Origin: Gammaproteobacteria bacterium
Lineage (GTDB): Bacteria > Pseudomonadota > Gammaproteobacteria > Pseudomonadales > Azotimanducaceae
Direction: 5' to 3'
Length of the DNA: 64,000 nucleotides
NCBI GenBank assembly: GCA_009840545.1
Contig: VXNM01000008.1
Location: forward strand, 316,339 to 380,338
Shown here: positions 1 to 64,000 of the stretch, piece by piece
Position numbering within the stretch: the stretch's first letter is position 1
Layout: each line of letters begins with the position of its first letter
Program-made: the position numbers and the translations under genes
The notes under the pieces: generated by a model
Told to the model about the DNA's origin: nothing
Databases searched by the model: none
What the model saw: the letters and a program-made list of their open reading frames with translations, nothing else

Positions 1-356
1 AGGTTCTCCTGATGAACGACAGTCGCTTCCCGTGGATTGTTCTGGTCCCCAAAGCTGAAGGCCTACGCGACTTTCACGATCTGCCGCTTGAACAGAGAGA
101 TGATCTATACGATGAAATTGAAGCGGCATCCAAAACACTCAAGTTGTACTGCGACGCGCACAAGCTAAACGTTGCAGCGTTGGGCAATCAGGTTTCCCAG
201 CTTCACATTCATGTGATTGGCCGCCGAACCGACGATGCGGCTTGGCCGGGACCGGTTTGGGGTTCAGGAGAGGCAGTACCTTACGGCGTCGAAGAGCTTG
301 AATCGTTCTCCAATGAACTCCGCACCGCACTTGCCATCGGTGACGAGGAAAACTGA
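1..356 (+). CDS. HIT family protein (5' end outside window)
   Basis: The reading frame is open to the left edge: the codons at 3-11 read V-L-L ahead of MNDSRFPW, which is how the first strand of this HIT subfamily normally continues, so the ATG at 12 is probably not the start and the gene begins upstream of the window. HIT proteins bind and hydrolyse nucleotide phosphate derivatives through an HxHxH motif. Here the motif is QLHIHVIGR, with Gln in place of the first His, a variant I know from many proteobacterial HIT proteins, so it need not mean loss of function. The WPGPVWG segment after the motif is also typical of this subfamily. The visible part is about 117 residues. Substrate cannot be told. 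It converges on the DUF4340 gene, whose stop lies 30 bases away. Confidence 0.88.
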   Translation, partial: VLLMNDSRFPWIVLVPKAEGLRDFHDLPLEQRDDLYDEIEAASKTLKLYCDAHKLNVAALGNQVSQLHIHVIGRRTDDAAWPGPVWGSGEAVPYGVEELESFSNELRTALAIGDEEN

Positions 357-386
357 TCTAGTTGGACTTTATCCAGATCTTGCTTT

Positions 387-1337
387 CTATTCTGACTCGT
401 CCGTAATATCCTCGACAGTCATTACAGCGTCCCCATCCTCGGACGACGACTCAGCCTCTTCCTCGTCCTCTGGAACTAGATCCTCCAAATCCTTGACAAG
501 TTCAGATCCGATATAGGTTGCCAACCCATAGTGGCTTACTTCACGATCGGAGTGAACCACCCAATCCTCAGACGACTCAACGTAATAGAGGGTCAAGGTG
601 AAAGAACCATCGTCATCTGTAATCACAATCTGTGCGCTGGGTTCCGTTTCCGTTACATCAGATTCGCTCAGTTCGAACACGCTCAGTGTCTCAAATCGTT
701 CGATGTAGTCCCTAACCTCGGACTGATCCAATTCGGTCTCATCCGCGACAGACCAAACACCTTCGTTCTTGGAGAGCACATAGGAGTCAACGCGTTCCAG
801 ACTACTGATAGAACCTTGGGGGCGAAGGAGAGACTTATCGAGCCACGAATTTGGTGTGGTACTTGCATCATGGTTGGCAAACTCTATTGCATGTACGGGA
901 CCTCCGTTTACTGCTCTTGCATGTACCAATCGGAAGCTGGGAGATGTTCCTACATATATGTCCGCAAGAGTCTCATCGTCCGCAAACACCGAAATGTGCT
1001 TTTGAAAGCCGTCTTTCGTCACTTCGAATCTCTTCGCTGTACTCTCGCTCGTCGCCACAGGCCAATCGCCTGACGCGTCAGCCAATCTCTCCAAGACTCG
1101 ATTAATCTTTCGTTCGTCAGCGGGGTTTCCATCCGGCAATTCCCAGACATCGTCCACCCTCGTCAAACTGATGGATTCGTCAGAACTCGCGATGGAGAGT
1201 CGGTCCACAGTGCCCATATCAAATTCAAGAAACGGTTCAGGGACTTTTGGTCCTTGTAGGCCCAAGAGCCAAATCGCAACAACAATCAGAACTTGTACGA
1301 CAAGAAGTGCAACTAACAGATACTGTTTCATGTTCAT
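387..1337 (-). CDS. DUF4340 domain-containing membrane-anchored protein
   Basis: A protein of about 316 residues with one N-terminal hydrophobic helix (roughly residues 3-23), then a soluble, probably periplasmic part made of DUF4340-like beta-rich repeats (for example DVWELPDG and GVWSVADETE). The last 30 residues are very acidic. The start is taken as the ATG at 1337 because it forms a 4-base ATGA overlap with the stop of the permease gene upstream; a TTG at 1349 in the same frame is less likely. Third gene of a leftward ABC operon (4440-5369, 1334-4450, this gene). DUF4340 proteins commonly sit beside Gld-type ABC systems; the cargo is unknown. An auxiliary extracytoplasmic role in that transporter is inferred from context only. 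Confidence 0.85.
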   Translation of the reverse strand: MNMKQYLLVALLVVQVLIVVAIWLLGLQGPKVPEPFLEFDMGTVDRLSIASSDESISLTRVDDVWELPDGNPADERKINRVLERLADASGDWPVATSESTAKRFEVTKDGFQKHISVFADDETLADIYVGTSPSFRLVHARAVNGGPVHAIEFANHDASTTPNSWLDKSLLRPQGSISSLERVDSYVLSKNEGVWSVADETELDQSEVRDYIERFETLSVFELSESDVTETEPSAQIVITDDDGSFTLTLYYVESSEDWVVHSDREVSHYGLATYIGSELVKDLEDLVPEDEEEAESSSEDGDAVMTVEDITDESE

Positions 1338-4300
1338 GATGTAAACCAACTTGAGTGATCTGCTCTTCGTCGAATGCGGAACAGAGCATTGAGTCCAAAC
1401 ACGATTGCAAGGCCGATCAATGCAGCTACATAGTTACCGCATTCAAAGATTAGAGTTTGAGTATCTCCAAGCGGCGGCAATGTTCGATTGAAGTGACTTC
1501 GACTGCGAATCGAGAGTAGAGACGCATCTTCCATTGCAACATCAATGAGATTGGCCAAGAACTGGTACGAATTCACGTAGAGTTCACCTCGCGCAGAACT
1601 AATCATGCGCACGGATTGATCCGACACAAACTCCGAAGATCCAATGACGAAAAGTTTGGCCGATTCTGGAGAACGGTCGATGACACTCGATATCACTCCC
1701 AGGGTGTCGACTTCCTCCTCCGGTTCTTCCGCCGTCGTCTCAGAATCTTCCGTATCCAAACCAAGTTCTTCAGTTGGCGAATTGGAAACTTCACCACTCT
1801 GAGTCGCACCCTCCTCTTGTGGATCCAGGTTTTCTCCAACATCAGGTATGTCGTCGATCTCTGCTATTGCATCAGTGTCCGCCCCATCTGCTTCAGAAGA
1901 TTCCGGGACTTCATCCGACTCTTCAATGGAATCCAACTCTGGAATCTCGATGCTCTCTTGCTCTTCGAGCTCCTTAGCACGCTCTCGAGCTTCCACTAAT
2001 GCAGGTGATTCCTCGAAATAACTGTCAAATTTTCCTTTAACGGATACTGCTAACAGCCTTGATTCAACGTCCCCGATCGGGAAATAAGGAGAGTTTGAAC
2101 CTTCGGTGATTTTGGGCATGACATCCGGAGCGGACTCTACCCAACTCTTATCCGAACTCCTCAACAGCTCAACTACTTCTCGATTCTCGTTGGTTTCTGC
2201 ATCCACAGATAAAGGAGATCCCCAGGTGTAGGTAATTTGATCCAGATCCTTGTGGGCAAGGCTCGAACCAACGAAACCTTCATTTCGGATATCCACAAAA
2301 AACGGATAATCCATCATTCGAAGTTCTTGAAACACAAACTCGCCCACCTCACGAGTAACAGGCACGGGAAATGCCGCATTGCGTGGATCCAGAACCATAC
2401 TTTGGTCGACTGTCACTCCGTTATGAGCCAACCAGTCCTCCAGCCCTGTGTAGGTCGGCGACGCTTCAAGCATTTGCGACATTAACATGGTCTTGTATGC
2501 CCCCGCCGCGATGACAACCGTTCCTCCCTTCATGAGAAACTGATCCATCTCAAACACTTGCTGTTCACTTAGTGAAGCAGGAGCTACAACCACCAATACG
2601 TCCACATAGTTGGGTACGGGTTGTCGAAGCATGGTGCTTTCGACGTTGTAGTCACCTGTTAGATATCCGCGCAGTTCGGAAAACTCGCTACCCATCGAAG
2701 GTTGTCCCATGTATTGAGATGGTGGCTGGGATGGACTGTAGAGTGCAACAGAAGTTAAAAGCCCTGTGGCATATCGCTTGAGTCCTTCTTCAAGTATGCG
2801 CGTGAAACCTTCCTTGTCACGTGTCTCGGGAATACCCATGCTAACGACCGTTTGACCGTCCGACAACGTGAGGTAGAAATAAAACCTGTTGGTGTCAAAC
2901 AAGCTGGCCGCCATGGGTTGGAATCCAAAATTCGCTGCGATCTCTTCTGCAATAGCGCCTCCGTCGGCCTCGGGGTCTACAAAAACCCAACCAAACTTTC
3001 CGTTCGATGACTGCTCAAGTTCATCTAACGCATCGGCAAGTGGGACTCGAAGCTCCTCAAGTTGCTCTGGCAAGACTTCTGACGACGAAATGTAACCGGT
3101 AAAGTTAACTTCAGAGCTCACGTAATCGAAGATCGATCCTCCACCCTGAAATCCTGCAAGAACTTTCTTGATCGCTCGCGTAATGTCGTACTCAGGATTC
3201 CTGAGTTTGACCGACAACTCCGTTTCCGTCGTAGCTTTGACCTCGATCAAATCCCGCCAGCTAAGGACCTCGTATTGATCTCCGTAGTGAATCAGAATGT
3301 CGAAGAATGAATTTACTAAGCTAGTCTGGTAGCGATCTGCAACCTGAAACGTTTGCGGCCTAATCCCATACTTGGAACTAGCCTCGTCTTCCGCTTCCGC
3401 ATCCGCCGCAGGATCGACCCATTCAACTCGCACTCGATTCCCGCCAACAATTTCGTACTCCCTAACAAGATCCCTGATTTGCGGAACGAGAGGAGCCAAG
3501 AGAGGATGAGTCTTTGAACTGAAATAGCCTCGAATGAGAAGTGGCTCGCGTAGCTGTTCTAGTTGTTGTTTTGTTACTGATGCGATTGAGAACTGGGCTC
3601 CCTTCGTAACGTCCAAACGTAGCCAAGCCGTACTGCTAATCCAAACGTTTGCAACAACCAAGTTCGCAACGATCAATCCCGAGATCAATGCGACCTTGCG
3701 GTGACCAGCAGCGCTAGCGTCGGCTGCCCAGCCGAGAGAGCGAAGCGCGAAGACATTTAGCACGAGAAACGCGGCGGTAATCGAGACGTAGTAGTAGAGA
3801 TCCGAAAGATCCAATATTCCGCGAGATATCGACTCGAATCTCGACCCGGAGCCCATATCCCTAAGAACTTCCGCAATGTTGTTGCCAAAGAGACCAGTCA
3901 TGAAATCGCTTCCGACCATGTAGAAGACCGCGCAAACAAACACGGAAACGATGAGCGAAACTATCTGGTTTTCGCTTCGCGCGCTAACAAATAACCCAAT
4001 GCTTATATACGCTGCGCCCAACAACAACGCCGCAGCGTAGGCGGCGATCACGGGACCCCAATCCAAATTGGCGATCACGCTGACAGAAATAGGTAGTGGA
4101 AACGTAAGGACTAGCGCAATTCCGAGCAAAGCCGTGCATGCGATGAATTTGCCAACAACCAGTTCCCACGATGTGGCAGGCAAAGTCGACAGGAACTCAA
4201 TCGTGCCCGTACGTCTTTCGTCGCTCCAAACTCGCATAGTTAGCGCGGATGCCAAGAAAATCAGCAAGACCGGAAGCCACTCGAACATAGGCCGAACGTC

Positions 4301-4450
4301 CGCTATGTTTCGAGCGAAGAACGACTCACCCCAAAAGAACACAAACAGTGTTACGCCTAGATACGCAGCTAAGAACAAGTAGCCAATAGGTGAGGCAAAA
4401 AAGAGACGGAGCTCCTTTCGTGCAACCTCCAACAAACACTCAAGTCGCAT
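1334..4450 (-). CDS. ABC-2 permease fused to GldG-like auxiliary domain
   Basis: A 1038-residue protein. Residues about 1-240 carry six hydrophobic helices of an ABC-2 permease (GldF-like). A further helix near 255-275 is followed by a large extracytoplasmic region resembling the GldG / ABC_transp_aux family (about 280-800). A strongly acidic, Glu/Asp/Ser-rich linker of roughly 90 residues comes next, then a final membrane helix near 1005-1025 and a short basic tail. In Bacteroidetes GldF and GldG are separate; here they form one chain. The start is set at the ATG at 4450, which has GGGAG a few bases upstream, rather than the GTG at 4465. It overlaps the ATPase gene by 11 bases and the DUF4340 gene by 4, so the three are surely translated together. 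Substrate unknown. Confidence 0.87.
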   Translation of the reverse strand: MRLECLLEVARKELRLFFASPIGYLFLAAYLGVTLFVFFWGESFFARNIADVRPMFEWLPVLLIFLASALTMRVWSDERRTGTIEFLSTLPATSWELVVGKFIACTALLGIALVLTFPLPISVSVIANLDWGPVIAAYAAALLLGAAYISIGLFVSARSENQIVSLIVSVFVCAVFYMVGSDFMTGLFGNNIAEVLRDMGSGSRFESISRGILDLSDLYYYVSITAAFLVLNVFALRSLGWAADASAAGHRKVALISGLIVANLVVANVWISSTAWLRLDVTKGAQFSIASVTKQQLEQLREPLLIRGYFSSKTHPLLAPLVPQIRDLVREYEIVGGNRVRVEWVDPAADAEAEDEASSKYGIRPQTFQVADRYQTSLVNSFFDILIHYGDQYEVLSWRDLIEVKATTETELSVKLRNPEYDITRAIKKVLAGFQGGGSIFDYVSSEVNFTGYISSSEVLPEQLEELRVPLADALDELEQSSNGKFGWVFVDPEADGGAIAEEIAANFGFQPMAASLFDTNRFYFYLTLSDGQTVVSMGIPETRDKEGFTRILEEGLKRYATGLLTSVALYSPSQPPSQYMGQPSMGSEFSELRGYLTGDYNVESTMLRQPVPNYVDVLVVVAPASLSEQQVFEMDQFLMKGGTVVIAAGAYKTMLMSQMLEASPTYTGLEDWLAHNGVTVDQSMVLDPRNAAFPVPVTREVGEFVFQELRMMDYPFFVDIRNEGFVGSSLAHKDLDQITYTWGSPLSVDAETNENREVVELLRSSDKSWVESAPDVMPKITEGSNSPYFPIGDVESRLLAVSVKGKFDSYFEESPALVEARERAKELEEQESIEIPELDSIEESDEVPESSEADGADTDAIAEIDDIPDVGENLDPQEEGATQSGEVSNSPTEELGLDTEDSETTAEEPEEEVDTLGVISSVIDRSPESAKLFVIGSSEFVSDQSVRMISSARGELYVNSYQFLANLIDVAMEDASLLSIRSRSHFNRTLPPLGDTQTLIFECGNYVAALIGLAIVFGLNALFRIRRRADHSSWFTS

Positions 4451-5369
4451 TTCGATCTCCCGCACTGACTGCTCTGAATAGAGCTTCTAAATCGCGTTTC
4501 TCAGGCTCGATGCTCCCAATAGCAACGTCGTCCGAAACCAGTTTTCGCACGACGTTCGGGATATCGCTCTTCGCGTCAGCACCAATTGGAGTAATCAGGA
4601 ACCGACCGTTCAATAATTTGACAGAAGCCTGACTTTGTAGTGAATCTCGAACTTTTTCAACCGATGCATCGGAAGTCAGCCAGCATCGATTGCCTTCCTT
4701 GAGATTCTCCAGTGACTCATCTACTGCAATGACTCCGTCACGCATGATTAATACGCGACTGCAAATCGCTTCCACCTCCTGCATGATGTGTGTCGACAGA
4801 ACTACCGTTGCGTTCTTGGACAGCTTCTTGATGAGGTCCCGCATGTGCTGAGTCTGGGAAGGGTCCAATCCAGTAGTTGGCTCATCGAGGATTAGGGTCC
4901 CTGGATTATGAAGTATGGCTTGAGCCACACCCACGCGTTGTTGCAAACCCCTAGACAGCGTACCGATGGTGTCCATTGCTCGATCTCGAAGGTCTGTGCT
5001 AGTGATTGCGTTTTCCACCAATTCCCTTCGAGATTCTTTCGGCACATTGCGAACAGTTGCTGCAAACCAGAGATAGTCAATAACCGTCAGTTCGGAATAG
5101 AGTGGACGGCTCTCGGGAAGATAGCCCAAGAACTCTCGGGCTTCGGTCGGTGACTCCTGAACATCAATTCCATCCACGAAAGCTTTTCCGGAACTTGGTT
5201 CGATGTAGCCAGTGAGCAGTTTCATGACAGTGGTCTTGCCTGCTCCATTGTGACCAAGCAAGCCCACGATTTCGCCTGAAGCAATTTCGAACGAAACATC
5301 GTCGACGGCGGTTATATCTCCAAAGCGTCGCGTCAAATGTTCTGTGCGTAGCACCTTCGATTCCTCCAA
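4440..5369 (-). CDS. ABC transporter ATP-binding protein (GldA-like)
   Basis: The 309-residue chain has a Walker A GHNGAGKT at 39-46, an ABC signature LSRGLQQ near 138-144, Walker B TLILDEP around 158-164 with the catalytic Glu, and an H-loop STHIMQE near 195. The last 80 residues are a short regulatory extension common in ABC-2 exporter ATPases. It is first in the leftward operon and powers the fused permease encoded immediately downstream, with which it overlaps. The organism is not otherwise suggested to glide, so GldA names a sequence relationship and not a motility function. The upstream space to the divergent gene at 5621 is 251 bases and should hold the operon promoter; I could not pick a convincing one by eye. 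Confidence 0.93.
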   Translation of the reverse strand: MEESKVLRTEHLTRRFGDITAVDDVSFEIASGEIVGLLGHNGAGKTTVMKLLTGYIEPSSGKAFVDGIDVQESPTEAREFLGYLPESRPLYSELTVIDYLWFAATVRNVPKESRRELVENAITSTDLRDRAMDTIGTLSRGLQQRVGVAQAILHNPGTLILDEPTTGLDPSQTQHMRDLIKKLSKNATVVLSTHIMQEVEAICSRVLIMRDGVIAVDESLENLKEGNRCWLTSDASVEKVRDSLQSQASVKLLNGRFLITPIGADAKSDIPNVVRKLVSDDVAIGSIEPEKRDLEALFRAVSAGDRNAT

Positions 5370-5620
5370 GAATCAGTCTCAACGGGATGCTATATAGATT
5401 ACCCATGGAACCCGTAAGGTTTCAAGACTCTTCAACAAATTTCTAAGACGTTTGCCAATCATCGACCCATCCAACAGTATGCAAGGTTCAGTTCTTAAAT
5501 TGGATTCAATACATGAAGCAGTCGATTTGCTAAACCCAAGTCAAGGTTACCCATGGTCTAGCCAAGAATTCACGTACTATTCTGATTCGATGACTGAAGG
5601 AAGCGGAAGGCATTGAATTT

Positions 5621-6754
5621 GTGCTGAATCGACATCTGCTCAATGTATCTGGCGGCTCTCGTCATCTTCAAACACCAGCGCTAGTTGTTGATCTAGAAAA
5701 GCTGCGGACAAACCTAGATCGCATGCAAGCGCGGTGTGAACACCACACCCATGTGCTCCGACCACATACCAAGACACACAAGTGCGTTGCAATCGCGAAG
5801 CTACAAGTCGAACGGGGTGCTGTTGGCATTTGCTGTGCAAAGCTGAGCGAGGCAGAAGCAATGTCGCGTGGAGGACTAGAGAATATTCTCGTCACGTCTC
5901 CTGTTGTGACTGATGAAGGAATTAGGAGAGCAATTTCGCTGAGCCGTACGACGAAAGAGCTCATCCTCACAATCGACAACAAATCGGTTGCAAGACTAAC
6001 CGATGCGATGGCCAAATCGGCACAAACCGAACTGAACGTGATCATGGACATTGATCCTGGGATGCATCGCACGGGAATTCCATTGGGCGATGAGGGACTG
6101 AGCTTGGCTCACGCACTAAAACAAGACTGTCCGTCTCTGAGATTCCGAGGGGTACAGTTTTATTCCGGAGACCTTATGCATGTTCTGGACTACAGCGTGA
6201 GACGCAATCGCTACCTTGCGCGGTCAGAAAGGTTGTGGGCGTTTCTCAGAGAACTTCACGAAATGGGCATCGACACTGAAATCGTTACCGGAGGCGGAAC
6301 TGGAAGTTATGAGTTCGACTTCGAGTCAGACGTCATGACTGAACTTCAAGCGGGATCCTACGCATTCATGGATCGACAATATCTCGAGATTGAATCCGGT
6401 TCTGGAGGCACCCTTGAATTTGACCCCTCTCTTTTTGTCTTCACTACCGTTGTCTCGTCCAATCACTCCCACATGGCAACAACGGACGCTGGATTGAAGT
6501 CTTTCGCGACAGACGACAAAACACCTTTGATAGTTGACGGGGCTCCGAGGGAAAGCCACTACTCCTTCATGGGAGACGAGCACGGAGCTATTCACTGGGC
6601 AATAGACGATTGCAAACTCGACGTTGGCTCTCTAGTTTCTACTGTGGTTCCTCATTGTGATCCTACCATCAATTTGTACAACGAGCTTCACGTGATTCAC
6701 CGGGACAAGCTTGTCGATATTTGGCCGATAGAAGCAAGAGGTCACACCCAGTGA
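5621..6754 (+). CDS. DSD1 family PLP-dependent enzyme (D-serine dehydratase / D-threonine aldolase-like)
   Basis: This 377-residue protein has the fold-type III PLP pattern of the eukaryotic-type D-serine dehydratase / D-threonine aldolase family. The Schiff-base lysine lies in RPHTKTHK (K51), a glycine-rich phosphate-binding segment is TGGGTGS near 227-233, and the metal site at the C-terminus is PHCDPTINLY, where the His-Cys pair fits a zinc ligand set seen in DSD1 enzymes. The reaction would be dehydration or retro-aldol cleavage of a D-hydroxyamino acid; motifs alone do not separate the two. The start is GTG at 5621 with GGAAGG ten bases upstream. The next gene, on the same strand, begins 121 bases downstream and may or may not share the transcript. 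Confidence 0.9.
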   Translation: MLNRHLLNVSGGSRHLQTPALVVDLEKLRTNLDRMQARCEHHTHVLRPHTKTHKCVAIAKLQVERGAVGICCAKLSEAEAMSRGGLENILVTSPVVTDEGIRRAISLSRTTKELILTIDNKSVARLTDAMAKSAQTELNVIMDIDPGMHRTGIPLGDEGLSLAHALKQDCPSLRFRGVQFYSGDLMHVLDYSVRRNRYLARSERLWAFLRELHEMGIDTEIVTGGGTGSYEFDFESDVMTELQAGSYAFMDRQYLEIESGSGGTLEFDPSLFVFTTVVSSNHSHMATTDAGLKSFATDDKTPLIVDGAPRESHYSFMGDEHGAIHWAIDDCKLDVGSLVSTVVPHCDPTINLYNELHVIHRDKLVDIWPIEARGHTQ

Positions 6755-6875
6755 ATTCCCGACCAACGTAGCCCTTGAAGTGAATCAGCACTGAACTTCG
6801 CCCATACGTTTCAAAGTAGTGTCGGTACACTGTACGTGCTACTACCTCATTCAATAGACAAAAGAGCAATTTTCC

Positions 6876-7955
6876 ATGTACGGACAATCCCAATTGCCAG
6901 TAAGAGACGACCTTCGCAAGGCGCATGAGTCGGTATGGAGGAGCATTAGTGCAACGGGTTCCTATTGGTCTGGTGTGGACCGAGTAGCTTTCGTTCAGGA
7001 AGCGCGGAGAGCTCTGACTTGTAGATTGTGTGTGTCCCGAAAGCTTGCAATCTCACCCAATGCCGTAGATGGCGACCACGATTCAGCTACATCACTCGAT
7101 CCTTTGATCGTCGATCTGGTCCATCGAATTCGAACTGATCCAGGCCGATATACGAAGTCTATCTTTGACAGATTTGTCTCCAAGTATTCGGTCGAGCAGT
7201 ACATCGAACTCATAAGCGTCGTTGCGAGTAGCGTGGTAGTCGACACGATGCACTTTAGCCTCGGGCTTGCCTTACCAGATCTCCACGAACCAGATGCGAC
7301 CAAACCTCGAGGTAACGAACCTGCGTTAGTAGAGGAAGGGGGAGCATGGGTGCCGCTTTCCCGTCAAGATCAGTCGCGTTCTGATCTGGGATTCCGGGGA
7401 GTCCCAAATATTCTGCGTTCGATGGGCGCCGTGTCTTCGGCAATTTCTCTCTTCTTCACATGTTTCAAGAATCACTACTCCATGATGGGCGTTCCCCTTG
7501 ATTTACAAGCCTCTCAGACGGAGTTTATTGCCGCGAGGGTGTCGGCACTCAACCAGTGTTTCTACTGAACGAGTTCGCATGCGTTGATGCTCCGTGTGAG
7601 TAGCCAATCTGAAGGTTTTGACGCGAACCTAAACGCAGTTACATTGGACGATGTCGACTCGGGAATTCTCCATTCGAGCCTCTTGAGGCAACTTACGGAA
7701 GCAACGATCGAGATGAGATGGGACGACGTAGCTTCACTTCGTTCGGAAGTTTCGAATGCAATCGGTAGTCAATCAACTGTAGACGCCCTGGCTGTGGCTA
7801 GTGGATTCAATGGAATCACACGAGTCGCCGACGCGACAGGGATACCTATCGATAGCTACGAAGATGATCTGGGAAGAGAAATTCGATCGTCAATTGGAAT
7901 CAATGAATTTCACTACAGTGCCAAGTCTTCACGTTACGACCCTGTGCAACCTTAA
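6876..7955 (+). CDS. AhpD-like (CMD family) selenoprotein, TGA at 7566-7568 read as Sec
   Basis: Two open stretches (6876-7565 and 7569-7955) lie in one frame, separated by a single TGA. Read through, they give a 359-residue protein with two AhpD / carboxymuconolactone-decarboxylase-like halves. The active site of the second half is CFY-TGA-TSSH. AhpD proteins use Glu, Cys, Cys, His at relative positions 0, +12, +15, +19 (M. tuberculosis E118, C130, C133, H137). Here E216, C228, codon 231 (TGA) and H235 fall at exactly those offsets, so the TGA sits where the reactive Cys belongs. Reading TGA as selenocysteine gives a CxxU thiol/selenol peroxidase or reductase. The segment after the TGA stays open for 128 codons and keeps family-like sequence. 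A nonsense mutation (TGC or TGT to TGA) is the alternative. No sel genes are in the window. Start ATG at 6876; no strong ribosome site. Confidence 0.82.
7566..7595 (+). promoter_or_regulatory. Sec codon and candidate bacterial SECIS hairpin
   Basis: Bacterial Sec insertion needs a hairpin just 3' of the UGA. By hand, bases 7569-7577 pair with 7585-7595 (ACGAGUUCG with UGAUGCUCCGU) as nine pairs including two G-U, with C7592 and U7588 bulged and a 7-base loop CAUGCGU. A competing fold pairs GCAU (7577-7580) with AUGC (7587-7590) around the loop GCGUUG, which begins with G as many bacterial SECIS loops do but sits rather close to the UGA. Folding was not computed. This element also encodes the conserved TSSH residues, so its sequence is doubly constrained. 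Confidence 0.42.
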
Positions 7956-7973
7956 GCGATCGTCTTTGATGCA

Positions 7974-9017
7974 CTAACTGACAATGGAACGAAGTCTTCT
8001 AACTAGTTGATCGTCCTTTGCGATTCGCTCGATGTGCCCCCAATTTGCATCGTTCGGCCTAGCACCCAATTCCAAGAGCCTGTACAAACTCTTGGGTCGC
8101 CACACATGAATGGCGTAACCCAGTGGACTCCCGTGATCTTGGCCATCCAATCGAGTTGAACCAGGCTCAATGAACTTAGAGATGAGTGGCAGATCTTCTG
8201 TGACGATGGCTGCCTCAAGCGACTTCTTTGCTCCACTAGCAAGAAGACAATCAATTATTTTTGGATCACACTCCTGTGACAACATGTGCAGGCAAGCTGA
8301 GGACAATGGAGTCTCACCATCTTTATCGGAGAGATTGGGATCCGCTCCGCGGTCCAACAGCAACTGAACGACCTGCAAATGATTGTTGTGGGCAGCATGA
8401 AACAACGCAGTCCGATTTCCGGGATCCAATTCGTTTACGTCAATCTGCTCACTCTCCATGAGCTGTGCAATCGCCTGGTCGTCTCCAACGCCAGCCAGCG
8501 TGTGCAGGCTCGGTGTTGCTCCATGCGATAACAATAGCTTCACAAGATCTCTAGCAGGCTCTGACTTCCAAGGACCCGCATGAGCAGCGAGATGAATGGG
8601 AGACTCAGAGTCTTCGTTAAGCAAGTCTACGTCCGCTCCGTGCTCGCAGAGCAGCAATGCGAGTTCTAAGTTGCCACGCAGGGCAGCAAAGTGCAGAGCT
8701 GAGTTTCCGTTCGCATCAACAGCATGCACAAGTGAGCCATTGCTATCGAGTAGTTGCTCGGCTCTTTCGTTTAACTTCAACACAGCACATGTGAACAAAT
8801 TGGGATTTCCGCCTCTGTTCAAGATTAAGTCAGCGAAATTCTTGTAGCGATCGGTCCTTCCCGAAAAACCGTACATTCCAATACGTTTGAGAACGTAGTC
8901 GACAGTTGCCGACGGAATCGCCGACCAATCCGACACGCTCGAGGCTACATCCTTTAGTTGACCAGCGTCTTCAGAAATCAGAGCTCGATCTATCGACTCA
9001 GCGAGGTCTACGCACAT
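7974..9017 (-). CDS. Ankyrin-repeat protein
   Basis: A 347-residue protein with at least four recognisable ankyrin repeats between about residues 100 and 300, for example NGNSALHFAALRGNLELAL, ESPIHLAAHAG, NRTALFHAAHNNHLQVVQLL and GETPLSSACLHML, with the usual LLLxxGADxN turns. No signal peptide or membrane helix is seen, so it is probably cytoplasmic. Ankyrin proteins mediate protein-protein contacts; no partner can be named. It starts 14 bases after the methyltransferase gene on the same strand and is probably co-transcribed with it. Its stop faces that of the AhpD-like gene across 18 bases, leaving little room for a terminator. Confidence 0.88.
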   Translation of the reverse strand: MCVDLAESIDRALISEDAGQLKDVASSVSDWSAIPSATVDYVLKRIGMYGFSGRTDRYKNFADLILNRGGNPNLFTCAVLKLNERAEQLLDSNGSLVHAVDANGNSALHFAALRGNLELALLLCEHGADVDLLNEDSESPIHLAAHAGPWKSEPARDLVKLLLSHGATPSLHTLAGVGDDQAIAQLMESEQIDVNELDPGNRTALFHAAHNNHLQVVQLLLDRGADPNLSDKDGETPLSSACLHMLSQECDPKIIDCLLASGAKKSLEAAIVTEDLPLISKFIEPGSTRLDGQDHGSPLGYAIHVWRPKSLYRLLELGARPNDANWGHIERIAKDDQLVRRLRSIVS

Positions 9018-9031
9018 AAAAACGATTGCGC

Positions 9032-10117
9032 CTATGGTCGGATTTCGTAGTAGGAGTTGGTCGCGTTTTCGTATTCGAGCTTGCGAAATCGGCTGAATCC
9101 AGCCTCGGCAGTCATCTCTCGCGCAACCTTTTCATTGAATCCCAATGTACCCAAGCCCGCCCCATTTTTCTCAGACATTGCTGACGACATGCAAACTAAC
9201 ATCGAAAACCCGTACATGAGGTACGCACTGGGATTGTCGTTCAGGTTCTCCTCAAAGGTTGGAAACGAACGGATGTCGGAACAAAGCCAAGTTCCGTCTG
9301 GTTTCAGCGCTTTTCGAATGTCCGACAGTAATTGATCCGGAAATGGAACATCGTGAACGACATCGAATGTACAAACCAGATCAAAGGACTCATCGTCTGG
9401 TAAAGATTTCTCGTTGACATCGACGATCTCAACATTGCTGACATTCGCCTCGTGCAGGTTCTCACGAGCTCGACTCAACGCATGCTGCGAAATTTCGTAG
9501 CCGAAGAAATCAGACTCGGGGTATTCCTCTGCCATTTGGATTAGAGCAACGCCGGCTCCGCAACCAACGTCCGCAACTCTAATGCCTTCTTCCAGTCGCC
9601 CACACATGCCTTCTAATTCGGGCAATATAGTGGAAATCAAGAGAAAACGCGGTACGTAGTTGTTCAGACTCTCGATACCCGTTGCACAAGCAGGACCGTG
9701 ATCGTCGTAATTCAATCCCAGTCCGGTGCGAAAAGCGACCGGGAGATGTTTGACGGCGTCTTGAAGCACGTTGTACACAGCAAACCCAGAAGCAAAGTAG
9801 TAGGGACTGTCCTTGTCGCACAGCACCAATTGAGCTTCTTCGGAGATCGAAAATTGGTCGGTAGCCGGATCGTATTCAAGCTGTCGAGCACATGCCTGAT
9901 GTCTAAGCCACTCTCGCAACCATCGCTCGTGCAAGCCTGTTTGCTCGGCGAATTCATCGCTCGTTGATGGTCCTGCATCGCTCAACGCCTGATAGAGACC
10001 AAGCTGATCTCCAACGTGGGCCAAACTGCAGTTCATCGCCGCTGCTATGGACTGTGACACCTGGTAGGCAAAGGCTTCAACTTTCCTGCGATTCACCGCC
10101 ATTCTCGTTGTACTCAT
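9032..10117 (-). CDS. Class I SAM-dependent methyltransferase with N-terminal winged-helix domain
   Basis: The 361-residue chain starts with a helical dimerisation / winged-helix region (about 1-100, with the TGLHERWLREWL recognition-like helix) like that of small-molecule methyltransferases related to mycobacterial Rv2258c and plant O-methyltransferases. SAM motif I is VADVGCGAG near 181-189, the acidic end of strand 2 is FFGYEIS, and motif IV is LVCTFDVVHDV around 248-258. The methyl acceptor is unknown. It is the first gene of a probable two-gene unit with the ankyrin protein. The 96-base space to the next leftward gene end (10214) should carry its promoter, and nothing clear is visible there. 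Confidence 0.88.
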   Translation of the reverse strand: MSTTRMAVNRRKVEAFAYQVSQSIAAAMNCSLAHVGDQLGLYQALSDAGPSTSDEFAEQTGLHERWLREWLRHQACARQLEYDPATDQFSISEEAQLVLCDKDSPYYFASGFAVYNVLQDAVKHLPVAFRTGLGLNYDDHGPACATGIESLNNYVPRFLLISTILPELEGMCGRLEEGIRVADVGCGAGVALIQMAEEYPESDFFGYEISQHALSRARENLHEANVSNVEIVDVNEKSLPDDESFDLVCTFDVVHDVPFPDQLLSDIRKALKPDGTWLCSDIRSFPTFEENLNDNPSAYLMYGFSMLVCMSSAMSEKNGAGLGTLGFNEKVAREMTAEAGFSRFRKLEYENATNSYYEIRP

Positions 10118-10213
10118 GAACTAAGGTCTAAACGAACTCACTTCAGAACTGTCAAAGCTTCCCATTGAAGACAATCCCTGATCCCGTCTGATTGGTCTAA
10201 ACGTAGTGAATGT

Positions 10214-10834
10214 TTAATCGTAACCAATGAGAATCAATCGATCATCGAGTTCGTTCTTGTTGTCAGGAGTCTTCGGAACGGCGACCTCTAAGTCATCTCC
10301 TACTCTCGACAGACATTGAAGAAAACCTTGCAGCGTATTTCGGGATTTCACGTGATCCACGAACTCTTGCACTATTTCCTGCCACTCCGTGTCGGGAATC
10401 TTGGAACTTATTCCATCATCGACAAGTATCTCAACGTAGTGTTCGTCTTCACTGACGAAAATGAGCACGCCTGTTTGGAGATCTGTATGGTGAAGTCCCT
10501 GCTCCAGGAACTGGCGTCGAGCCATGTTTGAAGCGCGCCAGTATCGAACGCTTTTCGGTATCAGGCGAACACGAACAATTGAAAGCTGAAGTGCTAATGC
10601 AAGAACTATGAACACAGACAGCTGACCCCATACCGTCCATTCGATAGGCAATGTAAAGAAGTAGAGTGCTGAAGGAATTAGCAATGCGACCAGGCAAGCC
10701 CAGAGTACGGGGATATAGCGATATTCGTCGCTTCTTGCGCAAAGCACTGTCACCAATTCCGCATTGGTTCGACTCTCGACATCTTTGACTGCCTGAGCAA
10801 CCTTCGCTTGATCCTCTTGTGTCAGCAGACTCAC
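10214..10834 (-). CDS. TPM domain protein, cytoplasmic membrane
   Basis: A 206-residue protein with a TPM (DUF477-like) core interrupted by two membrane helices near 42-60 and 68-88. The N-terminal half strand-helix AQAVKDVESRTNAELVTVL and the later GVLIFVSEDEHYVEILVDDG are the characteristic TPM strands. Third gene of the leftward lemA-TPM-TPM cluster, 37 bases after the previous gene. TPM and LemA proteins often occur together as membrane-associated factors of poorly defined role, possibly in membrane-protein quality control. That role comes from family knowledge and is not shown here. Confidence 0.85.
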   Translation of the reverse strand: MSLLTQEDQAKVAQAVKDVESRTNAELVTVLCARSDEYRYIPVLWACLVALLIPSALYFFTLPIEWTVWGQLSVFIVLALALQLSIVRVRLIPKSVRYWRASNMARRQFLEQGLHHTDLQTGVLIFVSEDEHYVEILVDDGISSKIPDTEWQEIVQEFVDHVKSRNTLQGFLQCLSRVGDDLEVAVPKTPDNKNELDDRLILIGYD

Positions 10835-10871
10835 TAACTACCTCACAGTCCTAAACCAGTCCGGAAATTGA

Positions 10872-11642
10872 CTACCAACCACCTGACGCACCTCCGCCGC
10901 CGAAACTTCCTCCGCCACCGGTGAAGCCACCGATGCCACCACCGCTAAAGCCTCCCGCTGCTCCGCCACTGTGATGAACTTGGCTAGCCATCAGTCCACC
11001 CATGAGAAGTGCGGTACCCAATCCGCCAGTTCCCCGCCTGCCTCGTCGAAACATGCGAAACAACATTGTTGGAAAGAAAATAAGAAACAACGGAAACAGA
11101 ACAAAGTAGCCAAAGTGTCCCCGACTTCGCTTTCTGACTGTTGTCCGAGGTTCGTACTCTCCCTTGATAGCATCCAGAATTGCTGAGACCCCTTCTCGAA
11201 TCCCCGACTTGTAATTGCCTTCTCTAAAGCGAGGCAGTATGACTCGATGGACAATGTTGGCGGCTATCGCGTCCGGAAGTGCACCCTCCAATCCATAGCC
11301 AACTTCTATCCGCACTTTGCGCTCGTTTGGTGCTACTAGGAGAATTACGCCGTTATCTCTACCTTCCTGACCAATCTGCCAACGTCGCCCAAGTTCTACG
11401 CCATACTCTGCAATGTCTCTGCCATCAAGAGATTGAACGGTTGCCACAACTACTTGATTTGAGGTTTCCACCTCGTGAGAAGCCAATACGGTAGAGATTT
11501 CTTTCTCCACGCTAGCCGACAAAATGTTTGCCTCGTCGACAACTTGACCGGTTAGTGCGGGAAATTCAGCTGACGTTACGTCAAACTGTAGCGTCGCTAG
11601 CAAAAGTGCTGCTAGAGCACCAAGCGTGTTGCGGACCTTCAA
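10872..11642 (-). CDS. TPM domain protein with signal peptide (YgcG-like)
   Basis: A 256-residue protein. Residues 1-25 form a signal peptide ending near TSAEFPALTG. The TPM domain follows (about 28-150), including LTGQVVDEANILS, the hallmark start of the family, and VILLVAPNERKVRIEVGYGLEG. One membrane helix lies near 175-195. The tail is an extremely glycine-rich low-complexity stretch (roughly 225-256) common in YgcG-like proteins. It overlaps lemA by 4 bases (11639-11642), so the two are translationally coupled. The TPM domain should face the periplasm. Function of the pair is unknown beyond frequent co-occurrence. Confidence 0.9.
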   Translation of the reverse strand: MKVRNTLGALAALLLATLQFDVTSAEFPALTGQVVDEANILSASVEKEISTVLASHEVETSNQVVVATVQSLDGRDIAEYGVELGRRWQIGQEGRDNGVILLVAPNERKVRIEVGYGLEGALPDAIAANIVHRVILPRFREGNYKSGIREGVSAILDAIKGEYEPRTTVRKRSRGHFGYFVLFPLFLIFFPTMLFRMFRRGRRGTGGLGTALLMGGLMASQVHHSGGAAGGFSGGGIGGFTGGGGSFGGGGASGGW

Positions 11643-12241
11643 AACTCCACTGTGGGAGCCTCCTCAGCTCCCTCTGTCGCTTCGAATGTCTCCTTCAGAG
11701 CTAAGTCACTGAAGAACATCGAATGCCATATCTTCCCGGGAAATGTTCGGATGTGCGTATTGAACGCTTTGACAGACTCGATATAGTCCCGACGTGCAAC
11801 GGAAATTCGATTTTCCGTACCCTCTAATTGGGCTTGGAGTTCAAGGAAGTTCTGATTTGCCTTTAGGTCCGGATATCGTTCGACAACAACCATCAATCGT
11901 GAAAGCGCACTACTAAGTGCACTTTGCGCTTTCTCGAATTGTTGCAGCATGGCGGGATTTGAAATGGAATCGGAAGTGATCTCTAGTTTTCCTACATTGG
12001 CTCGAGCTTCTGTTACTGCTTGCAACGTTTCCGTTTCGTGGGCTGCATATCCTTTGACGGTATTGACGAGATTGGGAACTAGGTCGGCACGGCGTTGGTA
12101 CTGATTCTCTACTTGCCCCCAAGAAGCCTTTACCTCTTCATCTAACGTGGGGATCTTGTTAATTCCACAGCCCGAAACTAGGACGACACAACCCACGAGA
12201 ATCAAGAAACTCTTTGAGAAAGTCGACGCGTTCAATGACAA
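11639..12241 (-). CDS. lemA: LemA family lipoprotein
   Basis: The 200-residue protein matches the LemA family: EVKASWGQVENQYQRRADLVPNLVNTVKGYAAHE around 36-70, then a long four-helix bundle with YPDLKANQNFLELQAQLEGTENRI. The N-terminus has a lipoprotein signal with lipobox VSGC (Cys near 25). The start is TTG at 12241, supported by a strong GGAGGG six bases upstream. It heads the lemA-TPM-TPM cluster and overlaps the next gene by 4 bases. LemA is a membrane-associated helical protein of unclear biochemical function. Confidence 0.93.
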   Translation of the reverse strand: MSLNASTFSKSFLILVGCVVLVSGCGINKIPTLDEEVKASWGQVENQYQRRADLVPNLVNTVKGYAAHETETLQAVTEARANVGKLEITSDSISNPAMLQQFEKAQSALSSALSRLMVVVERYPDLKANQNFLELQAQLEGTENRISVARRDYIESVKAFNTHIRTFPGKIWHSMFFSDLALKETFEATEGAEEAPTVEF

Positions 12242-12831
12242 GATTAGCCCTCCAGCTCATTATCAGTCTCAAGCGATAGGTCAATTCTAATCGTTGAAAC
12301 ATCGTCAGGGAACCTGCCACATGTGGCCAACTGAGTTTTCGGGCGAACATTCTAATTTGCAAAAATAAGAGCTCGGTTTCCCAGGGCGAACTGGCGTAAG
12401 CTGATTTGCGTCGTCAATCACTCTGCAATTAAGTTGCACGCTGACGACTTGGCTGTCTGTGGAGTTGCATCTGGTCAAATGTCATTGGAGCAATCGTCAA
12501 CTCTAGTGCACGAGTGCACAATTTGACCCGTCAGGTAATTGAAGTTTGCTCTCCCAAGACCCGCTCATGAACATTGCTCATTTTCGTTCGGAGTCGTCTC
12601 TTTGTGAAAGGAAGGGCATCTCGAATCTATCGCACCAAAACTCGGTGCTAGTAAGATTTTGGGATCGCACTTCAGTCCACTCTAATCGAGTACTCTCCAC
12701 TTGCTACTAGACCACACGTAGAGAGAAGAGGGATAAAGCGAAAGGGTTACGATTCAGTCCTTGGGTGTTGCATCAATTTCTAACAACAGGACGAAAAGCC
12801 GTACCTCATTGATCACTTCGATGGGCTCCAA
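12242..12831. other. 590-base intergenic region between divergent genes
   Basis: Divergent space between lemA and the giant fusion gene at 12832, so it should hold promoters in both directions. I see no convincing open frame, tRNA or sigma-70 pair. A short doubled palindrome, GTGCAC-GA-GTGCAC, lies near 12507-12520 and could bind a regulator, but this is weak. Confidence 0.4.
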
Positions 12832-15800
12832 GTGAGTACGACAAACTCAACCATTGACTCTGTAGCGGGACTGTCTCGGCCGATCCGCAACACCATATGC
12901 GTTTGGCGTTTCGAGAGCAAGACCATCATTCATTCGATGCGCTTCAAGCTAGTGGCGATCGGTCTCACATTTTGTTGCTTGGCTAGCTACATACTGTCAT
13001 GCCTCATGGAGATACGTGTCGCCAGAGAGGTCTCTAGTGCCGTTGCGTTCTCGCCTTTCTATCTGCTGGGAAACATAGACCCTACGTTTTTCCTTCTGTT
13101 CTTCATGGGTGCACTGTTTCTGGTGTTTGATATTGATCATCTCAACGCTCGAAATCAAATCACGGATGCGTTGCATTCAAGACCTGTCAGGAATGTTGAG
13201 TTTCTGCTTGGAAGGGTACTTGGGGCCGCGGGTTTAGTCTGGTTGATAGCGGCTGCAAACCTGCTGGTAATGCAAGGATTCGGACTACTTGCACAAATTA
13301 GTGGCTTAGGGATTGGAAGTGCTTTCCAGCTTCACTCGCTATTCAATCTCCTCATTGTGGATATCCCAGCATCACTGCTTCTGTGGTGTTCGCTGGTTGT
13401 CTTGCTCAGCATCGTTCTGCGATTCCGAGTGCTTGTTGTTTCGATTTCCCTCGTGCTGCTGCTCGCGTGGAACCATGGGGTCGCGGGTACACCCTACTCG
13501 CTGTTGGAGTTAGTCTCTGCCTCTTCGAACGACACACTCTTGGTATCAGACATAGTTCCCGAAATGCCGTCGGTTGCCAGTTTAGCAATGCGAATGGGAG
13601 CCGTAGCGTTAGCAGCCGCCATTATTGGAACAGCTGCATGGTTATATCAACGTCGGGACTATTTTTCGATGTGGCATCCAAGCGTCGTCATTGGATCATG
13701 CGTGATTGGGTTGTTGGCAATTGTGACTGCAACTACACAAGTACTGCTTCGAAACTCACAAGTTGAAACGTGGAAACATGCTCATGAGAACTATTCTTGG
13801 AGCGACAACGTCGACATTCGCGAGATACAGGGAACACTATTAATTAATCCCAAAGATCGTCTGCATCTAGACTTGGACGTTGCTTTCTCGCTGAACAACG
13901 AGGATCCGACATCTACGCTTTCCTTGGTGTTCAACCCGGCAATGAGCGTTTCGATGCTCGAGCTAAACGGGTCGCCTTCAGAGTTTGAGTTTAGAAACGG
14001 AATCCTAGAAGTTCAGAGCACAACTCCGCTTGACTCAAGTGGTGTTCATACGATGCGGATCGTTGCAGCAGGCAAGCCCAATCCACGTTTCGCATACATC
14101 GACGCGCCATTTGACTACCTTGCTGATCCAGCATTGCCAATTCAAGTGACACACGCATTCGGGAGAGATGGTTCGATTTACGACAAAAACTATGTCGCTC
14201 TGATGCCCGGTGTTCACTGGTATCCAAATACCCGACGATACGCATCAGAGTTCGGCGATCGACCTGTTCCTGACTTCTTTAGCGTCAACATGGTGGTCGA
14301 GCTCTCCAACGCTCATTGGCAATTGGTTGGACCCGGAACCTCCAAGATTGGCAACGAAGGAGTTAACAAATACCTAGTGAAGGTCGAGCAACCAATTCCT
14401 GAGTTGGGCTTGTTCGCATCAGAATTTGAAACTGTAACGGCCACACTGGCAGGTATCTCGCTCGCTGCACACATACACACACGACATGCCGAAAATCTGA
14501 ACTTATCTCCTGAAGTCATGAACGAATTAGAGAATAGCGTCGAGAATTCGTTCAATCTAGCCGCCAAACTCGGGATGAAGTTAGCGCAACCTTCACTGTC
14601 CTTTGTGGAGGTGCCCAACCGTCTTCGCACCGTAGGCGGCGGATGGCGAATGGATGCGCTCAACGTACTACCAGGTGTAGTTCTGGTTAAGGAACGTACC
14701 TTTCCAGTCGCAAACATCGCTCTCGAACCACAAAAGAATGAACAGCCAAGCGACAGATTCGAAAATCTTCAAGCTTTCTTTGGGCTTGGTCTGGGGACGG
14801 ACAAAGCTTTGAGAAACTTATCTGCGCACTATTGGACACACTTTACAGCAGCCCGTGGAGAGTACGCTGAAGTCTTGGACTTGATCGTTCTCAACTTGCT
14901 TTGGAATACACCCCCTCACGGCTGGAATTTTTCGTTCTCACCTTATTCAACGATCCAGCTAGTCCCGTTAATGATGTTGAGTGCTTCCGTAACTGGCGAC
15001 TTGGGTGACGAGCACAGTCCTAACTGGTTTGGTCGATACGTGATATTGTCTCTTGAGCATCGTTTCGCTACTAGAAATGACGTTTGGGAGCACTTAGCAG
15101 AAACACCTCTTGACACTATTCCCTCCGGCCTTGGACACCAAACCGATCTGGAAGTCGCACTATTGAAGAGCAGGAAGATTGCCGAAGCTCTAATGGAGTA
15201 CCACGGTCGCGAGTATGAAAAGATTCTGGCATGGCTAATGGCAGTACGCAAAAGGTTCGCTGGACGCACTTACCGTTATGAGGACCTCATTGCTGCCGCA
15301 GAAGAACACGGCATCGAAACACATCCATTCTTGACCGATTGGCTAACCAAGTCAACGCTGCCCGGTTTTGTCACGTCAGCAGCCAAGGTTGTCCGAGTTT
15401 CTGACGACGACGAAGGTTATCCTCGGCTACAAATAACAATGGACATCCGAAATACAGAATCCGTTTCAGGTATTGTCATACCGTGGCATCGAACTTCCGG
15501 CCACGATCAACCCGTTCGCATCGGGCCAGACAGTGTGAGACGCATCAATATTCTTCTGACCAATCCACCTCTAGACCAAAATGAGTACAGCTTTCGTCTG
15601 TATAGCGGCCTATCTCTAAATCGCGACAGTGTAGAAGTTCGCGTGGACTTATCGAATATTGGAGGGCAATCGTCGCAATCACCTTCAATGTATGTCGAAG
15701 ACAGCGGCTGGGAAATCCAAAGTCGGGGTATTGTGGTTGACGATCTCGATCCGGGATTCACGATACAGCAACCAAAGATTGAAGCAACGCGTACGTTGAC

Positions 15801-16275
15801 CAGCGGACCAATGGGTTGGTTCAGATCACTGAACCCCGAGATTGAGCATTTCTTTGGTCATCAGGATATGGATTCGTTGTACCAGCCAAAACTAGGATGG
15901 TGGATGCGTTTGGCGGAAGAGAATGCCTATGGAGTACATAGACGAACTACCGCCGTTGCGACAGTACGCAATCGAACCAATCTGCACAGTGCTCGCTTCT
16001 CTGCAAACATTCCAGAATCCGATAGATGGAAACTCGACTACCACGTTCCAAATTGTCACCTAGGGCCAATCTTCGACATTGAACTGCGAATTTCCAATGG
16101 GACAGAGTCTTGGGATGTACTTTTTGACCCCACATACAACAGCTTTGGATGGATCTCCGTTGGTGAATTTGAGCTTACCGAAGGAAGTACAACTGTTGAA
16201 GTAATGGGAGCTTCATATCGTTCGACTCTCTATGCGGATGCGATCCGCTGGACCCAAGCGAACGAAGGTAAGTGA
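12832..16275 (+). CDS. Giant fusion: ABC-2-type membrane domain, M1-like pseudo-peptidase, golvesin-like domain
   Basis: A 1147-residue protein. Residues about 1-310 have 7-8 membrane helices in the layout of ABC-2 permeases, with a cytoplasmic loop NARNQITDALHSRPVRNVEFLLGR typical of those fused to M1 peptidases. Residues about 330-870 resemble the periplasmic M1 aminopeptidase module (RFAYIDAPFDYL, YVALMPGVHWYP, and WLTKSTLPGF near its end), but no HExxH zinc motif is present; where it is expected the sequence reads SAHYWTHFTAA. The last 130 residues have a golvesin-like pattern (KLDYHVP, FGWISVGEFELTEGS, YADAIRW). The start is GTG. Homologous along its whole length to the product of 17606-21127. 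No ATPase gene is adjacent. A transport or envelope role is inferred. Confidence 0.8.
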   Translation: MSTTNSTIDSVAGLSRPIRNTICVWRFESKTIIHSMRFKLVAIGLTFCCLASYILSCLMEIRVAREVSSAVAFSPFYLLGNIDPTFFLLFFMGALFLVFDIDHLNARNQITDALHSRPVRNVEFLLGRVLGAAGLVWLIAAANLLVMQGFGLLAQISGLGIGSAFQLHSLFNLLIVDIPASLLLWCSLVVLLSIVLRFRVLVVSISLVLLLAWNHGVAGTPYSLLELVSASSNDTLLVSDIVPEMPSVASLAMRMGAVALAAAIIGTAAWLYQRRDYFSMWHPSVVIGSCVIGLLAIVTATTQVLLRNSQVETWKHAHENYSWSDNVDIREIQGTLLINPKDRLHLDLDVAFSLNNEDPTSTLSLVFNPAMSVSMLELNGSPSEFEFRNGILEVQSTTPLDSSGVHTMRIVAAGKPNPRFAYIDAPFDYLADPALPIQVTHAFGRDGSIYDKNYVALMPGVHWYPNTRRYASEFGDRPVPDFFSVNMVVELSNAHWQLVGPGTSKIGNEGVNKYLVKVEQPIPELGLFASEFETVTATLAGISLAAHIHTRHAENLNLSPEVMNELENSVENSFNLAAKLGMKLAQPSLSFVEVPNRLRTVGGGWRMDALNVLPGVVLVKERTFPVANIALEPQKNEQPSDRFENLQAFFGLGLGTDKALRNLSAHYWTHFTAARGEYAEVLDLIVLNLLWNTPPHGWNFSFSPYSTIQLVPLMMLSASVTGDLGDEHSPNWFGRYVILSLEHRFATRNDVWEHLAETPLDTIPSGLGHQTDLEVALLKSRKIAEALMEYHGREYEKILAWLMAVRKRFAGRTYRYEDLIAAAEEHGIETHPFLTDWLTKSTLPGFVTSAAKVVRVSDDDEGYPRLQITMDIRNTESVSGIVIPWHRTSGHDQPVRIGPDSVRRINILLTNPPLDQNEYSFRLYSGLSLNRDSVEVRVDLSNIGGQSSQSPSMYVEDSGWEIQSRGIVVDDLDPGFTIQQPKIEATRTLTSGPMGWFRSLNPEIEHFFGHQDMDSLYQPKLGWWMRLAEENAYGVHRRTTAVATVRNRTNLHSARFSANIPESDRWKLDYHVPNCHLGPIFDIELRISNGTESWDVLFDPTYNSFGWISVGEFELTEGSTTVEVMGASYRSTLYADAIRWTQANEGK

Positions 16276-16300
16276 TAGAGGGGATTTCAAGATACTGAAG

Positions 16301-16319
16301 AGTGTTAGAGCGAAACACT
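16301..16319. terminator. Short hairpin downstream of the 12832-16275 gene
   Basis: AGTGTT and AACACT form a perfect 6-base inverted repeat around a 7-base loop, 26 bases after the stop. No T-run follows, so termination is uncertain. Confidence 0.25.
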
Positions 16320-16480
16320 AAATTGAGAAGACATGCGACGAAATCCCTACAAGTCAGGTTTGAATTTAATGGGACGATTGCATCAAGTCGACTAAGCTAT
16401 CGACGCAATCAGATCGGATCTCTAGGAAACTGGTTTGAACTATGAAGTGTGATCTCTCTCTGCTGAATACAGATTAATGG

Positions 16481-16511
16481 TTCAAGTGAAGGGACTCATG
16501 TGTCACTTGAA
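16481..16511. terminator. 9-bp inverted repeat in convergent gap (possible bidirectional terminator)
   Basis: TTCAAGTGA at 16481-16489 pairs perfectly with TCACTTGAA at 16503-16511 around a 13-base loop. It lies between the ends of the rightward fusion gene and the leftward nuclease gene, the usual place for a shared terminator. T-runs are lacking on both sides, so it may instead be a protein-binding site. Confidence 0.3.
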
Positions 16512-16535
16512 AGGGGCTCATTCATTCTCGAGGCA

Positions 16536-16564
16536 TTGACATACAAGGAAATACTGTTTATATG
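16536..16564 (+). promoter_or_regulatory. Orphan promoter-like sequence
   Basis: TTGACA at 16536-16541, then 17 bases, then TATATG at 16559-16564. It points rightward into the 3' end of the leftward nuclease gene, and no rightward gene follows. It could drive an antisense transcript or be chance. Confidence 0.2.
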
Positions 16565-16658
16565 CCCGTGATTTACAGGTTAATCAGTTGAATGTGCGAC
16601 TTCTGACTTGCAATCGACACTGAATCGTATCGGTTTGGGCTGCGAAGATCGAAACTTG

Positions 16659-17528
16659 CTAAAGCTGAACAGTCGTATAGACAGCACAGTGATCCGGGTG
16701 TTCGGCCACTCTCGGTCCTTCCTTGGTGCTTCCCTCCACTACAAGCTGGAGTGCAGTCTTGTCCACAGCAATGTGATCGATTAATCGTGGGTACCTCTGG
16801 TCACACTTCGCTTTAATTCCACCAGTCAATAAGTGCAGTGGATTGGACCCACTACCCAAGATGGACCAAGCCCAATCATCGGGAACGTCCAAGTTTCTAT
16901 TGAAGTCACCCAAAATGGCAAAGCCCATCTCTTCCTCTTGCCTCTCATCTCGCCAACCAACGAGCGCTTGTATCTGAGAGCGTAGTGTGTCACAAGTTGT
17001 ATCTCTCGATTCGTCCTCATCTTGTGCTGGCCCCCAGCAACCTGTCCTCAGATGTACCGAAAGAAGTCTCACCTTCTTCCCTTCCAAGACAGTAATGTCC
17101 GTTCCCCATCGCTGAAAGTCATCGTCAAGACCCACCGTTTCATAGTCTGGGTTTCTTTCGTATGAAATTCCCTTGCGAATTGCAAAACCAGTGGCAAGAT
17201 GCTGGAGATACTGACCCGGCAATCCCCAACACTCGCGTGTCGCTTTCATTGGTGGTCTCTTTGAGAGCTCAATATTCCAGTCTTTCTCGGAAAAAACTCG
17301 ACGTGCAGCCGCAACGTCCTTGACCTCCTGAATTGCCACTATGTCGTACTTTAAGTCTTCAATCGACTCAGAGATGATGTCGTAATCCTCTTGAGTTCGA
17401 ATGAGACATCCTTCCTTTTCGTTGGCATTCAGGTGCTCTAGATTCCATGCCGCAATTCGAAACTCCTTGCCGTTAGCCCAAAGGGAAAATAGCAGTACAA
17501 GAATCAGTCCAACTAAACGAAACTGCAC
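16659..17528 (-). CDS. Secreted endonuclease/exonuclease/phosphatase family protein
   Basis: A 289-residue protein with a signal peptide (about 1-20) and the EEP-fold motifs in order: RIAAWNLEHLN near 23-33 (metal-binding Asn), VAIQEVKD near 63-70 (catalytic Glu), LLSVHLRTGCWG near 155-166, ILGDFNRN near 206-213 (Asp/Asn pair) and RLIDHIAVD near 246-254 (Asp-His). All catalytic positions look intact. The fold covers DNases, RNases and phosphoesterases, so substrate is open; the signal peptide suggests periplasmic or external action. It lies 77 bases downstream of the giant fusion gene on the same strand and may share its transcript. Confidence 0.85.
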   Translation of the reverse strand: MQFRLVGLILVLLFSLWANGKEFRIAAWNLEHLNANEKEGCLIRTQEDYDIISESIEDLKYDIVAIQEVKDVAAARRVFSEKDWNIELSKRPPMKATRECWGLPGQYLQHLATGFAIRKGISYERNPDYETVGLDDDFQRWGTDITVLEGKKVRLLSVHLRTGCWGPAQDEDESRDTTCDTLRSQIQALVGWRDERQEEEMGFAILGDFNRNLDVPDDWAWSILGSGSNPLHLLTGGIKAKCDQRYPRLIDHIAVDKTALQLVVEGSTKEGPRVAEHPDHCAVYTTVQL

Positions 17529-17605
17529 GGTGGTAGTCCTCCTCTCAAAATAGGAAACGTTAACAATACATTACTGCAAGAGTGTGAATCTGCTCCGTTG
17601 AAACG

Positions 17606-20600
17606 CTATGGATTCTGTAGAATTTCGACCGAATCCCGTAATAGCCATCGAACCGCATCGGCGTAAACAAAAGAGCCATCCGATGCACTGGAAACTTCAA
17701 CACCGACAATTCCCTTCGATAAATTGAAAGTTCCAATGTCGTTCCAGCCCATCGTTCCAAGGGATGCATCGAAAGAAATTGGTTCCTCGTTGCCCTCTTG
17801 GATCACTCGAAGCTTATAGGTGCCTTGCCTGCCAAAGGGCTGAGCGCTAGCAATATTGCCGATTGTGTACATCGTGTACATGTTCTCTTGGCTCTCCGCA
17901 AATCTAGGTTCTACTGGCAGGTGATACTGGAGTCTCCATGACCCGGGAACCTCAAGATCAGCTTCAAATCTTGCCCAATTTTCCTCCTCTGTCTTAACCG
18001 CAACAACAGAGGTCCGACGATAGCGGCCATGCGCACCAGAAAAATCCGTTCGCGACCAAATCTGTGGAGCATCAGCATGAACGTCATATCTGGGGATACC
18101 TTCGTCCATGGCATGTTGGTTCTTGGACCCGGATCGAAATAGGTTGACAAAACGAAATCCTGCAGGATTTGCAGATTCGTTCTCCACATTGAAATCTCGG
18201 TCCAAGTCGTCGACTACCACTTGATAGGCGAACTCTTGAGAGCTCCCATCTGTCGGTTGAGATCGAGAGTCTCGGTCGGCAGTGTTTTGCTCAGAGATAG
18301 GTTCCGGCAATTGAACGTCCCAGGTGTATCGGTTGTGGGACAGAAAAGGCTGAATCTGAAGGTATTCGGGTCTGGTAGGTGACTCGAGAACCAAGCGGAC
18401 GCTGGAATTTGCATCAACGTACATTGACTCCGAGATAGTAGTGGGGAATAACATCCAGTATTGACCCTGACTCCAAGTTTGCTGAAGTCTTGCGGTCACG
18501 ACGCCTGGAACTAGCTCGTTGTTGCGAACCACAATATTCGTAACAAAATTAGGTGTTCCCTCGTCGTCAGTTCCTTCAATCACCTCAAACTCGTCAACAA
18601 CGAACCCAGGAAGGCCGGAATCGGTGATCCAATCCTCCAGACATTTCAACACAGGCAATTCAAGCTCCACAGCAAGATCATTGATGTCTTCAATGGAATA
18701 TGTTCCGCCAATGAATTTTGTTCGTAGCGCACTCAGAAACCTACCTGTGTCCTCCATTCCAAGTGCTCTGCTGAGCATTGTTGCAATGAATAGTCCCTTG
18801 ACGTTCAGAAGTTTCCAATCTGAATGGGGGTCACGATGAGTTCCCAATTCAACCAATGGAAGTGACAATGCCTCCCAACCGGCATGTTGTGTCTCATAGA
18901 TTTGTTCCACAAAGTATGCAAGCAGGTCGTTGTTGTAATTTGAAACGAGCAGCATATTGCGATTCTCTAATCGCTCAGTCAATCGTTGACTGTTGACGTT
19001 GAGTGCGGTGAAATCAGGCCGATGGGACCACATTAGGGGTTCGCTCGTTCCGGTGACCACAGAAGTTGTCAATAAACGAACAATCAAGTCGAGAGCAAGA
19101 GCTCCCCGTCCCGTGGGCTGGGACTGAAAGGTAGAAAAGTTACGCCACAATTGCTCTTGAAAGCTTGCCCCAAAGGAGTCGCTATCGAGGAATAACTGGA
19201 AGTAGCGCATTGTCAGTGTTGGAACATTCTCCAACTGCATGCTCAGAACACCATACCGTCTCCAAAACGACTCAAATCTAGCGGCAGGGAGTGTCCATTC
19301 CCGAAACATAAGCACTCCGGGCGACGACAGCTTGCTGTCATGCGGCCAAACACCTGCGTAGCCGCGTAGGGTGCTAGGAATTTCAACCATAGAAAATCGT
19401 CGATAGGGATAGTCCAGACCTACTTCCCTTGCCTTCTTCAACCAAGGTGAAACAAGATCCACAATTCCCGATGTGTATTGAGCGGCATAGGAGAGAGATG
19501 TAGCGTGTTGCTTGTGAAGTAACAACTCCAGTTCAATTCCTTCAAGCTGCATCGTATATCTAGCAAAGTCTGAAGCAATGAGTGCAAAATTTGGAATTGG
19601 AACGGAAGGTGCAATTCGAAAGAAAGCGAATTCCTTGTTTTCGTTCGACTTAATGAATTGCCTATCTGGTGCGGCGAACGTCCAATCCTTCGGAATGGAA
19701 ACCATAAGGTCTACCGCAAAGTAATCCTTGTATCGCGATTCCAAGTCGTTCCCGCCAAAATTCGCCCCTGCGATCGGCAACCACCGGATACTGGGCATTA
19801 GCGCAACATAAGAATTCTCGAAGATTGATGCATCTTGGCCAAGTGCGAGAACTGGGGAGCTCTCGCTACTAGCTTGTTGTCGTACGTCAAATTCCTCATC
19901 CAAGTAGGCAAAACGCATCACGGGTCTTCCCGTTGCTTGCAATGCGACTTCAAGCTGAACCCCATGGACTAGAGTCTTGTCGAGCGGAATGCGCAAGATT
20001 CCTTTCTCAAAGGTATAGTCGATGCGTTCTTCGGATTCGAGGGACAGATTAGTTATGGACAAACCCGGATTGAACGAAAACACTAACTCATTCAGCTCTT
20101 CGCCTTTCCGAGCCGAGACCGACAAGTTGAGATCGAGTTCCATGAGGTTACCTGGCTCAATTCGAACATCTCCGCGAACTGCCTCTAAATCAGCGATCGG
20201 TACAGAGTCGAGTTCTCGATGTGCCTGAATCCATGCCATCCTTTCTCGCTGCTGAGTGTCGTTCCACGCCAGCAATCCAACCACAATTGAACAACCAATA
20301 GCCAGAACTAGTAAAGAAGCGCAAACGATGGGGGTTTGTTTTATCTGGTCACGCCTTCTAAAGAAGAACACCGACAATCCAACTACACCTATAGCCAAAA
20401 AAGTGATTGATGAACGGTGAATAAGTGTCGGAATGTAGTCCGCTGCCGCCCCTAACAGTTCCGAAGGCATACTCGGAGTCAAAGGTCCAACACCACTTAA
20501 ATATCCCATGTAGTGAATAGACGTAATCTGCACAAGAATGTAGTGCGTAACCACGATTCCGATTCCAGAGCAGGCAACGATCAAACGATTCTTCAGCGTT

Positions 20601-21127
20601 GAATTTAGAAAGACCACCACAGCAGTCCAGAACAATAGAAGCGGAGCCGCATCACCGAACACATACTTGATCCCATCTTGCAGCGAAGAGACTCCCAAAG
20701 AGAGATTGGAGGCTTGCAAGATGCGCTGTGTTACAAGTAAGAAGGTCACCGACAACGCAAACAAGAAAAGCGAAACAAGGAACACGGAAATTGCTCGACC
20801 CAAAATCAATTGATGGTTTCGCAGGGCGTGCGAGTGAATCGTTTCTTCGATCTCTACCAAGCGATCTCTCGAGAGGCAGTCGCATCCCAGAAGAACGACC
20901 AAGACGCTAAACACCAGAATTGTTGGACCTGCAAGCGTCGACGTGAGGTACTTAATGTCGAACAGATGAGCGGTAACCGACAGGATTGCGCCGGGACCGT
21001 TTACATATCTCAAGAACAGATAGGTGGCTATCATCGAGCCAATCCCGATCGCTAGTGCGACCCAAGTTCTCACCGAACGCAAGAGTTGGCGAAACTCGCA
21101 AACAGCAACAGCCCAGGTCTTGCCCAC
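17606..21127 (-). CDS. Giant fusion paralogue: ABC-2-type membrane domain, M1-like pseudo-peptidase, golvesin-like domain
   Basis: A 1173-residue paralogue of the product of 12832-16275, on the opposite strand and pointing toward it. N-terminal helices (about residues 18-290) include an ABC-2-like loop CDCLSRDRLVEIEETIHSH with LRNHQLILGRAISV. The extracytoplasmic M1-like part (about 310-880) keeps RFAYLDEEFDV, SYVALMPSIRWLP, VEIPSTLRGYAGVW and WITDSGLPGF but again has no HExxH. After an extra segment near 990-1030 that is rich in Gln and Ser, the C-terminus shows the golvesin-like WRLQYHLP, MGWNDIGTFNLSKG and VYADAVRWL. The gene is followed by the secreted nuclease gene. The nearest ATPase gene in the window (4440) belongs to another operon. 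Confidence 0.8.
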   Translation of the reverse strand: MGKTWAVAVCEFRQLLRSVRTWVALAIGIGSMIATYLFLRYVNGPGAILSVTAHLFDIKYLTSTLAGPTILVFSVLVVLLGCDCLSRDRLVEIEETIHSHALRNHQLILGRAISVFLVSLFLFALSVTFLLVTQRILQASNLSLGVSSLQDGIKYVFGDAAPLLLFWTAVVVFLNSTLKNRLIVACSGIGIVVTHYILVQITSIHYMGYLSGVGPLTPSMPSELLGAAADYIPTLIHRSSITFLAIGVVGLSVFFFRRRDQIKQTPIVCASLLVLAIGCSIVVGLLAWNDTQQRERMAWIQAHRELDSVPIADLEAVRGDVRIEPGNLMELDLNLSVSARKGEELNELVFSFNPGLSITNLSLESEERIDYTFEKGILRIPLDKTLVHGVQLEVALQATGRPVMRFAYLDEEFDVRQQASSESSPVLALGQDASIFENSYVALMPSIRWLPIAGANFGGNDLESRYKDYFAVDLMVSIPKDWTFAAPDRQFIKSNENKEFAFFRIAPSVPIPNFALIASDFARYTMQLEGIELELLLHKQHATSLSYAAQYTSGIVDLVSPWLKKAREVGLDYPYRRFSMVEIPSTLRGYAGVWPHDSKLSSPGVLMFREWTLPAARFESFWRRYGVLSMQLENVPTLTMRYFQLFLDSDSFGASFQEQLWRNFSTFQSQPTGRGALALDLIVRLLTTSVVTGTSEPLMWSHRPDFTALNVNSQRLTERLENRNMLLVSNYNNDLLAYFVEQIYETQHAGWEALSLPLVELGTHRDPHSDWKLLNVKGLFIATMLSRALGMEDTGRFLSALRTKFIGGTYSIEDINDLAVELELPVLKCLEDWITDSGLPGFVVDEFEVIEGTDDEGTPNFVTNIVVRNNELVPGVVTARLQQTWSQGQYWMLFPTTISESMYVDANSSVRLVLESPTRPEYLQIQPFLSHNRYTWDVQLPEPISEQNTADRDSRSQPTDGSSQEFAYQVVVDDLDRDFNVENESANPAGFRFVNLFRSGSKNQHAMDEGIPRYDVHADAPQIWSRTDFSGAHGRYRRTSVVAVKTEEENWARFEADLEVPGSWRLQYHLPVEPRFAESQENMYTMYTIGNIASAQPFGRQGTYKLRVIQEGNEEPISFDASLGTMGWNDIGTFNLSKGIVGVEVSSASDGSFVYADAVRWLLRDSVEILQNP

Positions 21128-21753
21128 GCTACAACGTTCTCTTAGTCACCGAAGGAGCGCGATGCTTACACGGATCTATGCAGTCAAAACAATCACTGGT
21201 CAAAATGAACACCTAATTCGATTCGCTTTCGTTACTTCGGGTAGATCGAAGACCAGACGGTACATTCAGGAAAACCTAAGCAATATCGAAGTGCTAATTG
21301 AAACTCTCCGGACTTCGTAACGAGACAACTCAAGCGATAGTGGTTCTTGTTCAGATCTGGAAAGTGAAATGGACTCGGAGCGTACACGATCGTATCGATC
21401 CTGAACACGCAGATGTACAACACGATTTTAGTGGCTCGAGAATTGCATCACATTAGAGCATGACTACTGACATTCACGTGCATTCTTAAGCTATTAGATG
21501 CGGACCCGTAACAAGAGATGCTTCAGTCTGTTTGACAGTTTCAGGTTAGTTGGAGTCCGAGTCTCTGCGCTCATCTCTAACTCGAGCAAACCAATCCTCA
21601 TCGCATTGGAGGGTTGCTGGCAAACGTCTCGGCATTGCTGAACGTGATTGTCCATAGCAATGTTCTAGAATTCCATACGCTAACAAGTCTGTTCGCGTTC
21701 TTGGGTTCCAACAAGACGACGCGAAATCCACAACCGCCGCAAGAGTCCACGAG
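21128..21753. other. 626-base intergenic region
   Basis: Divergent space between the giant fusion gene and ppx/gppA. Several short open frames occur on both strands, none with recognisable sequence or a good ribosome site. No RNA gene is visible. Promoters for both neighbours are expected here but I could not place them. Confidence 0.4.
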
Positions 21754-23271
21754 TTGAAGGAAGAACTACAGCCCGATCTCCCCTACCTGATTAGTGATCC
21801 AGATCAACCCTACGCCGCGTTAGACCTCGGTTCAAATAGTTTTCATCTCTTGGTAGCTTGGGATCGGCCGGGACGACTCCAGGTAATCGATCGTCATCGG
21901 GAAGTGGTCCGGCTAGCATCCGGGTTGGAGCAGACGGGCCGCCTAAACCGAAAGTCGATGGTTGTCGCTCTACGTGCGCTCGAACGCATAGGACAGAGAA
22001 TCCGAAGTCTTCCTCGACACAACGTTCGAGTAGTCGGTACCAATGCACTGCGAACCGCTGGAAATCGAGATGAATTCATTAATGCCGCCGAGAAGTTGCT
22101 TGGACAGCAAGTAGAAGTAATTAGTGGACGTGAAGAAGCCCGTCTAATTTATCTTGGTGCCCTACGGTCGCTTGAGGACGATGCCGACCGAAGGCTAGTG
22201 ATCGACATTGGAGGAGGAAGTACTGAGATTATTTTCGGACACGAACACCACCCTCGCATCATGGAAAGTCTTCGTATGGGCTGTATTTCGATGGCCGATC
22301 GATGGTTTGCCGACGGTAAGATCACAGAGAAACGCATGCAACGTGCGACGACTAACGCTCATCAGGAGATTGAGGTTGTAGAACAGACCTTCCGTTCTCT
22401 CCAATGCGATATTACGGTGGGTACAAGCGGCACGATTCTCGCCACGCAGAACGCAATCTCCGAAACTTCGCCGCTGTCAATCACTCGAGACGCCATTGAC
22501 AAGTTGGAGTCGCTTCTTATCAAGCGAGGACACGTCGACGAGATTCTGGGATTGATCAATAAGGATCGTGCACCGTTGTTTCCTGGAGGACTTGCAATCC
22601 TCAAAGCACTTTTTTCTTCCCTCGAATTGTCCAGTATGCAGGTATCGAACGGCGCACTACGCGAAGGACTGCTACATGACTTGCTCGGAAGAGTTCACAA
22701 CAGAGATATCAGAGAAACGACGGTACAAGACCTGATTGCTCGTTTCAACGTCGAAGTAGCACACGCCCAACGAGTCAGTTCTACTGCACTGTATCTATTG
22801 AATCAAGTTGCAACCGATTGGAGCTTGGAGAATAGCGACAACAGCACCTTGCTTCGATGGGGAGCGGTGCTTCATGAAGTTGGAATGGACGTTTCTCACT
22901 CTTCGTACCACAAGCACGGGGGTTACCTCTTGGAGAATCTTGACATGTCCGGATTTTCCTTGAGAGATCAGTTCATGTTGGCAAGTCTGGTAAGGGGCCA
23001 CCGACGTTCCTATCCTTCGGACATTTCCTGGGAAAACGATGCAATTCACAAATTGACAATCTTGCTTCGACTCGCCGTTGTATTACGACGAAGCCGAACT
23101 GACGAACCTCTGCCTGAATGCAGTCTTCGTGTAATTGATTCGGGATTGGAAATGGGATTGGATCGAAAGTGGCTGAAGAAACATCGACTGACCTTATTGG
23201 ATTTAGAACAGGAGTCAGCATTCCTAGAGTCAGCTCCTTATCAGTTGAGCATAAAGTCCCAGAATTCTTAG
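21754..23271 (+). CDS. Ppx/GppA family exopolyphosphatase / guanosine pentaphosphate phosphohydrolase
   Basis: The 505-residue protein has the ASKHA-type phosphatase signature YAALDLGSNSFHLLVA near 25-40, the second nucleotide/phosphate loop VIDIGGGSTEII near 148-159 and the catalytic Glu region SGREEARLIYLGAL near 124-137. The C-terminal 190 residues form an HD-like helical domain (AHAQRVSSTALYLLN and LLRWGAVLHEVGMDVSHSSYHKHG) as in long Ppx proteins. It would hydrolyse polyphosphate ends or pppGpp. The matching kinase gene ppk1 is at 36.8 kb, not adjacent. No ATG or GTG is available upstream in frame before a stop at 21655, so TTG at 21754 is the best start; its ribosome site is weak. Confidence 0.9.
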   Translation: MKEELQPDLPYLISDPDQPYAALDLGSNSFHLLVAWDRPGRLQVIDRHREVVRLASGLEQTGRLNRKSMVVALRALERIGQRIRSLPRHNVRVVGTNALRTAGNRDEFINAAEKLLGQQVEVISGREEARLIYLGALRSLEDDADRRLVIDIGGGSTEIIFGHEHHPRIMESLRMGCISMADRWFADGKITEKRMQRATTNAHQEIEVVEQTFRSLQCDITVGTSGTILATQNAISETSPLSITRDAIDKLESLLIKRGHVDEILGLINKDRAPLFPGGLAILKALFSSLELSSMQVSNGALREGLLHDLLGRVHNRDIRETTVQDLIARFNVEVAHAQRVSSTALYLLNQVATDWSLENSDNSTLLRWGAVLHEVGMDVSHSSYHKHGGYLLENLDMSGFSLRDQFMLASLVRGHRRSYPSDISWENDAIHKLTILLRLAVVLRRSRTDEPLPECSLRVIDSGLEMGLDRKWLKKHRLTLLDLEQESAFLESAPYQLSIKSQNS

Positions 23272-23486
23272 CTATCGACTTTTGAGCATAGTTAGAGGGT
23301 GGGCAACAGTTTCATCGGAATTCGCTAAGTCTAGCCCTATCTACCCTTCGTTTTTCGAGCGCGGACTGCAGGTTAAGTCAGCGTAGGTCGTACTTGATAG
23401 AAATTGGTCTCGCAATATGAGAATGTGTGCTCTGTGTTACAAATCACTAGTACCATTTTGTACAAGCCCCGAATTGGGACGTCTCT

Positions 23487-24686
23487 ATGGCCCAAGCTGA
23501 AAATCAACAAGCTCAACGTTCCTCCAAGTCCATCCTAGACAGGATTGGAACGGTCACTTTTGATCCGCGGACGAATTTCTTCAGGCCGTACGACAACGAC
23601 GACGAGAACGAAATCTGGCTAAGACAAAGAGCCGTCCTCTTGAGGAATGTGTTCGAGCGCTATCCCAGTCATGATGCCGCTCTCGCGTGCCTAGCTCAAT
23701 TCAGCCACCTCGAATTGGAACAGCCATTCCTTGCAGCAAAGACGAACGATGACCTAGATGAGGAGGAATTCAAGATCACAGGTCTGTACAGACGTTTCGA
23801 CGTAAACAATAGAAAACATCTGTCAGAGTGGCAAAGTGCGGTAGTTCCTATCTATAAACGCCACGATGCACGGGCTGCCAGGATCCTATCAGAGAATCCC
23901 GAACTCGGACTCTCTGAGTGGGCACATCAACGTCTCATTCGAAGCCACGGAATGAAACTGTTGGACAACAAAGGACGAAACATCAAGAAAGTCGTTGGAC
24001 TGATTGATGAGCTCTCCGAAACTATCGAGAGGTATGTGCGCTTCAGACTCAACGAAAACTCTTCCATCGAACCTTTTGAAGGGTACTTCAATATTGGATC
24101 GCTGCAAGCTGGAGATTTTCTGGTTCATGCTGTTCATGCATTAGCGCCCAAAGGCAGAGCCGCTCAACTTGCACTCCTCAACAAAGCAGCCGAGATGTTT
24201 CCAGACAACGAGCAGGTCAAGAGTTGCTCGTACAAGTTCAACTCGTTTGAAGAGACTTTTGAACTGTCGTTCACCGATCTCGTTAGTGGTGCGTCTACCG
24301 ACATTAAGGACTACCGCGGCAAAGTGGTAATCATCGATTTCTGGGCGGTGTGGTGTCAGCCCTGCCTCTCGTTCGTACCTTACTTGAAGAAGGTGGCGTC
24401 TAAGCATCCTGACGATGTCAAAATCATTGGAATCTCTTGCGACGACGCCGGCTTCAGCGATCAAGCTACAGACGAACAACGTAGCAAGCTAGAGTCAATG
24501 GTCGTCGATTGTGCAACCAAACATGGAATGGATTGGCCAATATTTCTTGGAGCCGAGTTTCATCAGAAGTGGTGCATCACCGGAATCCCCACCATCTTTG
24601 TTGTTGATCGTCGAGGTGTTCTGCGTTCTCTCGATGCTCGTGCAACTCTTGCAAAGACGGTGCGTCAATTGCTGAAGGAACAATGA
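23487..24686 (+). CDS. Thioredoxin-fold (TlpA/redoxin-like) protein with long N-terminal helical region
   Basis: A 399-residue protein. Residues about 1-245 are charged and mainly helical with no known domain I can name. Residues about 250-399 are a TlpA/ResA-type redoxin: GKVVIIDFWAVWCQPCLSF with active site WCQPC near 288-292, then IIGISCDDAG and the cis-Pro loop GIPTIFVVDRRG near 367-378. No signal peptide is visible, unusual for TlpA-like proteins, so a cytoplasmic location is likely unless the start is wrong. It precedes the four-gene paralogue array by 224 bases on the same strand; a functional tie is only suggested by position. Confidence 0.83.
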   Translation: MAQAENQQAQRSSKSILDRIGTVTFDPRTNFFRPYDNDDENEIWLRQRAVLLRNVFERYPSHDAALACLAQFSHLELEQPFLAAKTNDDLDEEEFKITGLYRRFDVNNRKHLSEWQSAVVPIYKRHDARAARILSENPELGLSEWAHQRLIRSHGMKLLDNKGRNIKKVVGLIDELSETIERYVRFRLNENSSIEPFEGYFNIGSLQAGDFLVHAVHALAPKGRAAQLALLNKAAEMFPDNEQVKSCSYKFNSFEETFELSFTDLVSGASTDIKDYRGKVVIIDFWAVWCQPCLSFVPYLKKVASKHPDDVKIIGISCDDAGFSDQATDEQRSKLESMVVDCATKHGMDWPIFLGAEFHQKWCITGIPTIFVVDRRGVLRSLDARATLAKTVRQLLKEQ

Positions 24687-24720
24687 GCGAGTCTGCTCCC
24701 AGTTTGACTCTATCCTTGAC

Positions 24721-24751
24721 TGTCTCGCATGAATCCCGTTGCGACGAGACA
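24721..24751 (+). terminator. Stem-loop after the thioredoxin-fold gene
   Basis: TGTCTCG (24721-24727) and CGAGACA (24745-24751) pair perfectly around 17 bases, about 35 bases after the stop codon. No T-run follows, so it is a weak terminator candidate. Confidence 0.28.
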
Positions 24752-24837
24752 AGGCAGATTGAAGTAGATGCAGTTGACGGTTGCAGGCTCTTTGTACGAC
24801 CACAGGCGGCTCACGCCAAAAGTAGATTGATAAAGCA

Positions 24838-24865
24838 TTGACTCGCTACACATCAAGCTTACTAT
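24838..24865 (+). promoter_or_regulatory. Candidate sigma-70 promoter for paralogue array
   Basis: TTGACT at 24838-24843 and TACTAT at 24860-24865 with a 16-base spacer, 45 bases before the first paralogue. The -10-like segment TTACTATTG recurs upstream of the third gene (about 29059-29068), but that copy has no matching -35 box. Confidence 0.33.
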
Positions 24866-24910
24866 TGTCTAGGGACTCCCAACTAGATCCTCACCGTTCA
24901 TGGACTTGAC

Positions 24911-26788
24911 ATGAAGAGAAGTCATACAGCTTTGGCCATTTTCGCCACCATTGTCTTGGCGCTCGGGTCGTTCGCACTTGGCTACTTCATTCAGAGCAAT
25001 GCGAATGGCACACCTGACGGGTCGGCCACGTTCGCAAGACCATCCGAAACAGTAGATGAAGAAGCCGAACACGACCGTAGGCAGGCTCAAGACAAGCAAG
25101 AACAGTTCAGCATCAAAGAACTTAGTGATCCCGCTCGATTCAAAAGTCGAATAGCTCGAACCTTGGCATTAGTTAAGAGTGTTCAGAACTCCAATGCAAG
25201 CGAACTTAGCGGGTTCTTGAATCAGTCCAAGGCGATGCAATCGGGCGATTGGCAAAAAGAAATACAGAACGCAATCATTCAGCGACTAGCCGTGCTCGAC
25301 CCAACCAGTGCATTGGCTGAGGTGTCTGAATTCACCGACGCACGCCAGCAGTCTTTGCTTCCAATTGTTTATCGGGAATGGGCACTGACAAACTTGGAGG
25401 AAGCCATCAGTAATGCACGGAACCTCGACGAAAAATTTAGGCTAAGAGTGATTCGGAGCATTGTGCGTTCTCGAGCTGACTTGCCTCTCGACCAACGAAG
25501 AAGTATTGCACGGAGCTTTGACCAAGAGTGGGTTGCTATCCAACTGTTGAAGCAAGAATCCAATCAAGAGCCAATCAGTGATCCAAGACAGGAACTGAAC
25601 GACTTGCTTAGTCGAAGCTCAAGTACCGCAGAGTCTTGGAGCAATGAACAAAATCAATTTCTAGCTCAAATTCTGATTGTTTGGCTGTCCCAAGAAGGCA
25701 TTGACGCTTTCGAGGAAATCGAAGCATCCCTGCCCGACGCATTCCTCGGAGAAACAGCTCCAGCCTTCTCAGTCATCAACGAATTAGCCGTGAACAATCC
25801 GGAACTAGCGTTGCAGCTGTCCGTTGCCGCCGGATCAGTCGGATTTGGCGGACTTGCTTGGCTAACAGTTCGAAGGTGGGCTGAGTCCGATCCATTAGCG
25901 GCCTTTAATGCCGTTTCGTTACTTGAAGGCCGGTCGCTTAAACGTATGTTGCAGGATCAGGTGCTGGTTTCTTGGGCTGCGCAAAATCCACATGAGTTGC
26001 TTGACGCAACTCACACAATTCCACAAGAATTGCAGTCAATCGCTCAAGAAAAGGCACTGTCCGCATTGGCTGAGTCGTCACCTCAGACAGCATCCAAGCT
26101 ACTTGGCGAGATAGAGAACAAAGATGCTCGTGACCGCACAGCAAAAAACATCGCGTTCTCTTGGGCTCGACTCGATATCGATGGTGTGCTTGAATGGATC
26201 GGGAATGATGAATTAGTCTCTGACCTGCAATCTAGTTTGTACGAGTCTGTGATAACTTCAGTCGTAAGTCTTAATCCACAGCTAGCAGTTAGAAAGGCAC
26301 TCGATCTGCCGACTGATAATGAAGGCGTCGGACCCGAAGGCTCGGCGTTTCGAATCCTTGCCTCATCCGATTTGGATCTGGCAATTAGCTTATTGCCTCA
26401 AGCGAGAAATGGACCAACACGGCTAGCAGCATACGATGCGGTTATCAACAATTTGTTGGACGAGCATAGCGACTTTAGGAAAGCCATGGACTTATTTGTC
26501 GAAGTTGCCAACGAAGAGCCGATATCGGGTTTTAACTCAGCGCTCCATTCACTTGTGTGGGATACGCCGTTGCAATTGTTCGAATCGCTCGACGAGATTC
26601 CGACTGATCATCTGAAGAAACGCGTAGCTGGCGATCTGTTGGTTCATGAATCCAAGGGTTTGTTCTCGGATGATCAGTTGACCCGTTTGCGCGAAGTGAG
26701 CGGAAGGTCGCCTAGACCACCAAGGTCACCTGAGTTGGACGCGGCATTCAAAGAGTTGTCCGAAGCAGTCTTAGAGACATTCGAGTGA
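24911..26788 (+). CDS. Array paralogue A: membrane-anchored helical-repeat protein
   Basis: Unrecognised 625-residue protein. One N-terminal hydrophobic helix (about 7-27), preceded by basic residues, should anchor it with the bulk in the periplasm. A charged, low-complexity linker follows (about 30-65), then a long alpha-helical region with degenerate repeats in which Trp-Ala and Asp-Pro recur: QRLAVLDPTSALAEV, YREWALTNLEEAI, VRRWAESDPLAAFNAVS, SWAAQNPHELLDA, SWARLDIDGVLEWI. This style recalls solenoid scaffold proteins. It has the same length as A' (29111-30988) and is clearly its closest relative in the window; it is more distantly related to B and B'. No catalytic motif seen. It opens the A-B-A'-B' array. 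Confidence 0.85.
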   Translation: MKRSHTALAIFATIVLALGSFALGYFIQSNANGTPDGSATFARPSETVDEEAEHDRRQAQDKQEQFSIKELSDPARFKSRIARTLALVKSVQNSNASELSGFLNQSKAMQSGDWQKEIQNAIIQRLAVLDPTSALAEVSEFTDARQQSLLPIVYREWALTNLEEAISNARNLDEKFRLRVIRSIVRSRADLPLDQRRSIARSFDQEWVAIQLLKQESNQEPISDPRQELNDLLSRSSSTAESWSNEQNQFLAQILIVWLSQEGIDAFEEIEASLPDAFLGETAPAFSVINELAVNNPELALQLSVAAGSVGFGGLAWLTVRRWAESDPLAAFNAVSLLEGRSLKRMLQDQVLVSWAAQNPHELLDATHTIPQELQSIAQEKALSALAESSPQTASKLLGEIENKDARDRTAKNIAFSWARLDIDGVLEWIGNDELVSDLQSSLYESVITSVVSLNPQLAVRKALDLPTDNEGVGPEGSAFRILASSDLDLAISLLPQARNGPTRLAAYDAVINNLLDEHSDFRKAMDLFVEVANEEPISGFNSALHSLVWDTPLQLFESLDEIPTDHLKKRVAGDLLVHESKGLFSDDQLTRLREVSGRSPRPPRSPELDAAFKELSEAVLETFE

Positions 26789-26904
26789 TGCGCGAGAGAC
26801 AAAGAGTCAAGCCGACGACTACAAGATTGGAGAGGAGTCCCGGCAAGTTCTCACGTGTATCAATTCGTCGTAGTACTGGTTGAATTCGTAGAAGTTGTAA
26901 ATCG

Positions 26905-28794
26905 ATGAAGAATTATTCTCTATTTGGCGTTCTAGGATTGTTCATAGTTGCCGGAGCGTTCGTAATGGGACTCGTTGTCGCTGGTGGCTCGGAATCATCC
27001 ACAAGTAGCCTCAGTCCTCGTGTGTCCGATTCGGACACGTCCAAAAGTGACGATTCGAGTGCAGTTCTCAGAAAGCAAGACCAAAACGCGGTTCAAAGCG
27101 TTGCTGAACTTGCAACACATGATCGTTTTCCTAGCCACTTTGAACGCTCTGTTGCCCTTTATGAGCTAGTCGCCGGTGCAGACCGACAAGAGCTGCTTAC
27201 CCATTTGAGACAGTCGAGCCAATTGGCCAAAAGCTTGAAAGACGAAGCTCAACTTGCAATTATCCAGCGTCTCGCGGTAATTGACCCGATTGCTGCATTG
27301 GACACCGTGAACGAATCCCAACCTGATCCAAGTCCTTCACTTCATTCGGTCATTTACCGAGAGTGGGCCGTATCAAATTTGGATCAGGCGATTGAACATG
27401 CACGTAGCCTCGACCCTACTGATAAGAAAACGGCAGTCGAGAGCATGTTGATGGCGCGGGAAGACTTAGATCCCCAGCAACGCAGGGAATTAGCGCGACT
27501 ACTCGACATGGAGTGGCTTGCCATCGAATTGATGGAGCAGACCTCGGACTCGCCCGCAATTCAAGACCCGAAAAGCGAATGGGCGGCATTTGTGCGAAGT
27601 AACGACGAAAGTCTTGATAATCCGAACAATGCTCAACTACGCATGATGACCCATATTGCTCACGCATGGGTGCTCAAAGAAGGTGTCGATGGGTTTGACA
27701 GTCTCATCGAGTCCCTCCCCACTCCGACCGCTAGGCAGAAGATCTCTGATTTAGTAGTTCGACAAGTCACGGACGACGATCCAAGACTAGCATTTGACTT
27801 GGCACTCCATATGAGATCGATAGGGTTCATGGGGATGCTCGATCAAGTGGTTAATGAATGGAGCGAGGACGATCCTTTGTCTGTACTCAACATAGTATCC
27901 AGTCTCGAAACCAAGTACTTAAGAGGAAAACTGCAGACTGATGTATTGCAAGCTTGGGCAAACACAGATCCCAAAACTCTGCTGAATCAAGCCAGCGAAT
28001 TGTCCGTTGAACTTCAGCCCTTTGCTCGTAGTGAAGCACTACTCTCACTTGCCTATCGGTCTCCCCAAGAAGCGGCCGAGCTCATCCATGAAATTGAAGA
28101 TCAAGCAAGCCTGGACCGAATAGCTAATGCCGTCGCAACCAACTGGTCAATGTCGGATCTCTCTAGTGCCCTTCGATGGATAGACAACGAGGAGAGCGTC
28201 GCACACAATCGAGATGAATTGAGAACAGCAGCCATAGGTGGACTGGCACGGAGCGACCCACAACAAGCCATGCAAGTAGCACTTGCTCAACCTGTCAATG
28301 ATGATGGCGTAGGACCAGAAGCAGAAGTGATTAGTTCAATAACTTTTGAAGACATGGATACTGCGGTGTCACTGCTCGCGCAAGTGAGAGATGGCAAGAC
28401 CAAACTGGAGGCCTACGGATCCGTCCTAATGCATCTCACTCCTCCGTTAAGTAACGAAACTGATCGAGCTATGGACTTATTCGTTGACTTGTCTAATGAG
28501 CAAGACATTCCGTCGCGTTCCATGATCTTTATCACTCTTGTGCACGGTGAACCTCGAGCATTGTTCGGTGCTCTTGATAGGTTTGAATCTATGGACTTCA
28601 AGAGACGAGTGGCAAGCTCATTGTTACGCACCCATGAAGGCGACGACGTCTTCACGAAGGAACAGATTTCGGTTCTTCGAGAGACAAGTCAATACGGACA
28701 AGAGAGTCGAGAAGCTCGGAGAGAGGCGGCATTTGAAAGAGTGATCGAATTGTTAGAACAAAGTCGCGATTCGGACGAGACTGAGTCCGACTAA
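26905..28794 (+). CDS. Array paralogue B: membrane-anchored helical-repeat protein
   Basis: Unrecognised 629-residue protein with an N-terminal anchor helix (about 5-25), a Ser-rich linker (about 29-55) and the same helical-repeat body as A: AIIQRLAVIDPIAALDTV, YREWAVSNLDQAIEHARSLD, AWANTDPKTLLNQASEL, NWSMSDLSSALRWI. The C-terminus YGQESREARREAAFERV is shared with B' but not with A or A'. It starts 116 bases after A on the same strand and very likely shares its transcript. Closest relative in the window is B' (31100-32992). B may partner A, but this is inference from the fixed order. Confidence 0.85.
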   Translation: MKNYSLFGVLGLFIVAGAFVMGLVVAGGSESSTSSLSPRVSDSDTSKSDDSSAVLRKQDQNAVQSVAELATHDRFPSHFERSVALYELVAGADRQELLTHLRQSSQLAKSLKDEAQLAIIQRLAVIDPIAALDTVNESQPDPSPSLHSVIYREWAVSNLDQAIEHARSLDPTDKKTAVESMLMAREDLDPQQRRELARLLDMEWLAIELMEQTSDSPAIQDPKSEWAAFVRSNDESLDNPNNAQLRMMTHIAHAWVLKEGVDGFDSLIESLPTPTARQKISDLVVRQVTDDDPRLAFDLALHMRSIGFMGMLDQVVNEWSEDDPLSVLNIVSSLETKYLRGKLQTDVLQAWANTDPKTLLNQASELSVELQPFARSEALLSLAYRSPQEAAELIHEIEDQASLDRIANAVATNWSMSDLSSALRWIDNEESVAHNRDELRTAAIGGLARSDPQQAMQVALAQPVNDDGVGPEAEVISSITFEDMDTAVSLLAQVRDGKTKLEAYGSVLMHLTPPLSNETDRAMDLFVDLSNEQDIPSRSMIFITLVHGEPRALFGALDRFESMDFKRRVASSLLRTHEGDDVFTKEQISVLRETSQYGQESREARREAAFERVIELLEQSRDSDETESD

Positions 28795-28865
28795 CTAGCC
28801 AAATCTCCCGATACCCAGATTGCACGCGTCACTCGCGTGTCGTTCTTGGTCAATGACGGTACGCC

Positions 28866-28914
28866 AATAGCCGAAGGAACAATAGGCGTCTCCACACAAC
28901 ATCCGGCTATTTTT
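28866..28914 (+). terminator. Terminator-like hairpin between the two array units
   Basis: AATAGCCG (28866-28873) pairs with CGGCTATT (28904-28911) and runs into a T-stretch (28910-28914). The loop is long (30 bases) but may hold an inner GGA/TCC pairing. It lies about 70 bases after gene B, suggesting A-B and A'-B' are separate transcripts. Confidence 0.42.
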
Positions 28915-29110
28915 GAATCGAAGTCGTCAGCCGTGACTCGAAGTTGAACCATTTAGAGCGTTCGGTGATTCGAGGTTTATTACATCCTCTTATGTCCAGT
29001 AACAGAAAATTCAAACCAATCTTAAGCTTAGATAGCTATGGTTCTCTACGTACCTTGTTTACTATTGGATATGAAGACCTAACTAGAACCTTACCTAGCA
29101 CCGAATTAAC

Positions 29111-30988
29111 ATGAGAAGAAGCCAAACGGCCTTGGGCATTTTCGCCATTATTGTCTTGGCAGGCGGATCGTTCGCATTTGGCTACTTCATCCAGAGCAAT
29201 GCGAATGGAACACAGGAAGGTACGGGCACTTTCTTACAACCATCTGAAATACTCGATGAAGCGCCGGGGCATGACCGTACGCGGGATCAAGACAAGCAAG
29301 TACGGCTCAGCATCACAGAGTTAAGTGATCCCGATCTATTTGACAGCCGAATCGCTCGAACTACCGCATTGGTTGAGAGTCTCCAGAACTCTAACGCGAA
29401 TCGGCTGTTGATGCTTTTGAGTCAGTCGAAATCCATGCAACCCAGCAGTTGGCGGAAGGAAGTGCAAAGCGCAATTATTCAGCGACTAGCCGTGCTCGAT
29501 CCTATCGTTGCTTCAAGAGAGGTGTCAGAGTTCTCTGAAAAACGGCAGCTCGACCTACTTCCCTTGGTCTATGAGGAGTGGGCACTCTCAGATTTGGACC
29601 AAGCCATCGACAATGCTCAAGATCTTGACGACGAAATGAAGCGCCGAGTAACTCACTATCTCGTACAGTCTCGTGCGGACATGTCTGCCGATCAACGTCG
29701 CGAAATTGCACGACGTCTTGGCAGAGAATGGGTCGCCATTCATTTTTTGAATAGATACTCCAGTCAGCAACCCTTCAGAGATCCAAAACAAGAACTGGAG
29801 TCATTTCTAAGCCAGAGCCCAAGTGATCTAGATTCTCTGAGCGCTGCTCAATCTGAATTGCTGGTTCAGATTATGAGCGCGTGGATTGTTCAAGACGGCA
29901 TCGGAGCACTTGAGGAGATTCAAGAAAAATTACCCAAAGGTTATCTCAAACAAAGCAGACGTATTTACGGAATTAGTCGAGAAATTGGGATGAACAATCC
30001 AGGACTAGCGCTGGAGTTCGCCGTTGCCATCGGGTCGCTAGGAATGGCAGGAACTGCTTCACAAACAGTTCAAAATTGGGCGAAATCCGACCCTGCTGCA
30101 GCTTTCAACGCTGTTTCTTCGCTTGAAGGGAGGTCGGCGCGAAGATTCTTGCACAGTCAAGTCTTACAAATTTGGGCATCCAACAGTCCCTATGAGCTGC
30201 TGGATGCGACTCGAGCAATGCCTAAGCATGCTCAATCTATCGGTCTAGAGAAAGCTCTTTCCGCGATAGCTCGGACTGCACCACAGAGCGCTGTGAAACT
30301 GCTAGACATCATCGAAGACAGTGATACTCGCGAACGAGCAATAGTTGGAATCTTGACGTCTTGGATTCAACTCGACGTTGATGGTGCGCTTGAATGGATG
30401 GAAGACGAACCGACGATATCCCGCTTTCGACACGACTTAAGCCAGTCTCTACTTTTGTCGCTTGCAACATCCCATCCTCAGCTGTCATTGAAAGCACTAC
30501 TCAGACTTCCCACGGACACACATGGTGTAGGACCAGAAGGGCATTTGTTCACTTGGCTAGCCAAATGGGATTTGGACACTGCGATTCACTCGTTGCCCCA
30601 AGCGAGAGATGGAATGACAAGAACGTATGCTTACGGTGCCGTTATCGAAAGTCTCCTAGATGACCACAGAGACTTTCGTCAGGCAATGGACCTGTTTCTT
30701 CAGCTTGCCAAGAATATGGAACTTCAAGGTCACAATCCAGCACTCCATTCTCTTGTATTCCATGCTCCAATGCAACTGTATGACTCTCTCGATGAAATTT
30801 CATCCGAAGAAGTAAAAAAGCTTGCGGCGAGACATCTACTAGTTCATGAATCTAAAGGCTTGTTCTCGGACGAGCAAATTGCTCACCTGCGCGAGGTAAG
30901 CGGCCTCTTGCCGAGAAAACCAACGTCACCTGAAGTGGAAGAAGCATTGAGAGAGCTATCCGAGGTACTCATGGAAACTAGGGATTGA
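29111..30988 (+). CDS. Array paralogue A': membrane-anchored helical-repeat protein
   Basis: Unrecognised 625-residue protein, the same length as A and collinear with it over its whole length. The anchor region is almost the same (ALGIFAIIVLAGGSFAFGYF against ALAIFATIVLALGSFALGYF) and both continue with IQSNANGT. Conservation includes the anchor, so the duplication copied a whole gene. About 50 bases upstream of the ATG also resemble the sequence before A, with shared TTACTATTG and CTAACTAGA-like blocks, so the copied unit included leader sequence. Divergence by eye is moderate (well over a third of residues differ), so the duplication is not recent. It heads the second unit of the array. Confidence 0.85.
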   Translation: MRRSQTALGIFAIIVLAGGSFAFGYFIQSNANGTQEGTGTFLQPSEILDEAPGHDRTRDQDKQVRLSITELSDPDLFDSRIARTTALVESLQNSNANRLLMLLSQSKSMQPSSWRKEVQSAIIQRLAVLDPIVASREVSEFSEKRQLDLLPLVYEEWALSDLDQAIDNAQDLDDEMKRRVTHYLVQSRADMSADQRREIARRLGREWVAIHFLNRYSSQQPFRDPKQELESFLSQSPSDLDSLSAAQSELLVQIMSAWIVQDGIGALEEIQEKLPKGYLKQSRRIYGISREIGMNNPGLALEFAVAIGSLGMAGTASQTVQNWAKSDPAAAFNAVSSLEGRSARRFLHSQVLQIWASNSPYELLDATRAMPKHAQSIGLEKALSAIARTAPQSAVKLLDIIEDSDTRERAIVGILTSWIQLDVDGALEWMEDEPTISRFRHDLSQSLLLSLATSHPQLSLKALLRLPTDTHGVGPEGHLFTWLAKWDLDTAIHSLPQARDGMTRTYAYGAVIESLLDDHRDFRQAMDLFLQLAKNMELQGHNPALHSLVFHAPMQLYDSLDEISSEEVKKLAARHLLVHESKGLFSDEQIAHLREVSGLLPRKPTSPEVEEALRELSEVLMETRD

Positions 30989-31099
30989 CACATGAGAAGT
31001 AGCGGTACAGGTCAACGACAACAAGCGTCGCATGCGTGCGCTAGAACTGCTGGCATTTCTTGGTGTTGCCGTATTGGTCAAATTTCTTGACTTGAGCCG

Positions 31100-32992
31100 A
31101 TGAAAAAATATCTGTTGTTCGGTCTTGTCGGATTGGTGGTAATTGCGAGTTCCTTCGTGCTAGGTCTCCTAGTTGCCAATGGTTCGGAGTCAGCTGGAAA
31201 TCTCGCAAGTTCTCCGTCGACTGTTTCCGCCATGGCACCAACCAATGAATCAATTGATCGACGGGAAACAACAGGAATTCGAAGGGTTCGGGGAATTGCG
31301 GAACTTGCAACCGTTGATGGGTTCTCAAGTCACTTTGACCGCAATGTTGCGATTCATAAGCTAGTTGAAGACGCGGATAGTGATGATCTACTAACATTCT
31401 GGGATCAAGCCAATAGTTTGCTAGACGAGAGCTTGGGTCAGGTCGTTCACGTTGCAATCGTCCAGCGACTTACAGTGCTTGATCCAATGATTGCTTTGGA
31501 CGCCTTTAACGAGCTTTCTTCAGATCAAGGTAACGAAGTACTAAAAGCCCTTTACCGGGAGTGGTCTCTAAAGGACCTGAACCAAGCAGTTGAACATGCT
31601 CGGAGCCTCGATCTCGAATCTAAGAATGTGGTTGTCGAAAGTATGTTGCAGGCTCGGGAAGACCTTCCTCCTCAGCAACGTAGAGAATTTGCTAGGCAGC
31701 TTAATAGTGAGTGGCTGGCAATTGAAGTGATCGAGAGGGATTCGGAAACCTTGCCAATCCAAGATCCCCAACGCGAATGGTCGGCATTCGTGCGAGAAAA
31801 CGCCGAGAGTCTCGGTGTTCCGGATGACAATCAATTGCGCACGATGGCTCATATTGCTCGCGCTTGGCTTCTTAAAGATGGTATAGGGGCATTCGAAAAA
31901 ATAACTGAGTCGCTTCCCAACCAAAGCACATTGAGAAAGATCGCACAATCGGTAGTTCAAGAAATTGCCAACAACGACCCAAGACGAGCTTTCGAATTGG
32001 CAGTTCAGGTTAGGTCGTTGGGGGTGGTCGGAACCACAAGGTGGGCAGCAGCAATATGGAGCAAGAACGATCCTTTGGCCACATTAGGGGCATTATCCGC
32101 TCTCGAATCAAAGTATTTACGAGAGAGACTCCAGGATGAACTATTGCAATCTTGGGCGAGAAACGATGCGAGAGATCTGTTGAATCATGCCGCTGGATTG
32201 CCGGAGCAATTGCAGCCCCTAGCCCGCAAGAATGCATTACTCTCGCTTGCTTATGAATCTCCGCAGGACGCAGCACAAATGATCAGTCAAATTGAAGACC
32301 GAGAAAGCCTGGACGAGGTTGCAAACTCGATTGCGATTTCGTGGTCGAGATCTGACATTTCAGGCGTCCTTGACTGGATAGAAAACGAAGCGAGCGTTGC
32401 ACACAATAAAGAAGAGCTGAGAGTATTAGCTCTTAGCGGCTTGGCGAGCATCGATCCTCAACAAGCCTTACAGGCAGCCTTGGATCAACCGCTCAATGAA
32501 ACAGGTATTGGACCCGAAGCGAGAGTCATTATGGGTATTGCATTTCGAGATTTGGATACGGCAGTTTCACTGCTTCCTCAAGTGAGAGAGGGTAAGACCA
32601 GAGTCAGTGCCTATGAAGGGACTATTCTGGCGCTCAGGTCACCAATGAACAACGACCCGGATCGGGCTGTCGACCTATTCATTCAATTGACCAAAGAAGA
32701 AGCTATTGGGCGAAGCGACTATATTACAACAAGCATGGTGATTGGATTTCCTCGAGAACTGTGTGACGCTCTCGACCGGATTGAATCCATGAATCTTAGG
32801 AGACAACTAGCAAGTCAACTGCTGACATATCACGATAACGACGGCACTTTTTCGGATGAGCAAGTTGCGGTTCTTCAAGAGATAAGGCAATACGGACAGG
32901 AAAGTCGAGAAGCTAGAAGGCAGGAAGCGTTTGATCGGGCACACGAGATTTTATTGGAATCGCAGAGTACCGATAACGACGTGACTGATTAG
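31100..32992 (+). CDS. Array paralogue B': membrane-anchored helical-repeat protein
   Basis: Unrecognised 630-residue protein, collinear with B. Anchor helix about 5-25 (LFGLVGLVVIASSFVLGLL against LFGVLGLFIVAGAFVMGLV), then linker and helical-repeat body including IVQRLTVLDPMIALDAFNEL, YREWSLKDLNQAVEHARSLD and SWARNDARDLLNHAAGL, and the B-type tail YGQESREARRQEAFDRA. It follows A' by 111 bases, nearly the same gap as between A and B (116). Last member of the array; the next gene (33192-34562) is on the opposite strand. Confidence 0.85.
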   Translation: MKKYLLFGLVGLVVIASSFVLGLLVANGSESAGNLASSPSTVSAMAPTNESIDRRETTGIRRVRGIAELATVDGFSSHFDRNVAIHKLVEDADSDDLLTFWDQANSLLDESLGQVVHVAIVQRLTVLDPMIALDAFNELSSDQGNEVLKALYREWSLKDLNQAVEHARSLDLESKNVVVESMLQAREDLPPQQRREFARQLNSEWLAIEVIERDSETLPIQDPQREWSAFVRENAESLGVPDDNQLRTMAHIARAWLLKDGIGAFEKITESLPNQSTLRKIAQSVVQEIANNDPRRAFELAVQVRSLGVVGTTRWAAAIWSKNDPLATLGALSALESKYLRERLQDELLQSWARNDARDLLNHAAGLPEQLQPLARKNALLSLAYESPQDAAQMISQIEDRESLDEVANSIAISWSRSDISGVLDWIENEASVAHNKEELRVLALSGLASIDPQQALQAALDQPLNETGIGPEARVIMGIAFRDLDTAVSLLPQVREGKTRVSAYEGTILALRSPMNNDPDRAVDLFIQLTKEEAIGRSDYITTSMVIGFPRELCDALDRIESMNLRRQLASQLLTYHDNDGTFSDEQVAVLQEIRQYGQESREARRQEAFDRAHEILLESQSTDNDVTD

Positions 32993-33191
32993 TTGGAAGA
33001 GTCGCAATGTACTTGGAATGTGTGAGACGTATGGGAATCTTTCTCAGACTAATTCCGAGATGCAGCAACCTTTAATCCGACTCTCCTAACACGTGCTCGC
33101 CCAATTTAGTTTGGATTTCCCTCCTTCCATCTTTGACATCATGAGTACTTTCCACACCTAGCGTCCTTATTCCTCAACGAGTGTGAGGTAC

Positions 33192-34562
33192 CTACTTACC
33201 TCGCGCTTTGCGAAAGCGCCAGCCGTACATCATTCGACCGTAGAAGTTAAACCATTTCCGTGCTTCGGCATCCTCGAAGTGGTAGTCGGCGCCCAGTTGC
33301 CTGGCCGTGATCAGACCTGTAACCAGACAGGTTTCCTGACTGTTGATAAGTGTGTGAGCACCGCAATGACGTGTCCTCTTTTTTCCCTGTACAAAACGAA
33401 AGAGGTGCACGAGCAGAGCAATATGGCGAACGTCGTGAACCACATGCTGGAACCAGTGTCGCATGAGGATTTTCTCCTCGTCTATTGAACTTACAGGGTT
33501 ATAGGTCACGAGACACGGCTTGTCCGAGCGTTTCGCCCACGGCTGTTGATTGTGCATGATGTAGGTAATCTCGTAATTGTCGGGCCTCGAACCATACTGC
33601 TCGATGTGATTACTCCGCGAATCAAGGGGCTCAGCTTCATTGTTTGGCAGAATCGACTCGTCCGAATGGACGATAGTGTGATTGTGCAACTCGCTCTCGT
33701 AGCGTATGGACGATAGTAGCCATCTCTCCATGAACGTGGGTTGGTCCAACACCATCAACGATTGATTTGCATTGCAAGCGAGGACGACCTCGTCGAATGT
33801 CTCCTTTTCTCCGTTCGCGTCTTCGACGATTACATGAGCGGGGTGTCGGTATACCTTTCGAACGGGACGGTTGAGATAGATTCTGTCTTCGAAGGTCTCT
33901 GTCAATTTCTCGTAGACGTTTCGAGTTCCTCCCTCCCAGGTCTGCATCGGAGTCGCCTTTACGATGTTGAAGAATTCCAGGTAGCGGCAAAACAAGGAAG
34001 CAGGCATATCGAATACGTTCGTTGCCATCAGAAAATTGACAAACATTGGTTTGAGCACTTTGTACCGGAAGTCCCCAGAGAATCCGCGAAAATTGAGGAC
34101 TGTCCTCATACTCAGATAGTTGAACGGATTCAGAGCGTTGAGAAATTTCGACCGCGTATGGTTCAATTGACCGAACCACTGCAATCGCTTCAGAAGTTTC
34201 TGAAACCTTGTGATCTCAGGTTCAAGCTGCTTCGAGATCGAGCTATCGAGATCATGAGCATAGATTTCGTTCTGGTACTTCACACTATAGCTGAACTTTG
34301 TCGGAACGATTTCGATGTCATACATCTCAGCTAGTACCAAAATGTGGTGGTACACCGAAGGTATACAAGCTGTTACTGAAATATCGAACGGAATGGTGCT
34401 GCCGTCTTCTTGAGGCATATCCGCTGTTACAGCATTTCCTCCAATTTGTGACAGCGCTTCAAAGAGGCGAAAGTCGAATCGATCCGAGTTTTTGTCTAGA
34501 GCCCAAGCCACTCCAAGTCCGGCAACTCCTGCTCCCACAATTGCAATTTTTTTTCGGGTCAT
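33192..34562 (-). CDS. FAD-dependent amine-oxidase-like oxidoreductase (COG2907-like)
   Basis: A 456-residue protein starting MTRKKIAIVGAGVAGLGVAWAL, a Rossmann FAD-binding site (GxGxxG at 10-15), then FRLFEALSQIGGNA with the acidic residue that binds the ribose, and a second FAD-contacting segment FDEVVLACNANQ near 258-269. The C-terminal part is longer than a simple dehydrogenase and resembles the predicted NAD/FAD-binding proteins of COG2907, often found near cyclopropane-fatty-acid genes. No such gene is adjacent here. Its substrate is unknown. The ATG has no strong ribosome site by eye. It points toward the paralogue array, about 200 bases between stops. Confidence 0.82.
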   Translation of the reverse strand: MTRKKIAIVGAGVAGLGVAWALDKNSDRFDFRLFEALSQIGGNAVTADMPQEDGSTIPFDISVTACIPSVYHHILVLAEMYDIEIVPTKFSYSVKYQNEIYAHDLDSSISKQLEPEITRFQKLLKRLQWFGQLNHTRSKFLNALNPFNYLSMRTVLNFRGFSGDFRYKVLKPMFVNFLMATNVFDMPASLFCRYLEFFNIVKATPMQTWEGGTRNVYEKLTETFEDRIYLNRPVRKVYRHPAHVIVEDANGEKETFDEVVLACNANQSLMVLDQPTFMERWLLSSIRYESELHNHTIVHSDESILPNNEAEPLDSRSNHIEQYGSRPDNYEITYIMHNQQPWAKRSDKPCLVTYNPVSSIDEEKILMRHWFQHVVHDVRHIALLVHLFRFVQGKKRTRHCGAHTLINSQETCLVTGLITARQLGADYHFEDAEARKWFNFYGRMMYGWRFRKARGK

Positions 34563-34743
34563 GTGTCTGTTGAGTTCTCTTCCTACATACGCCTCTACAA
34601 TCGAAGCAAAAGCTTCATTAGCTCCTCAACGTGCTCGAACCTGAACTGAATGGAGCTGAGAGTTGACCGGCTAATCCTGCTAGCCATCCAAGTCCAGTAC
34701 ATATTAGGAATCGAGTGAGTGTCTCTGAATGAACATGCAGCAG

Positions 34744-35188
34744 CTAGCCTTCCCCACACGGTCTCTGAGCAACTTCGGAGTGGCAAATATTCCAAACGTC
34801 GATGATTGAAATCTCGTTTGTGGCTGACTGTGCAAGCTGTCCATCTGCTGTGACTAGAGGCGCATTGCATTCAGCAGCGCACGTGAGATACAGGCAATCA
34901 TAGACAGTATGGCTAAGGTGCGGTCAAAGCAACAGCTGGGACTATCAGATCTGATTGTGGACGCTATACAACGACATAGGACAAACGCTCCAGCGTTTCG
35001 ATATAGAGTTTGGACCTAGAGATTTCAGATCTACGTGATTTCCTCCAAATCACCTTGGCGATCTCAACAAGAATGAAATCGGGTGCAGAGAGTACGCACG
35101 GTGGTGAGAAAAGCAACTGAACATCTTGAGTGTGCCGTTCGGAGAGGAGCCATTTCGCAACATCACTAGCATCGCTGACACGATTCAA
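34744..35188 (-). pseudogene. Decayed VapC/FitB-type PIN-domain toxin
   Basis: Leftward translation gives VSDASDVAKWLLSE (PIN strand 1 with its Asp) and LSAPDFILVEIAKVIWRK (conserved Glu), reaching an in-frame TAG at 34964-34966. The C-terminal PIN half, HTVYDCLYLTCAAE (third Asp) and NAPLVTADGQLAQSA, continues in a frame shifted by one, starting near 34920 and ending at a TAG at 34744-34746. So the gene carries at least one nonsense codon and one frameshift. The start is TTG at 35188, overlapping the antitoxin stop as TTGA. All three acidic PIN positions are still readable, so decay is fairly recent. Not expected to make an active RNase. Confidence 0.78.
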
Positions 35189-35421
35189 CGACCGCGGTCT
35201 TCGTGAATCAGGTCAACACTATTTGACTGAGGAAATGCTCTGGTGTGAGACCGGAGCAGCTCTGTCGCCGCTCGAAATTCCCTCACGCCTGAGGGACGTC
35301 GAGCTTGGTCAGTCAGAATGCTGCGAATTTCTTCCTCACGAGAACGCTATGAAGCCTTTGCTTGGTTCTTGAGCGAATCAATTACATCGTCGTCCAAATT
35401 GTGAATAACTACACTTGCCAC
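35185..35421 (-). pseudogene. Decayed VapB/FitA-type antitoxin
   Basis: From a GTG at 35421 the leftward frame reads ASVVIHNLDDDVIDSLKNQAKAS, the ribbon-helix-helix start typical of FitA-like antitoxins, then a TAG at 35347-35349, then in the same frame RSREEEIRSILTDQARRPSG and a C-terminal toxin-binding tail ending at TGA 35185-35187. Apart from the one TAG (one change from CAG, for example) the 78-codon gene is intact. It lies directly upstream of, and overlaps, the broken PIN toxin, the usual antitoxin-toxin order. Loss of toxin probably preceded loss of antitoxin, since the reverse would be harmful. Confidence 0.75.
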
Positions 35422-35623
35422 TAGAAGAAACCCCGTTGATAGCAACTCGGCCGCAAAGGATAGACTGTGTAAGAAGTGAAGCGGTGTCTAGAAGACGATT
35501 CTCGCACCTCTCCTCTCAATTTGAAAGGCTCAGAACCGGGGGTTCAAGCTCTTGTTAGTTTGTGAGGAGGATCACGAATTCTGACAGGTTTCCCATTGGG
35601 ACAAACCGTTGACCGTGTTCACT

Positions 35624-36640
35624 TCAGGATGCTCCCGGAAAGGAACCACCCTGACTTTCTTCCTGACTTGATTCAGGTTTCGGTTCATTTACTGACTCCT
35701 CTGGCAACTCGACCTTTGCTGCAGGACTCTTGATATCGAAAAAAATTCTCCTGTCACAATCCCACCCGCCTCGTTGTAACAAATCTTGATGGCAATCGTA
35801 CATTGATAGAAACAGACCTGTTGCTGCACTGTGTGGGCTGCGGCCCCTCCATTTCCTCACAAGACTCCGGTTTTTAACAGGTTCGGTGAGAGCTTTCTCA
35901 ATCTCTACTATCACATCTTGCTCAAAATCTGACTCGGCTTGAACAAAGCACTTGTACAGTTTTGATTCGCAACTCTCTATACAGTCTAAATGGTCATTGA
36001 GTCTTTCAGCGGGAATAGCATTCCCAAATTCAGTTTTCTTCCAGCGCTCCTTTAGGTAGACAATCCAATCCAGACTCCGACCATACTGGTCAAACAACTT
36101 GTCTTGCGCAAATCCTAGTATTCGCTTGGCATTCCTAGCCAATCGCTTCTGCTTGCCAGTGGCGATTTGCTGCTCGATAGAGTTCAGAGTTTCAACTAAT
36201 TCCTTACTACTAGATCTTTCCGATCCCCACGTATTCCTCAACTCAGGGACAAGCACTCGATATCTACCAATTTCATCGAGTTCCTGCCATTCTGGATCGT
36301 CCAAGATCTCGTAGACTGCTGGAGCATGCTTTTCCATGAGGCCTAATGGTCCCAAGTCGCTCGACGAGTTCGACAAACGTTGATCACTCTCGTTTTGCAT
36401 CTCCTGATCAGTATCGAAATTCTCAAGTAAAGCTTTGTTCTCATTGGTTTGAGGCAACAAAGCGGTAGCTAGCAACACGCACAGTATTTCTAGGGACAGC
36501 CTCCTCCACTTGGCGCGACCGAGCAACGACGAACCAATGTGATTGGATTGAAGCTCGTTTGAACAGTCAATCCATTTCTCAAGTCCCCTCACGGAGGGAT
36601 CGGTTTCTTGGCAGATTCTGTCTGTCTTTGACATGAGCAC
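35624..36640 (-). CDS. Uncharacterised membrane-anchored protein
   Basis: A 338-residue protein I do not recognise. A single hydrophobic stretch (LSLEILCVLLATALLP, about 47-62) follows a 45-residue basic/polar N-terminus; the remainder is charged and helical with four Cys spaced as DCIESCESKLYKCF near 226-239 that could form disulfides or bind metal. The C-terminal 45 residues are Ser/Glu/Pro-rich and look disordered. The first Met codons (MLMSK) leave the true start uncertain; an internal start closer to the helix would make it a more ordinary signal anchor. It sits alone between the decayed toxin module and ppk1, both on the same strand. Confidence 0.6.
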   Translation of the reverse strand: MLMSKTDRICQETDPSVRGLEKWIDCSNELQSNHIGSSLLGRAKWRRLSLEILCVLLATALLPQTNENKALLENFDTDQEMQNESDQRLSNSSSDLGPLGLMEKHAPAVYEILDDPEWQELDEIGRYRVLVPELRNTWGSERSSSKELVETLNSIEQQIATGKQKRLARNAKRILGFAQDKLFDQYGRSLDWIVYLKERWKKTEFGNAIPAERLNDHLDCIESCESKLYKCFVQAESDFEQDVIVEIEKALTEPVKNRSLVRKWRGRSPHSAATGLFLSMYDCHQDLLQRGGWDCDRRIFFDIKSPAAKVELPEESVNEPKPESSQEESQGGSFPGAS

Positions 36641-36808
36641 TTGAATATGAAGAGTCGGTCGTGAGCGAGGCGTGTCTGTGCAGCTGGAAGAAGAGTTGGT
36701 GGCCGAACCTGAATGCAGCTATCGAACTATTTCGGTAGCCCCTCAAAGTCGGAGGACTTTCTTGGTTTTTCGCTTCTCCGCCAACCTACAAGAAACTTCG
36801 TCTCAAAC

Positions 36809-38884
36809 CTAGTTTGCTAAATCTCTCAGCAAAGATTCCTGAGCACTCAATGGTGCCTCGTTTGTTCCATTGCACTCCTGTGGCTCATAAGAGCCATCGG
36901 GCTGGAGCAACCATGCCTGACTATTGTCTTGAAGGTAATTGTCCAAACTATGACACGCGATTCGGTCCGCAAGTTCCTTGTTTTCAATCGGATAGCAGGT
37001 TTCCACCCGACGGAAGAAATTTCGCGCCATCCAATCCGCACTGGATAAGTAAGTCTCTGAATTTCCAGCATTTTCAAATCGGAAAATTCGGGCGTGCTCC
37101 AAGAATCGTCCAATGATGGATCGAACCTCGATATTCTCTGAAACTCCTTCCACTCCAGGACGTAATGAACACATTCCTCGAACGATTAGTTTGACCTTCA
37201 CTCCTGCCTGGGAGGCTCGATACAACTCCTGAATAATCTCCGGTTCGACCAAAGAGTTCATTTTTGCGACAACACCTGAAGGACGACCTTCATTGTGGTG
37301 TTCAATTTCTCTCTGAACGAACTTGCACATCGAGTCGTGGAGAGTGAAAGGCGATTGCAGGACCTTCTTGAGCTTGCCTGACTGACCAGTCGAAGTAAGT
37401 TGTCGGAAGAGCTGCTGGACATCGTCACCAATGTCGGGATCACAGGTCATCAGTCCATAGTCGGTGTATACGCGAGCTGTTCCTGCGTGGTAGTTTCCAG
37501 TGCCTAGGTGCACGTAGCGCCGTAATCCATCCCGTTCGCGACGAATTACTAGGATCATTTTGGAGTGCGTCTTATATCCGACGACACCATAAACCACTTG
37601 AGCCCCTGCTTCCTGAAGCTCGGTAGCAAGTTCGATATTGTCCGCTTCGTCGAATCGTGCACGCAACTCGATCACTACCAAGACTTCTTTCCCTCGCGAT
37701 GCCGCGTCAATGAGAGCTTTGACGACGGCTGAGTCAGAGCCTGTCCGATAGAGCGTTTGTCGGATTGCGAGAACATCGGGATCACGTGCAGCTTGCCGCA
37801 AGAATTCAAGCACTGGGACAAACGATTCAAAAGGATGATGCAATAGCACGTCTCCGTCGCGGACCACATCGAAGACATTCGAGACACGATTGAGCCGATC
37901 GGGAATGCTGGGAGAGAAGCTCGAAAATTTCAAACTTGGTCTGTCTACCAAGTCGGGAATCCGGTTCAGGCGCATTAAGTTCACCGGTCCGTTGCAGAGA
38001 TAGACATCTGCCTTTGTCAGTCCGAACTGTGCACTCAGGAAGTCTCGAACGGGTTCTGGACATGAACTGTCAATTTCCATGCGAACTTCGTCCCCAAAAC
38101 GTCTGCTCGGCAACTCACCCTCTAGTGCATGCCGCAAGTCGGTAATTTCTTCTTCGTCGACAAACAAGTCGCTGTTTCGAGTCACCCGAAACTGATGGCA
38201 TCCAGTGACTTCCATACCTTGAAAGAGATCGCCGACGCGAGCATGAATGATGGAACTCAAGAACACAAAATCGAAGTCATGCGTCGCGACTTCTGGAGGC
38301 AACTTAACGACTCGGGGCAGGGCACGCGGAGCTTGGACAACCGCCATACCACCCTTTCTTCCAAACGCGTCTTGACCATCCAGTGTGACAATGAAATTCA
38401 AGCTCTTGTTCAACACCCTTGGAAACGGATGAGCTGGATCGAGACCCATGGGACTGAGAATTGGAGCGAGTTCTTCCTTGAAATACTCGTCGACCCACTT
38501 TCGTTGCTCGTCGTTCCACTCCTCTCGACGAAGAAAGTAGATTCCCTCTGCACGCAGTGACGGCCAGAGCATTTCGTTCAAGACAACGTACTGGTCGTTG
38601 ACTATCTCATGAGTTACGACAGAAATTTGTGCAAGCTGATCTTCAGCAGACATGTTGTCCGGACCACGCTGACCCGAGCCAAATTCAACCTGCTGTTTGA
38701 GTCCAGCTACTCTAATCTCGAAAAACTCGTCCAAATTGGAACTTGCAATGCACAAGTACCGAAGGCGTTCCAATAGGGGGTAAGAATCCCGTTTGGCTTG
38801 AGCCAAAACGCGACGATTGAACTCAAGCAGTGAGAGTTCCCGATTAATGTACAGTTCGGGATCAGTGAGGTCTCTGGAATTCAT
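36809..38884 (-). CDS. ppk1: Polyphosphate kinase 1
   Basis: The 691-residue protein shows the PPK1 order: N-terminal domain starting ELYINRELSLLEFNRRVL, head domain, then the PLD-like catalytic half with AIRQTLYRTGSDSAVVKAL, VELRARFDEADNI, GYKTHSKMILV (the autophosphorylated His region), RYVHLGTGNYH and SSADWMARNF. It reversibly makes polyphosphate from ATP. The frame is open further upstream to 39067, but that extension would run over cmoA and lacks family sequence, so the ATG at 38884 is chosen; it gives the normal family length. Only 33 bases then separate it from the divergent cmoA start. Ppx/GppA, its likely counterpart, is encoded at 21.7 kb. Confidence 0.95.
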   Translation of the reverse strand: MNSRDLTDPELYINRELSLLEFNRRVLAQAKRDSYPLLERLRYLCIASSNLDEFFEIRVAGLKQQVEFGSGQRGPDNMSAEDQLAQISVVTHEIVNDQYVVLNEMLWPSLRAEGIYFLRREEWNDEQRKWVDEYFKEELAPILSPMGLDPAHPFPRVLNKSLNFIVTLDGQDAFGRKGGMAVVQAPRALPRVVKLPPEVATHDFDFVFLSSIIHARVGDLFQGMEVTGCHQFRVTRNSDLFVDEEEITDLRHALEGELPSRRFGDEVRMEIDSSCPEPVRDFLSAQFGLTKADVYLCNGPVNLMRLNRIPDLVDRPSLKFSSFSPSIPDRLNRVSNVFDVVRDGDVLLHHPFESFVPVLEFLRQAARDPDVLAIRQTLYRTGSDSAVVKALIDAASRGKEVLVVIELRARFDEADNIELATELQEAGAQVVYGVVGYKTHSKMILVIRRERDGLRRYVHLGTGNYHAGTARVYTDYGLMTCDPDIGDDVQQLFRQLTSTGQSGKLKKVLQSPFTLHDSMCKFVQREIEHHNEGRPSGVVAKMNSLVEPEIIQELYRASQAGVKVKLIVRGMCSLRPGVEGVSENIEVRSIIGRFLEHARIFRFENAGNSETYLSSADWMARNFFRRVETCYPIENKELADRIACHSLDNYLQDNSQAWLLQPDGSYEPQECNGTNEAPLSAQESLLRDLAN

Positions 38885-38917
38885 CGGAGATAACTGGCAC
38901 TTTGCTACTATCGTACC

Positions 38918-39637
38918 ATGTCGAAAACGACCGTAGATTCGCTTCGAGACCAGATTTACCGCGCCAAACAACCTAAAGTCGATAGGTTTGAGTTCAATTC
39001 GCAAGTGGTTTCGGTGTTCCCAGATATGATTCGGAGGTCGATTCCTGGATACGACACAATCATCCACTTATCTGGTGTATTAGCAGCCCAATACCTCACT
39101 CCAGGCTCGCGATGCTACGATTTGGGCTGTTCTTTAGGGGCCACAACCGCGTCTGTTTTAGATTCGATTGGCGAGATGCCTGTGAACATTGAGTCCGTTG
39201 ATGCCTCAGGACCAATGATCGAGGAGGCAAGCAACCGTATCACAGACTCGCGTGTGCATTTTCAACAGGCGGACATTCGTAAAGTCTCGTTCAGACCTGC
39301 GTCAGTGGTAATTCTGAACTTCGTTTTGCAATTCTTACCCCCTGAGGACAGGTTCACTCTCTTGAATACTGTACGCAATACTATGAATCCTGATGGCTTG
39401 CTCATAATTTCTGAGAAGGTCGAGTTCACTGAGGAATTTGATGAGATCCATACTGAGTTCAAAAGGTCAAACAGCTATAGCGACCTCGAGATTGCCCAAA
39501 AGCGACAAGCACTGGAACGTGTGATGCAAATTGACTCAGAACACACACACTTAAACCGTCTGTACGAAGCTGGATTTCGTAGACCGCGAAGATGGTTTCA
39601 GTGTCTTAACTGGGTTTCCTTTATCGCCAATGCATGA
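38918..39637 (+). CDS. cmoA: Carboxy-S-adenosyl-L-methionine synthase
   Basis: A 239-residue SAM-fold enzyme (E. coli CmoA is 247). It has the CmoA opening DQIYRAKQPKVDRFEFNSQV, motif I CYDLGCSLGATT near 66-77 and the segment DIRKVSFRPASVVILNFVLQFLPPEDR. CmoA converts SAM and prephenate to carboxy-SAM, the donor used by CmoB to make 5-oxyacetyl-uridine at tRNA position 34. Stop and start of cmoA and cmoB overlap as ATGA (39634-39637), so the pair is coupled. It shares a very short divergent control region with ppk1. Confidence 0.94.
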   Translation: MSKTTVDSLRDQIYRAKQPKVDRFEFNSQVVSVFPDMIRRSIPGYDTIIHLSGVLAAQYLTPGSRCYDLGCSLGATTASVLDSIGEMPVNIESVDASGPMIEEASNRITDSRVHFQQADIRKVSFRPASVVILNFVLQFLPPEDRFTLLNTVRNTMNPDGLLIISEKVEFTEEFDEIHTEFKRSNSYSDLEIAQKRQALERVMQIDSEHTHLNRLYEAGFRRPRRWFQCLNWVSFIANA

Positions 39638-40548
39638 GCTTTAGAGAGCAACTGCAATTCAACTGGCAGCGGGTTGGGTTTTCTACACCTATCACCCAGA
39701 TCAACGATGGAAACCTGAAGAATTGGCTGAATGTACTAGATCGACTGCCTTGTATCGGGTCGACTACAACGGAACTAGATGAACTCGTTCGAGTCTCTGT
39801 GCCTCGCCTCTCTTCCAAGAAGTGTGACTTGATTTCAAGCGCTGTGGATGCGCTTATTCCTTGGCGTAAAGGTCCCTTTTCGTTGTTTGGTCTTGAAATC
39901 GATGCGGAGTGGAGATCAGACCTGAAGTGGAAGCGAATTGTCGACAAGATTGATTTGTCTTCGAAACGGGTGCTGGATATCGGGTCGGGCAATGGTTACT
40001 TTGGCTTTCGAATGCTCGAAGCAGGGGCGGAGACAGTTACGGGTTTGGATTCATCCATGTTGCCAGTAATGCAGGCAGCTCTCATTAACCATTTCGCAAA
40101 GCTGCCTAATATCGTACTGCCGGTAAGATTCGGCGTAGACGATTGGGCACTAAAGTATGACGTAGCCTTTTCCATGGGAGTTGTTTATCACCAACGGAAT
40201 CACAGAGCTCACATAGCGGGTCTGTACGAGTCGTTACATAAAGGAGGATTAGCGGTGTTGGAAACCATAGTTGCTGATTCACCCATCTATCCAAAGGATC
40301 GATACGCTGGGATGCGAAATGTCTGGTGCATTCCCAGTCTTGAGTCGATTTCGGACGCAATGACTGCTGAAGGCTTTTCTAGTGTTCGAGTTGCAGATGT
40401 AACAGTAACAACATCCTCCGAGCAAAGAACCACACAGTTCATGCCCTTTAGGTCACTAGCGAATGTACTGTCACCGACCGATCCCAAGCTGACAATAGAA
40501 GGCTATCCTGCGCCAAAGCGAGCGGTGATTCTTGCGGAAAAGCACTAA
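39634..40548 (+). CDS. cmoB: tRNA U34 carboxymethyltransferase
   Basis: The 304-residue protein (E. coli 323) matches CmoB: an N-terminal helical part with LIPWRKGPFSLFGLEIDAEWRSD in the middle, motif I VLDIGSGNGYFGFRM near 112-126, then SMGVVYHQRNH, YPKDRYAGMRNVWCIPS and QRTTQFMPFRSL. It transfers the carboxymethyl group of carboxy-SAM to 5-hydroxyuridine at tRNA position 34. Slightly short at the N-terminus but with all core segments. Translationally coupled to cmoA. Confidence 0.94.
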   Translation: MSFREQLQFNWQRVGFSTPITQINDGNLKNWLNVLDRLPCIGSTTTELDELVRVSVPRLSSKKCDLISSAVDALIPWRKGPFSLFGLEIDAEWRSDLKWKRIVDKIDLSSKRVLDIGSGNGYFGFRMLEAGAETVTGLDSSMLPVMQAALINHFAKLPNIVLPVRFGVDDWALKYDVAFSMGVVYHQRNHRAHIAGLYESLHKGGLAVLETIVADSPIYPKDRYAGMRNVWCIPSLESISDAMTAEGFSSVRVADVTVTTSSEQRTTQFMPFRSLANVLSPTDPKLTIEGYPAPKRAVILAEKH

Positions 40549-40683
40549 GTCCATTCGAATCACTGTGCTCAGTTCGAAGTGAGTCTGAACACCAACTCTG
40601 CAGAATCCTATAGTGCACGCCGCCTCGGATTAGGAAACTACGCATAATTGAACCTAAGTCCTTCTGTATAGACCAATCCTCTA

Positions 40684-41073
40684 ATGACCAGCCTGTTTGG
40701 ATTGTCTTACTTCCGTTATAGGCGTAGGCATGCACGCATTCTTGAGATCTACGAGATCTTTCTCGATTCGCCTAAACGGCTCTTGCACCCAATAGAAATA
40801 TCCAGAGAGTGTGGCCTACACATGCTCGATGTCATCGACACCTTGGATCGAGCTCCTGAAATATTCTTACGGGTTCCGTCCGGTCGGGAAACTACAACAA
40901 AATACGGTTTGCGACCCGCTGTTGCGGTTCAAGAACATGAAGAAATCGAAGAATTTATTCGTAAGCGTGTGTTTCATGAAACTCTCTACTTTTATGGAAT
41001 CCTCGTCGTCGTGATCCTCACTGTTGTGGTTTTAGGACTCTCTCTGCTTCCCTATCTCGTTACGCTGTTTTGA
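40684..41073 (+). CDS. Small tail-anchored membrane protein with wHTH-like N-terminus
   Basis: An unrecognised 129-residue protein. The first 75 residues are basic and helical; IYEIFLDSPKRLLHPIEIS followed by CGLHMLDVIDTLDRAPEIF has the helix-turn-helix plus wing rhythm of a small winged helix. Residues about 103-127 form one strongly hydrophobic helix at the C-terminus, so it should be a cytoplasmic domain anchored by its tail. It follows cmoB by 135 bases and precedes an acyl-CoA dehydrogenase gene by 52 on the same strand. No function is proposed. Confidence 0.66.
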   Translation: MTSLFGLSYFRYRRRHARILEIYEIFLDSPKRLLHPIEISRECGLHMLDVIDTLDRAPEIFLRVPSGRETTTKYGLRPAVAVQEHEEIEEFIRKRVFHETLYFYGILVVVILTVVVLGLSLLPYLVTLF

Positions 41074-41125
41074 TTGCCATTGAACGCGACTCGGCGACCC
41101 TCGACTCTTTCTAGTTACGTAACCC

Positions 41126-42241
41126 GTGCCTGAGTCACTCAACGACATCCAACGCCAGTTTCTCAATTCTGTCGAAGAATTGTGTGAAGAAATTTCACAA
41201 ATCCTAATTTCGGACATGGATTCGTCGGACCAGACCACCCAAATCCGCCGGCTGTCAATAGAAGCTGGAATCTGGTCGTTTCATCATCCTTCCGATCTGG
41301 GCGGAAGACCCCAATCTTCTCTCGTAGAACTGGTCTTGCTTCATGAAAGCTTGGCTTCTCGGAATTGGACTCGACTAGCGGGCGTAATCGGACCGAGTCC
41401 GGGATTGCTAGCAAACGTGGAAGAACCCCTTCGATCCAAATACTTGAAGCCGTTACTTGCAGGAGAAAAACGAGCTGCATTTGGATTCACGGAGCCTGAC
41501 CACGCGGAGAAGCAAACGTACGGGACCATAGAAGGTGAACACCTTCGTGTCAATGGCCAGAAGTCCTACGTCACCGGAGGAGACACTGCTGACTTCATAA
41601 ACACTTTAGTCCAAATCGAAGACCATGGACCGAGTATGGTCGTAATCGATCGTTCTGCACAGGGCGTCAATGTACAAGAGTCCTTTGGCTCCTCGGATGG
41701 AAGCAGCCACGTATACATTACCTTTCAGGACGTTTGCGTACCTATTTCACATGTGGTCGGAAAACCCGGTAGAGGGCTTCCAAGTGCAATGGGACAGATT
41801 ACAGACACCCGAATGGTCCTTGCAGCACAGAGTTGTGGACTGGCGAAGTGGGTCGTTGACTTTGTTGCTAGTCACATTCAAGCTCCGCACCGCAGTGGCT
41901 CGCCTTTGGCGACGCGGGAAGGAGTCCGACTACGATTCTCCGACATGAGAATTAAGGCATTCGCCATGCGGAGTATGGTCTACCGCACAGCACGTCTAGG
42001 TGACTTAGGCGAGAACGTAATCAACGAAGTCATCGCTTCCAAAGTGTTTGCAACCGAAGAAATTGGAAAAGTCGTGGACAGTGCAATTCAGCTTGTAGGG
42101 GGTAACGCGCTTCAAACTGGCCATCCTCTGGACGATATTCAACGATTAGTTAGATCTTGGAGGCTTGCGGAGGGAGCAAGCGACATACTTCGCCTAAACC
42201 TAGCTAGAGGGTTCCTCGATCTTGAAAAGGGCCGACTCTAG
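41126..42241 (+). CDS. Acyl-CoA dehydrogenase family protein
   Basis: The 371-residue protein has the ACAD layout: helical N-terminal domain, FAD/substrate strand domain with AAFGFTEPDHAEKQTYGTIEG near 112-132 and GQKSYVTGGDTADFINT near 138-154, and a C-terminal helical domain with IQLVGGNALQTGHPLDDIQRLVRS. The segment LAEGASDILRLNLARG carries a Glu where many family members place the catalytic base. It would oxidise an acyl-CoA at the alpha-beta bond, passing electrons to ETF. Start is GTG at 41126. Chain-length preference cannot be read from the sequence. Confidence 0.9.
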   Translation: MPESLNDIQRQFLNSVEELCEEISQILISDMDSSDQTTQIRRLSIEAGIWSFHHPSDLGGRPQSSLVELVLLHESLASRNWTRLAGVIGPSPGLLANVEEPLRSKYLKPLLAGEKRAAFGFTEPDHAEKQTYGTIEGEHLRVNGQKSYVTGGDTADFINTLVQIEDHGPSMVVIDRSAQGVNVQESFGSSDGSSHVYITFQDVCVPISHVVGKPGRGLPSAMGQITDTRMVLAAQSCGLAKWVVDFVASHIQAPHRSGSPLATREGVRLRFSDMRIKAFAMRSMVYRTARLGDLGENVINEVIASKVFATEEIGKVVDSAIQLVGGNALQTGHPLDDIQRLVRSWRLAEGASDILRLNLARGFLDLEKGRL

Positions 42242-42247
42242 GCCGAA

Positions 42248-42820
42248 CTATCCACCAAAACGCTCGCGGTTGTCCTGCTTGGCCTTGTGTCCCTTGCGAA
42301 TCTTGACGAGCACAGCCCCCGTCCCCCCGAGTCGGTTGGGTGCTGTTGTGTAGGCAATGACATCTCGGTGCTGTTTGAGCCAATGCACGACATGGCTTTT
42401 GAGTTGAGCTGGAGGATTCCCTTTCCGACCACGCCCGTGCAAAATCCTTACGCAACGATGGTCGAGATCGATACACTGCTCGATCAAATTCGAGACCAGA
42501 TCTCGGGCTCGCCGAATATCAACTTTATGCAAATCCAGTGATCTTTGGATTGTGTATTTTCCTTCTTGAAATGCTGAAAACACCTTGGGTTGTACACCGT
42601 CCAGCTTCCACTCGACGAAATCGTCTGGTTGAAGCAATTCGACATCCAAATCGCTCAGATCGTCTAGAACTAGGGTCGTCGTTTGACGTTGGGCATCGGC
42701 TCGTCGCTTCGCGTGGTCGAACTTCGGTCTGGGACGATGCTCGTGCCGCGGCTGAACAGACTTGAGAGGACGGACTCCGTGCATCTGATCCTCAAACGAT
42801 GAATGATCCTTGCTTGTCAT
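42248..42820 (-). CDS. Smr domain protein (SmrA/SmrB-like)
   Basis: A 190-residue protein whose C-terminal half is an Smr domain: SLDLHKVDIRRARDLVSNLIE near 90-110 (the LDLHG-type motif, here with K for G), RCVRILHGRGRKGNPPAQLKS with the HGRG loop near 122-125, and a final GGTGAVLVKI strand. The N-terminal half is charged and includes a DDFVEWKLDGVQ segment typical of SmrA/SmrB proteins. Smr domains nick nucleic acids or, in E. coli SmrB, cut mRNA at collided ribosomes; which applies here is not decided by sequence. Converges with the acyl-CoA dehydrogenase gene, leaving 6 bases. Confidence 0.9.
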   Translation of the reverse strand: MTSKDHSSFEDQMHGVRPLKSVQPRHEHRPRPKFDHAKRRADAQRQTTTLVLDDLSDLDVELLQPDDFVEWKLDGVQPKVFSAFQEGKYTIQRSLDLHKVDIRRARDLVSNLIEQCIDLDHRCVRILHGRGRKGNPPAQLKSHVVHWLKQHRDVIAYTTAPNRLGGTGAVLVKIRKGHKAKQDNRERFGG

Positions 42821-43192
42821 ACGTGTTATTGGTTCGATGTTTACTACAAAAGTTGTTTGAAATCAATCTTTTAATCGAAGAAGTGCTTGACGTTAGGAGA
42901 GATGTGATGCGCCTCAACACTCGTGTAGCCAAGCCTTCTGGCGTAAGTACTTTATAACTTCTTTATTCCATTTGTCAATAGGACAAAATTGGGTCCTTGA
43001 CTTAGGCACCAGTGTCTACGAACCGCGTAGTTCATTGCTGAATTGTCTAAACTGCTAAAATCGCCAATCTAATCGGTGCATCTCAACCGAACTCGCGCAC
43101 GCCACTTCCGCCCACCATCACACCAACTAGTTCAACCGGAAAATCTTCATCATTCAAGTTCATGACTCTTCGATTTTCTTAGCTAGAAGTAC
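42821..43192. other. 372-base intergenic region
   Basis: Divergent gap between the Smr gene and the first RND operon, so it should contain both promoters. No RNA gene, open frame or strong repeat is visible. A TTGACT near 42999 has no acceptable -10 at the right distance. Confidence 0.4.
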
Positions 43193-44383
43193 ATGAAGAG
43201 ATTCTTCCAAATACTGCTCAAAATTGGGCGTATACTGCTCATGGTTGGCATTCCGGTGCTTGTGGTTGGACTCGGGTATTGGGGATTTCTGTGGTTCAGT
43301 TCTCAACAACCTGAATTTACTCCCGCCTCAGTCGAACCTCCCGCTTTCCTCGTGGGTGTGGAAACGGCAACACGAGAACCTGTGACCTTTGAGATCATTT
43401 CTCAAGGAACAGCATCTCCTCGAATATCTACAACCTTAGTTTCAGAAGTCAGTGGGCAGATTACCAACGTCACACCTTCTTTTGAAACTGGAGGATTCTT
43501 CACCGAAGGAGACGAACTACTCAACATCGATCCCAGAAACTACGAGACTGTACTTGCGCGAGCGAAGCTCAACTTGGCTCGTGCCAAGACACGACTTGAA
43601 ACGGAAACTGCGCTTACTGGTCACGCATTGGAAGACTGGAAGCGGATACAGGAACTTGATGAATCCAAGATCGAGATTACAGACATCGCTCTTCGCAAAC
43701 CCCAACTCGAGGAGGTAATGGCTGAGTACGAGGCTGCAGAGGCTGAGTTGAAGAAAGCTAACGACGACTTGGATCGAACTACGATTCGTGCTCCGTACGA
43801 CGGTATGATTCTGCAAAAACTAACCGATGTTGGCCAGTTCGTAAATGCGGGTTTTCAGTTGGCACGCATTGTTGCCATAGACTACGCAGAAGTACGTCTT
43901 CCCATTGTGCTGAATGACTTGCAGTTCATTCAACTTCCTCAAGGAACCAACAGCGAGCCCATCCCCGTAACACTGTTTGCAGACATCGGAGGAAAACGAA
44001 GTGAATGGGACGCCCAGGTTGTCCGTACAGAAGGAATTATCGACGAACAGAGCCGAGTAATTCATGCAGTGGCACAAGTTGTGGATCCCTACGGCATGAC
44101 ACAAGAAGGTGAAAGTATCCTAAGATTCGGGACATTCGTTCATGCCAGAATTCGCGGAGACGATGGCGGAGAATTGTTCGTCGTTCCCCGGCATGCCGTG
44201 CGAGATGGATCTACCATGTGGATAGTGATGGAAGACAACACCATCCAACCCCGAGAGGTCTCAATTGTTCGATCTGATGAAGAGTACTCATACATCTCGA
44301 ATGGCATAAACGAAGGAGATGTCTACTGCGTAACGCCGATTGATCGACCCCTCCCCGGAATGAAGGTACGTTTTGATGGATGA
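43193..44383 (+). CDS. RND efflux periplasmic adaptor subunit (MFP)
   Basis: A 396-residue membrane fusion protein: N-terminal anchor helix (about 10-35), first half of the lipoyl/barrel region STTLVSEVSGQITNVTPSFETGG near 85-107, an alpha-helical hairpin (about 120-190) with NLARAKTRLETETAL, then DRTTIRAPYDGMILQKLTDVGQFVNAG, the second lipoyl half, near 195-221, and beta-barrel and proximal domains. It should bridge the RND permease encoded directly downstream to an outer-membrane channel; no channel gene is nearby. Overlaps the permease gene by 8 bases. Confidence 0.92.
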   Translation: MKRFFQILLKIGRILLMVGIPVLVVGLGYWGFLWFSSQQPEFTPASVEPPAFLVGVETATREPVTFEIISQGTASPRISTTLVSEVSGQITNVTPSFETGGFFTEGDELLNIDPRNYETVLARAKLNLARAKTRLETETALTGHALEDWKRIQELDESKIEITDIALRKPQLEEVMAEYEAAEAELKKANDDLDRTTIRAPYDGMILQKLTDVGQFVNAGFQLARIVAIDYAEVRLPIVLNDLQFIQLPQGTNSEPIPVTLFADIGGKRSEWDAQVVRTEGIIDEQSRVIHAVAQVVDPYGMTQEGESILRFGTFVHARIRGDDGGELFVVPRHAVRDGSTMWIVMEDNTIQPREVSIVRSDEEYSYISNGINEGDVYCVTPIDRPLPGMKVRFDG

Positions 44384-47300
44384 CCTTCCCACGCAAGGCG
44401 GAGGCGGCACCTCACTAACCAAGTCGTCCGCGGCCCTACCGTCCACAGACGGTCCACCATTGACTATGCGTCCAGCGTCCGAAGGAATTATCGGATGGTT
44501 TGCGCGTAACCACGTAGCTGCGAACTTACTGATGTTTGCGATAGTCGTTGGAGGCTTGTATACGCTGTTCAACAATTTGAAGAAAGAGACGATGCCTTCA
44601 TTCTCTTTTGATCAGATTCAAGTATTCGTGCCGTTCCGTGGCAGTACTCCGGAAGAAGTCGAAGAAGGTGTCCTCATCAAGATCGAGGAGGCGGTGAAGA
44701 CTGTCGAGGGCGTAGGCGACGTCTACTCAAGCGCAGGAGAAGGCTCGGGATCAGTAAGACTTGAGGTTGCTAGTGGATACGAATTGGAATCGGTACTTGA
44801 TGAAGTGAAGCTCGCTGTCGATTCGATATCCAGCTTTCCAAATGAGTCTGAACGCCCGGTCATTCGCGAGTGGCGAGGATGGGGAGGACCGGGAGTTCTA
44901 AATGTTCAGGTCTACGGAGAAATAGACATTCCGTCTCTCCGAAGTCTTGCCGAGGAAGTTCGGAATGAAATTCTCGAACTTCCTGAAGTATCTCAAGCTG
45001 AATTGTCGGGAGGAGCTTCATCGGAAATCAACATTGAGATTCCTGAAGCAAACCTGCAGCGCTATGGATTGACGTTAAGTGGTGTCGCACAAACAATTCG
45101 TCAATGGTCAGTGGATGTGCCAGGCGGTGGAATCCGGACGGAGGGAGGTTGGATACGCGTTCGTGCTACGGGACAAGCTCACACCGGGGAAGAGTATGAA
45201 GACATCAATCTAATCTCAGGTCCCGACGGCCGACTTGTCAAGCTCGGGGATATTGCCAACGTAATCGACGGCTACTCCGAATCAAATTTTTATGCACTGT
45301 TCGATGGTAAGCCTTCGATCGGGATCCAAGTGGATGCTCGAGATCGCGAGGACGCCCTTCTAATATCTAAAGCGGTGCGTGAGTATGTAGCCACAAAGAA
45401 GCAGGAACTTCCGTCTTCGGTTCAGCTTGATTATTTCGCCGACTCGACGTACTACCTGGATGATCGTCTCAACATGATGATTAAGAACATCGTGCTAGGA
45501 ATCATATTGGTTTTTCTCCTTCTCGGACTCTTCCTCCATCTAAAGATTGCCTTTTGGGTGTGCGTTGGTCTTCCTGTGGCGTTCCTAGGAGCTTTTTGGA
45601 TCTTGCCGTTTACCGGTGTGACCCTCAACATGATCAGCCTCTTCGGATTCATACTTGTGATTGGAATTGTCGTAGACGATGCAATCATCATTGGTGAGGC
45701 GGCGTTTTCCGAGACGGAAAGATACGGCTACAACACAACAAACATCGTGCGCGGTGCCCGTCGTGTAGCGGTGCCGGCAACATTTGGCGTACTGACAACA
45801 GTGGCGGCGTTTGCCCCGTTGCTCTTGTCCACTGCCGGCATGTCAATCATGTTTACCTCAATTGTGTGGGTCGTGATCTTGTGCCTGCTCTTTTCGTTGA
45901 TCGAGTCCAAGTTGATCCTGCCTTCTCACTTATCTCTGATGAGCAGAAAGAGCAAAGTCAAGAGAAGAGGTCCTGCAGACTGGATGGATAGCCTCTTACA
46001 GCTCTTCATCAAGAAGGTCTACCTTCCTCTCCTTCAAGTCGCAATTCGGTTTCGCTATATCACGACCTGTGGCTTCATCGCGCTTCTGCTATTGACATTC
46101 GGGTTCTATCTCAGTCCCTTCATGAAAAAGGAGTTCTTTCCTTCTTTCGAGAACGATTTCATTCGGGTCTCAGTAGAACTCATGGAAGGCTTGCCCGAAA
46201 ACATGATCGTTGCGGTAGTCGAACAAATTACGGAAGCGATGCATGACGTAAACGAAGAAGTGAAAACAGAGACTGGAGCTCTCGAGCCTCCCATTCGCCA
46301 CGTGTTTGCTTGGACAAACGGTGAGACTTCTGGGCAATTGATGGCAGAACTAGCAAAACCTGACGATAGGACTCTGACACCCACCGAGATTTCTCTTCGA
46401 TGGCGAGAAAAGGTGGGAGAAATTGCGGGAACACAGGAAATGGACTTTAGTTCTCAGAATCGTTTTTTCCGTGGTGCGCCCGTAGAGTTCAATCTGTCTG
46501 GCAAGAACTTTCGAGAACTCGATGCAGCAGCTGAAGAATTGGCTGATCATCTGACCAACTACGATGGCTTGATCGAGATACGTACACCAATTAGCACCGG
46601 ACCAGAAGAAATTCGACTAGATGTCAAGCCTGAGGGCGTTGCGCAAAATTTGACCCTGAATTCGCTGGCTCGGCAGGTAAGAGAAGCTTTTCTTGGTGTG
46701 GAGGCCCAGCGTATTCAAAGGGGCGAGCAAGAGTTACGAGTCATTGTCCGCTATCCGAAGAGCGAACGTAGATCCATTGGAAATCTAGAGAACATGATGG
46801 TTCGTTTGCCCGACGGCACGACCACCCTGTTCGATTCGGTCGCCGAATACCGAATAGAACGTGGCTACGGAACAATTCAACGTGTTAATGGAAAGCGAAC
46901 CGTTGCAGTGACCTCGGATGCTGATTTCAGTAAGGTTAGTCCCGCCGACGTGGTAGAGGACGTAAACGACAACTTCATTCCAGAACTGAAGAGACGCTAT
47001 CCAACAGTTTCTGTTGAGAGTGGTGGCGCTGCAAGAGACCAAGCACTTGCGATGGGTGACATGGGGCTTGCGATGCTAATCGCCCTTGTCTCTATCTATG
47101 CACTCATCGCAATTCCGCTCAAGTCCTACCTTCAACCAATCATCATCATGAGTGTGATTCCGTTTGGGTTGATCGGGGCAGTCTTAGGTCATGCGATTCT
47201 CGGAATTCACTTCAACATCGCATCAATGTTTGGGTGTGTCGCACTAACAGGAGTTGTTGTAAACGACAGCCTAATCTTGGTTCACTTTGTGAATCGAAAG

Positions 47301-47627
47301 CGTCGTGAGGAGGGAGCCTCGCTCCTGGAGTCCATTCTCAGTGCAGGAAAAGCGAGATTGCGTGCAATTCTCTTGACATCGCTAACAACTTTCTTCGGAC
47401 TTGTGCCGATACTGCTCGAAACGTCCTTACAAGCCCAGATTGTGATTCCGATGGCTGTATCTCTTGCATGCGGTATTGTGTTCGCCACCGTAATTACGCT
47501 GGTTCTTGTACCTTGCCTCTTACGCATTGGCGGAGACTTGGTTCGAACTCGTGACGCAGATGTGATCATCGATCCCACGTTTTCTATCGATTCTCCAGCG
47601 GCAGTTCCTATACCGACGGGCGGCTAA
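44376..47627 (+). CDS. RND family efflux permease
   Basis: A 1083-residue inner-membrane protein of the AcrB/CusA superfamily with 12 predicted helices in two six-helix sets and two large periplasmic loops. First helix follows IIGWFARNHVAANLLM; TM4 carries GIVVDDAIIIGEAAFSE with the paired Asp of the proton relay, and the second half has TGVVVNDSLILVHFVNRKR at the matching place. The periplasmic sequence (STPEEVEEGVLIKIEEAVKTVEGV) looks like the HAE1-type divergent proteobacterial pumps. Start taken as ATG 44376. Substrate unknown. It pairs with the adaptor upstream and is a paralogue of the permease at 61571. Confidence 0.93.
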   Translation: MDDLPTQGGGGTSLTKSSAALPSTDGPPLTMRPASEGIIGWFARNHVAANLLMFAIVVGGLYTLFNNLKKETMPSFSFDQIQVFVPFRGSTPEEVEEGVLIKIEEAVKTVEGVGDVYSSAGEGSGSVRLEVASGYELESVLDEVKLAVDSISSFPNESERPVIREWRGWGGPGVLNVQVYGEIDIPSLRSLAEEVRNEILELPEVSQAELSGGASSEINIEIPEANLQRYGLTLSGVAQTIRQWSVDVPGGGIRTEGGWIRVRATGQAHTGEEYEDINLISGPDGRLVKLGDIANVIDGYSESNFYALFDGKPSIGIQVDARDREDALLISKAVREYVATKKQELPSSVQLDYFADSTYYLDDRLNMMIKNIVLGIILVFLLLGLFLHLKIAFWVCVGLPVAFLGAFWILPFTGVTLNMISLFGFILVIGIVVDDAIIIGEAAFSETERYGYNTTNIVRGARRVAVPATFGVLTTVAAFAPLLLSTAGMSIMFTSIVWVVILCLLFSLIESKLILPSHLSLMSRKSKVKRRGPADWMDSLLQLFIKKVYLPLLQVAIRFRYITTCGFIALLLLTFGFYLSPFMKKEFFPSFENDFIRVSVELMEGLPENMIVAVVEQITEAMHDVNEEVKTETGALEPPIRHVFAWTNGETSGQLMAELAKPDDRTLTPTEISLRWREKVGEIAGTQEMDFSSQNRFFRGAPVEFNLSGKNFRELDAAAEELADHLTNYDGLIEIRTPISTGPEEIRLDVKPEGVAQNLTLNSLARQVREAFLGVEAQRIQRGEQELRVIVRYPKSERRSIGNLENMMVRLPDGTTTLFDSVAEYRIERGYGTIQRVNGKRTVAVTSDADFSKVSPADVVEDVNDNFIPELKRRYPTVSVESGGAARDQALAMGDMGLAMLIALVSIYALIAIPLKSYLQPIIIMSVIPFGLIGAVLGHAILGIHFNIASMFGCVALTGVVVNDSLILVHFVNRKRREEGASLLESILSAGKARLRAILLTSLTTFFGLVPILLETSLQAQIVIPMAVSLACGIVFATVITLVLVPCLLRIGGDLVRTRDADVIIDPTFSIDSPAAVPIPTGG

Positions 47628-47920
47628 ACGAACTTCCTCGACAGAACTTCCTCACGGTTCACAGTCACGCGTAAATTTCGTTCGTGCCGGTCGAATCGTG
47701 CTTCAACGAATCGGTGCTCTTCCCAATGCATTTCAACATTTGTCCAAACATACAGGATGTGTGAGCCATCCGCTGTATCTCGTTTCCGCAAGCAATTGTC
47801 AACGTAGAGTTCTAAGTCGTCATTTTCCTTAAGCACGAGACAGAAGGACTTGTGCCCTAATGGGAGTTCAATTGTTCGGTCCACTGCGAGAGCTAAAGTA
47901 CGTCCGGTTTGCCGGAGCAA
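47624..47920 (-). CDS. Small conserved-looking protein of unknown function
   Basis: A 98-residue frame with TTG start, 37 bases after the hydrolase gene on the same strand. Its sequence looks like a real folded beta protein: LELYVDNCLRKRDTADGSHILYVWTNVEMHWEEHRFVEARFDR alternates hydrophobic and charged residues, and no low complexity is seen. The stop overlaps the end of the RND permease gene by 4 bases on the other strand. I recognise no family. The start could also lie a little downstream. Confidence 0.58.
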   Translation of the reverse strand: MLRQTGRTLALAVDRTIELPLGHKSFCLVLKENDDLELYVDNCLRKRDTADGSHILYVWTNVEMHWEEHRFVEARFDRHERNLRVTVNREEVLSRKFV

Positions 47921-47957
47921 CTCTGCTGAGCGTAACTAACTCTGCGACCGTAGGAAC

Positions 47958-49025
47958 TCACTCTAGGAACCATTGCAAGATGCTCTCGTTTTCTTCGTCG
48001 GGATAGGCGTGAGACAAATCCTCAAACTCACGATACACGATATCGACGCCAGCCCTGTTCAGTATTAGATATGCTTCTCGGGAGCCTTCCACGGGAAACA
48101 TCCAATCGAGTGCTCCGTGGATCAAGTACACGCGAATTTCCTTCAATCTTGATGGGCTAGACACTTCAATCAGGAAGGGGTGAAAACTTGGAGAACAAGG
48201 TACCAAGTGCGTAAACTTCGAACCCTCCAATAGGCCCGAAGCAAGCACAAACGTACCACCGTCACTGATTCCATGCAGCATGAGTCGCGAAGTATCAATG
48301 TTCCAGTTCTTACAAGTAGCTTCTACATGATGGAGAATGTTAAGAATGTCAGCTTCGGGGTCTCCAAAATTCCAAGTAGAGTCCAGCGATGTCGGACAGA
48401 CAACTACAACACCCTGTGATCGAGCTTCTCTCAACCACACCCAAGCCTGACCCCGACCGTGTCCGGAACCACCATGTAATGAAACGACCAGTGGATAACA
48501 AGTAGCTGGGTTGTAGTTCTCTGGCACATAGACTGAGTAACCACCTCTCGACTCTCTCGAGTTTTCAACATGCATGAATCCTATGTCTGCGCTATGTGGA
48601 CTTGACGCTGATAGAGAGTTCTTCAGTCCACGATTTGTCGAGGCAACCTCCGAGAGAAAAAGGTCATTGATCCACTCACGTCTTGCGCAATGTGGGAAGA
48701 GGACTTCATATGTGCGTGGTTGTGTTGCGCACGTGCTCCGAATCTGAAAAAAAGCACCGTCCTCCATTGCCAGCTTCCATAGAGTCGCAACCCCACTTCG
48801 GAGAATTTGAACTGACTTAAGTATGGCTAGATCTGTTTGGTCAGTTGACTCTCTAACTACGCTAGTCCAGTGAACTTCGAGGTCAATGGCCTCCTGCAAG
48901 TCGGGGGCATACTCCAACACGATATCCATGATGTTGCTGGGTGAACCTCGACGTTGAATCATGGCAAACGCCCACAAGGTATCTTTGATCCACGCGGAGG
49001 TCTTGTTGACGTTTGAGTCGTTCAC
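47958..49025 (-). CDS. Alpha/beta hydrolase (phospholipase/carboxylesterase-like)
   Basis: The C-terminal 220 residues form an alpha/beta hydrolase: YPLVVSLHGGSGHG (oxyanion-hole HGG), the nucleophile elbow HGISDGGTF (GxSxG), CPTSLDSTWNF, YLIHGALDWMFPVEGS with the acid Asp, and a final FEDLSHAYP carrying the catalytic His. The N-terminal 135 residues are an extra helical domain starting KTSAWIKDTLWAFAMIQRRG. The frame is open to 49457, but that part overlaps the divergent VOC gene, so it is not used. The GTG at 49025 is chosen to keep the KTSAW segment, giving 355 residues; the ATG at 48962 (334 residues) is an alternative. Substrate unknown. Confidence 0.78.
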   Translation of the reverse strand: MNDSNVNKTSAWIKDTLWAFAMIQRRGSPSNIMDIVLEYAPDLQEAIDLEVHWTSVVRESTDQTDLAILKSVQILRSGVATLWKLAMEDGAFFQIRSTCATQPRTYEVLFPHCARREWINDLFLSEVASTNRGLKNSLSASSPHSADIGFMHVENSRESRGGYSVYVPENYNPATCYPLVVSLHGGSGHGRGQAWVWLREARSQGVVVVCPTSLDSTWNFGDPEADILNILHHVEATCKNWNIDTSRLMLHGISDGGTFVLASGLLEGSKFTHLVPCSPSFHPFLIEVSSPSRLKEIRVYLIHGALDWMFPVEGSREAYLILNRAGVDIVYREFEDLSHAYPDEENESILQWFLE

Positions 49026-49259
49026 GGCAAGGTCGTCGTAACGGCGACTAGATAGTACTGCGTGCACTTCGATACATTCTCTGGCAAACAGAACTCTTCG
49101 CGAACATGTACAACGCGCCAACTCTCCCGTACCAATGAGAAAACCGCAGCCTTGTTTACAATTCGTTTGACACGGTAGAAGCACCTCACGAAGCGTTGAT
49201 GTGTGTTCCGTGATCCGAATCTGAGTGCGTGCATAGCATCTGAATATGGGAGAAATTCG

Positions 49260-50126
49260 GTGAAACAATCTAAGTCTTTTGATCGATCGGTCGAAGATGT
49301 TGGAAATGTCCTCAATCTTGAACACTTCAACTTTACCGTTCCAGATCAAGAACTCGCTGCCCTCTTCTATGTCTCGGGACTCGGATTCACACGAGACCCC
49401 TACATGGATTTCGCCACATTCAACATGTGGGTTAACGTGGGCGAACAGCAGTTCCACCTACCCAAGAGCGAACCTCAGGTGTTCCGCGGAAAAATCGCTT
49501 TGGTGATTCCAAACCACGACGATTTGAAACGGAGATTGAACTTCGTGACGAGATTCATGGACGGAACCAAGTTCTCGTGGAACGACGAGCAAGACTGTAT
49601 TCGAGTCACATGTCCGTGGGGCAATGAGTTCGAAGTCTTTGAGCCAAATGGCAATTCCGACATGGACTTAGGTATTTCGAGCGCTGAGATGCTCGTTCCT
49701 TTGGGTACCGCCGATGGAATCAGCAGGTTCTATCGTGAAATCTTAGACACTCCCGCGCGAGTTACGAAAGATAACGGCTCAACTAAAGGAATTGTGCAAA
49801 TGGGCTACAACCAGTCGATGACGTTTCGAGAGTCCGAGGACTCGATCCCCGACTACGACGGGCATCATGTGGCGATCTACATAAGCAACTTCTCAACTCC
49901 ACATCAAAAACTCCAAGAATACGATGCGATTTCCGAGGAATCGGACCAACATCAATATCGATTCCAAAACATTTTTGACCCCGCCACGGGAGAGACCCTT
50001 ACCGAACTCGAGCACGAAGTCCGAAGTCTGTATCACCCTATGAAACGGCGTGTCCTGGTAAACCGAAATGCCTCCCAGACGTTCGGAAACTATCGCACCG
50101 GGCGCGATGCATTCGTTCCCACATGA
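49260..50126 (+). CDS. VOC family protein (glyoxalase/ring-cleaving dioxygenase fold), two-domain
   Basis: A 288-residue protein with two VOC modules: [26 protein letters not shown] near 19-44 in the first and [21 protein letters not shown] in the second. Possible metal ligands are His in LEHF, His in QQFHLPK and His in DGHHVAIYI. The start is GTG at 49260, with GGGAGA six bases upstream; a GTG at 49203 would add residues without family character. VOC enzymes include extradiol dioxygenases, glyoxalases and isomerases. It is the first gene of a tight operon with a MoxR-type ATPase and a VWA protein, with ATGA overlaps, and is therefore a candidate client of that pair. Confidence 0.85.
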
Positions 50127-50944
50127 GTGCCGCTACAGACACCGAACCGTTTTATCTGCCTCTTGGAGACGAGGTCGAAGTCTTCACCGCAGCTTACGAA
50201 AGCCGATTGCCAGTTTTGCTCAAGGGTCCTACCGGATGCGGAAAGACCCGGTTTATCGAGCACATGGCATGGAAGCTACTTCGCGAGACTCAAGGGTCGA
50301 AGGAAACATTTGAGAATCTCGTAACAGTCTCCTGCCACGAAGACCTGACGGCAACAGATCTCGTTGGGCGCTATTTGCTTGACCACGACTCAACTGTTTG
50401 GCAAGACGGACCACTCACACGAGCTGTGCGCACCGGATCAATTTGCTATCTCGATGAAATTGTCGAAGCGCGCAAAGACACAACGGTTCTTATCCACTCT
50501 TTGACCGACCACAGACGATTGCTTCCTATCGACAAGACTGGAGAAGTTCTCCGAGCGCACGAGAGTTTTCTCCTAGTAATTTCGTACAACCCCGGCTATC
50601 AGAGCATCCTCAAGGACTTGAAACCGAGCACCCGGCAGAGATTCGTGAGTCTTGTCTTCGACTATCCTCCTCCAGAACAAGAAGCCACAATCATTGAACG
50701 CGAATGTGGTGTGGACAGTTCCAACGCACAACGCCTGGCAACTCTGGGGCAAAAAGTTAGAAACTTGCGTGATCATGGTTTCGAAGAAGGAGTGAGTACT
50801 CGCCTACTAATCTACGCAGGCGAGTTGATCAGCAACGGAATTTCAGAACGAACTGCGATTGACAACGCCGTCGTGCAATCCTTAACCGACGATTTCGAAA
50901 TTAGAGAAGCACTCACCTCGATTGCCGACATTGTCTTCCCATGA
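50123..50944 (+). CDS. CbbQ/NirQ/NorQ-type MoxR AAA+ ATPase
   Basis: The 273-residue AAA+ protein has Walker A GPTGCGKT at 35-42, pre-sensor segment [15 protein letters not shown] near 73-87, Walker [11 protein letters not shown] near 108-117, and arginine-finger region [17 protein letters not shown] with sensor NPGYQ. This is the CbbQ/NorQ subfamily, whose members work with a CbbO/NorD VWA protein to remodel or metallate a client enzyme (Rubisco, NO reductase). Neither client is in the window. It overlaps the genes before and after by 4 bases each, so all three products are made together. Confidence 0.93.
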
Positions 50945-52953
50945 CTCGTGTCGTGGAGGTCGAAACAGTCCTTAGACTGTTTGCTGAAGGCATCACAGGA
51001 CACCCATTCCAGATTCATGAAGCCGGGGCGATTACCGAACCCTTTGCACACAACCCGAATCGTATTTCGCTCAAGAGCAGTTTCAATCTGTACCTTCCGG
51101 AGGACTTTTCCTTTTTTCCCTCAGATACGTTCAACCGTAGGGCGTTTCTCTACCTCGTTCTTCAACAGCTGGCATACCGAGAATTCAGAACTTACGCTTT
51201 CGACATCAACCAAGCCCGATCCAAGATCTCTTTTCTCAGAGACAGGCCGTCTCCAGTAAGCCATCTTGAGAGCGACCTCGAGTTGTTTTATCAACACTTC
51301 GATAATCAAGACTTAGCAAGAAGACTATTTCACTTGATAGAGTCCGAAAGAGTCACTAAGCACCTCTTGCGAAAATACGAGGGTGCGCAGGTGTATCGGC
51401 GCGATTTCCAACCCTTCGTTAACTCTTTGCACGCAATTGACCCAATCAATTTGATTGAACGCGAAATCGTCCAACTCTCAGGACACCTTCGAAATGTTCC
51501 CGGATACACATCATCCTTAGTGGGTCTTATCGATTTCGCTTTGACCCATGAAGCAGATGTATACGACAGCGCGGAAGCCACAATCGCTTGCTATCAAGCA
51601 CTTGAAAAATTTGGAACTCTTCCAAGAGAGTTTGATTTGGATTCCAAGTCCGACTTTCGGGTCTCGCTTGAGTCGTTGCAACGACAAGCAAGAATCGAAG
51701 AGTGGGAGCGCGAGCTCTCAGATCTAGAGTTGGAGTTTGAGGGCATCCCGTTACCTATCGACCAGATTGAAGGTTCAGAGTCAGACGTCTTGGGAAGTGC
51801 AAACTCAGTTGATGAAGTGCAGCGAGATCACATTCAAAAACAAAAAGAGCAACTCTCTCGTCGTTTGCAAATTGAGAAGTCATCGGTAGGGCTCTCACCC
51901 TCTCGCACGGAAGACGTCATTGCTAGCTTTCGCTACGACGAGTGGGACTACCTCAACAGCAAGTGGCTTCGAAACTGGTGTCTGCTTCATGAGTATTCGA
52001 TGAATGAAGAACTTGCTGGGGACTCCGCTGGCCTTAAGCGAGCTATTCGGCCTCACGTGCAAAGTGTCCGCAAGCTCTTTGAGCAAATACGTCCGGCAGG
52101 ATTGAAACGAGTTCGGCGTCAATTTGAAGGAGATGAACTAGACATCTCAGCAACGGTTGATCTTAGGGTTGACTGCAAATCACAAGTTTCCCCTGACGAG
52201 AGAGTCTATTCCCGTAGAGATCGAATACATCGCGATGTGGCAACTGTCGTACTGGTCGACCTCTCCGCATCGACCGATTCGCCCATTGATGTCCATTCGA
52301 ACGACACTAGCCAAGATAAGGATCAGTCGTTTAAGGATCAAGACTTAAGAGATCCTTACTTCGACGATGAACGCCTCAATTCCCCCCTCGACTCTACGCC
52401 GTTCGAGTCCGACAATCCGGTGAGACGAGTGATCGACATACAACGAGAAGCAGTACTACTTCTCGCAACCTCGTTGGACTCCATTCAGGACATGTATGCA
52501 ATTTATGGGTTTTCAGGGTACGGTAAAGAAAACGTTGAGGTCTTCGTTGCGAAGGAGTTTGATCAAGCACTCTCTGAACATCGGATTGCGGCCGTTGCCT
52601 CCATGGAGCCCAAGCGTTCTACGCGTATGGGTCCGTCAATCCGACACTCGACCAGAAAGTTGCTAGCGACAGGGGCAGCGATGAAGGTCCTGTTGATCGT
52701 TAGCGATGGGTTTCCCCAAGACTGTGACTATGGACCGGACCGGACCAGTCATGAATACGGGGTTCAGGACACCGCTATGGCGTTGCAAGAAGCAGACAGA
52801 AAGGGCGTCAAGAACTTTTGCGTTACCGTAGACCTTGCGGGTCACGATTACTTGCGACGAATGTGCCGTAAAGATAGATACCTAGTTATTGACGAGCTCG
52901 AGTCGTTGCCGCTTGCTCTGAACGATGCCTACAGCTATTTGACAGCGGGATAA
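50941..52953 (+). CDS. CbbO/NorD-like VWA domain protein
   Basis: A 670-residue protein ending in a von Willebrand A domain: [13 protein letters not shown] near 435-447 contains the DxSxS MIDAS motif, [17 protein letters not shown] near 582-598 gives the later Asp of the site, and [22 protein letters not shown] closes the fold as in NorD/CbbO. The N-terminal 400 residues are helical and charged. Such proteins are the adaptors of MoxR ATPases such as the one encoded just upstream. An acidic insert (about 455-500) interrupts the VWA domain after the MIDAS strand. The probable client is the VOC protein of the same operon; this is inference. Confidence 0.9.
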
Positions 52954-52980
52954 AGATTCTCCCAGCCTACGTTTGTAAAG

Positions 52981-53640
52981 CTAGTCATCCCCTCCAAATA
53001 TCCCAATGATTTGCATCAGGTTCATGAACAGGATGTAGATTGACAAGAACAACGAGATTGTGGCAATGATGTAATTTCGTTCACCACCCAAAACTATTTG
53101 GCTCGTTTGCCACAGTATCAACGCGCAAGCCACAATGACCATGAACCCAGAAATCATCAGCGCAAATGGCGTCAAATTGACGAAAAACGACAAGATGAAG
53201 ATGCCCAAAATGACAATCATTGCGACCGTGAGGAACTGACCAAGCCAACTAAAGTCTGTGCGACGGACGATTGTGTACATGGAGAGACCGACAAATGTAG
53301 AAGCGGTTATTGTTAGGGCCTGCACGACAATCATGGGATTGATCTTCAAATATATTGCAACAATGGGACCCATCGCCAATCCTATGAATCCCGTAAACAC
53401 GAAGGTCCAGAACAAACCCCACACACTGCGTGCTGTCAAGTGAACTACAAAATACAATCCAAGGAAACCAACCAAGTACAACAATGGATTCATATAGGGA
53501 ATTCCAGCATAAATGGCCACTGTGGCACATATCGCTGAAAAACCAATCGTTGCAGAGAGCAGTAGATAGGTCGCACGCAAGACCTTATTGACTTCAATTG
53601 CCTGCGCAGGCGACGAGATTGCGATTCGGGCACTTTGCAC
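52981..53640 (-). CDS. Bax inhibitor-1 / YccA family membrane protein
   Basis: A 219-residue protein with seven hydrophobic helices and the family's features: a short hydrophilic N-terminus, FVGLSMYTIVRRTDFSWLG near 117-135, the helix FALMISGFMVIVACALILWQT and the C-terminal ILFMNLMQIIGIFGGDD, whose last helix carries the typical Asn-Leu-Leu/Met pattern and terminal acidic residues. E. coli YccA modulates FtsH; other family members leak calcium. It converges on the VWA gene; 27 bases lie between the stops. Confidence 0.93.
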   Translation of the reverse strand: MQSARIAISSPAQAIEVNKVLRATYLLLSATIGFSAICATVAIYAGIPYMNPLLYLVGFLGLYFVVHLTARSVWGLFWTFVFTGFIGLAMGPIVAIYLKINPMIVVQALTITASTFVGLSMYTIVRRTDFSWLGQFLTVAMIVILGIFILSFFVNLTPFALMISGFMVIVACALILWQTSQIVLGGERNYIIATISLFLSIYILFMNLMQIIGIFGGDD

Positions 53641-53876
53641 GGTTCAACAGTCCTCAAAGAAATTCAGGTGATTATTCCATAGTAGAGTCTGATTGAGACA
53701 TTTCAACCTTGCACACACTAATCCGCACAACCCCATCGGGGAGGAACAAAAGCGAGCCACCTGATTGCACAATTCTGTATCGATCCAGGCGAAGTGGAGT
53801 ACGAATCTCCAGACGCCGACATACGTCTCGACTTCGTCGATATCAGTAGCCACTCAACTCGGAAAAACACGCGCTC

Positions 53877-56800
53877 TTACAGTCGCATCAATGCAACATT
53901 GCCGCCCGTTGCAGTTTCATTTCGGCTTACCACCCGCTCGACGACAAACCGTTGTAAGTAGAACGGACCTCCTGCCTTTGGTCCCGTTCCGGATAGTCCT
54001 TCCCCGCCGAATGGTTGAGTACCAACGACAGCCCCGATCATCGATCGGTTCACATATAGGTTACCTGTACGAATCTGACTCGTGAACATGTCGATGGTGG
54101 ACTCGATTCGGCTGTGAATGCCAAAGGTTAGACCATAGCCAAGTGCGTTGATCTCACTTACGAGGTTGCCAATCTCCGGCTTCTTGAATCTGTGAACTCC
54201 CATGATCGGACCAAAGTACTCGGTATTGAAAGATGAAATGTCCGTCGCATCTACCACCGTCGGGAGGACGAAGTGTCCATTTGAAGGGGATTCCGTCTTC
54301 ATACGATATAGAACTTCGTTGCTTCTGACACTTGACTCTAACCAGTCGTGAGCTTCCCCATCGATAACCGGACCGACGTTTACGCTCCAGTCTGAGGGAT
54401 TTCCAATGCCCATTGCGTCCATAGCGCCATAGACCAATTCCAAGACTTCATCCGCAATTTCTTCCTGAATGCACAGCAATCTCAATGCCGAGCATCTTTG
54501 GCCTGCACTTTTGAACGCTGATAGCACAATGTCGTCAACGACATGCTCCACTTGAGCAGACGAGTCGACAATCATGACGTTTACTCCGCCAGTCTCAGCG
54601 ATCAAGGGAACGAGTGGTCCATCACGACTGGCGAGAGACTGAGCAATTGACTTGGCTGCTGCCACCGAACCTGTAAAGGCGACTCCTCCAATGAGTTGAT
54701 GGGCGACGATTTGTCTACCCACTTCATCTCCGCCTGGAACGACACGAAACGTCTGGCGATCAATACCTGAGTTGTAGGCAAGTTCTGCAACACGAAGCGC
54801 GACTAAACACGTCTGTGGTGCTGGCTTCGCAACAACAGTGTTTCCGGTAACCAAGGCTGCTGCTGCCGGACCCACAAAAATCGAGACTGGAAAGTTCCAA
54901 GGACTAATCGTTGCAAATGTGCCTCGAGGAAAGGCCTTGAGGATATTGCTTTCACCTGTAGGTGAAGGAAGGTCGTTGATACTTTGTAGTACCTTCGCCT
55001 GGGCAGCATAGTAGCGGCAAAAGTCTTCAGCCTCGCGTAGTTCGTTAATTGCGTCTTCTACGGTCTTCCCCGCTTCTCGTCTTAGCAGTGCAACGAGTTC
55101 CTCGCGATGACTAACAAGGGAGTCAGCCCATCGATTTAGTCTTGCAGCCCGTTCGTCGACTGGTACTGAAAACCAAGCGTCCTGTGCGGCATGGACTTCC
55201 CCAATCTGCCGCGCAACCTGATCACTATCTACGGCTGTATAACTGCCGACTATGTCAGAAGGGTCGCTTGGATTCGAAACTGAGACCTCATCTTCACCAA
55301 AGTTCCAATGATGGTTAGCCCACTTATCAACAGACTCCAAGAATGGTTCTCGTAGACAGGTATTGCCGAAGTCAATTCCAAACGAATTGATCCTCTCTTC
55401 ACCATAAAGTTCGTATGGCATTCGAATATGTTTGTGACCATGCTGCTCTTCCGATTCAACCTGTTTGAGTGGATCGCTAACAACTTGCTCTACCGTCAAG
55501 TCGGAATCAAAAATGCGGTTCACAAAGCTCGTGTTGGCACCATTCTCAAGAAGCCGTCGCATTAAGTAGGGCATCAAGTCCTTGTGATTTCCAACTGGTA
55601 CATAGACGCGACAACCCGGATAGTCGTTGAAACGTCTTCGCGCGACCTCATGAAGTAACTCACCCATTCCATAAATTCGTTGAAATTCGTACGGCTTGTC
55701 CTTGCCTATGCAATGAACCGACGCAATGGTGTGTGCATTGTGGCTGGCAAATTGCGGAAAAATGCTGTCGGAATGACCAAACATCTTTCCCATACAAGTC
55801 AGGTACGACAAATCTGTATTGTGTTTCTGCGTATACACCGGAAACTGCGTCAGCCCATTCACCTGTGCGTGTTTGATTTCGTAGTCCCAGTACGCTCCCT
55901 TGACCAAGCGCACGTTGATTCTGGTTCGATTACTTCGAGCCAACTCGGCCAACCAATCGATTAACGCAACCGCACGCTTTGAGTACGCTTGGGTCACAAC
56001 GCCCAGTCCCTTCCATTCCCTGATGATCGAGTTTTGCAGTAGTTTCTCTACTACTTTCAGACCAACTTCACATCGCTCGGACTCTTCTCCGTCAATGGTG
56101 ATCGGGACATCGGATTGTGCTGCTTTGAGACATAAGGCTTCCATCTTCTCTACGAGACCCGACACTGCAGCTCTCGCATTTAATGGTTCGATTCTTGGGT
56201 GTAAAGCCGTTAGCTTCACCGACATGCCGTGGCCAAGTTCTGAGGTTGAACTGTGAGAAGCGATGTGGTTCAACGCATCCATGTAAGAATCGAAGTAGCG
56301 GTCCGCGACTTCAAACGACCTTGCACCCTCTCCCAACATATCAAACGATGCCGTCCACTTGGTCTGTGACACAGCTTCTTCGATCGTCTCCCCAGCGACA
56401 AAGGCACCGCTGAGAATGTCCAGTGCCGACAACAGTGCTTTTCTAGTAACAGTCTCGCCTACACGTGCTGCAAATCGAGTCACCCATCGATTGGCATCGT
56501 CCCGCACGTCGCTTCCCAACTCAAGCAAATTACCCGTGAGGATCAATGCCCACGTACCCGCATTAACAAATAACGAATCCGAACCTCCCGCATGTTTGGA
56601 CCAATCCCCCTGTCGCAGTTTCTCTGTGATCAACTCCTCCGCGGTTCGCTCATCTGGGATGCGAAGGAGCGCTTCGACCAAGCAAAGGAGAACCACTCCC
56701 TCTTCACTGGTCAACCCGTACTCGTGCAGAAATCGCTCGACTATAGGACTTTCGTTCTTGCGTTCGCGGCACTCGGCTACTAGACCCTTCGCATTGACCT

Positions 56801-56918
56801 GAACCTGCTCGCGTTGATCAACCGTGAACTGCTGAGTCTGAAGCAGCATGGCTACAGCGTCGTCTTCAGTTCTTAGCAGCGACCTTCCAAGGTCCAGCCA
56901 GGGTTCGTTCAATGTCAT
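53877..56918 (-). CDS. putA: Bifunctional proline dehydrogenase / L-glutamate-gamma-semialdehyde dehydrogenase
   Basis: A 1013-residue PutA. The proline dehydrogenase barrel spans about 150-450 (LTALHPRIEPLNARA, RINVRLVKGAYWDYEIKHA, RVYVPVGNHKDLMPYLMRRLLENGA). The aldehyde dehydrogenase part runs from about 490 to the end, with SPWNFPVSIFVGPAAAALVTGN, catalytic Glu in LIAETGGVNVM, catalytic Cys in SAGQRCSALRLL, and FGGEGLSGTGPKAGGP. It oxidises proline to glutamate. There is no N-terminal ribbon-helix-helix domain, so it should not act as a repressor. The start is ATG 56918 with AGGAGA at a good distance; the open frame up to 57002 is not used. Confidence 0.95.
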   Translation of the reverse strand: MTLNEPWLDLGRSLLRTEDDAVAMLLQTQQFTVDQREQVQVNAKGLVAECRERKNESPIVERFLHEYGLTSEEGVVLLCLVEALLRIPDERTAEELITEKLRQGDWSKHAGGSDSLFVNAGTWALILTGNLLELGSDVRDDANRWVTRFAARVGETVTRKALLSALDILSGAFVAGETIEEAVSQTKWTASFDMLGEGARSFEVADRYFDSYMDALNHIASHSSTSELGHGMSVKLTALHPRIEPLNARAAVSGLVEKMEALCLKAAQSDVPITIDGEESERCEVGLKVVEKLLQNSIIREWKGLGVVTQAYSKRAVALIDWLAELARSNRTRINVRLVKGAYWDYEIKHAQVNGLTQFPVYTQKHNTDLSYLTCMGKMFGHSDSIFPQFASHNAHTIASVHCIGKDKPYEFQRIYGMGELLHEVARRRFNDYPGCRVYVPVGNHKDLMPYLMRRLLENGANTSFVNRIFDSDLTVEQVVSDPLKQVESEEQHGHKHIRMPYELYGEERINSFGIDFGNTCLREPFLESVDKWANHHWNFGEDEVSVSNPSDPSDIVGSYTAVDSDQVARQIGEVHAAQDAWFSVPVDERAARLNRWADSLVSHREELVALLRREAGKTVEDAINELREAEDFCRYYAAQAKVLQSINDLPSPTGESNILKAFPRGTFATISPWNFPVSIFVGPAAAALVTGNTVVAKPAPQTCLVALRVAELAYNSGIDRQTFRVVPGGDEVGRQIVAHQLIGGVAFTGSVAAAKSIAQSLASRDGPLVPLIAETGGVNVMIVDSSAQVEHVVDDIVLSAFKSAGQRCSALRLLCIQEEIADEVLELVYGAMDAMGIGNPSDWSVNVGPVIDGEAHDWLESSVRSNEVLYRMKTESPSNGHFVLPTVVDATDISSFNTEYFGPIMGVHRFKKPEIGNLVSEINALGYGLTFGIHSRIESTIDMFTSQIRTGNLYVNRSMIGAVVGTQPFGGEGLSGTGPKAGGPFYLQRFVVERVVSRNETATGGNVALMRL

Positions 56919-57007
56919 ATGGTCTCTCCTTTTCTTATTGTTGAATTGTGCGAGCGATGAGAGGGGGTTGAGGTAATCGGATCTGGTCAGACCCCAACAC
57001 ATGACAA

Positions 57008-58243
57008 CTAACTAATAGTCTCAGCGTCGGGTCGGCCAGAAACTCCCGAGATCATGTTTCGTGCTTCCTTGGATGACTTCAAAGAAGGCTTGCCCCGAGC
57101 CGCAAAGTTATAACGTTCTGTGTCAATGTCTTCCAACTGTCGTTCTCCTGCCAGTACTTCTTGCTTCCACTGATCGTGTAGATCCTGTCGATCGTGAAAC
57201 TCGGGCATCACTTCTCTGGCAAACAACGCAAGACTGGCACATATGTCTTCGTGCGAATTCTTGCCGGCTTGATTGAGAAGTATCACTTGGTCAACATTGG
57301 CGCTTTCCAGTTCAATAAGTCGGTTTCTAATAGTGTCTGGCGAGCCAATGAGCTCGCTTCCAGACCTGCGCTCGCCCTCTGGCGTTTGCTTCCATTCTTG
57401 ATAGCGTTCCCAAAAGTTCATTGTTCCCGGAGCGAATGGTCCTTCCTTGTTGTAGAGCTGAAGAGCAAATTGAAAGAAAGTCCAACCGTCCGCCTTCTGC
57501 CAAGCTTCTTCGTCGGTTGGTGCGCACATGAAGCCTGAAACAACCGCAATGTTGGGATTTACTTCATAGTCCTCCAACTTTTCCAACCCGTGAACGAAGG
57601 TGTTGTAGTAGGCGTTCACCCAAGCTCGAGCAGCCTCCAAGCTCACGAACTTGAAGCATAACGAACCCATTCCTCTTCGAGCTGCGTAGCGAATTGTGTC
57701 CAGTTGCGAACAAGCGATCCATAAAGGCGGATGAGGCTTCTGCAGCGGTTTAGGTATCACGCAACGCAAAGGAAACTTGAAAAATTCGCCTTCGTATTCC
57801 CAACCGTGATTCCAAAACATAGGCAGAGTGCAACGGACCGCATCTTCCCAAATGTCCCTCTTGTCCCGAAATCTCAAATTGAAAGGATGCAACTCTGTGA
57901 CAGATGCCCCTTCGCCAAGACCCAGTTCCACTCGTCCATCTGATACCAGATCCAGAGTTGAAATTCTCTCTGCCACCCGGGCGGGATGATTAGTTGTGAG
58001 TTGCACGATGCCATGCCCCAATCGAATCTGCTTCGTTCGCTGGCTAGCAGCTCCGAGAAAGACTTCCGGAGCCGATGAGTGCGAGTACTCTTCCAAGAAA
58101 TGATGCTCGACCTCCCACGCGTAGTCGAATCCAAGACGGTCCGCCAATTCGATTTGAGCAAGCGATTCTTTGAACAGCTTGTGCTCACTGTCCGGCTCCC
58201 AATCACGTGGAAGTTGGTGTTCGTAGAAAATCCCAAATTTCAT
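57008..58243 (-). CDS. LLM class flavin-dependent oxidoreductase
   Basis: The 411-residue protein begins MKFGIFYEHQLPRDW and has luciferase-like monooxygenase features: LADRLGFDYAWEVEHHFLEEYSHSSAPEVFLGA near 35-67, GHGIVQLTTNHPARVAERISTLDLVSDGRVELGLGEGAS near 76-114 and a late ELIGSPDTIRNRLIELESANVDQVIL. It would bind FMN and oxidise an organic substrate with O2. It lies 89 bases upstream of putA on the same strand, so the two may be co-transcribed, though nothing in proline breakdown obviously needs an LLM enzyme. Confidence 0.9.
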   Translation of the reverse strand: MKFGIFYEHQLPRDWEPDSEHKLFKESLAQIELADRLGFDYAWEVEHHFLEEYSHSSAPEVFLGAASQRTKQIRLGHGIVQLTTNHPARVAERISTLDLVSDGRVELGLGEGASVTELHPFNLRFRDKRDIWEDAVRCTLPMFWNHGWEYEGEFFKFPLRCVIPKPLQKPHPPLWIACSQLDTIRYAARRGMGSLCFKFVSLEAARAWVNAYYNTFVHGLEKLEDYEVNPNIAVVSGFMCAPTDEEAWQKADGWTFFQFALQLYNKEGPFAPGTMNFWERYQEWKQTPEGERRSGSELIGSPDTIRNRLIELESANVDQVILLNQAGKNSHEDICASLALFAREVMPEFHDRQDLHDQWKQEVLAGERQLEDIDTERYNFAARGKPSLKSSKEARNMISGVSGRPDAETIS

Positions 58244-58722
58244 TGCACTATGCCACCGTTGTCTATTCCTTTCATTGCTTTCGACACATAGAACTCGAAA
58301 AATCCCTTGTTTTCCCTAAGGCAAATGGGGGAAAGCGACGCTGCAGAGGAAAGTCATGCGCTGAATCCACAACTTGAACCAAAGCTAGCGATTGCTCACA
58401 ACGAAGCCAATGTGTCCAGCGACCTGTGCATTAGAACAAATTGAAGTCCCTAGAACAGCTTGCTAGGCGGACTTCTTGGATGTGATTGAAGGCGCTACCC
58501 AATGTTGCCTAAACGCCGCTGGGCGGCTTGGTCTATTCTCAACTCAAAAAGCTATGGTCTATAGCGAGCGAGTGCAAATATGCAATCCACTTGGACAGTC
58601 TTGCCGAACCTTCAAACGTGCATTCGGTCTTATTACAAAATAGTCAGCGAGAGAACTCATACTAGTACAAGTCAGTAAACCCACTACAGAGCTTAGATTC
58701 ACTCGATTGGAACAACACAGTA
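58244..58722. other. 479-base intergenic region
   Basis: Divergent space between the LLM oxidoreductase gene and the DUF2799 gene. Only short unsupported frames and no RNA gene are visible. Promoters for both directions are expected. Confidence 0.4.
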
Positions 58723-59457
58723 ATGTATTCAAACTCTGCCAGGTCATGTAGTCCCCTAGTTGACCCATACCGTTTTTGCGACAGGTGGCGAAGATCGGGC
58801 TGCTCGCCAGCTATGATCCTAGGGTCTGTGGCATTCGCAGTGTGCGCCTTGTTGCTCTCCTCCTGCGCATCGATGAATGAAGTCGACTGCTACTACACGG
58901 ACTGGTATGCAAAGGGGCTTGTGGACGGAGCAGCTGGCGCAACGATGGATAGGTTCAATCGCTACGTGAAGGACTGTTCGCGACATGGTGTCACGCCAGA
59001 CCGTTCCGACTACACAGATGGTCGACAAGAAGGTCTGGAATCCTATTGCACACTATCTCATGGCTACGAAGTGGGAAGATATGGACGCCAATACAATTTT
59101 GTGTGTCCTTCTTCGCTAGAACAAGACTTCCTTTCGGGCTACAACCCAGGCAAGCGACTGCACGACGCAGAAAACTGGATCGAATCGATCGATTCGAACA
59201 TCGACAGTCTTACAAGAACAAATGAGAGACTGGAGAGAGAGATCGAGAAGTTCGAAGATGAATTACTAGATCCAGATACAGACGAGGAGACGAGGGCAAC
59301 GAGATTGAGGCAGATCAAGCGTCGTCAATCAGAAATTACACAGAATGAGTTACAGATCCGAGAATATTACGAGCTTAAAGTCGACGCGACGGTCGCGTAC
59401 CGGGAAACCGTTCGAGACCTGCAAGACCTTGGGTTTAGAGTGGTCGAAAAATACTAG
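58723..59457 (+). CDS. DUF2799 domain lipoprotein
   Basis: Up to 244 residues. A hydrophobic segment ending in lipobox LLSSC (Cys near 48) marks a lipoprotein; the ATG at 58813 (residue 31) would give a shorter signal peptide but one lacking positive charge, so the longer start with RWRR is retained with doubt. The mature part shows DUF2799 features: DWYAKGLVDGAAGATMDRF, the repeated GVTPDRSDYTDGRQEGLESYC pattern and SGYNPGKRLHDAE, then a heptad-like coiled coil (about 145-225). Function unknown. A decayed tandem copy follows at 59535-60141. Confidence 0.84.
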   Translation: MYSNSARSCSPLVDPYRFCDRWRRSGCSPAMILGSVAFAVCALLLSSCASMNEVDCYYTDWYAKGLVDGAAGATMDRFNRYVKDCSRHGVTPDRSDYTDGRQEGLESYCTLSHGYEVGRYGRQYNFVCPSSLEQDFLSGYNPGKRLHDAENWIESIDSNIDSLTRTNERLEREIEKFEDELLDPDTDEETRATRLRQIKRRQSEITQNELQIREYYELKVDATVAYRETVRDLQDLGFRVVEKY

Positions 59458-59534
59458 GGAGGCGAAATGCTAGGTACTAGGCGAGGTTCGAATTTCTATC
59501 CATCGACACTCTCGTCGGCTCTTGCTGCCGAAGC

Positions 59535-60141
59535 TTGCGCAGTATTGATCCAACGTCCCTCAGTCTAACCGAGTGCGAATATACCGACTGTTACGCAAAG
59601 GGACTTTTCGACGGTGAGAATGGTACGACGATGGATCAGTTCAGTGTCTACGAAGAGGAATGTTCGCGGTTTGCGATTTGTCCAGACACGGAAGAATACT
59701 CAGTTGGCAGGGAGAAGGGACTGGAATCCTAATGCACAAGAGCACGCGGATACAAAAAAGTCAGCTCGTAAGGGCACGAGTACAACAGTGTATGCTTGGA
59801 ATCACTCGAATTGGACTTTTGTGCTGGCTACGACCCCGGGAATCGTTTGCACAATGCAGAGTACGACGTCAAGTCGATCAATTCGAGCATTTCCAAGCTC
59901 AAGGCCAAGATTGTAGTCTTGGAAAGAGAATTCGGAAGACTTGAACTGAAACTAATTAATAGTTCTGACGAACAAGACAGATGGAGTTAGAAAGAGAATT
60001 CAGACGCAGCCAAAAGTACTCGGAGCAGGCAAGTTTGACCTGATGGAGCCTCTGCAGGAGTACATCGAGGTGAGGACGACGTATCGAGAAACGGTTCGTG
60101 ATGTCAAAGATCTAGGCTTTGCAGTTGTCGAGAGGTACTGA
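59535..60141 (+). pseudogene. Decayed tandem copy of the DUF2799 lipoprotein gene
   Basis: Residues encoded here align along the length of the upstream gene: YTDCYAKGLFDGENGTTMDQF, then VGREKGLES, where the next codon is TAA (59730-59732) in place of the Tyr codon TAT of the intact copy. A second in-frame TAA follows at 59769-59771, then LDFCAGYDPGNRLHNAEY, a TAG at 59988-59990 and a frame change. The end YRETVRDVKDLGFAVVERY-stop matches the intact C-terminus YRETVRDLQDLGFRVVEKY. No signal peptide is readable at the 5' end. So the copy has at least three stops and a frameshift and is not expected to yield a protein. Confidence 0.82.
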
Positions 60142-60282
60142 CGAGAGCTAGTATCCGCCTGCTCCCCGAAACCAAGATTTCTTGAGCACACCCGAGAGCC
60201 ACGGATTGGATTGGGCAAAACACTCAAAAACATTCTCAATTTACAATACACACGGTAACTCTTCGAGCGATTGATTTAGGGT

Positions 60283-60359
60283 GGCTACGTAGCTCAGTTG
60301 GTAAGAGCACAGCACTCATAATGCTGGGGTCGTTGGTTCAAGTCCAACCGTAGCTACCA
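60283..60359 (+). tRNA. tRNA-Met (CAT), elongator type
   Basis: A full cloverleaf of 77 bases including an encoded CCA (60357-60359). Acceptor GGCTACG pairs with CGTAGCT (one G-T), the anticodon stem is CAGCA/TGCTG with loop CTCATAA (anticodon 60317-60319), and the T-arm contains GGTTCAAGTCC. The body closely follows E. coli elongator tRNA-Met; the initiator features (C1:A72 mismatch, three G:C anticodon pairs) are absent. A tRNA-Ile with lysidine cannot be fully excluded by anticodon alone. Confidence 0.95.
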
Positions 60360-60455
60360 GCTCGTTGCCAACAACATTCAGTCGATCTCTTCGAAGCATG
60401 ATTAGTCCTCCACCTTAGCAATCATCCAACAGGTACGCGTCAGCAAGCCAATCAC

Positions 60456-61574
60456 ATGAAGAAGTTCTTAATTGGCGCTGCACAAATTGGACTCATCCTG
60501 TTGTTTCTAGTTGTGGCGTTTGTGTTTTCCCGCGCACCATCCATTGATGACATCGAATCAGGATCGGAGGACTCGATGTCGGCCTCCGAGAGCTCACTCT
60601 ACGTGTCAGTTTTCCGACCAGAGGTCAATTCAACCAGCCTCATTGTCAACACGACCGGAACAGTTGAAGCCCAAAATACTGTGTCCATGACGACTCAAGT
60701 AGCAGGACGAGTGGTTTGGGTTTCCGATGATCTTAGAAATGGAAGCTCCTTTGACAGTGCGCAAGAGCTGCTAAGGATCGACACAAGTGAGTTTGAACTT
60801 GCTGTTGCTCAAGCGGAAGCCAATTTGGAAGTTGCAAAAGCGAACTTGGAACTAAGTATGGCTGAAAGCCAGGCTGGAACAGAAAATTGGGAGATCATGA
60901 ATGGAAGCGATGAAGTTCCCGAATTAGTCGCGAGAATCCCACAGATTTCTCAGTCGCGAGCCAACATCTCGACTGCACAAGCAAACCTAGAAATCGCAAA
61001 ACTGCAACTGTCTCGAACGTCCTTCTCTCTTCCATTCGATGGCAAGGTATTGTCGACCGATGCAGGCCTAGGGCAGTTCTTGACCAAAGGTCAACCATTT
61101 GGGCTTGCTTACGACATAAGCTCACTGGAAGTTCGAGTCGATATTTCAGATAGCGAGATGCAATTGCTGAGCCCGGCGATGGGGCGAGTCGCCACCGTTT
61201 TGATGGGTGGAAGGGAGTTTGACGCCATCGTAGAACGTACCTCCTCTTCTGTCGATAGAAGAAGCCGCACGACAACTCTGTACTTGGTTTTTGAGTCTCC
61301 AAACGAATTGCTGCCAGGACACTTTGTAGATGTACACATTTCTGGTCGTGAAGCGCGTGAAAGCTATCGACTACCGGAAACGGTGGAGCAGGCTCAGTCG
61401 GCACTTTGGGTCGTCCGAAACGACAAGCTCGAACGCTACCAACCCAAAATCATCGCCCGGGAGGGTCGCGAAATCGTAGTGTCGGCTTTTGATTACGGTG
61501 ATGGAATTGTCGTGGGCACGTTGAACAACGTAAACCCTGGAATGCAAGTCGTAGCGAACATCGTAAGACTGTGA
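60456..61574 (+). CDS. RND efflux periplasmic adaptor subunit (MFP), second system
   Basis: The 372-residue adaptor has an N-terminal anchor helix (about 7-27), lipoyl first half TVSMTTQVAGRVVWVSDDLRNGSSF near 74-98, a helical hairpin rich in Ala-Glu (ANLEVAKANLELSMAESQA), the second lipoyl half RTSFSLPFDGKVLSTDAGLGQFLTKGQ near 187-213 and the barrel and proximal domains. It is a distant paralogue of the adaptor at 43193. Its stop overlaps the permease start as GTGA (61571-61574). It begins about 96 bases after the tRNA gene. Confidence 0.9.
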   Translation: MKKFLIGAAQIGLILLFLVVAFVFSRAPSIDDIESGSEDSMSASESSLYVSVFRPEVNSTSLIVNTTGTVEAQNTVSMTTQVAGRVVWVSDDLRNGSSFDSAQELLRIDTSEFELAVAQAEANLEVAKANLELSMAESQAGTENWEIMNGSDEVPELVARIPQISQSRANISTAQANLEIAKLQLSRTSFSLPFDGKVLSTDAGLGQFLTKGQPFGLAYDISSLEVRVDISDSEMQLLSPAMGRVATVLMGGREFDAIVERTSSSVDRRSRTTTLYLVFESPNELLPGHFVDVHISGREARESYRLPETVEQAQSALWVVRNDKLERYQPKIIAREGREIVVSAFDYGDGIVVGTLNNVNPGMQVVANIVRL

Positions 61575-64000
61575 CAGAGGTCTCCCAAACACCAAAGAGC
61601 GCCCAAACAGGTCCAACCTCTCGCGTTTCGCTGATCACATTCTTTGCTAACAATCCCGTGGCAGCGAACCTGCTCATGGCGGTCCTACTTCTGGGTGGAT
61701 TTCTCGCGGCTCGCGGATTGCCATCACAAGTATTTCCCGATATAGATCCCCAAATCATCACTGTTTCGATCCCCTATCTTGGAGCAACTCCTTCCGAAGT
61801 GGAGGAGAGCATTACTCGTCGTGTCGATGAAGCATTGCGAGGAATAGACGGAATTGATCGAGTCCTATCCAAAGCATCCGAGGGGTATGGCCGTATTACG
61901 GTTGAACTTAAGGACTTTGCGAATACCGACAAGGTCAAGGACGACGTGCAATCAGCAGTCGATCGGATTGCAGACTTTCCGCCATTAGACGCCGAAGAGC
62001 CCGAAGTGGTCAAAGTGGAGACGTTGCAAAACGTTATGCGCATCGCGGTACGCACAAAACGCGATGAGTTCTACCTTGATGAAGCGGTGCGCAGTCTCGA
62101 ACAGGATTTACTTGCGATCGAAGATGTTTCGCACATTCAGCTGGAAGGCAATCTTGCCTACGAAATTGCAGTCGAAGTGAGTGAGGAAAAACTAAGGCAA
62201 TATCAACTGTCGATAAGCGAAGTCGCTTCTGCCATAAAAGCAACTTCATTGAATCTATCTTCCGGAGAGATTCGAACAAAGGCTGGCGACCTCCTCCTGC
62301 GTACGGACCAAAAAAGAGAGACTGGTTCTGAGTTTGAAGACATTGTCATTCGAACGTTGCCCTCGGGTTCGGAATTGCGGATCGCCGATATAGCTACGGT
62401 CGTAGATGGATTTGCTGATGAAGACTTGACCCAAGAAATAGATGGAGACAGAGCTGTTTTCGTCCGAATTCAAGCTTCAAAGGGTCAAAACATTCTCAGT
62501 GTCTCCGAAATTCTCTATGACTTCATCGAGAACTACGAACCGCCGCCGGGAGTAAGAATTCAGATTTGGGAAGACGACGCGTCTCTACTTCAAAGTCGTC
62601 TTAGTCTGCTGCTACGCAATGGTGCACTCGGCTTCGCACTCGTTTTCATGTTTCTCGTTGTGATGCTCGACCTTCGACTAGCGTTTTGGGTGGCTATGGG
62701 CGTCCCAATCTCTTTCTTGGGCGGTTTCATATTTTTTGATTTCTTTGGGGTCGACATCAACATGGTCTCTTTGTTTGCGTTGATCATTGTTCTGGGCATA
62801 GTGGTGGACGATGCGATTGTTGTCGGAGAGAACATCGGAAGCGAGCACCGCAGGGGTCTCCGTGGTAGTGCAGCCGCCGTATCGGGAGTTCGCGGAGTGT
62901 TTTCTCCTGTTACGGTCGGAGTAGTAACGACCATGGTGGCATTTGCTCCACTTCTTTTCGTTACCGGAACGATGGGACAGATCCTAGGAATTGTCCCCAT
63001 TGTGGTCATAGCCATTCTCGCAATGTCTCTCGTAGAGGTTTTCTTCATTCTTCCCGCGCACCTATCTCACGAACAACGATGGAGTCGCTGGCCACTAGAC
63101 CGCATTCAAGACTACGTCGCTGACAAAGTCGAGACGTTTAGAGACACTGCAGTTACGTTCGCTGTGAAACATGCGGTTCAACATCGCTATATGACTCTGC
63201 TTTATGGACTTGGCATGCTCACACTCGCCGTGATGTTTGTCGTCAATGGTGCTGTAAGAGTCGAATTCTTTCCCGTTGTCGAGGCTGACAGCATCCGAAT
63301 TGAACTAGATTTTCCGGTTGGAACTCCATTTGAATTGACTCGTTCCATCGCCGTAAGAGTTGAGAATTCGGTCAAGGCGGTAAATGCGACACTAGACGGA
63401 ACTGCCGTCAGTTCAATAGCTATAACGTCTGGCGGAAGAACGCCGGAGTCAGGTGGACCTCCCACCGGCGACCCACAAACCATGCAAGCTGCTCGCAATC
63501 TGGCTGATATCGACGTTCAATTGAAGCCCGAACCTATTCGAACGGTGTCGGCACGCGAACTTGAACGACTCATTCGCCAGGAATTGGGACCAGTACCGGA
63601 AGCTGAATCGATCAACTTCTCCTCGAATCTCATCTCCGAGTCCTCGATCCTGGAGTACGAACTCACGCACAACGACGACGAAACTTTACGTCAGGCGGTC
63701 GAAGACATGAGGGAACGTCTGCAGCAGATGCCTATGTTGACCGAACTGCGAGATACGCTAAGCAATGGGAAGCGTCAATTTGACATTGAGCTCACACCTG
63801 CGGGAAAAGCCGCAGGTCTCTCGCATGCTGTTGTCGCAAGACAACTCCGACAGAATTTCTTCGGTGAAGAAGTCCAACGTATACAGCGGGGAAGAGAGGA
63901 AATCAAGGTCATGGTCCGTTACCCATCCGACGAGAGGAGGAGCACGAGCGATTTCTTTAACACCCGTATTCGTCCCGACGACGGCACCGAACTGCCACTC
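61571..64000 (+). CDS. RND family efflux permease, second system (3' end outside window)
   Basis: Open frame from GTG 61571 to the right edge, 810 residues visible of an expected 1000-1050. It has the RND opening FFANNPVAANLLMAVLLLGG, porter-loop sequence GATPSEVEESITRRVDEALRGIDGI, six helices of the first membrane set with GIVVDDAIVVGENI (paired Asp of TM4), FAPLLFVTGTMGQILGIVP, the second porter half from about residue 560, and EEVQRIQRGREEIKVMVRYP near the cut end. It overlaps the adaptor gene by 4 bases. Substrate cannot be told. Paralogue of the permease at 44376. Confidence 0.93.
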   Translation, partial: MTEVSQTPKSAQTGPTSRVSLITFFANNPVAANLLMAVLLLGGFLAARGLPSQVFPDIDPQIITVSIPYLGATPSEVEESITRRVDEALRGIDGIDRVLSKASEGYGRITVELKDFANTDKVKDDVQSAVDRIADFPPLDAEEPEVVKVETLQNVMRIAVRTKRDEFYLDEAVRSLEQDLLAIEDVSHIQLEGNLAYEIAVEVSEEKLRQYQLSISEVASAIKATSLNLSSGEIRTKAGDLLLRTDQKRETGSEFEDIVIRTLPSGSELRIADIATVVDGFADEDLTQEIDGDRAVFVRIQASKGQNILSVSEILYDFIENYEPPPGVRIQIWEDDASLLQSRLSLLLRNGALGFALVFMFLVVMLDLRLAFWVAMGVPISFLGGFIFFDFFGVDINMVSLFALIIVLGIVVDDAIVVGENIGSEHRRGLRGSAAAVSGVRGVFSPVTVGVVTTMVAFAPLLFVTGTMGQILGIVPIVVIAILAMSLVEVFFILPAHLSHEQRWSRWPLDRIQDYVADKVETFRDTAVTFAVKHAVQHRYMTLLYGLGMLTLAVMFVVNGAVRVEFFPVVEADSIRIELDFPVGTPFELTRSIAVRVENSVKAVNATLDGTAVSSIAITSGGRTPESGGPPTGDPQTMQAARNLADIDVQLKPEPIRTVSARELERLIRQELGPVPEAESINFSSNLISESSILEYELTHNDDETLRQAVEDMRERLQQMPMLTELRDTLSNGKRQFDIELTPAGKAAGLSHAVVARQLRQNFFGEEVQRIQRGREEIKVMVRYPSDERRSTSDFFNTRIRPDDGTELPL

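What the first reader, a model, noticed from the sequence alone, without database searches (positions are those of the whole stretch)
6876..7955. AhpD-like selenoprotein hidden by an in-frame TGA at the catalytic cysteine
Seen: two halves in one frame separated by a single TGA at 7566-7568; read through they form one protein with E216, C228, residue 231 = TGA and H235. Known: AhpD uses Glu, Cys, Cys, His with offsets 12, 15 and 19, reproduced exactly here, and AhpD-like CxxU proteins have been reported among marine metagenomic selenoproteins. Inferred: TGA encodes selenocysteine. A standard gene caller would report two unrelated short genes. A two-domain AhpD protein with Sec in its second half may be little described.
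Basis: partly seen in the sequence, partly recalled or inferred. Interest (0 to 1): 0.9.

Follow-up and report, generated by a model that had tools for sequence, protein, structure and literature searches.

The report
AhpD-related selenoprotein, already-known family NF041238
This is very probably a real bacterial selenium-containing redox protein whose gene ordinary gene callers break in two because one stop codon stands for selenocysteine, but the protein family was already described, so it is a well-supported new member rather than a discovery.

Summary
In detail: one frame at 6876-7955 carries a single TGA at 7566-7568 and reads through to a 359-aa protein with E216, C228, U231, H235. The protein matches NCBIfam NF041238 "alkylhydroperoxidase-related (seleno)protein" (373 bits, cut-off 175), which a 2026 review table lists as the Sargasso Sea "hypothetical protein 1", CxxU; so the family is known. 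The genome holds selA, selB, a selD domain and tRNA-Sec. TGA sits at this position in 41 of 41 sequences examined. A 5-bp hairpin with a CGTGT loop, the loop beginning 24 nt after the TGA, is conserved, and synonymous codons are frozen just there. Selection is purifying on both sides. The N-terminal half is a diverged AhpD domain keeping CxxC. Against: over 200 genomes of the bacterial family the gene is not significantly associated with selA. New member of a known kind; enzyme activity, electron donor and actual selenium insertion are untested.

The parts
6876..7955 (+). AhpD-related selenoprotein gene, 359 codons read through plus TAA (NCBIfam NF041238)
7566..7568 (+). in-frame TGA, proposed selenocysteine codon (residue 231)
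   Evidence: purifying selection on both sides
7588..7602 (+). SECIS-like hairpin: 5-bp stem 7588-7592 / 7598-7602, apical loop CGTGT 7593-7597 with G at its second position
6888..7295 (+). N-terminal diverged AhpD-like domain (residues 5-140 as compared), invariant C49-x2-C52, without the Glu and His of the relay
7368..7925 (+). C-terminal AhpD-like domain (residues 165-350 as compared) with E216, C228, Y230, U231, H235

Best explanation
The locus encodes one selenoprotein of family NF041238. Shown by sequence: a conserved in-frame TGA at the position of the second active-site cysteine of AhpD; a conserved hairpin whose loop begins 24 nt after it; Sec machinery genes in the same genome; purifying selection on both sides of the TGA. 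Inferred: SelB with Sec-tRNA decodes the UGA at the hairpin. The C-terminal domain then works as a peroxidase or disulfide reductase of AhpD type: E216, Y230 and H235 form the proton relay that activates Sec231, which attacks a hydroperoxide; C228 resolves it as a selenenylsulfide; an external thiol, or possibly the CxxC of the N-terminal domain, reduces it. Substrate and electron donor are unknown. The confidence given is for the selenoprotein and family assignment; for peroxidase chemistry I would say about 0.65.
For: NF041238 373 bits against cut-off 175, residues 9-346. selA 523, selB 388, selD 262 bits, each over its cut-off, and tRNA-Sec 72.7 bits against 47; ARAGORN: tRNA-SeC, anticodon tca. 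TGA at the position in 41 of 41 sequences and in 7 more; a TGA in all 150 matches listed (a capped list) and all 19 (hand counts). Codon choice frozen at L239 (CTC 35, CTT 4), R240 (CGT 37, CGG 2) and S242 (AGC 36, AGT 3): 0.29-0.48 bits, against 0.90-2.44 bits at the 50 other conserved positions listed. Hairpin: 99.5% of cells paired against 24-62% when slid; one pair changed on both sides, CG to UA, in 4 of 37 distinct rows. pN/pS of window versus L001: 0.19 upstream, 0.21 downstream. The relay residues match M. tuberculosis AhpD and PA0269, including the Tyr of PA0269 (PMC3141380, passages). Solved relatives 6k40, 2pfx, 3c1l over the C-terminal half, E 1e-7 to 9e-5.
Against: Pfam PF02627 scores 19.7 bits, under its cut-off of 23, and finds nothing in the unmodified genome. 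The window RNA's own minimum-energy fold is another hairpin (-7.8 kcal/mol), though that helix shows no more covariation than shuffles. The 5-bp stem has one covarying pair: 172 of 500 shuffles reach that number of pairs and 500 of 500 the number of pair types. pN/pS is slightly higher downstream in 7 of 9 pairs. Over 200 genomes of the bacterial family, 17 of 132 with the gene had no selA at E 1e-40, six of them at least 90% complete; association not significant, p 0.07. The selD is a fusion ORF whose best-scoring model, under its cut-off, is named 'fusion_not_SelD', although the selD model is over its own. No neighbour conserved widely enough to name a donor. The only structure model is useless (pLDDT 34). 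No protein-level evidence.
Confidence: 0.95

Rival explanations
1. Pseudogene or sequencing error: a TGA nonsense change in a Cys-type AhpD gene.
For: A single TGA interrupts the frame, and the AhpD relatives fetched from outside the full-length family carry Cys at this position (58 of 58 motifs printed).
Against: The same TGA is in 41 of 41 sequences, selection is purifying on both sides, and codons are frozen at the hairpin.
Confidence: 0.01
2. Two separate genes, or a TGA stop with re-initiation at the TTG at 7584.
For: A mechanical ORF list gives two ORFs.
Against: The catalytic motif would be cut between C228 and residue 231. One family model covers both halves. In all 16 regions fetched the two halves lie next to each other in order: the alignments are 3 nt apart in 15 and 6 nt apart in one (L130), while the flanking genes change.
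Confidence: 0.02
3. UGA is decoded as another amino acid (Cys or Trp) by recoding or a suppressor instead of Sec.
For: Not excluded by sequence alone.
Against: selA, selB, a selD domain and a UCA-anticodon tRNA-Sec are in the genome, and the hairpin has the form of a bacterial SECIS.
Confidence: 0.02
4. A selenoprotein, but not a peroxidase: the CxxC and CxxU sites serve as a protein disulfide reductase or adaptor, or the invariant C49, C52, H68 and H83 of the N-terminal domain bind a metal.
For: C49, C52, H68 and H83 are invariant in the 39 of 40 aligned rows that hold the region. AhpD itself is described as an adaptor protein (PMC3141380, passages).
Against: The full relay E-C-Y-U-H is kept in the C-terminal domain. 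Nothing here tests metal binding or activity.
Confidence: 0.3

Closest known systems
NCBIfam NF041238 AhpD_rel_CFYUT / Sargasso Sea 'hypothetical protein 1' (PMC1088965; equated with NF041238 in a table of PMC13188914)
   Same: Match over the curated cut-off along nearly the whole model, CFYUT motif, CxxU; PMC1088965 says that all its new families, this one included, have SECIS-like stem-loops (passages).
   Different: Nothing that sets this one apart. The table row of PMC1088965 reads 4, 7, 0, 5 (column headings not seen), which I take to include Cys homologues; none of the full-length matches listed lacks a TGA.
AhpD-like selenoproteins of COG2128 / TIGR01926 / pfam02627 type (AhpD-like 1 and 2 in PMC2398784, passages; AhpD-like protein in PMC13188914, passages)
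   Same: CxxU in an AhpD-type active site.
   Different: TIGR01926 scores 32 bits against its cut-off of 82 here; this protein has an additional N-terminal AhpD-like domain.
AhpD of Mycobacterium tuberculosis and PA0269 of Pseudomonas aeruginosa (PMC3141380, passages)
   Same: Relay residues with the same spacing: Glu, Cys, Tyr (PA0269) or His (M. tuberculosis), Cys or Sec, His.
   Different: Cys instead of Sec.

Membership tests
NF041238 AhpD_rel_CFYUT | score over the curated cut-off (175 bits) along the model | tested here: met
   373.4 bits, residues 9-346, model 1-356 of 357
NF041238 AhpD_rel_CFYUT | CFYUT motif (named in the model) with Sec or Cys at U | tested here: met
   C-F-Y-U-T at 228-232; TGA in 41 of 41 sequences examined
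Bacterial selenoprotein | in-frame UGA at a conserved redox position | tested here: met
Bacterial selenoprotein | stem-loop soon after the UGA with a small apical loop containing G | tested here: met
   5-bp stem, loop CGTGT beginning 24 nt after the UGA; frozen codons; covariation modest; feature as worded in PMC1088965 (passages)
Bacterial selenoprotein | selA, selB, selC and selD in the genome | tested here: met
   each over its cut-off, tRNA-Sec also by ARAGORN; selD as the C-terminal part of a 725-aa fusion ORF
Bacterial selenoprotein | selenium in the protein | not testable with these tools
   needs mass spectrometry or 75Se labelling
Carboxymuconolactone decarboxylase family, PF02627 | Pfam gathering score (23 bits) | tested here: not met
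   19.7 bits, E 8.4e-4, residues 210-240
AhpD-like peroxidase | Glu, Cys, Cys/Sec, His proton relay at offsets 12, 15, 19 | tested here: met
   E216, C228, residue 231 and H235 invariant in 40 of 40 aligned rows; residues from PMC3141380 (passages)
AhpD-like peroxidase | all-helical AhpD fold | tested here: inconclusive
   sequence matches to solved AhpD-like chains, but the predicted model has pLDDT 34
AhpD-like peroxidase | peroxidase activity | not testable with these tools
   no assay possible
TIGR01926 peroxidase-related enzyme | score over cut-off (81.8 bits) | tested here: not met
   32.4 bits

The most novel reading that the evidence does not exclude
A two-site selenoenzyme in which a second, diverged AhpD domain (invariant C49-x2-C52, with H68 and H83) hands electrons to, or regulates, the CxxU site, and in which Sec is not exchanged for Cys: in this genus 9 of 18 genomes have no match at all, 7 of those 9 at least 90% complete, while 18 of 18 have selA, so the gene is lost whole, or was never gained, rather than kept with Cys.
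Probability: 0.25. Interest if true: 0.55.

Novelty: new member of a known kind. Interest (0 to 1): 0.3.

Why it matters
It adds a clearly supported member to a selenoprotein family for which the papers that I saw give sequence descriptions only. The two-domain layout and the consistent use of Sec in this bacterial group make it a candidate for asking why some bacteria keep Sec where relatives use Cys. It is also a plain example of a gene that mechanical ORF calling breaks in two.

Tried and rejected
Structure prediction with two sequences (window and L001) gave pLDDT 34 and was not used.

Direct profile comparison of the N-terminal with the C-terminal half was not significant (probability 0.6%). 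Comparison of the N-terminal half with 58 Cys-type sequences was: 95.9%, score 58.8, against a maximum of 25.2 in 60 column shuffles and 13.8 reversed. Each Cys-type sequence was taken as the first frame over 120 residues holding the motif, so some may not be the matched gene.

The window's own lowest-energy hairpin was considered as the SECIS and set aside: a 9-bp form of it pairs in 75% of cells, with no more covariation than shuffles.

An operon partner was sought in 16 fetched regions. The window's neighbours recur beside the gene only in the two closest genomes (L118, L119; tblastn E 1e-5). Five same-genus genomes (L120-L124) share a different set of neighbours with each other; a few of those families also occur near the gene in L126, and one short-chain-dehydrogenase-like ORF cluster occurs in L125, L127 and L132 (that name is my reading of the sequence). 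I took none of these as a partner.

Association of the gene with selA over 200 genomes: 115 with both, 17 gene only, 52 selA only, 16 neither, Fisher p 0.07 (from lists copied by hand; the totals 171, 132 and 167 agree). It does not discriminate. Eleven of the 17 are under 90% complete, six are not.

Other phyla were not searched with the family model. A few weaker matches also hold a stop (TGA in G318, G594, G652; TAA or TAG in others); they were not examined. The one genome-contig scan used the single window protein, which finds close relatives only; it found one, L001.

Full report
What is there. At 6876-7955 (+) one frame of 359 codons is interrupted by a single TGA at 7566-7568. An ORF list splits it into 230 and 123 residues. 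Read through, the protein has E216, C228, U231 and H235, the AhpD spacing 12, 15, 19, with Y230 where PA0269 of Pseudomonas aeruginosa has Tyr50 and M. tuberculosis AhpD has His132 (PMC3141380, passages).

Family. The joined protein matches NCBIfam NF041238, AhpD_rel_CFYUT, "alkylhydroperoxidase-related (seleno)protein", with 373 bits against a cut-off of 175, over nearly the whole model. Pfam CMD stays under its cut-off (19.7 against 23), and so does TIGR01926 (32 against 82). A table in a 2026 review (PMC13188914, passages) lists NF041238 as [quoted passage not shown], CxxU. The 2005 paper (PMC1088965, passages) reports four Sec sequences of hypothetical protein 1, a CXXU motif, and stem-loops for all its new families. 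So the family is in print. A search for CFYUT, NF041238, the model name and "alkylhydroperoxidase-related seleno" found only that review. Searches for selenoprotein with AhpD-like (seven papers), with alkylhydroperoxidase and NCBIfam (none), and with AhpD, selenocysteine and peroxidase activity (one unrelated paper) listed no biochemical study of it, judged by titles and abstract starts. The library lacks most subscription journals.

Machinery. The window's genome (3.39 Mb, 14 contigs, 96.5% complete) has tRNA-Sec at C3:398849-398938 (72.7 bits against 47), confirmed by ARAGORN with anticodon TCA; selA at C2:191076-192419 (523 bits); selB beside it at C2:192431-194266 (388 bits); and selD at C3:402560-403456 (262 bits against 125). 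The selD is the C-terminal part of a 725-aa ORF with an N-terminal oxidoreductase. The best-scoring NCBIfam model of that ORF is TIGR04369 "fusion_not_SelD", at 437 bits under its cut-off of 700, while the selD model is over its own; I count it as selD with that reservation.

Relatives. In the genus 9 of 18 have the gene and 18 of 18 have selA. In 390 genomes of the order 17 have it, four of them in other families, and the 19 listed matches all hold one TGA. Samples of the class (369 genomes) and of the phylum (398) show it over the cut-off only in the window's genome. There 84 and 155 genomes have matches at E 0.001, among them shorter AhpD relatives without a stop; in the 58 loci fetched the motif found has Cys at the position in 58 of 58. 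The TGA was placed exactly in 41 of 41 sequences and in seven further ones. The nearest relative found, L001, from a Gammaproteobacteria MAG, is 77% identical; in the tree the window's protein groups with it and with L054 of the same genus (100/99).

The RNA element. In 39 sequences aligned without gaps the consensus fold is a 5-bp hairpin, in the window 7588-7592 with 7598-7602, loop CGTGT, the stem beginning 19 nt and the loop 24 nt after the TGA. 99.5% of cells pair, against 24-62% when one arm is slid; one pair changes on both sides (CG to UA in 4 of 37 distinct rows; in L031 the changed codons CTT and GTA still encode Leu and Val), and two pairs never vary. The strongest sign is codon use: at L239, R240 and S242 the entropies are 0.48, 0.29 and 0.39 bits, while the other 50 conserved positions listed lie between 0.90 and 2.44. 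Covariation alone is modest: 172 of 500 shuffles reach the number of pairs with double changes, and 500 of 500 the number of pair types, though none reaches the observed percentage paired or covariation score. The window's own lowest-energy fold is a different hairpin, which the family does not support.

Selection. pN/pS is 0.19 upstream and 0.21 downstream of the TGA for window against L001, and 0.31 and 0.34 against L054; seven further pairs lie between 0.11 and 0.20 upstream and between 0.03 and 0.33 downstream. In 7 of the 9 pairs the downstream value is the higher, by a little. Upstream synonymous sites are saturated in the two window pairs, so these are ratios of raw proportions. Amino-acid identity to the window is similar on both sides, often slightly lower downstream in distant rows.

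Two domains. The N-terminal half aligns with Cys-type AhpD relatives by profile (score 58.8; best of 60 column shuffles 25.2), with C49-x2-C52 on their CxxC; the Glu and His of the relay are missing. C49, C52, H68 and H83 are invariant in the 39 of 40 rows that hold this region. Direct comparison of the two halves is not significant.

Function. The C-terminal domain keeps the whole AhpD proton relay, so the likeliest chemistry is Sec231 attacking a hydroperoxide, resolved by C228. This is inference from homology. Donor and substrate are open: the window's neighbours are kept only in the two closest genomes, five other genomes of the genus share a different neighbourhood, and nothing recurs beside the gene across the set.

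Results against. The gene and selA are not significantly associated over 200 genomes (115 both, 17 gene only, 52 selA only, 16 neither; p 0.07); of the 17, six are at least 90% complete. The structure model failed.

Verdict. The finding is real and correctly read; it is a new member of a known selenoprotein family. The open and more interesting part is the role of the second domain and the consistent use of Sec in this bacterial group.

Noticed in passing
window 24911-32992: Four consecutive ORFs of 625-630 aa, an apparent duplication of a two-gene unit (first and third 55% identical, second and fourth 50%; otherwise about 32-37%). None of the four has a Pfam match at E 1e-6; only the first was scanned against NCBIfam at 1e-6, with no match, and against Pfam at E 1, with three weak matches under their cut-offs.
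   Followed up: partly
L019:1402-3579 (-), genome contig C3: selD is fused to an N-terminal pyridine nucleotide-disulfide oxidoreductase (725 aa; TIGR03169 and selD models over their cut-offs, TIGR04369 'fusion_not_SelD' under its own), like the Ndh-SelD fusions mentioned in PMC2398784 (passage).
   Followed up: partly
window 5621-6754: Gene just upstream: alanine racemase N-terminal plus D-serine dehydratase-like domains, related to 3-hydroxy-D-aspartate aldolase BhcC but under that cut-off; beside the selenoprotein gene it was found again only in L118.
   Followed up: partly
window 17606-21127 (-): 1173-aa ORF with no Pfam match over cut-off (weak Golvesin_C near its C-terminus, E 2.5e-4).
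   Followed up: no
genomes G016, G087, G104, G177, G186, G187: At least 90% complete genomes with the TGA-containing gene but no selA match at E 1e-40: missing contigs, divergent selA, or a gene kept without the machinery.
   Followed up: no
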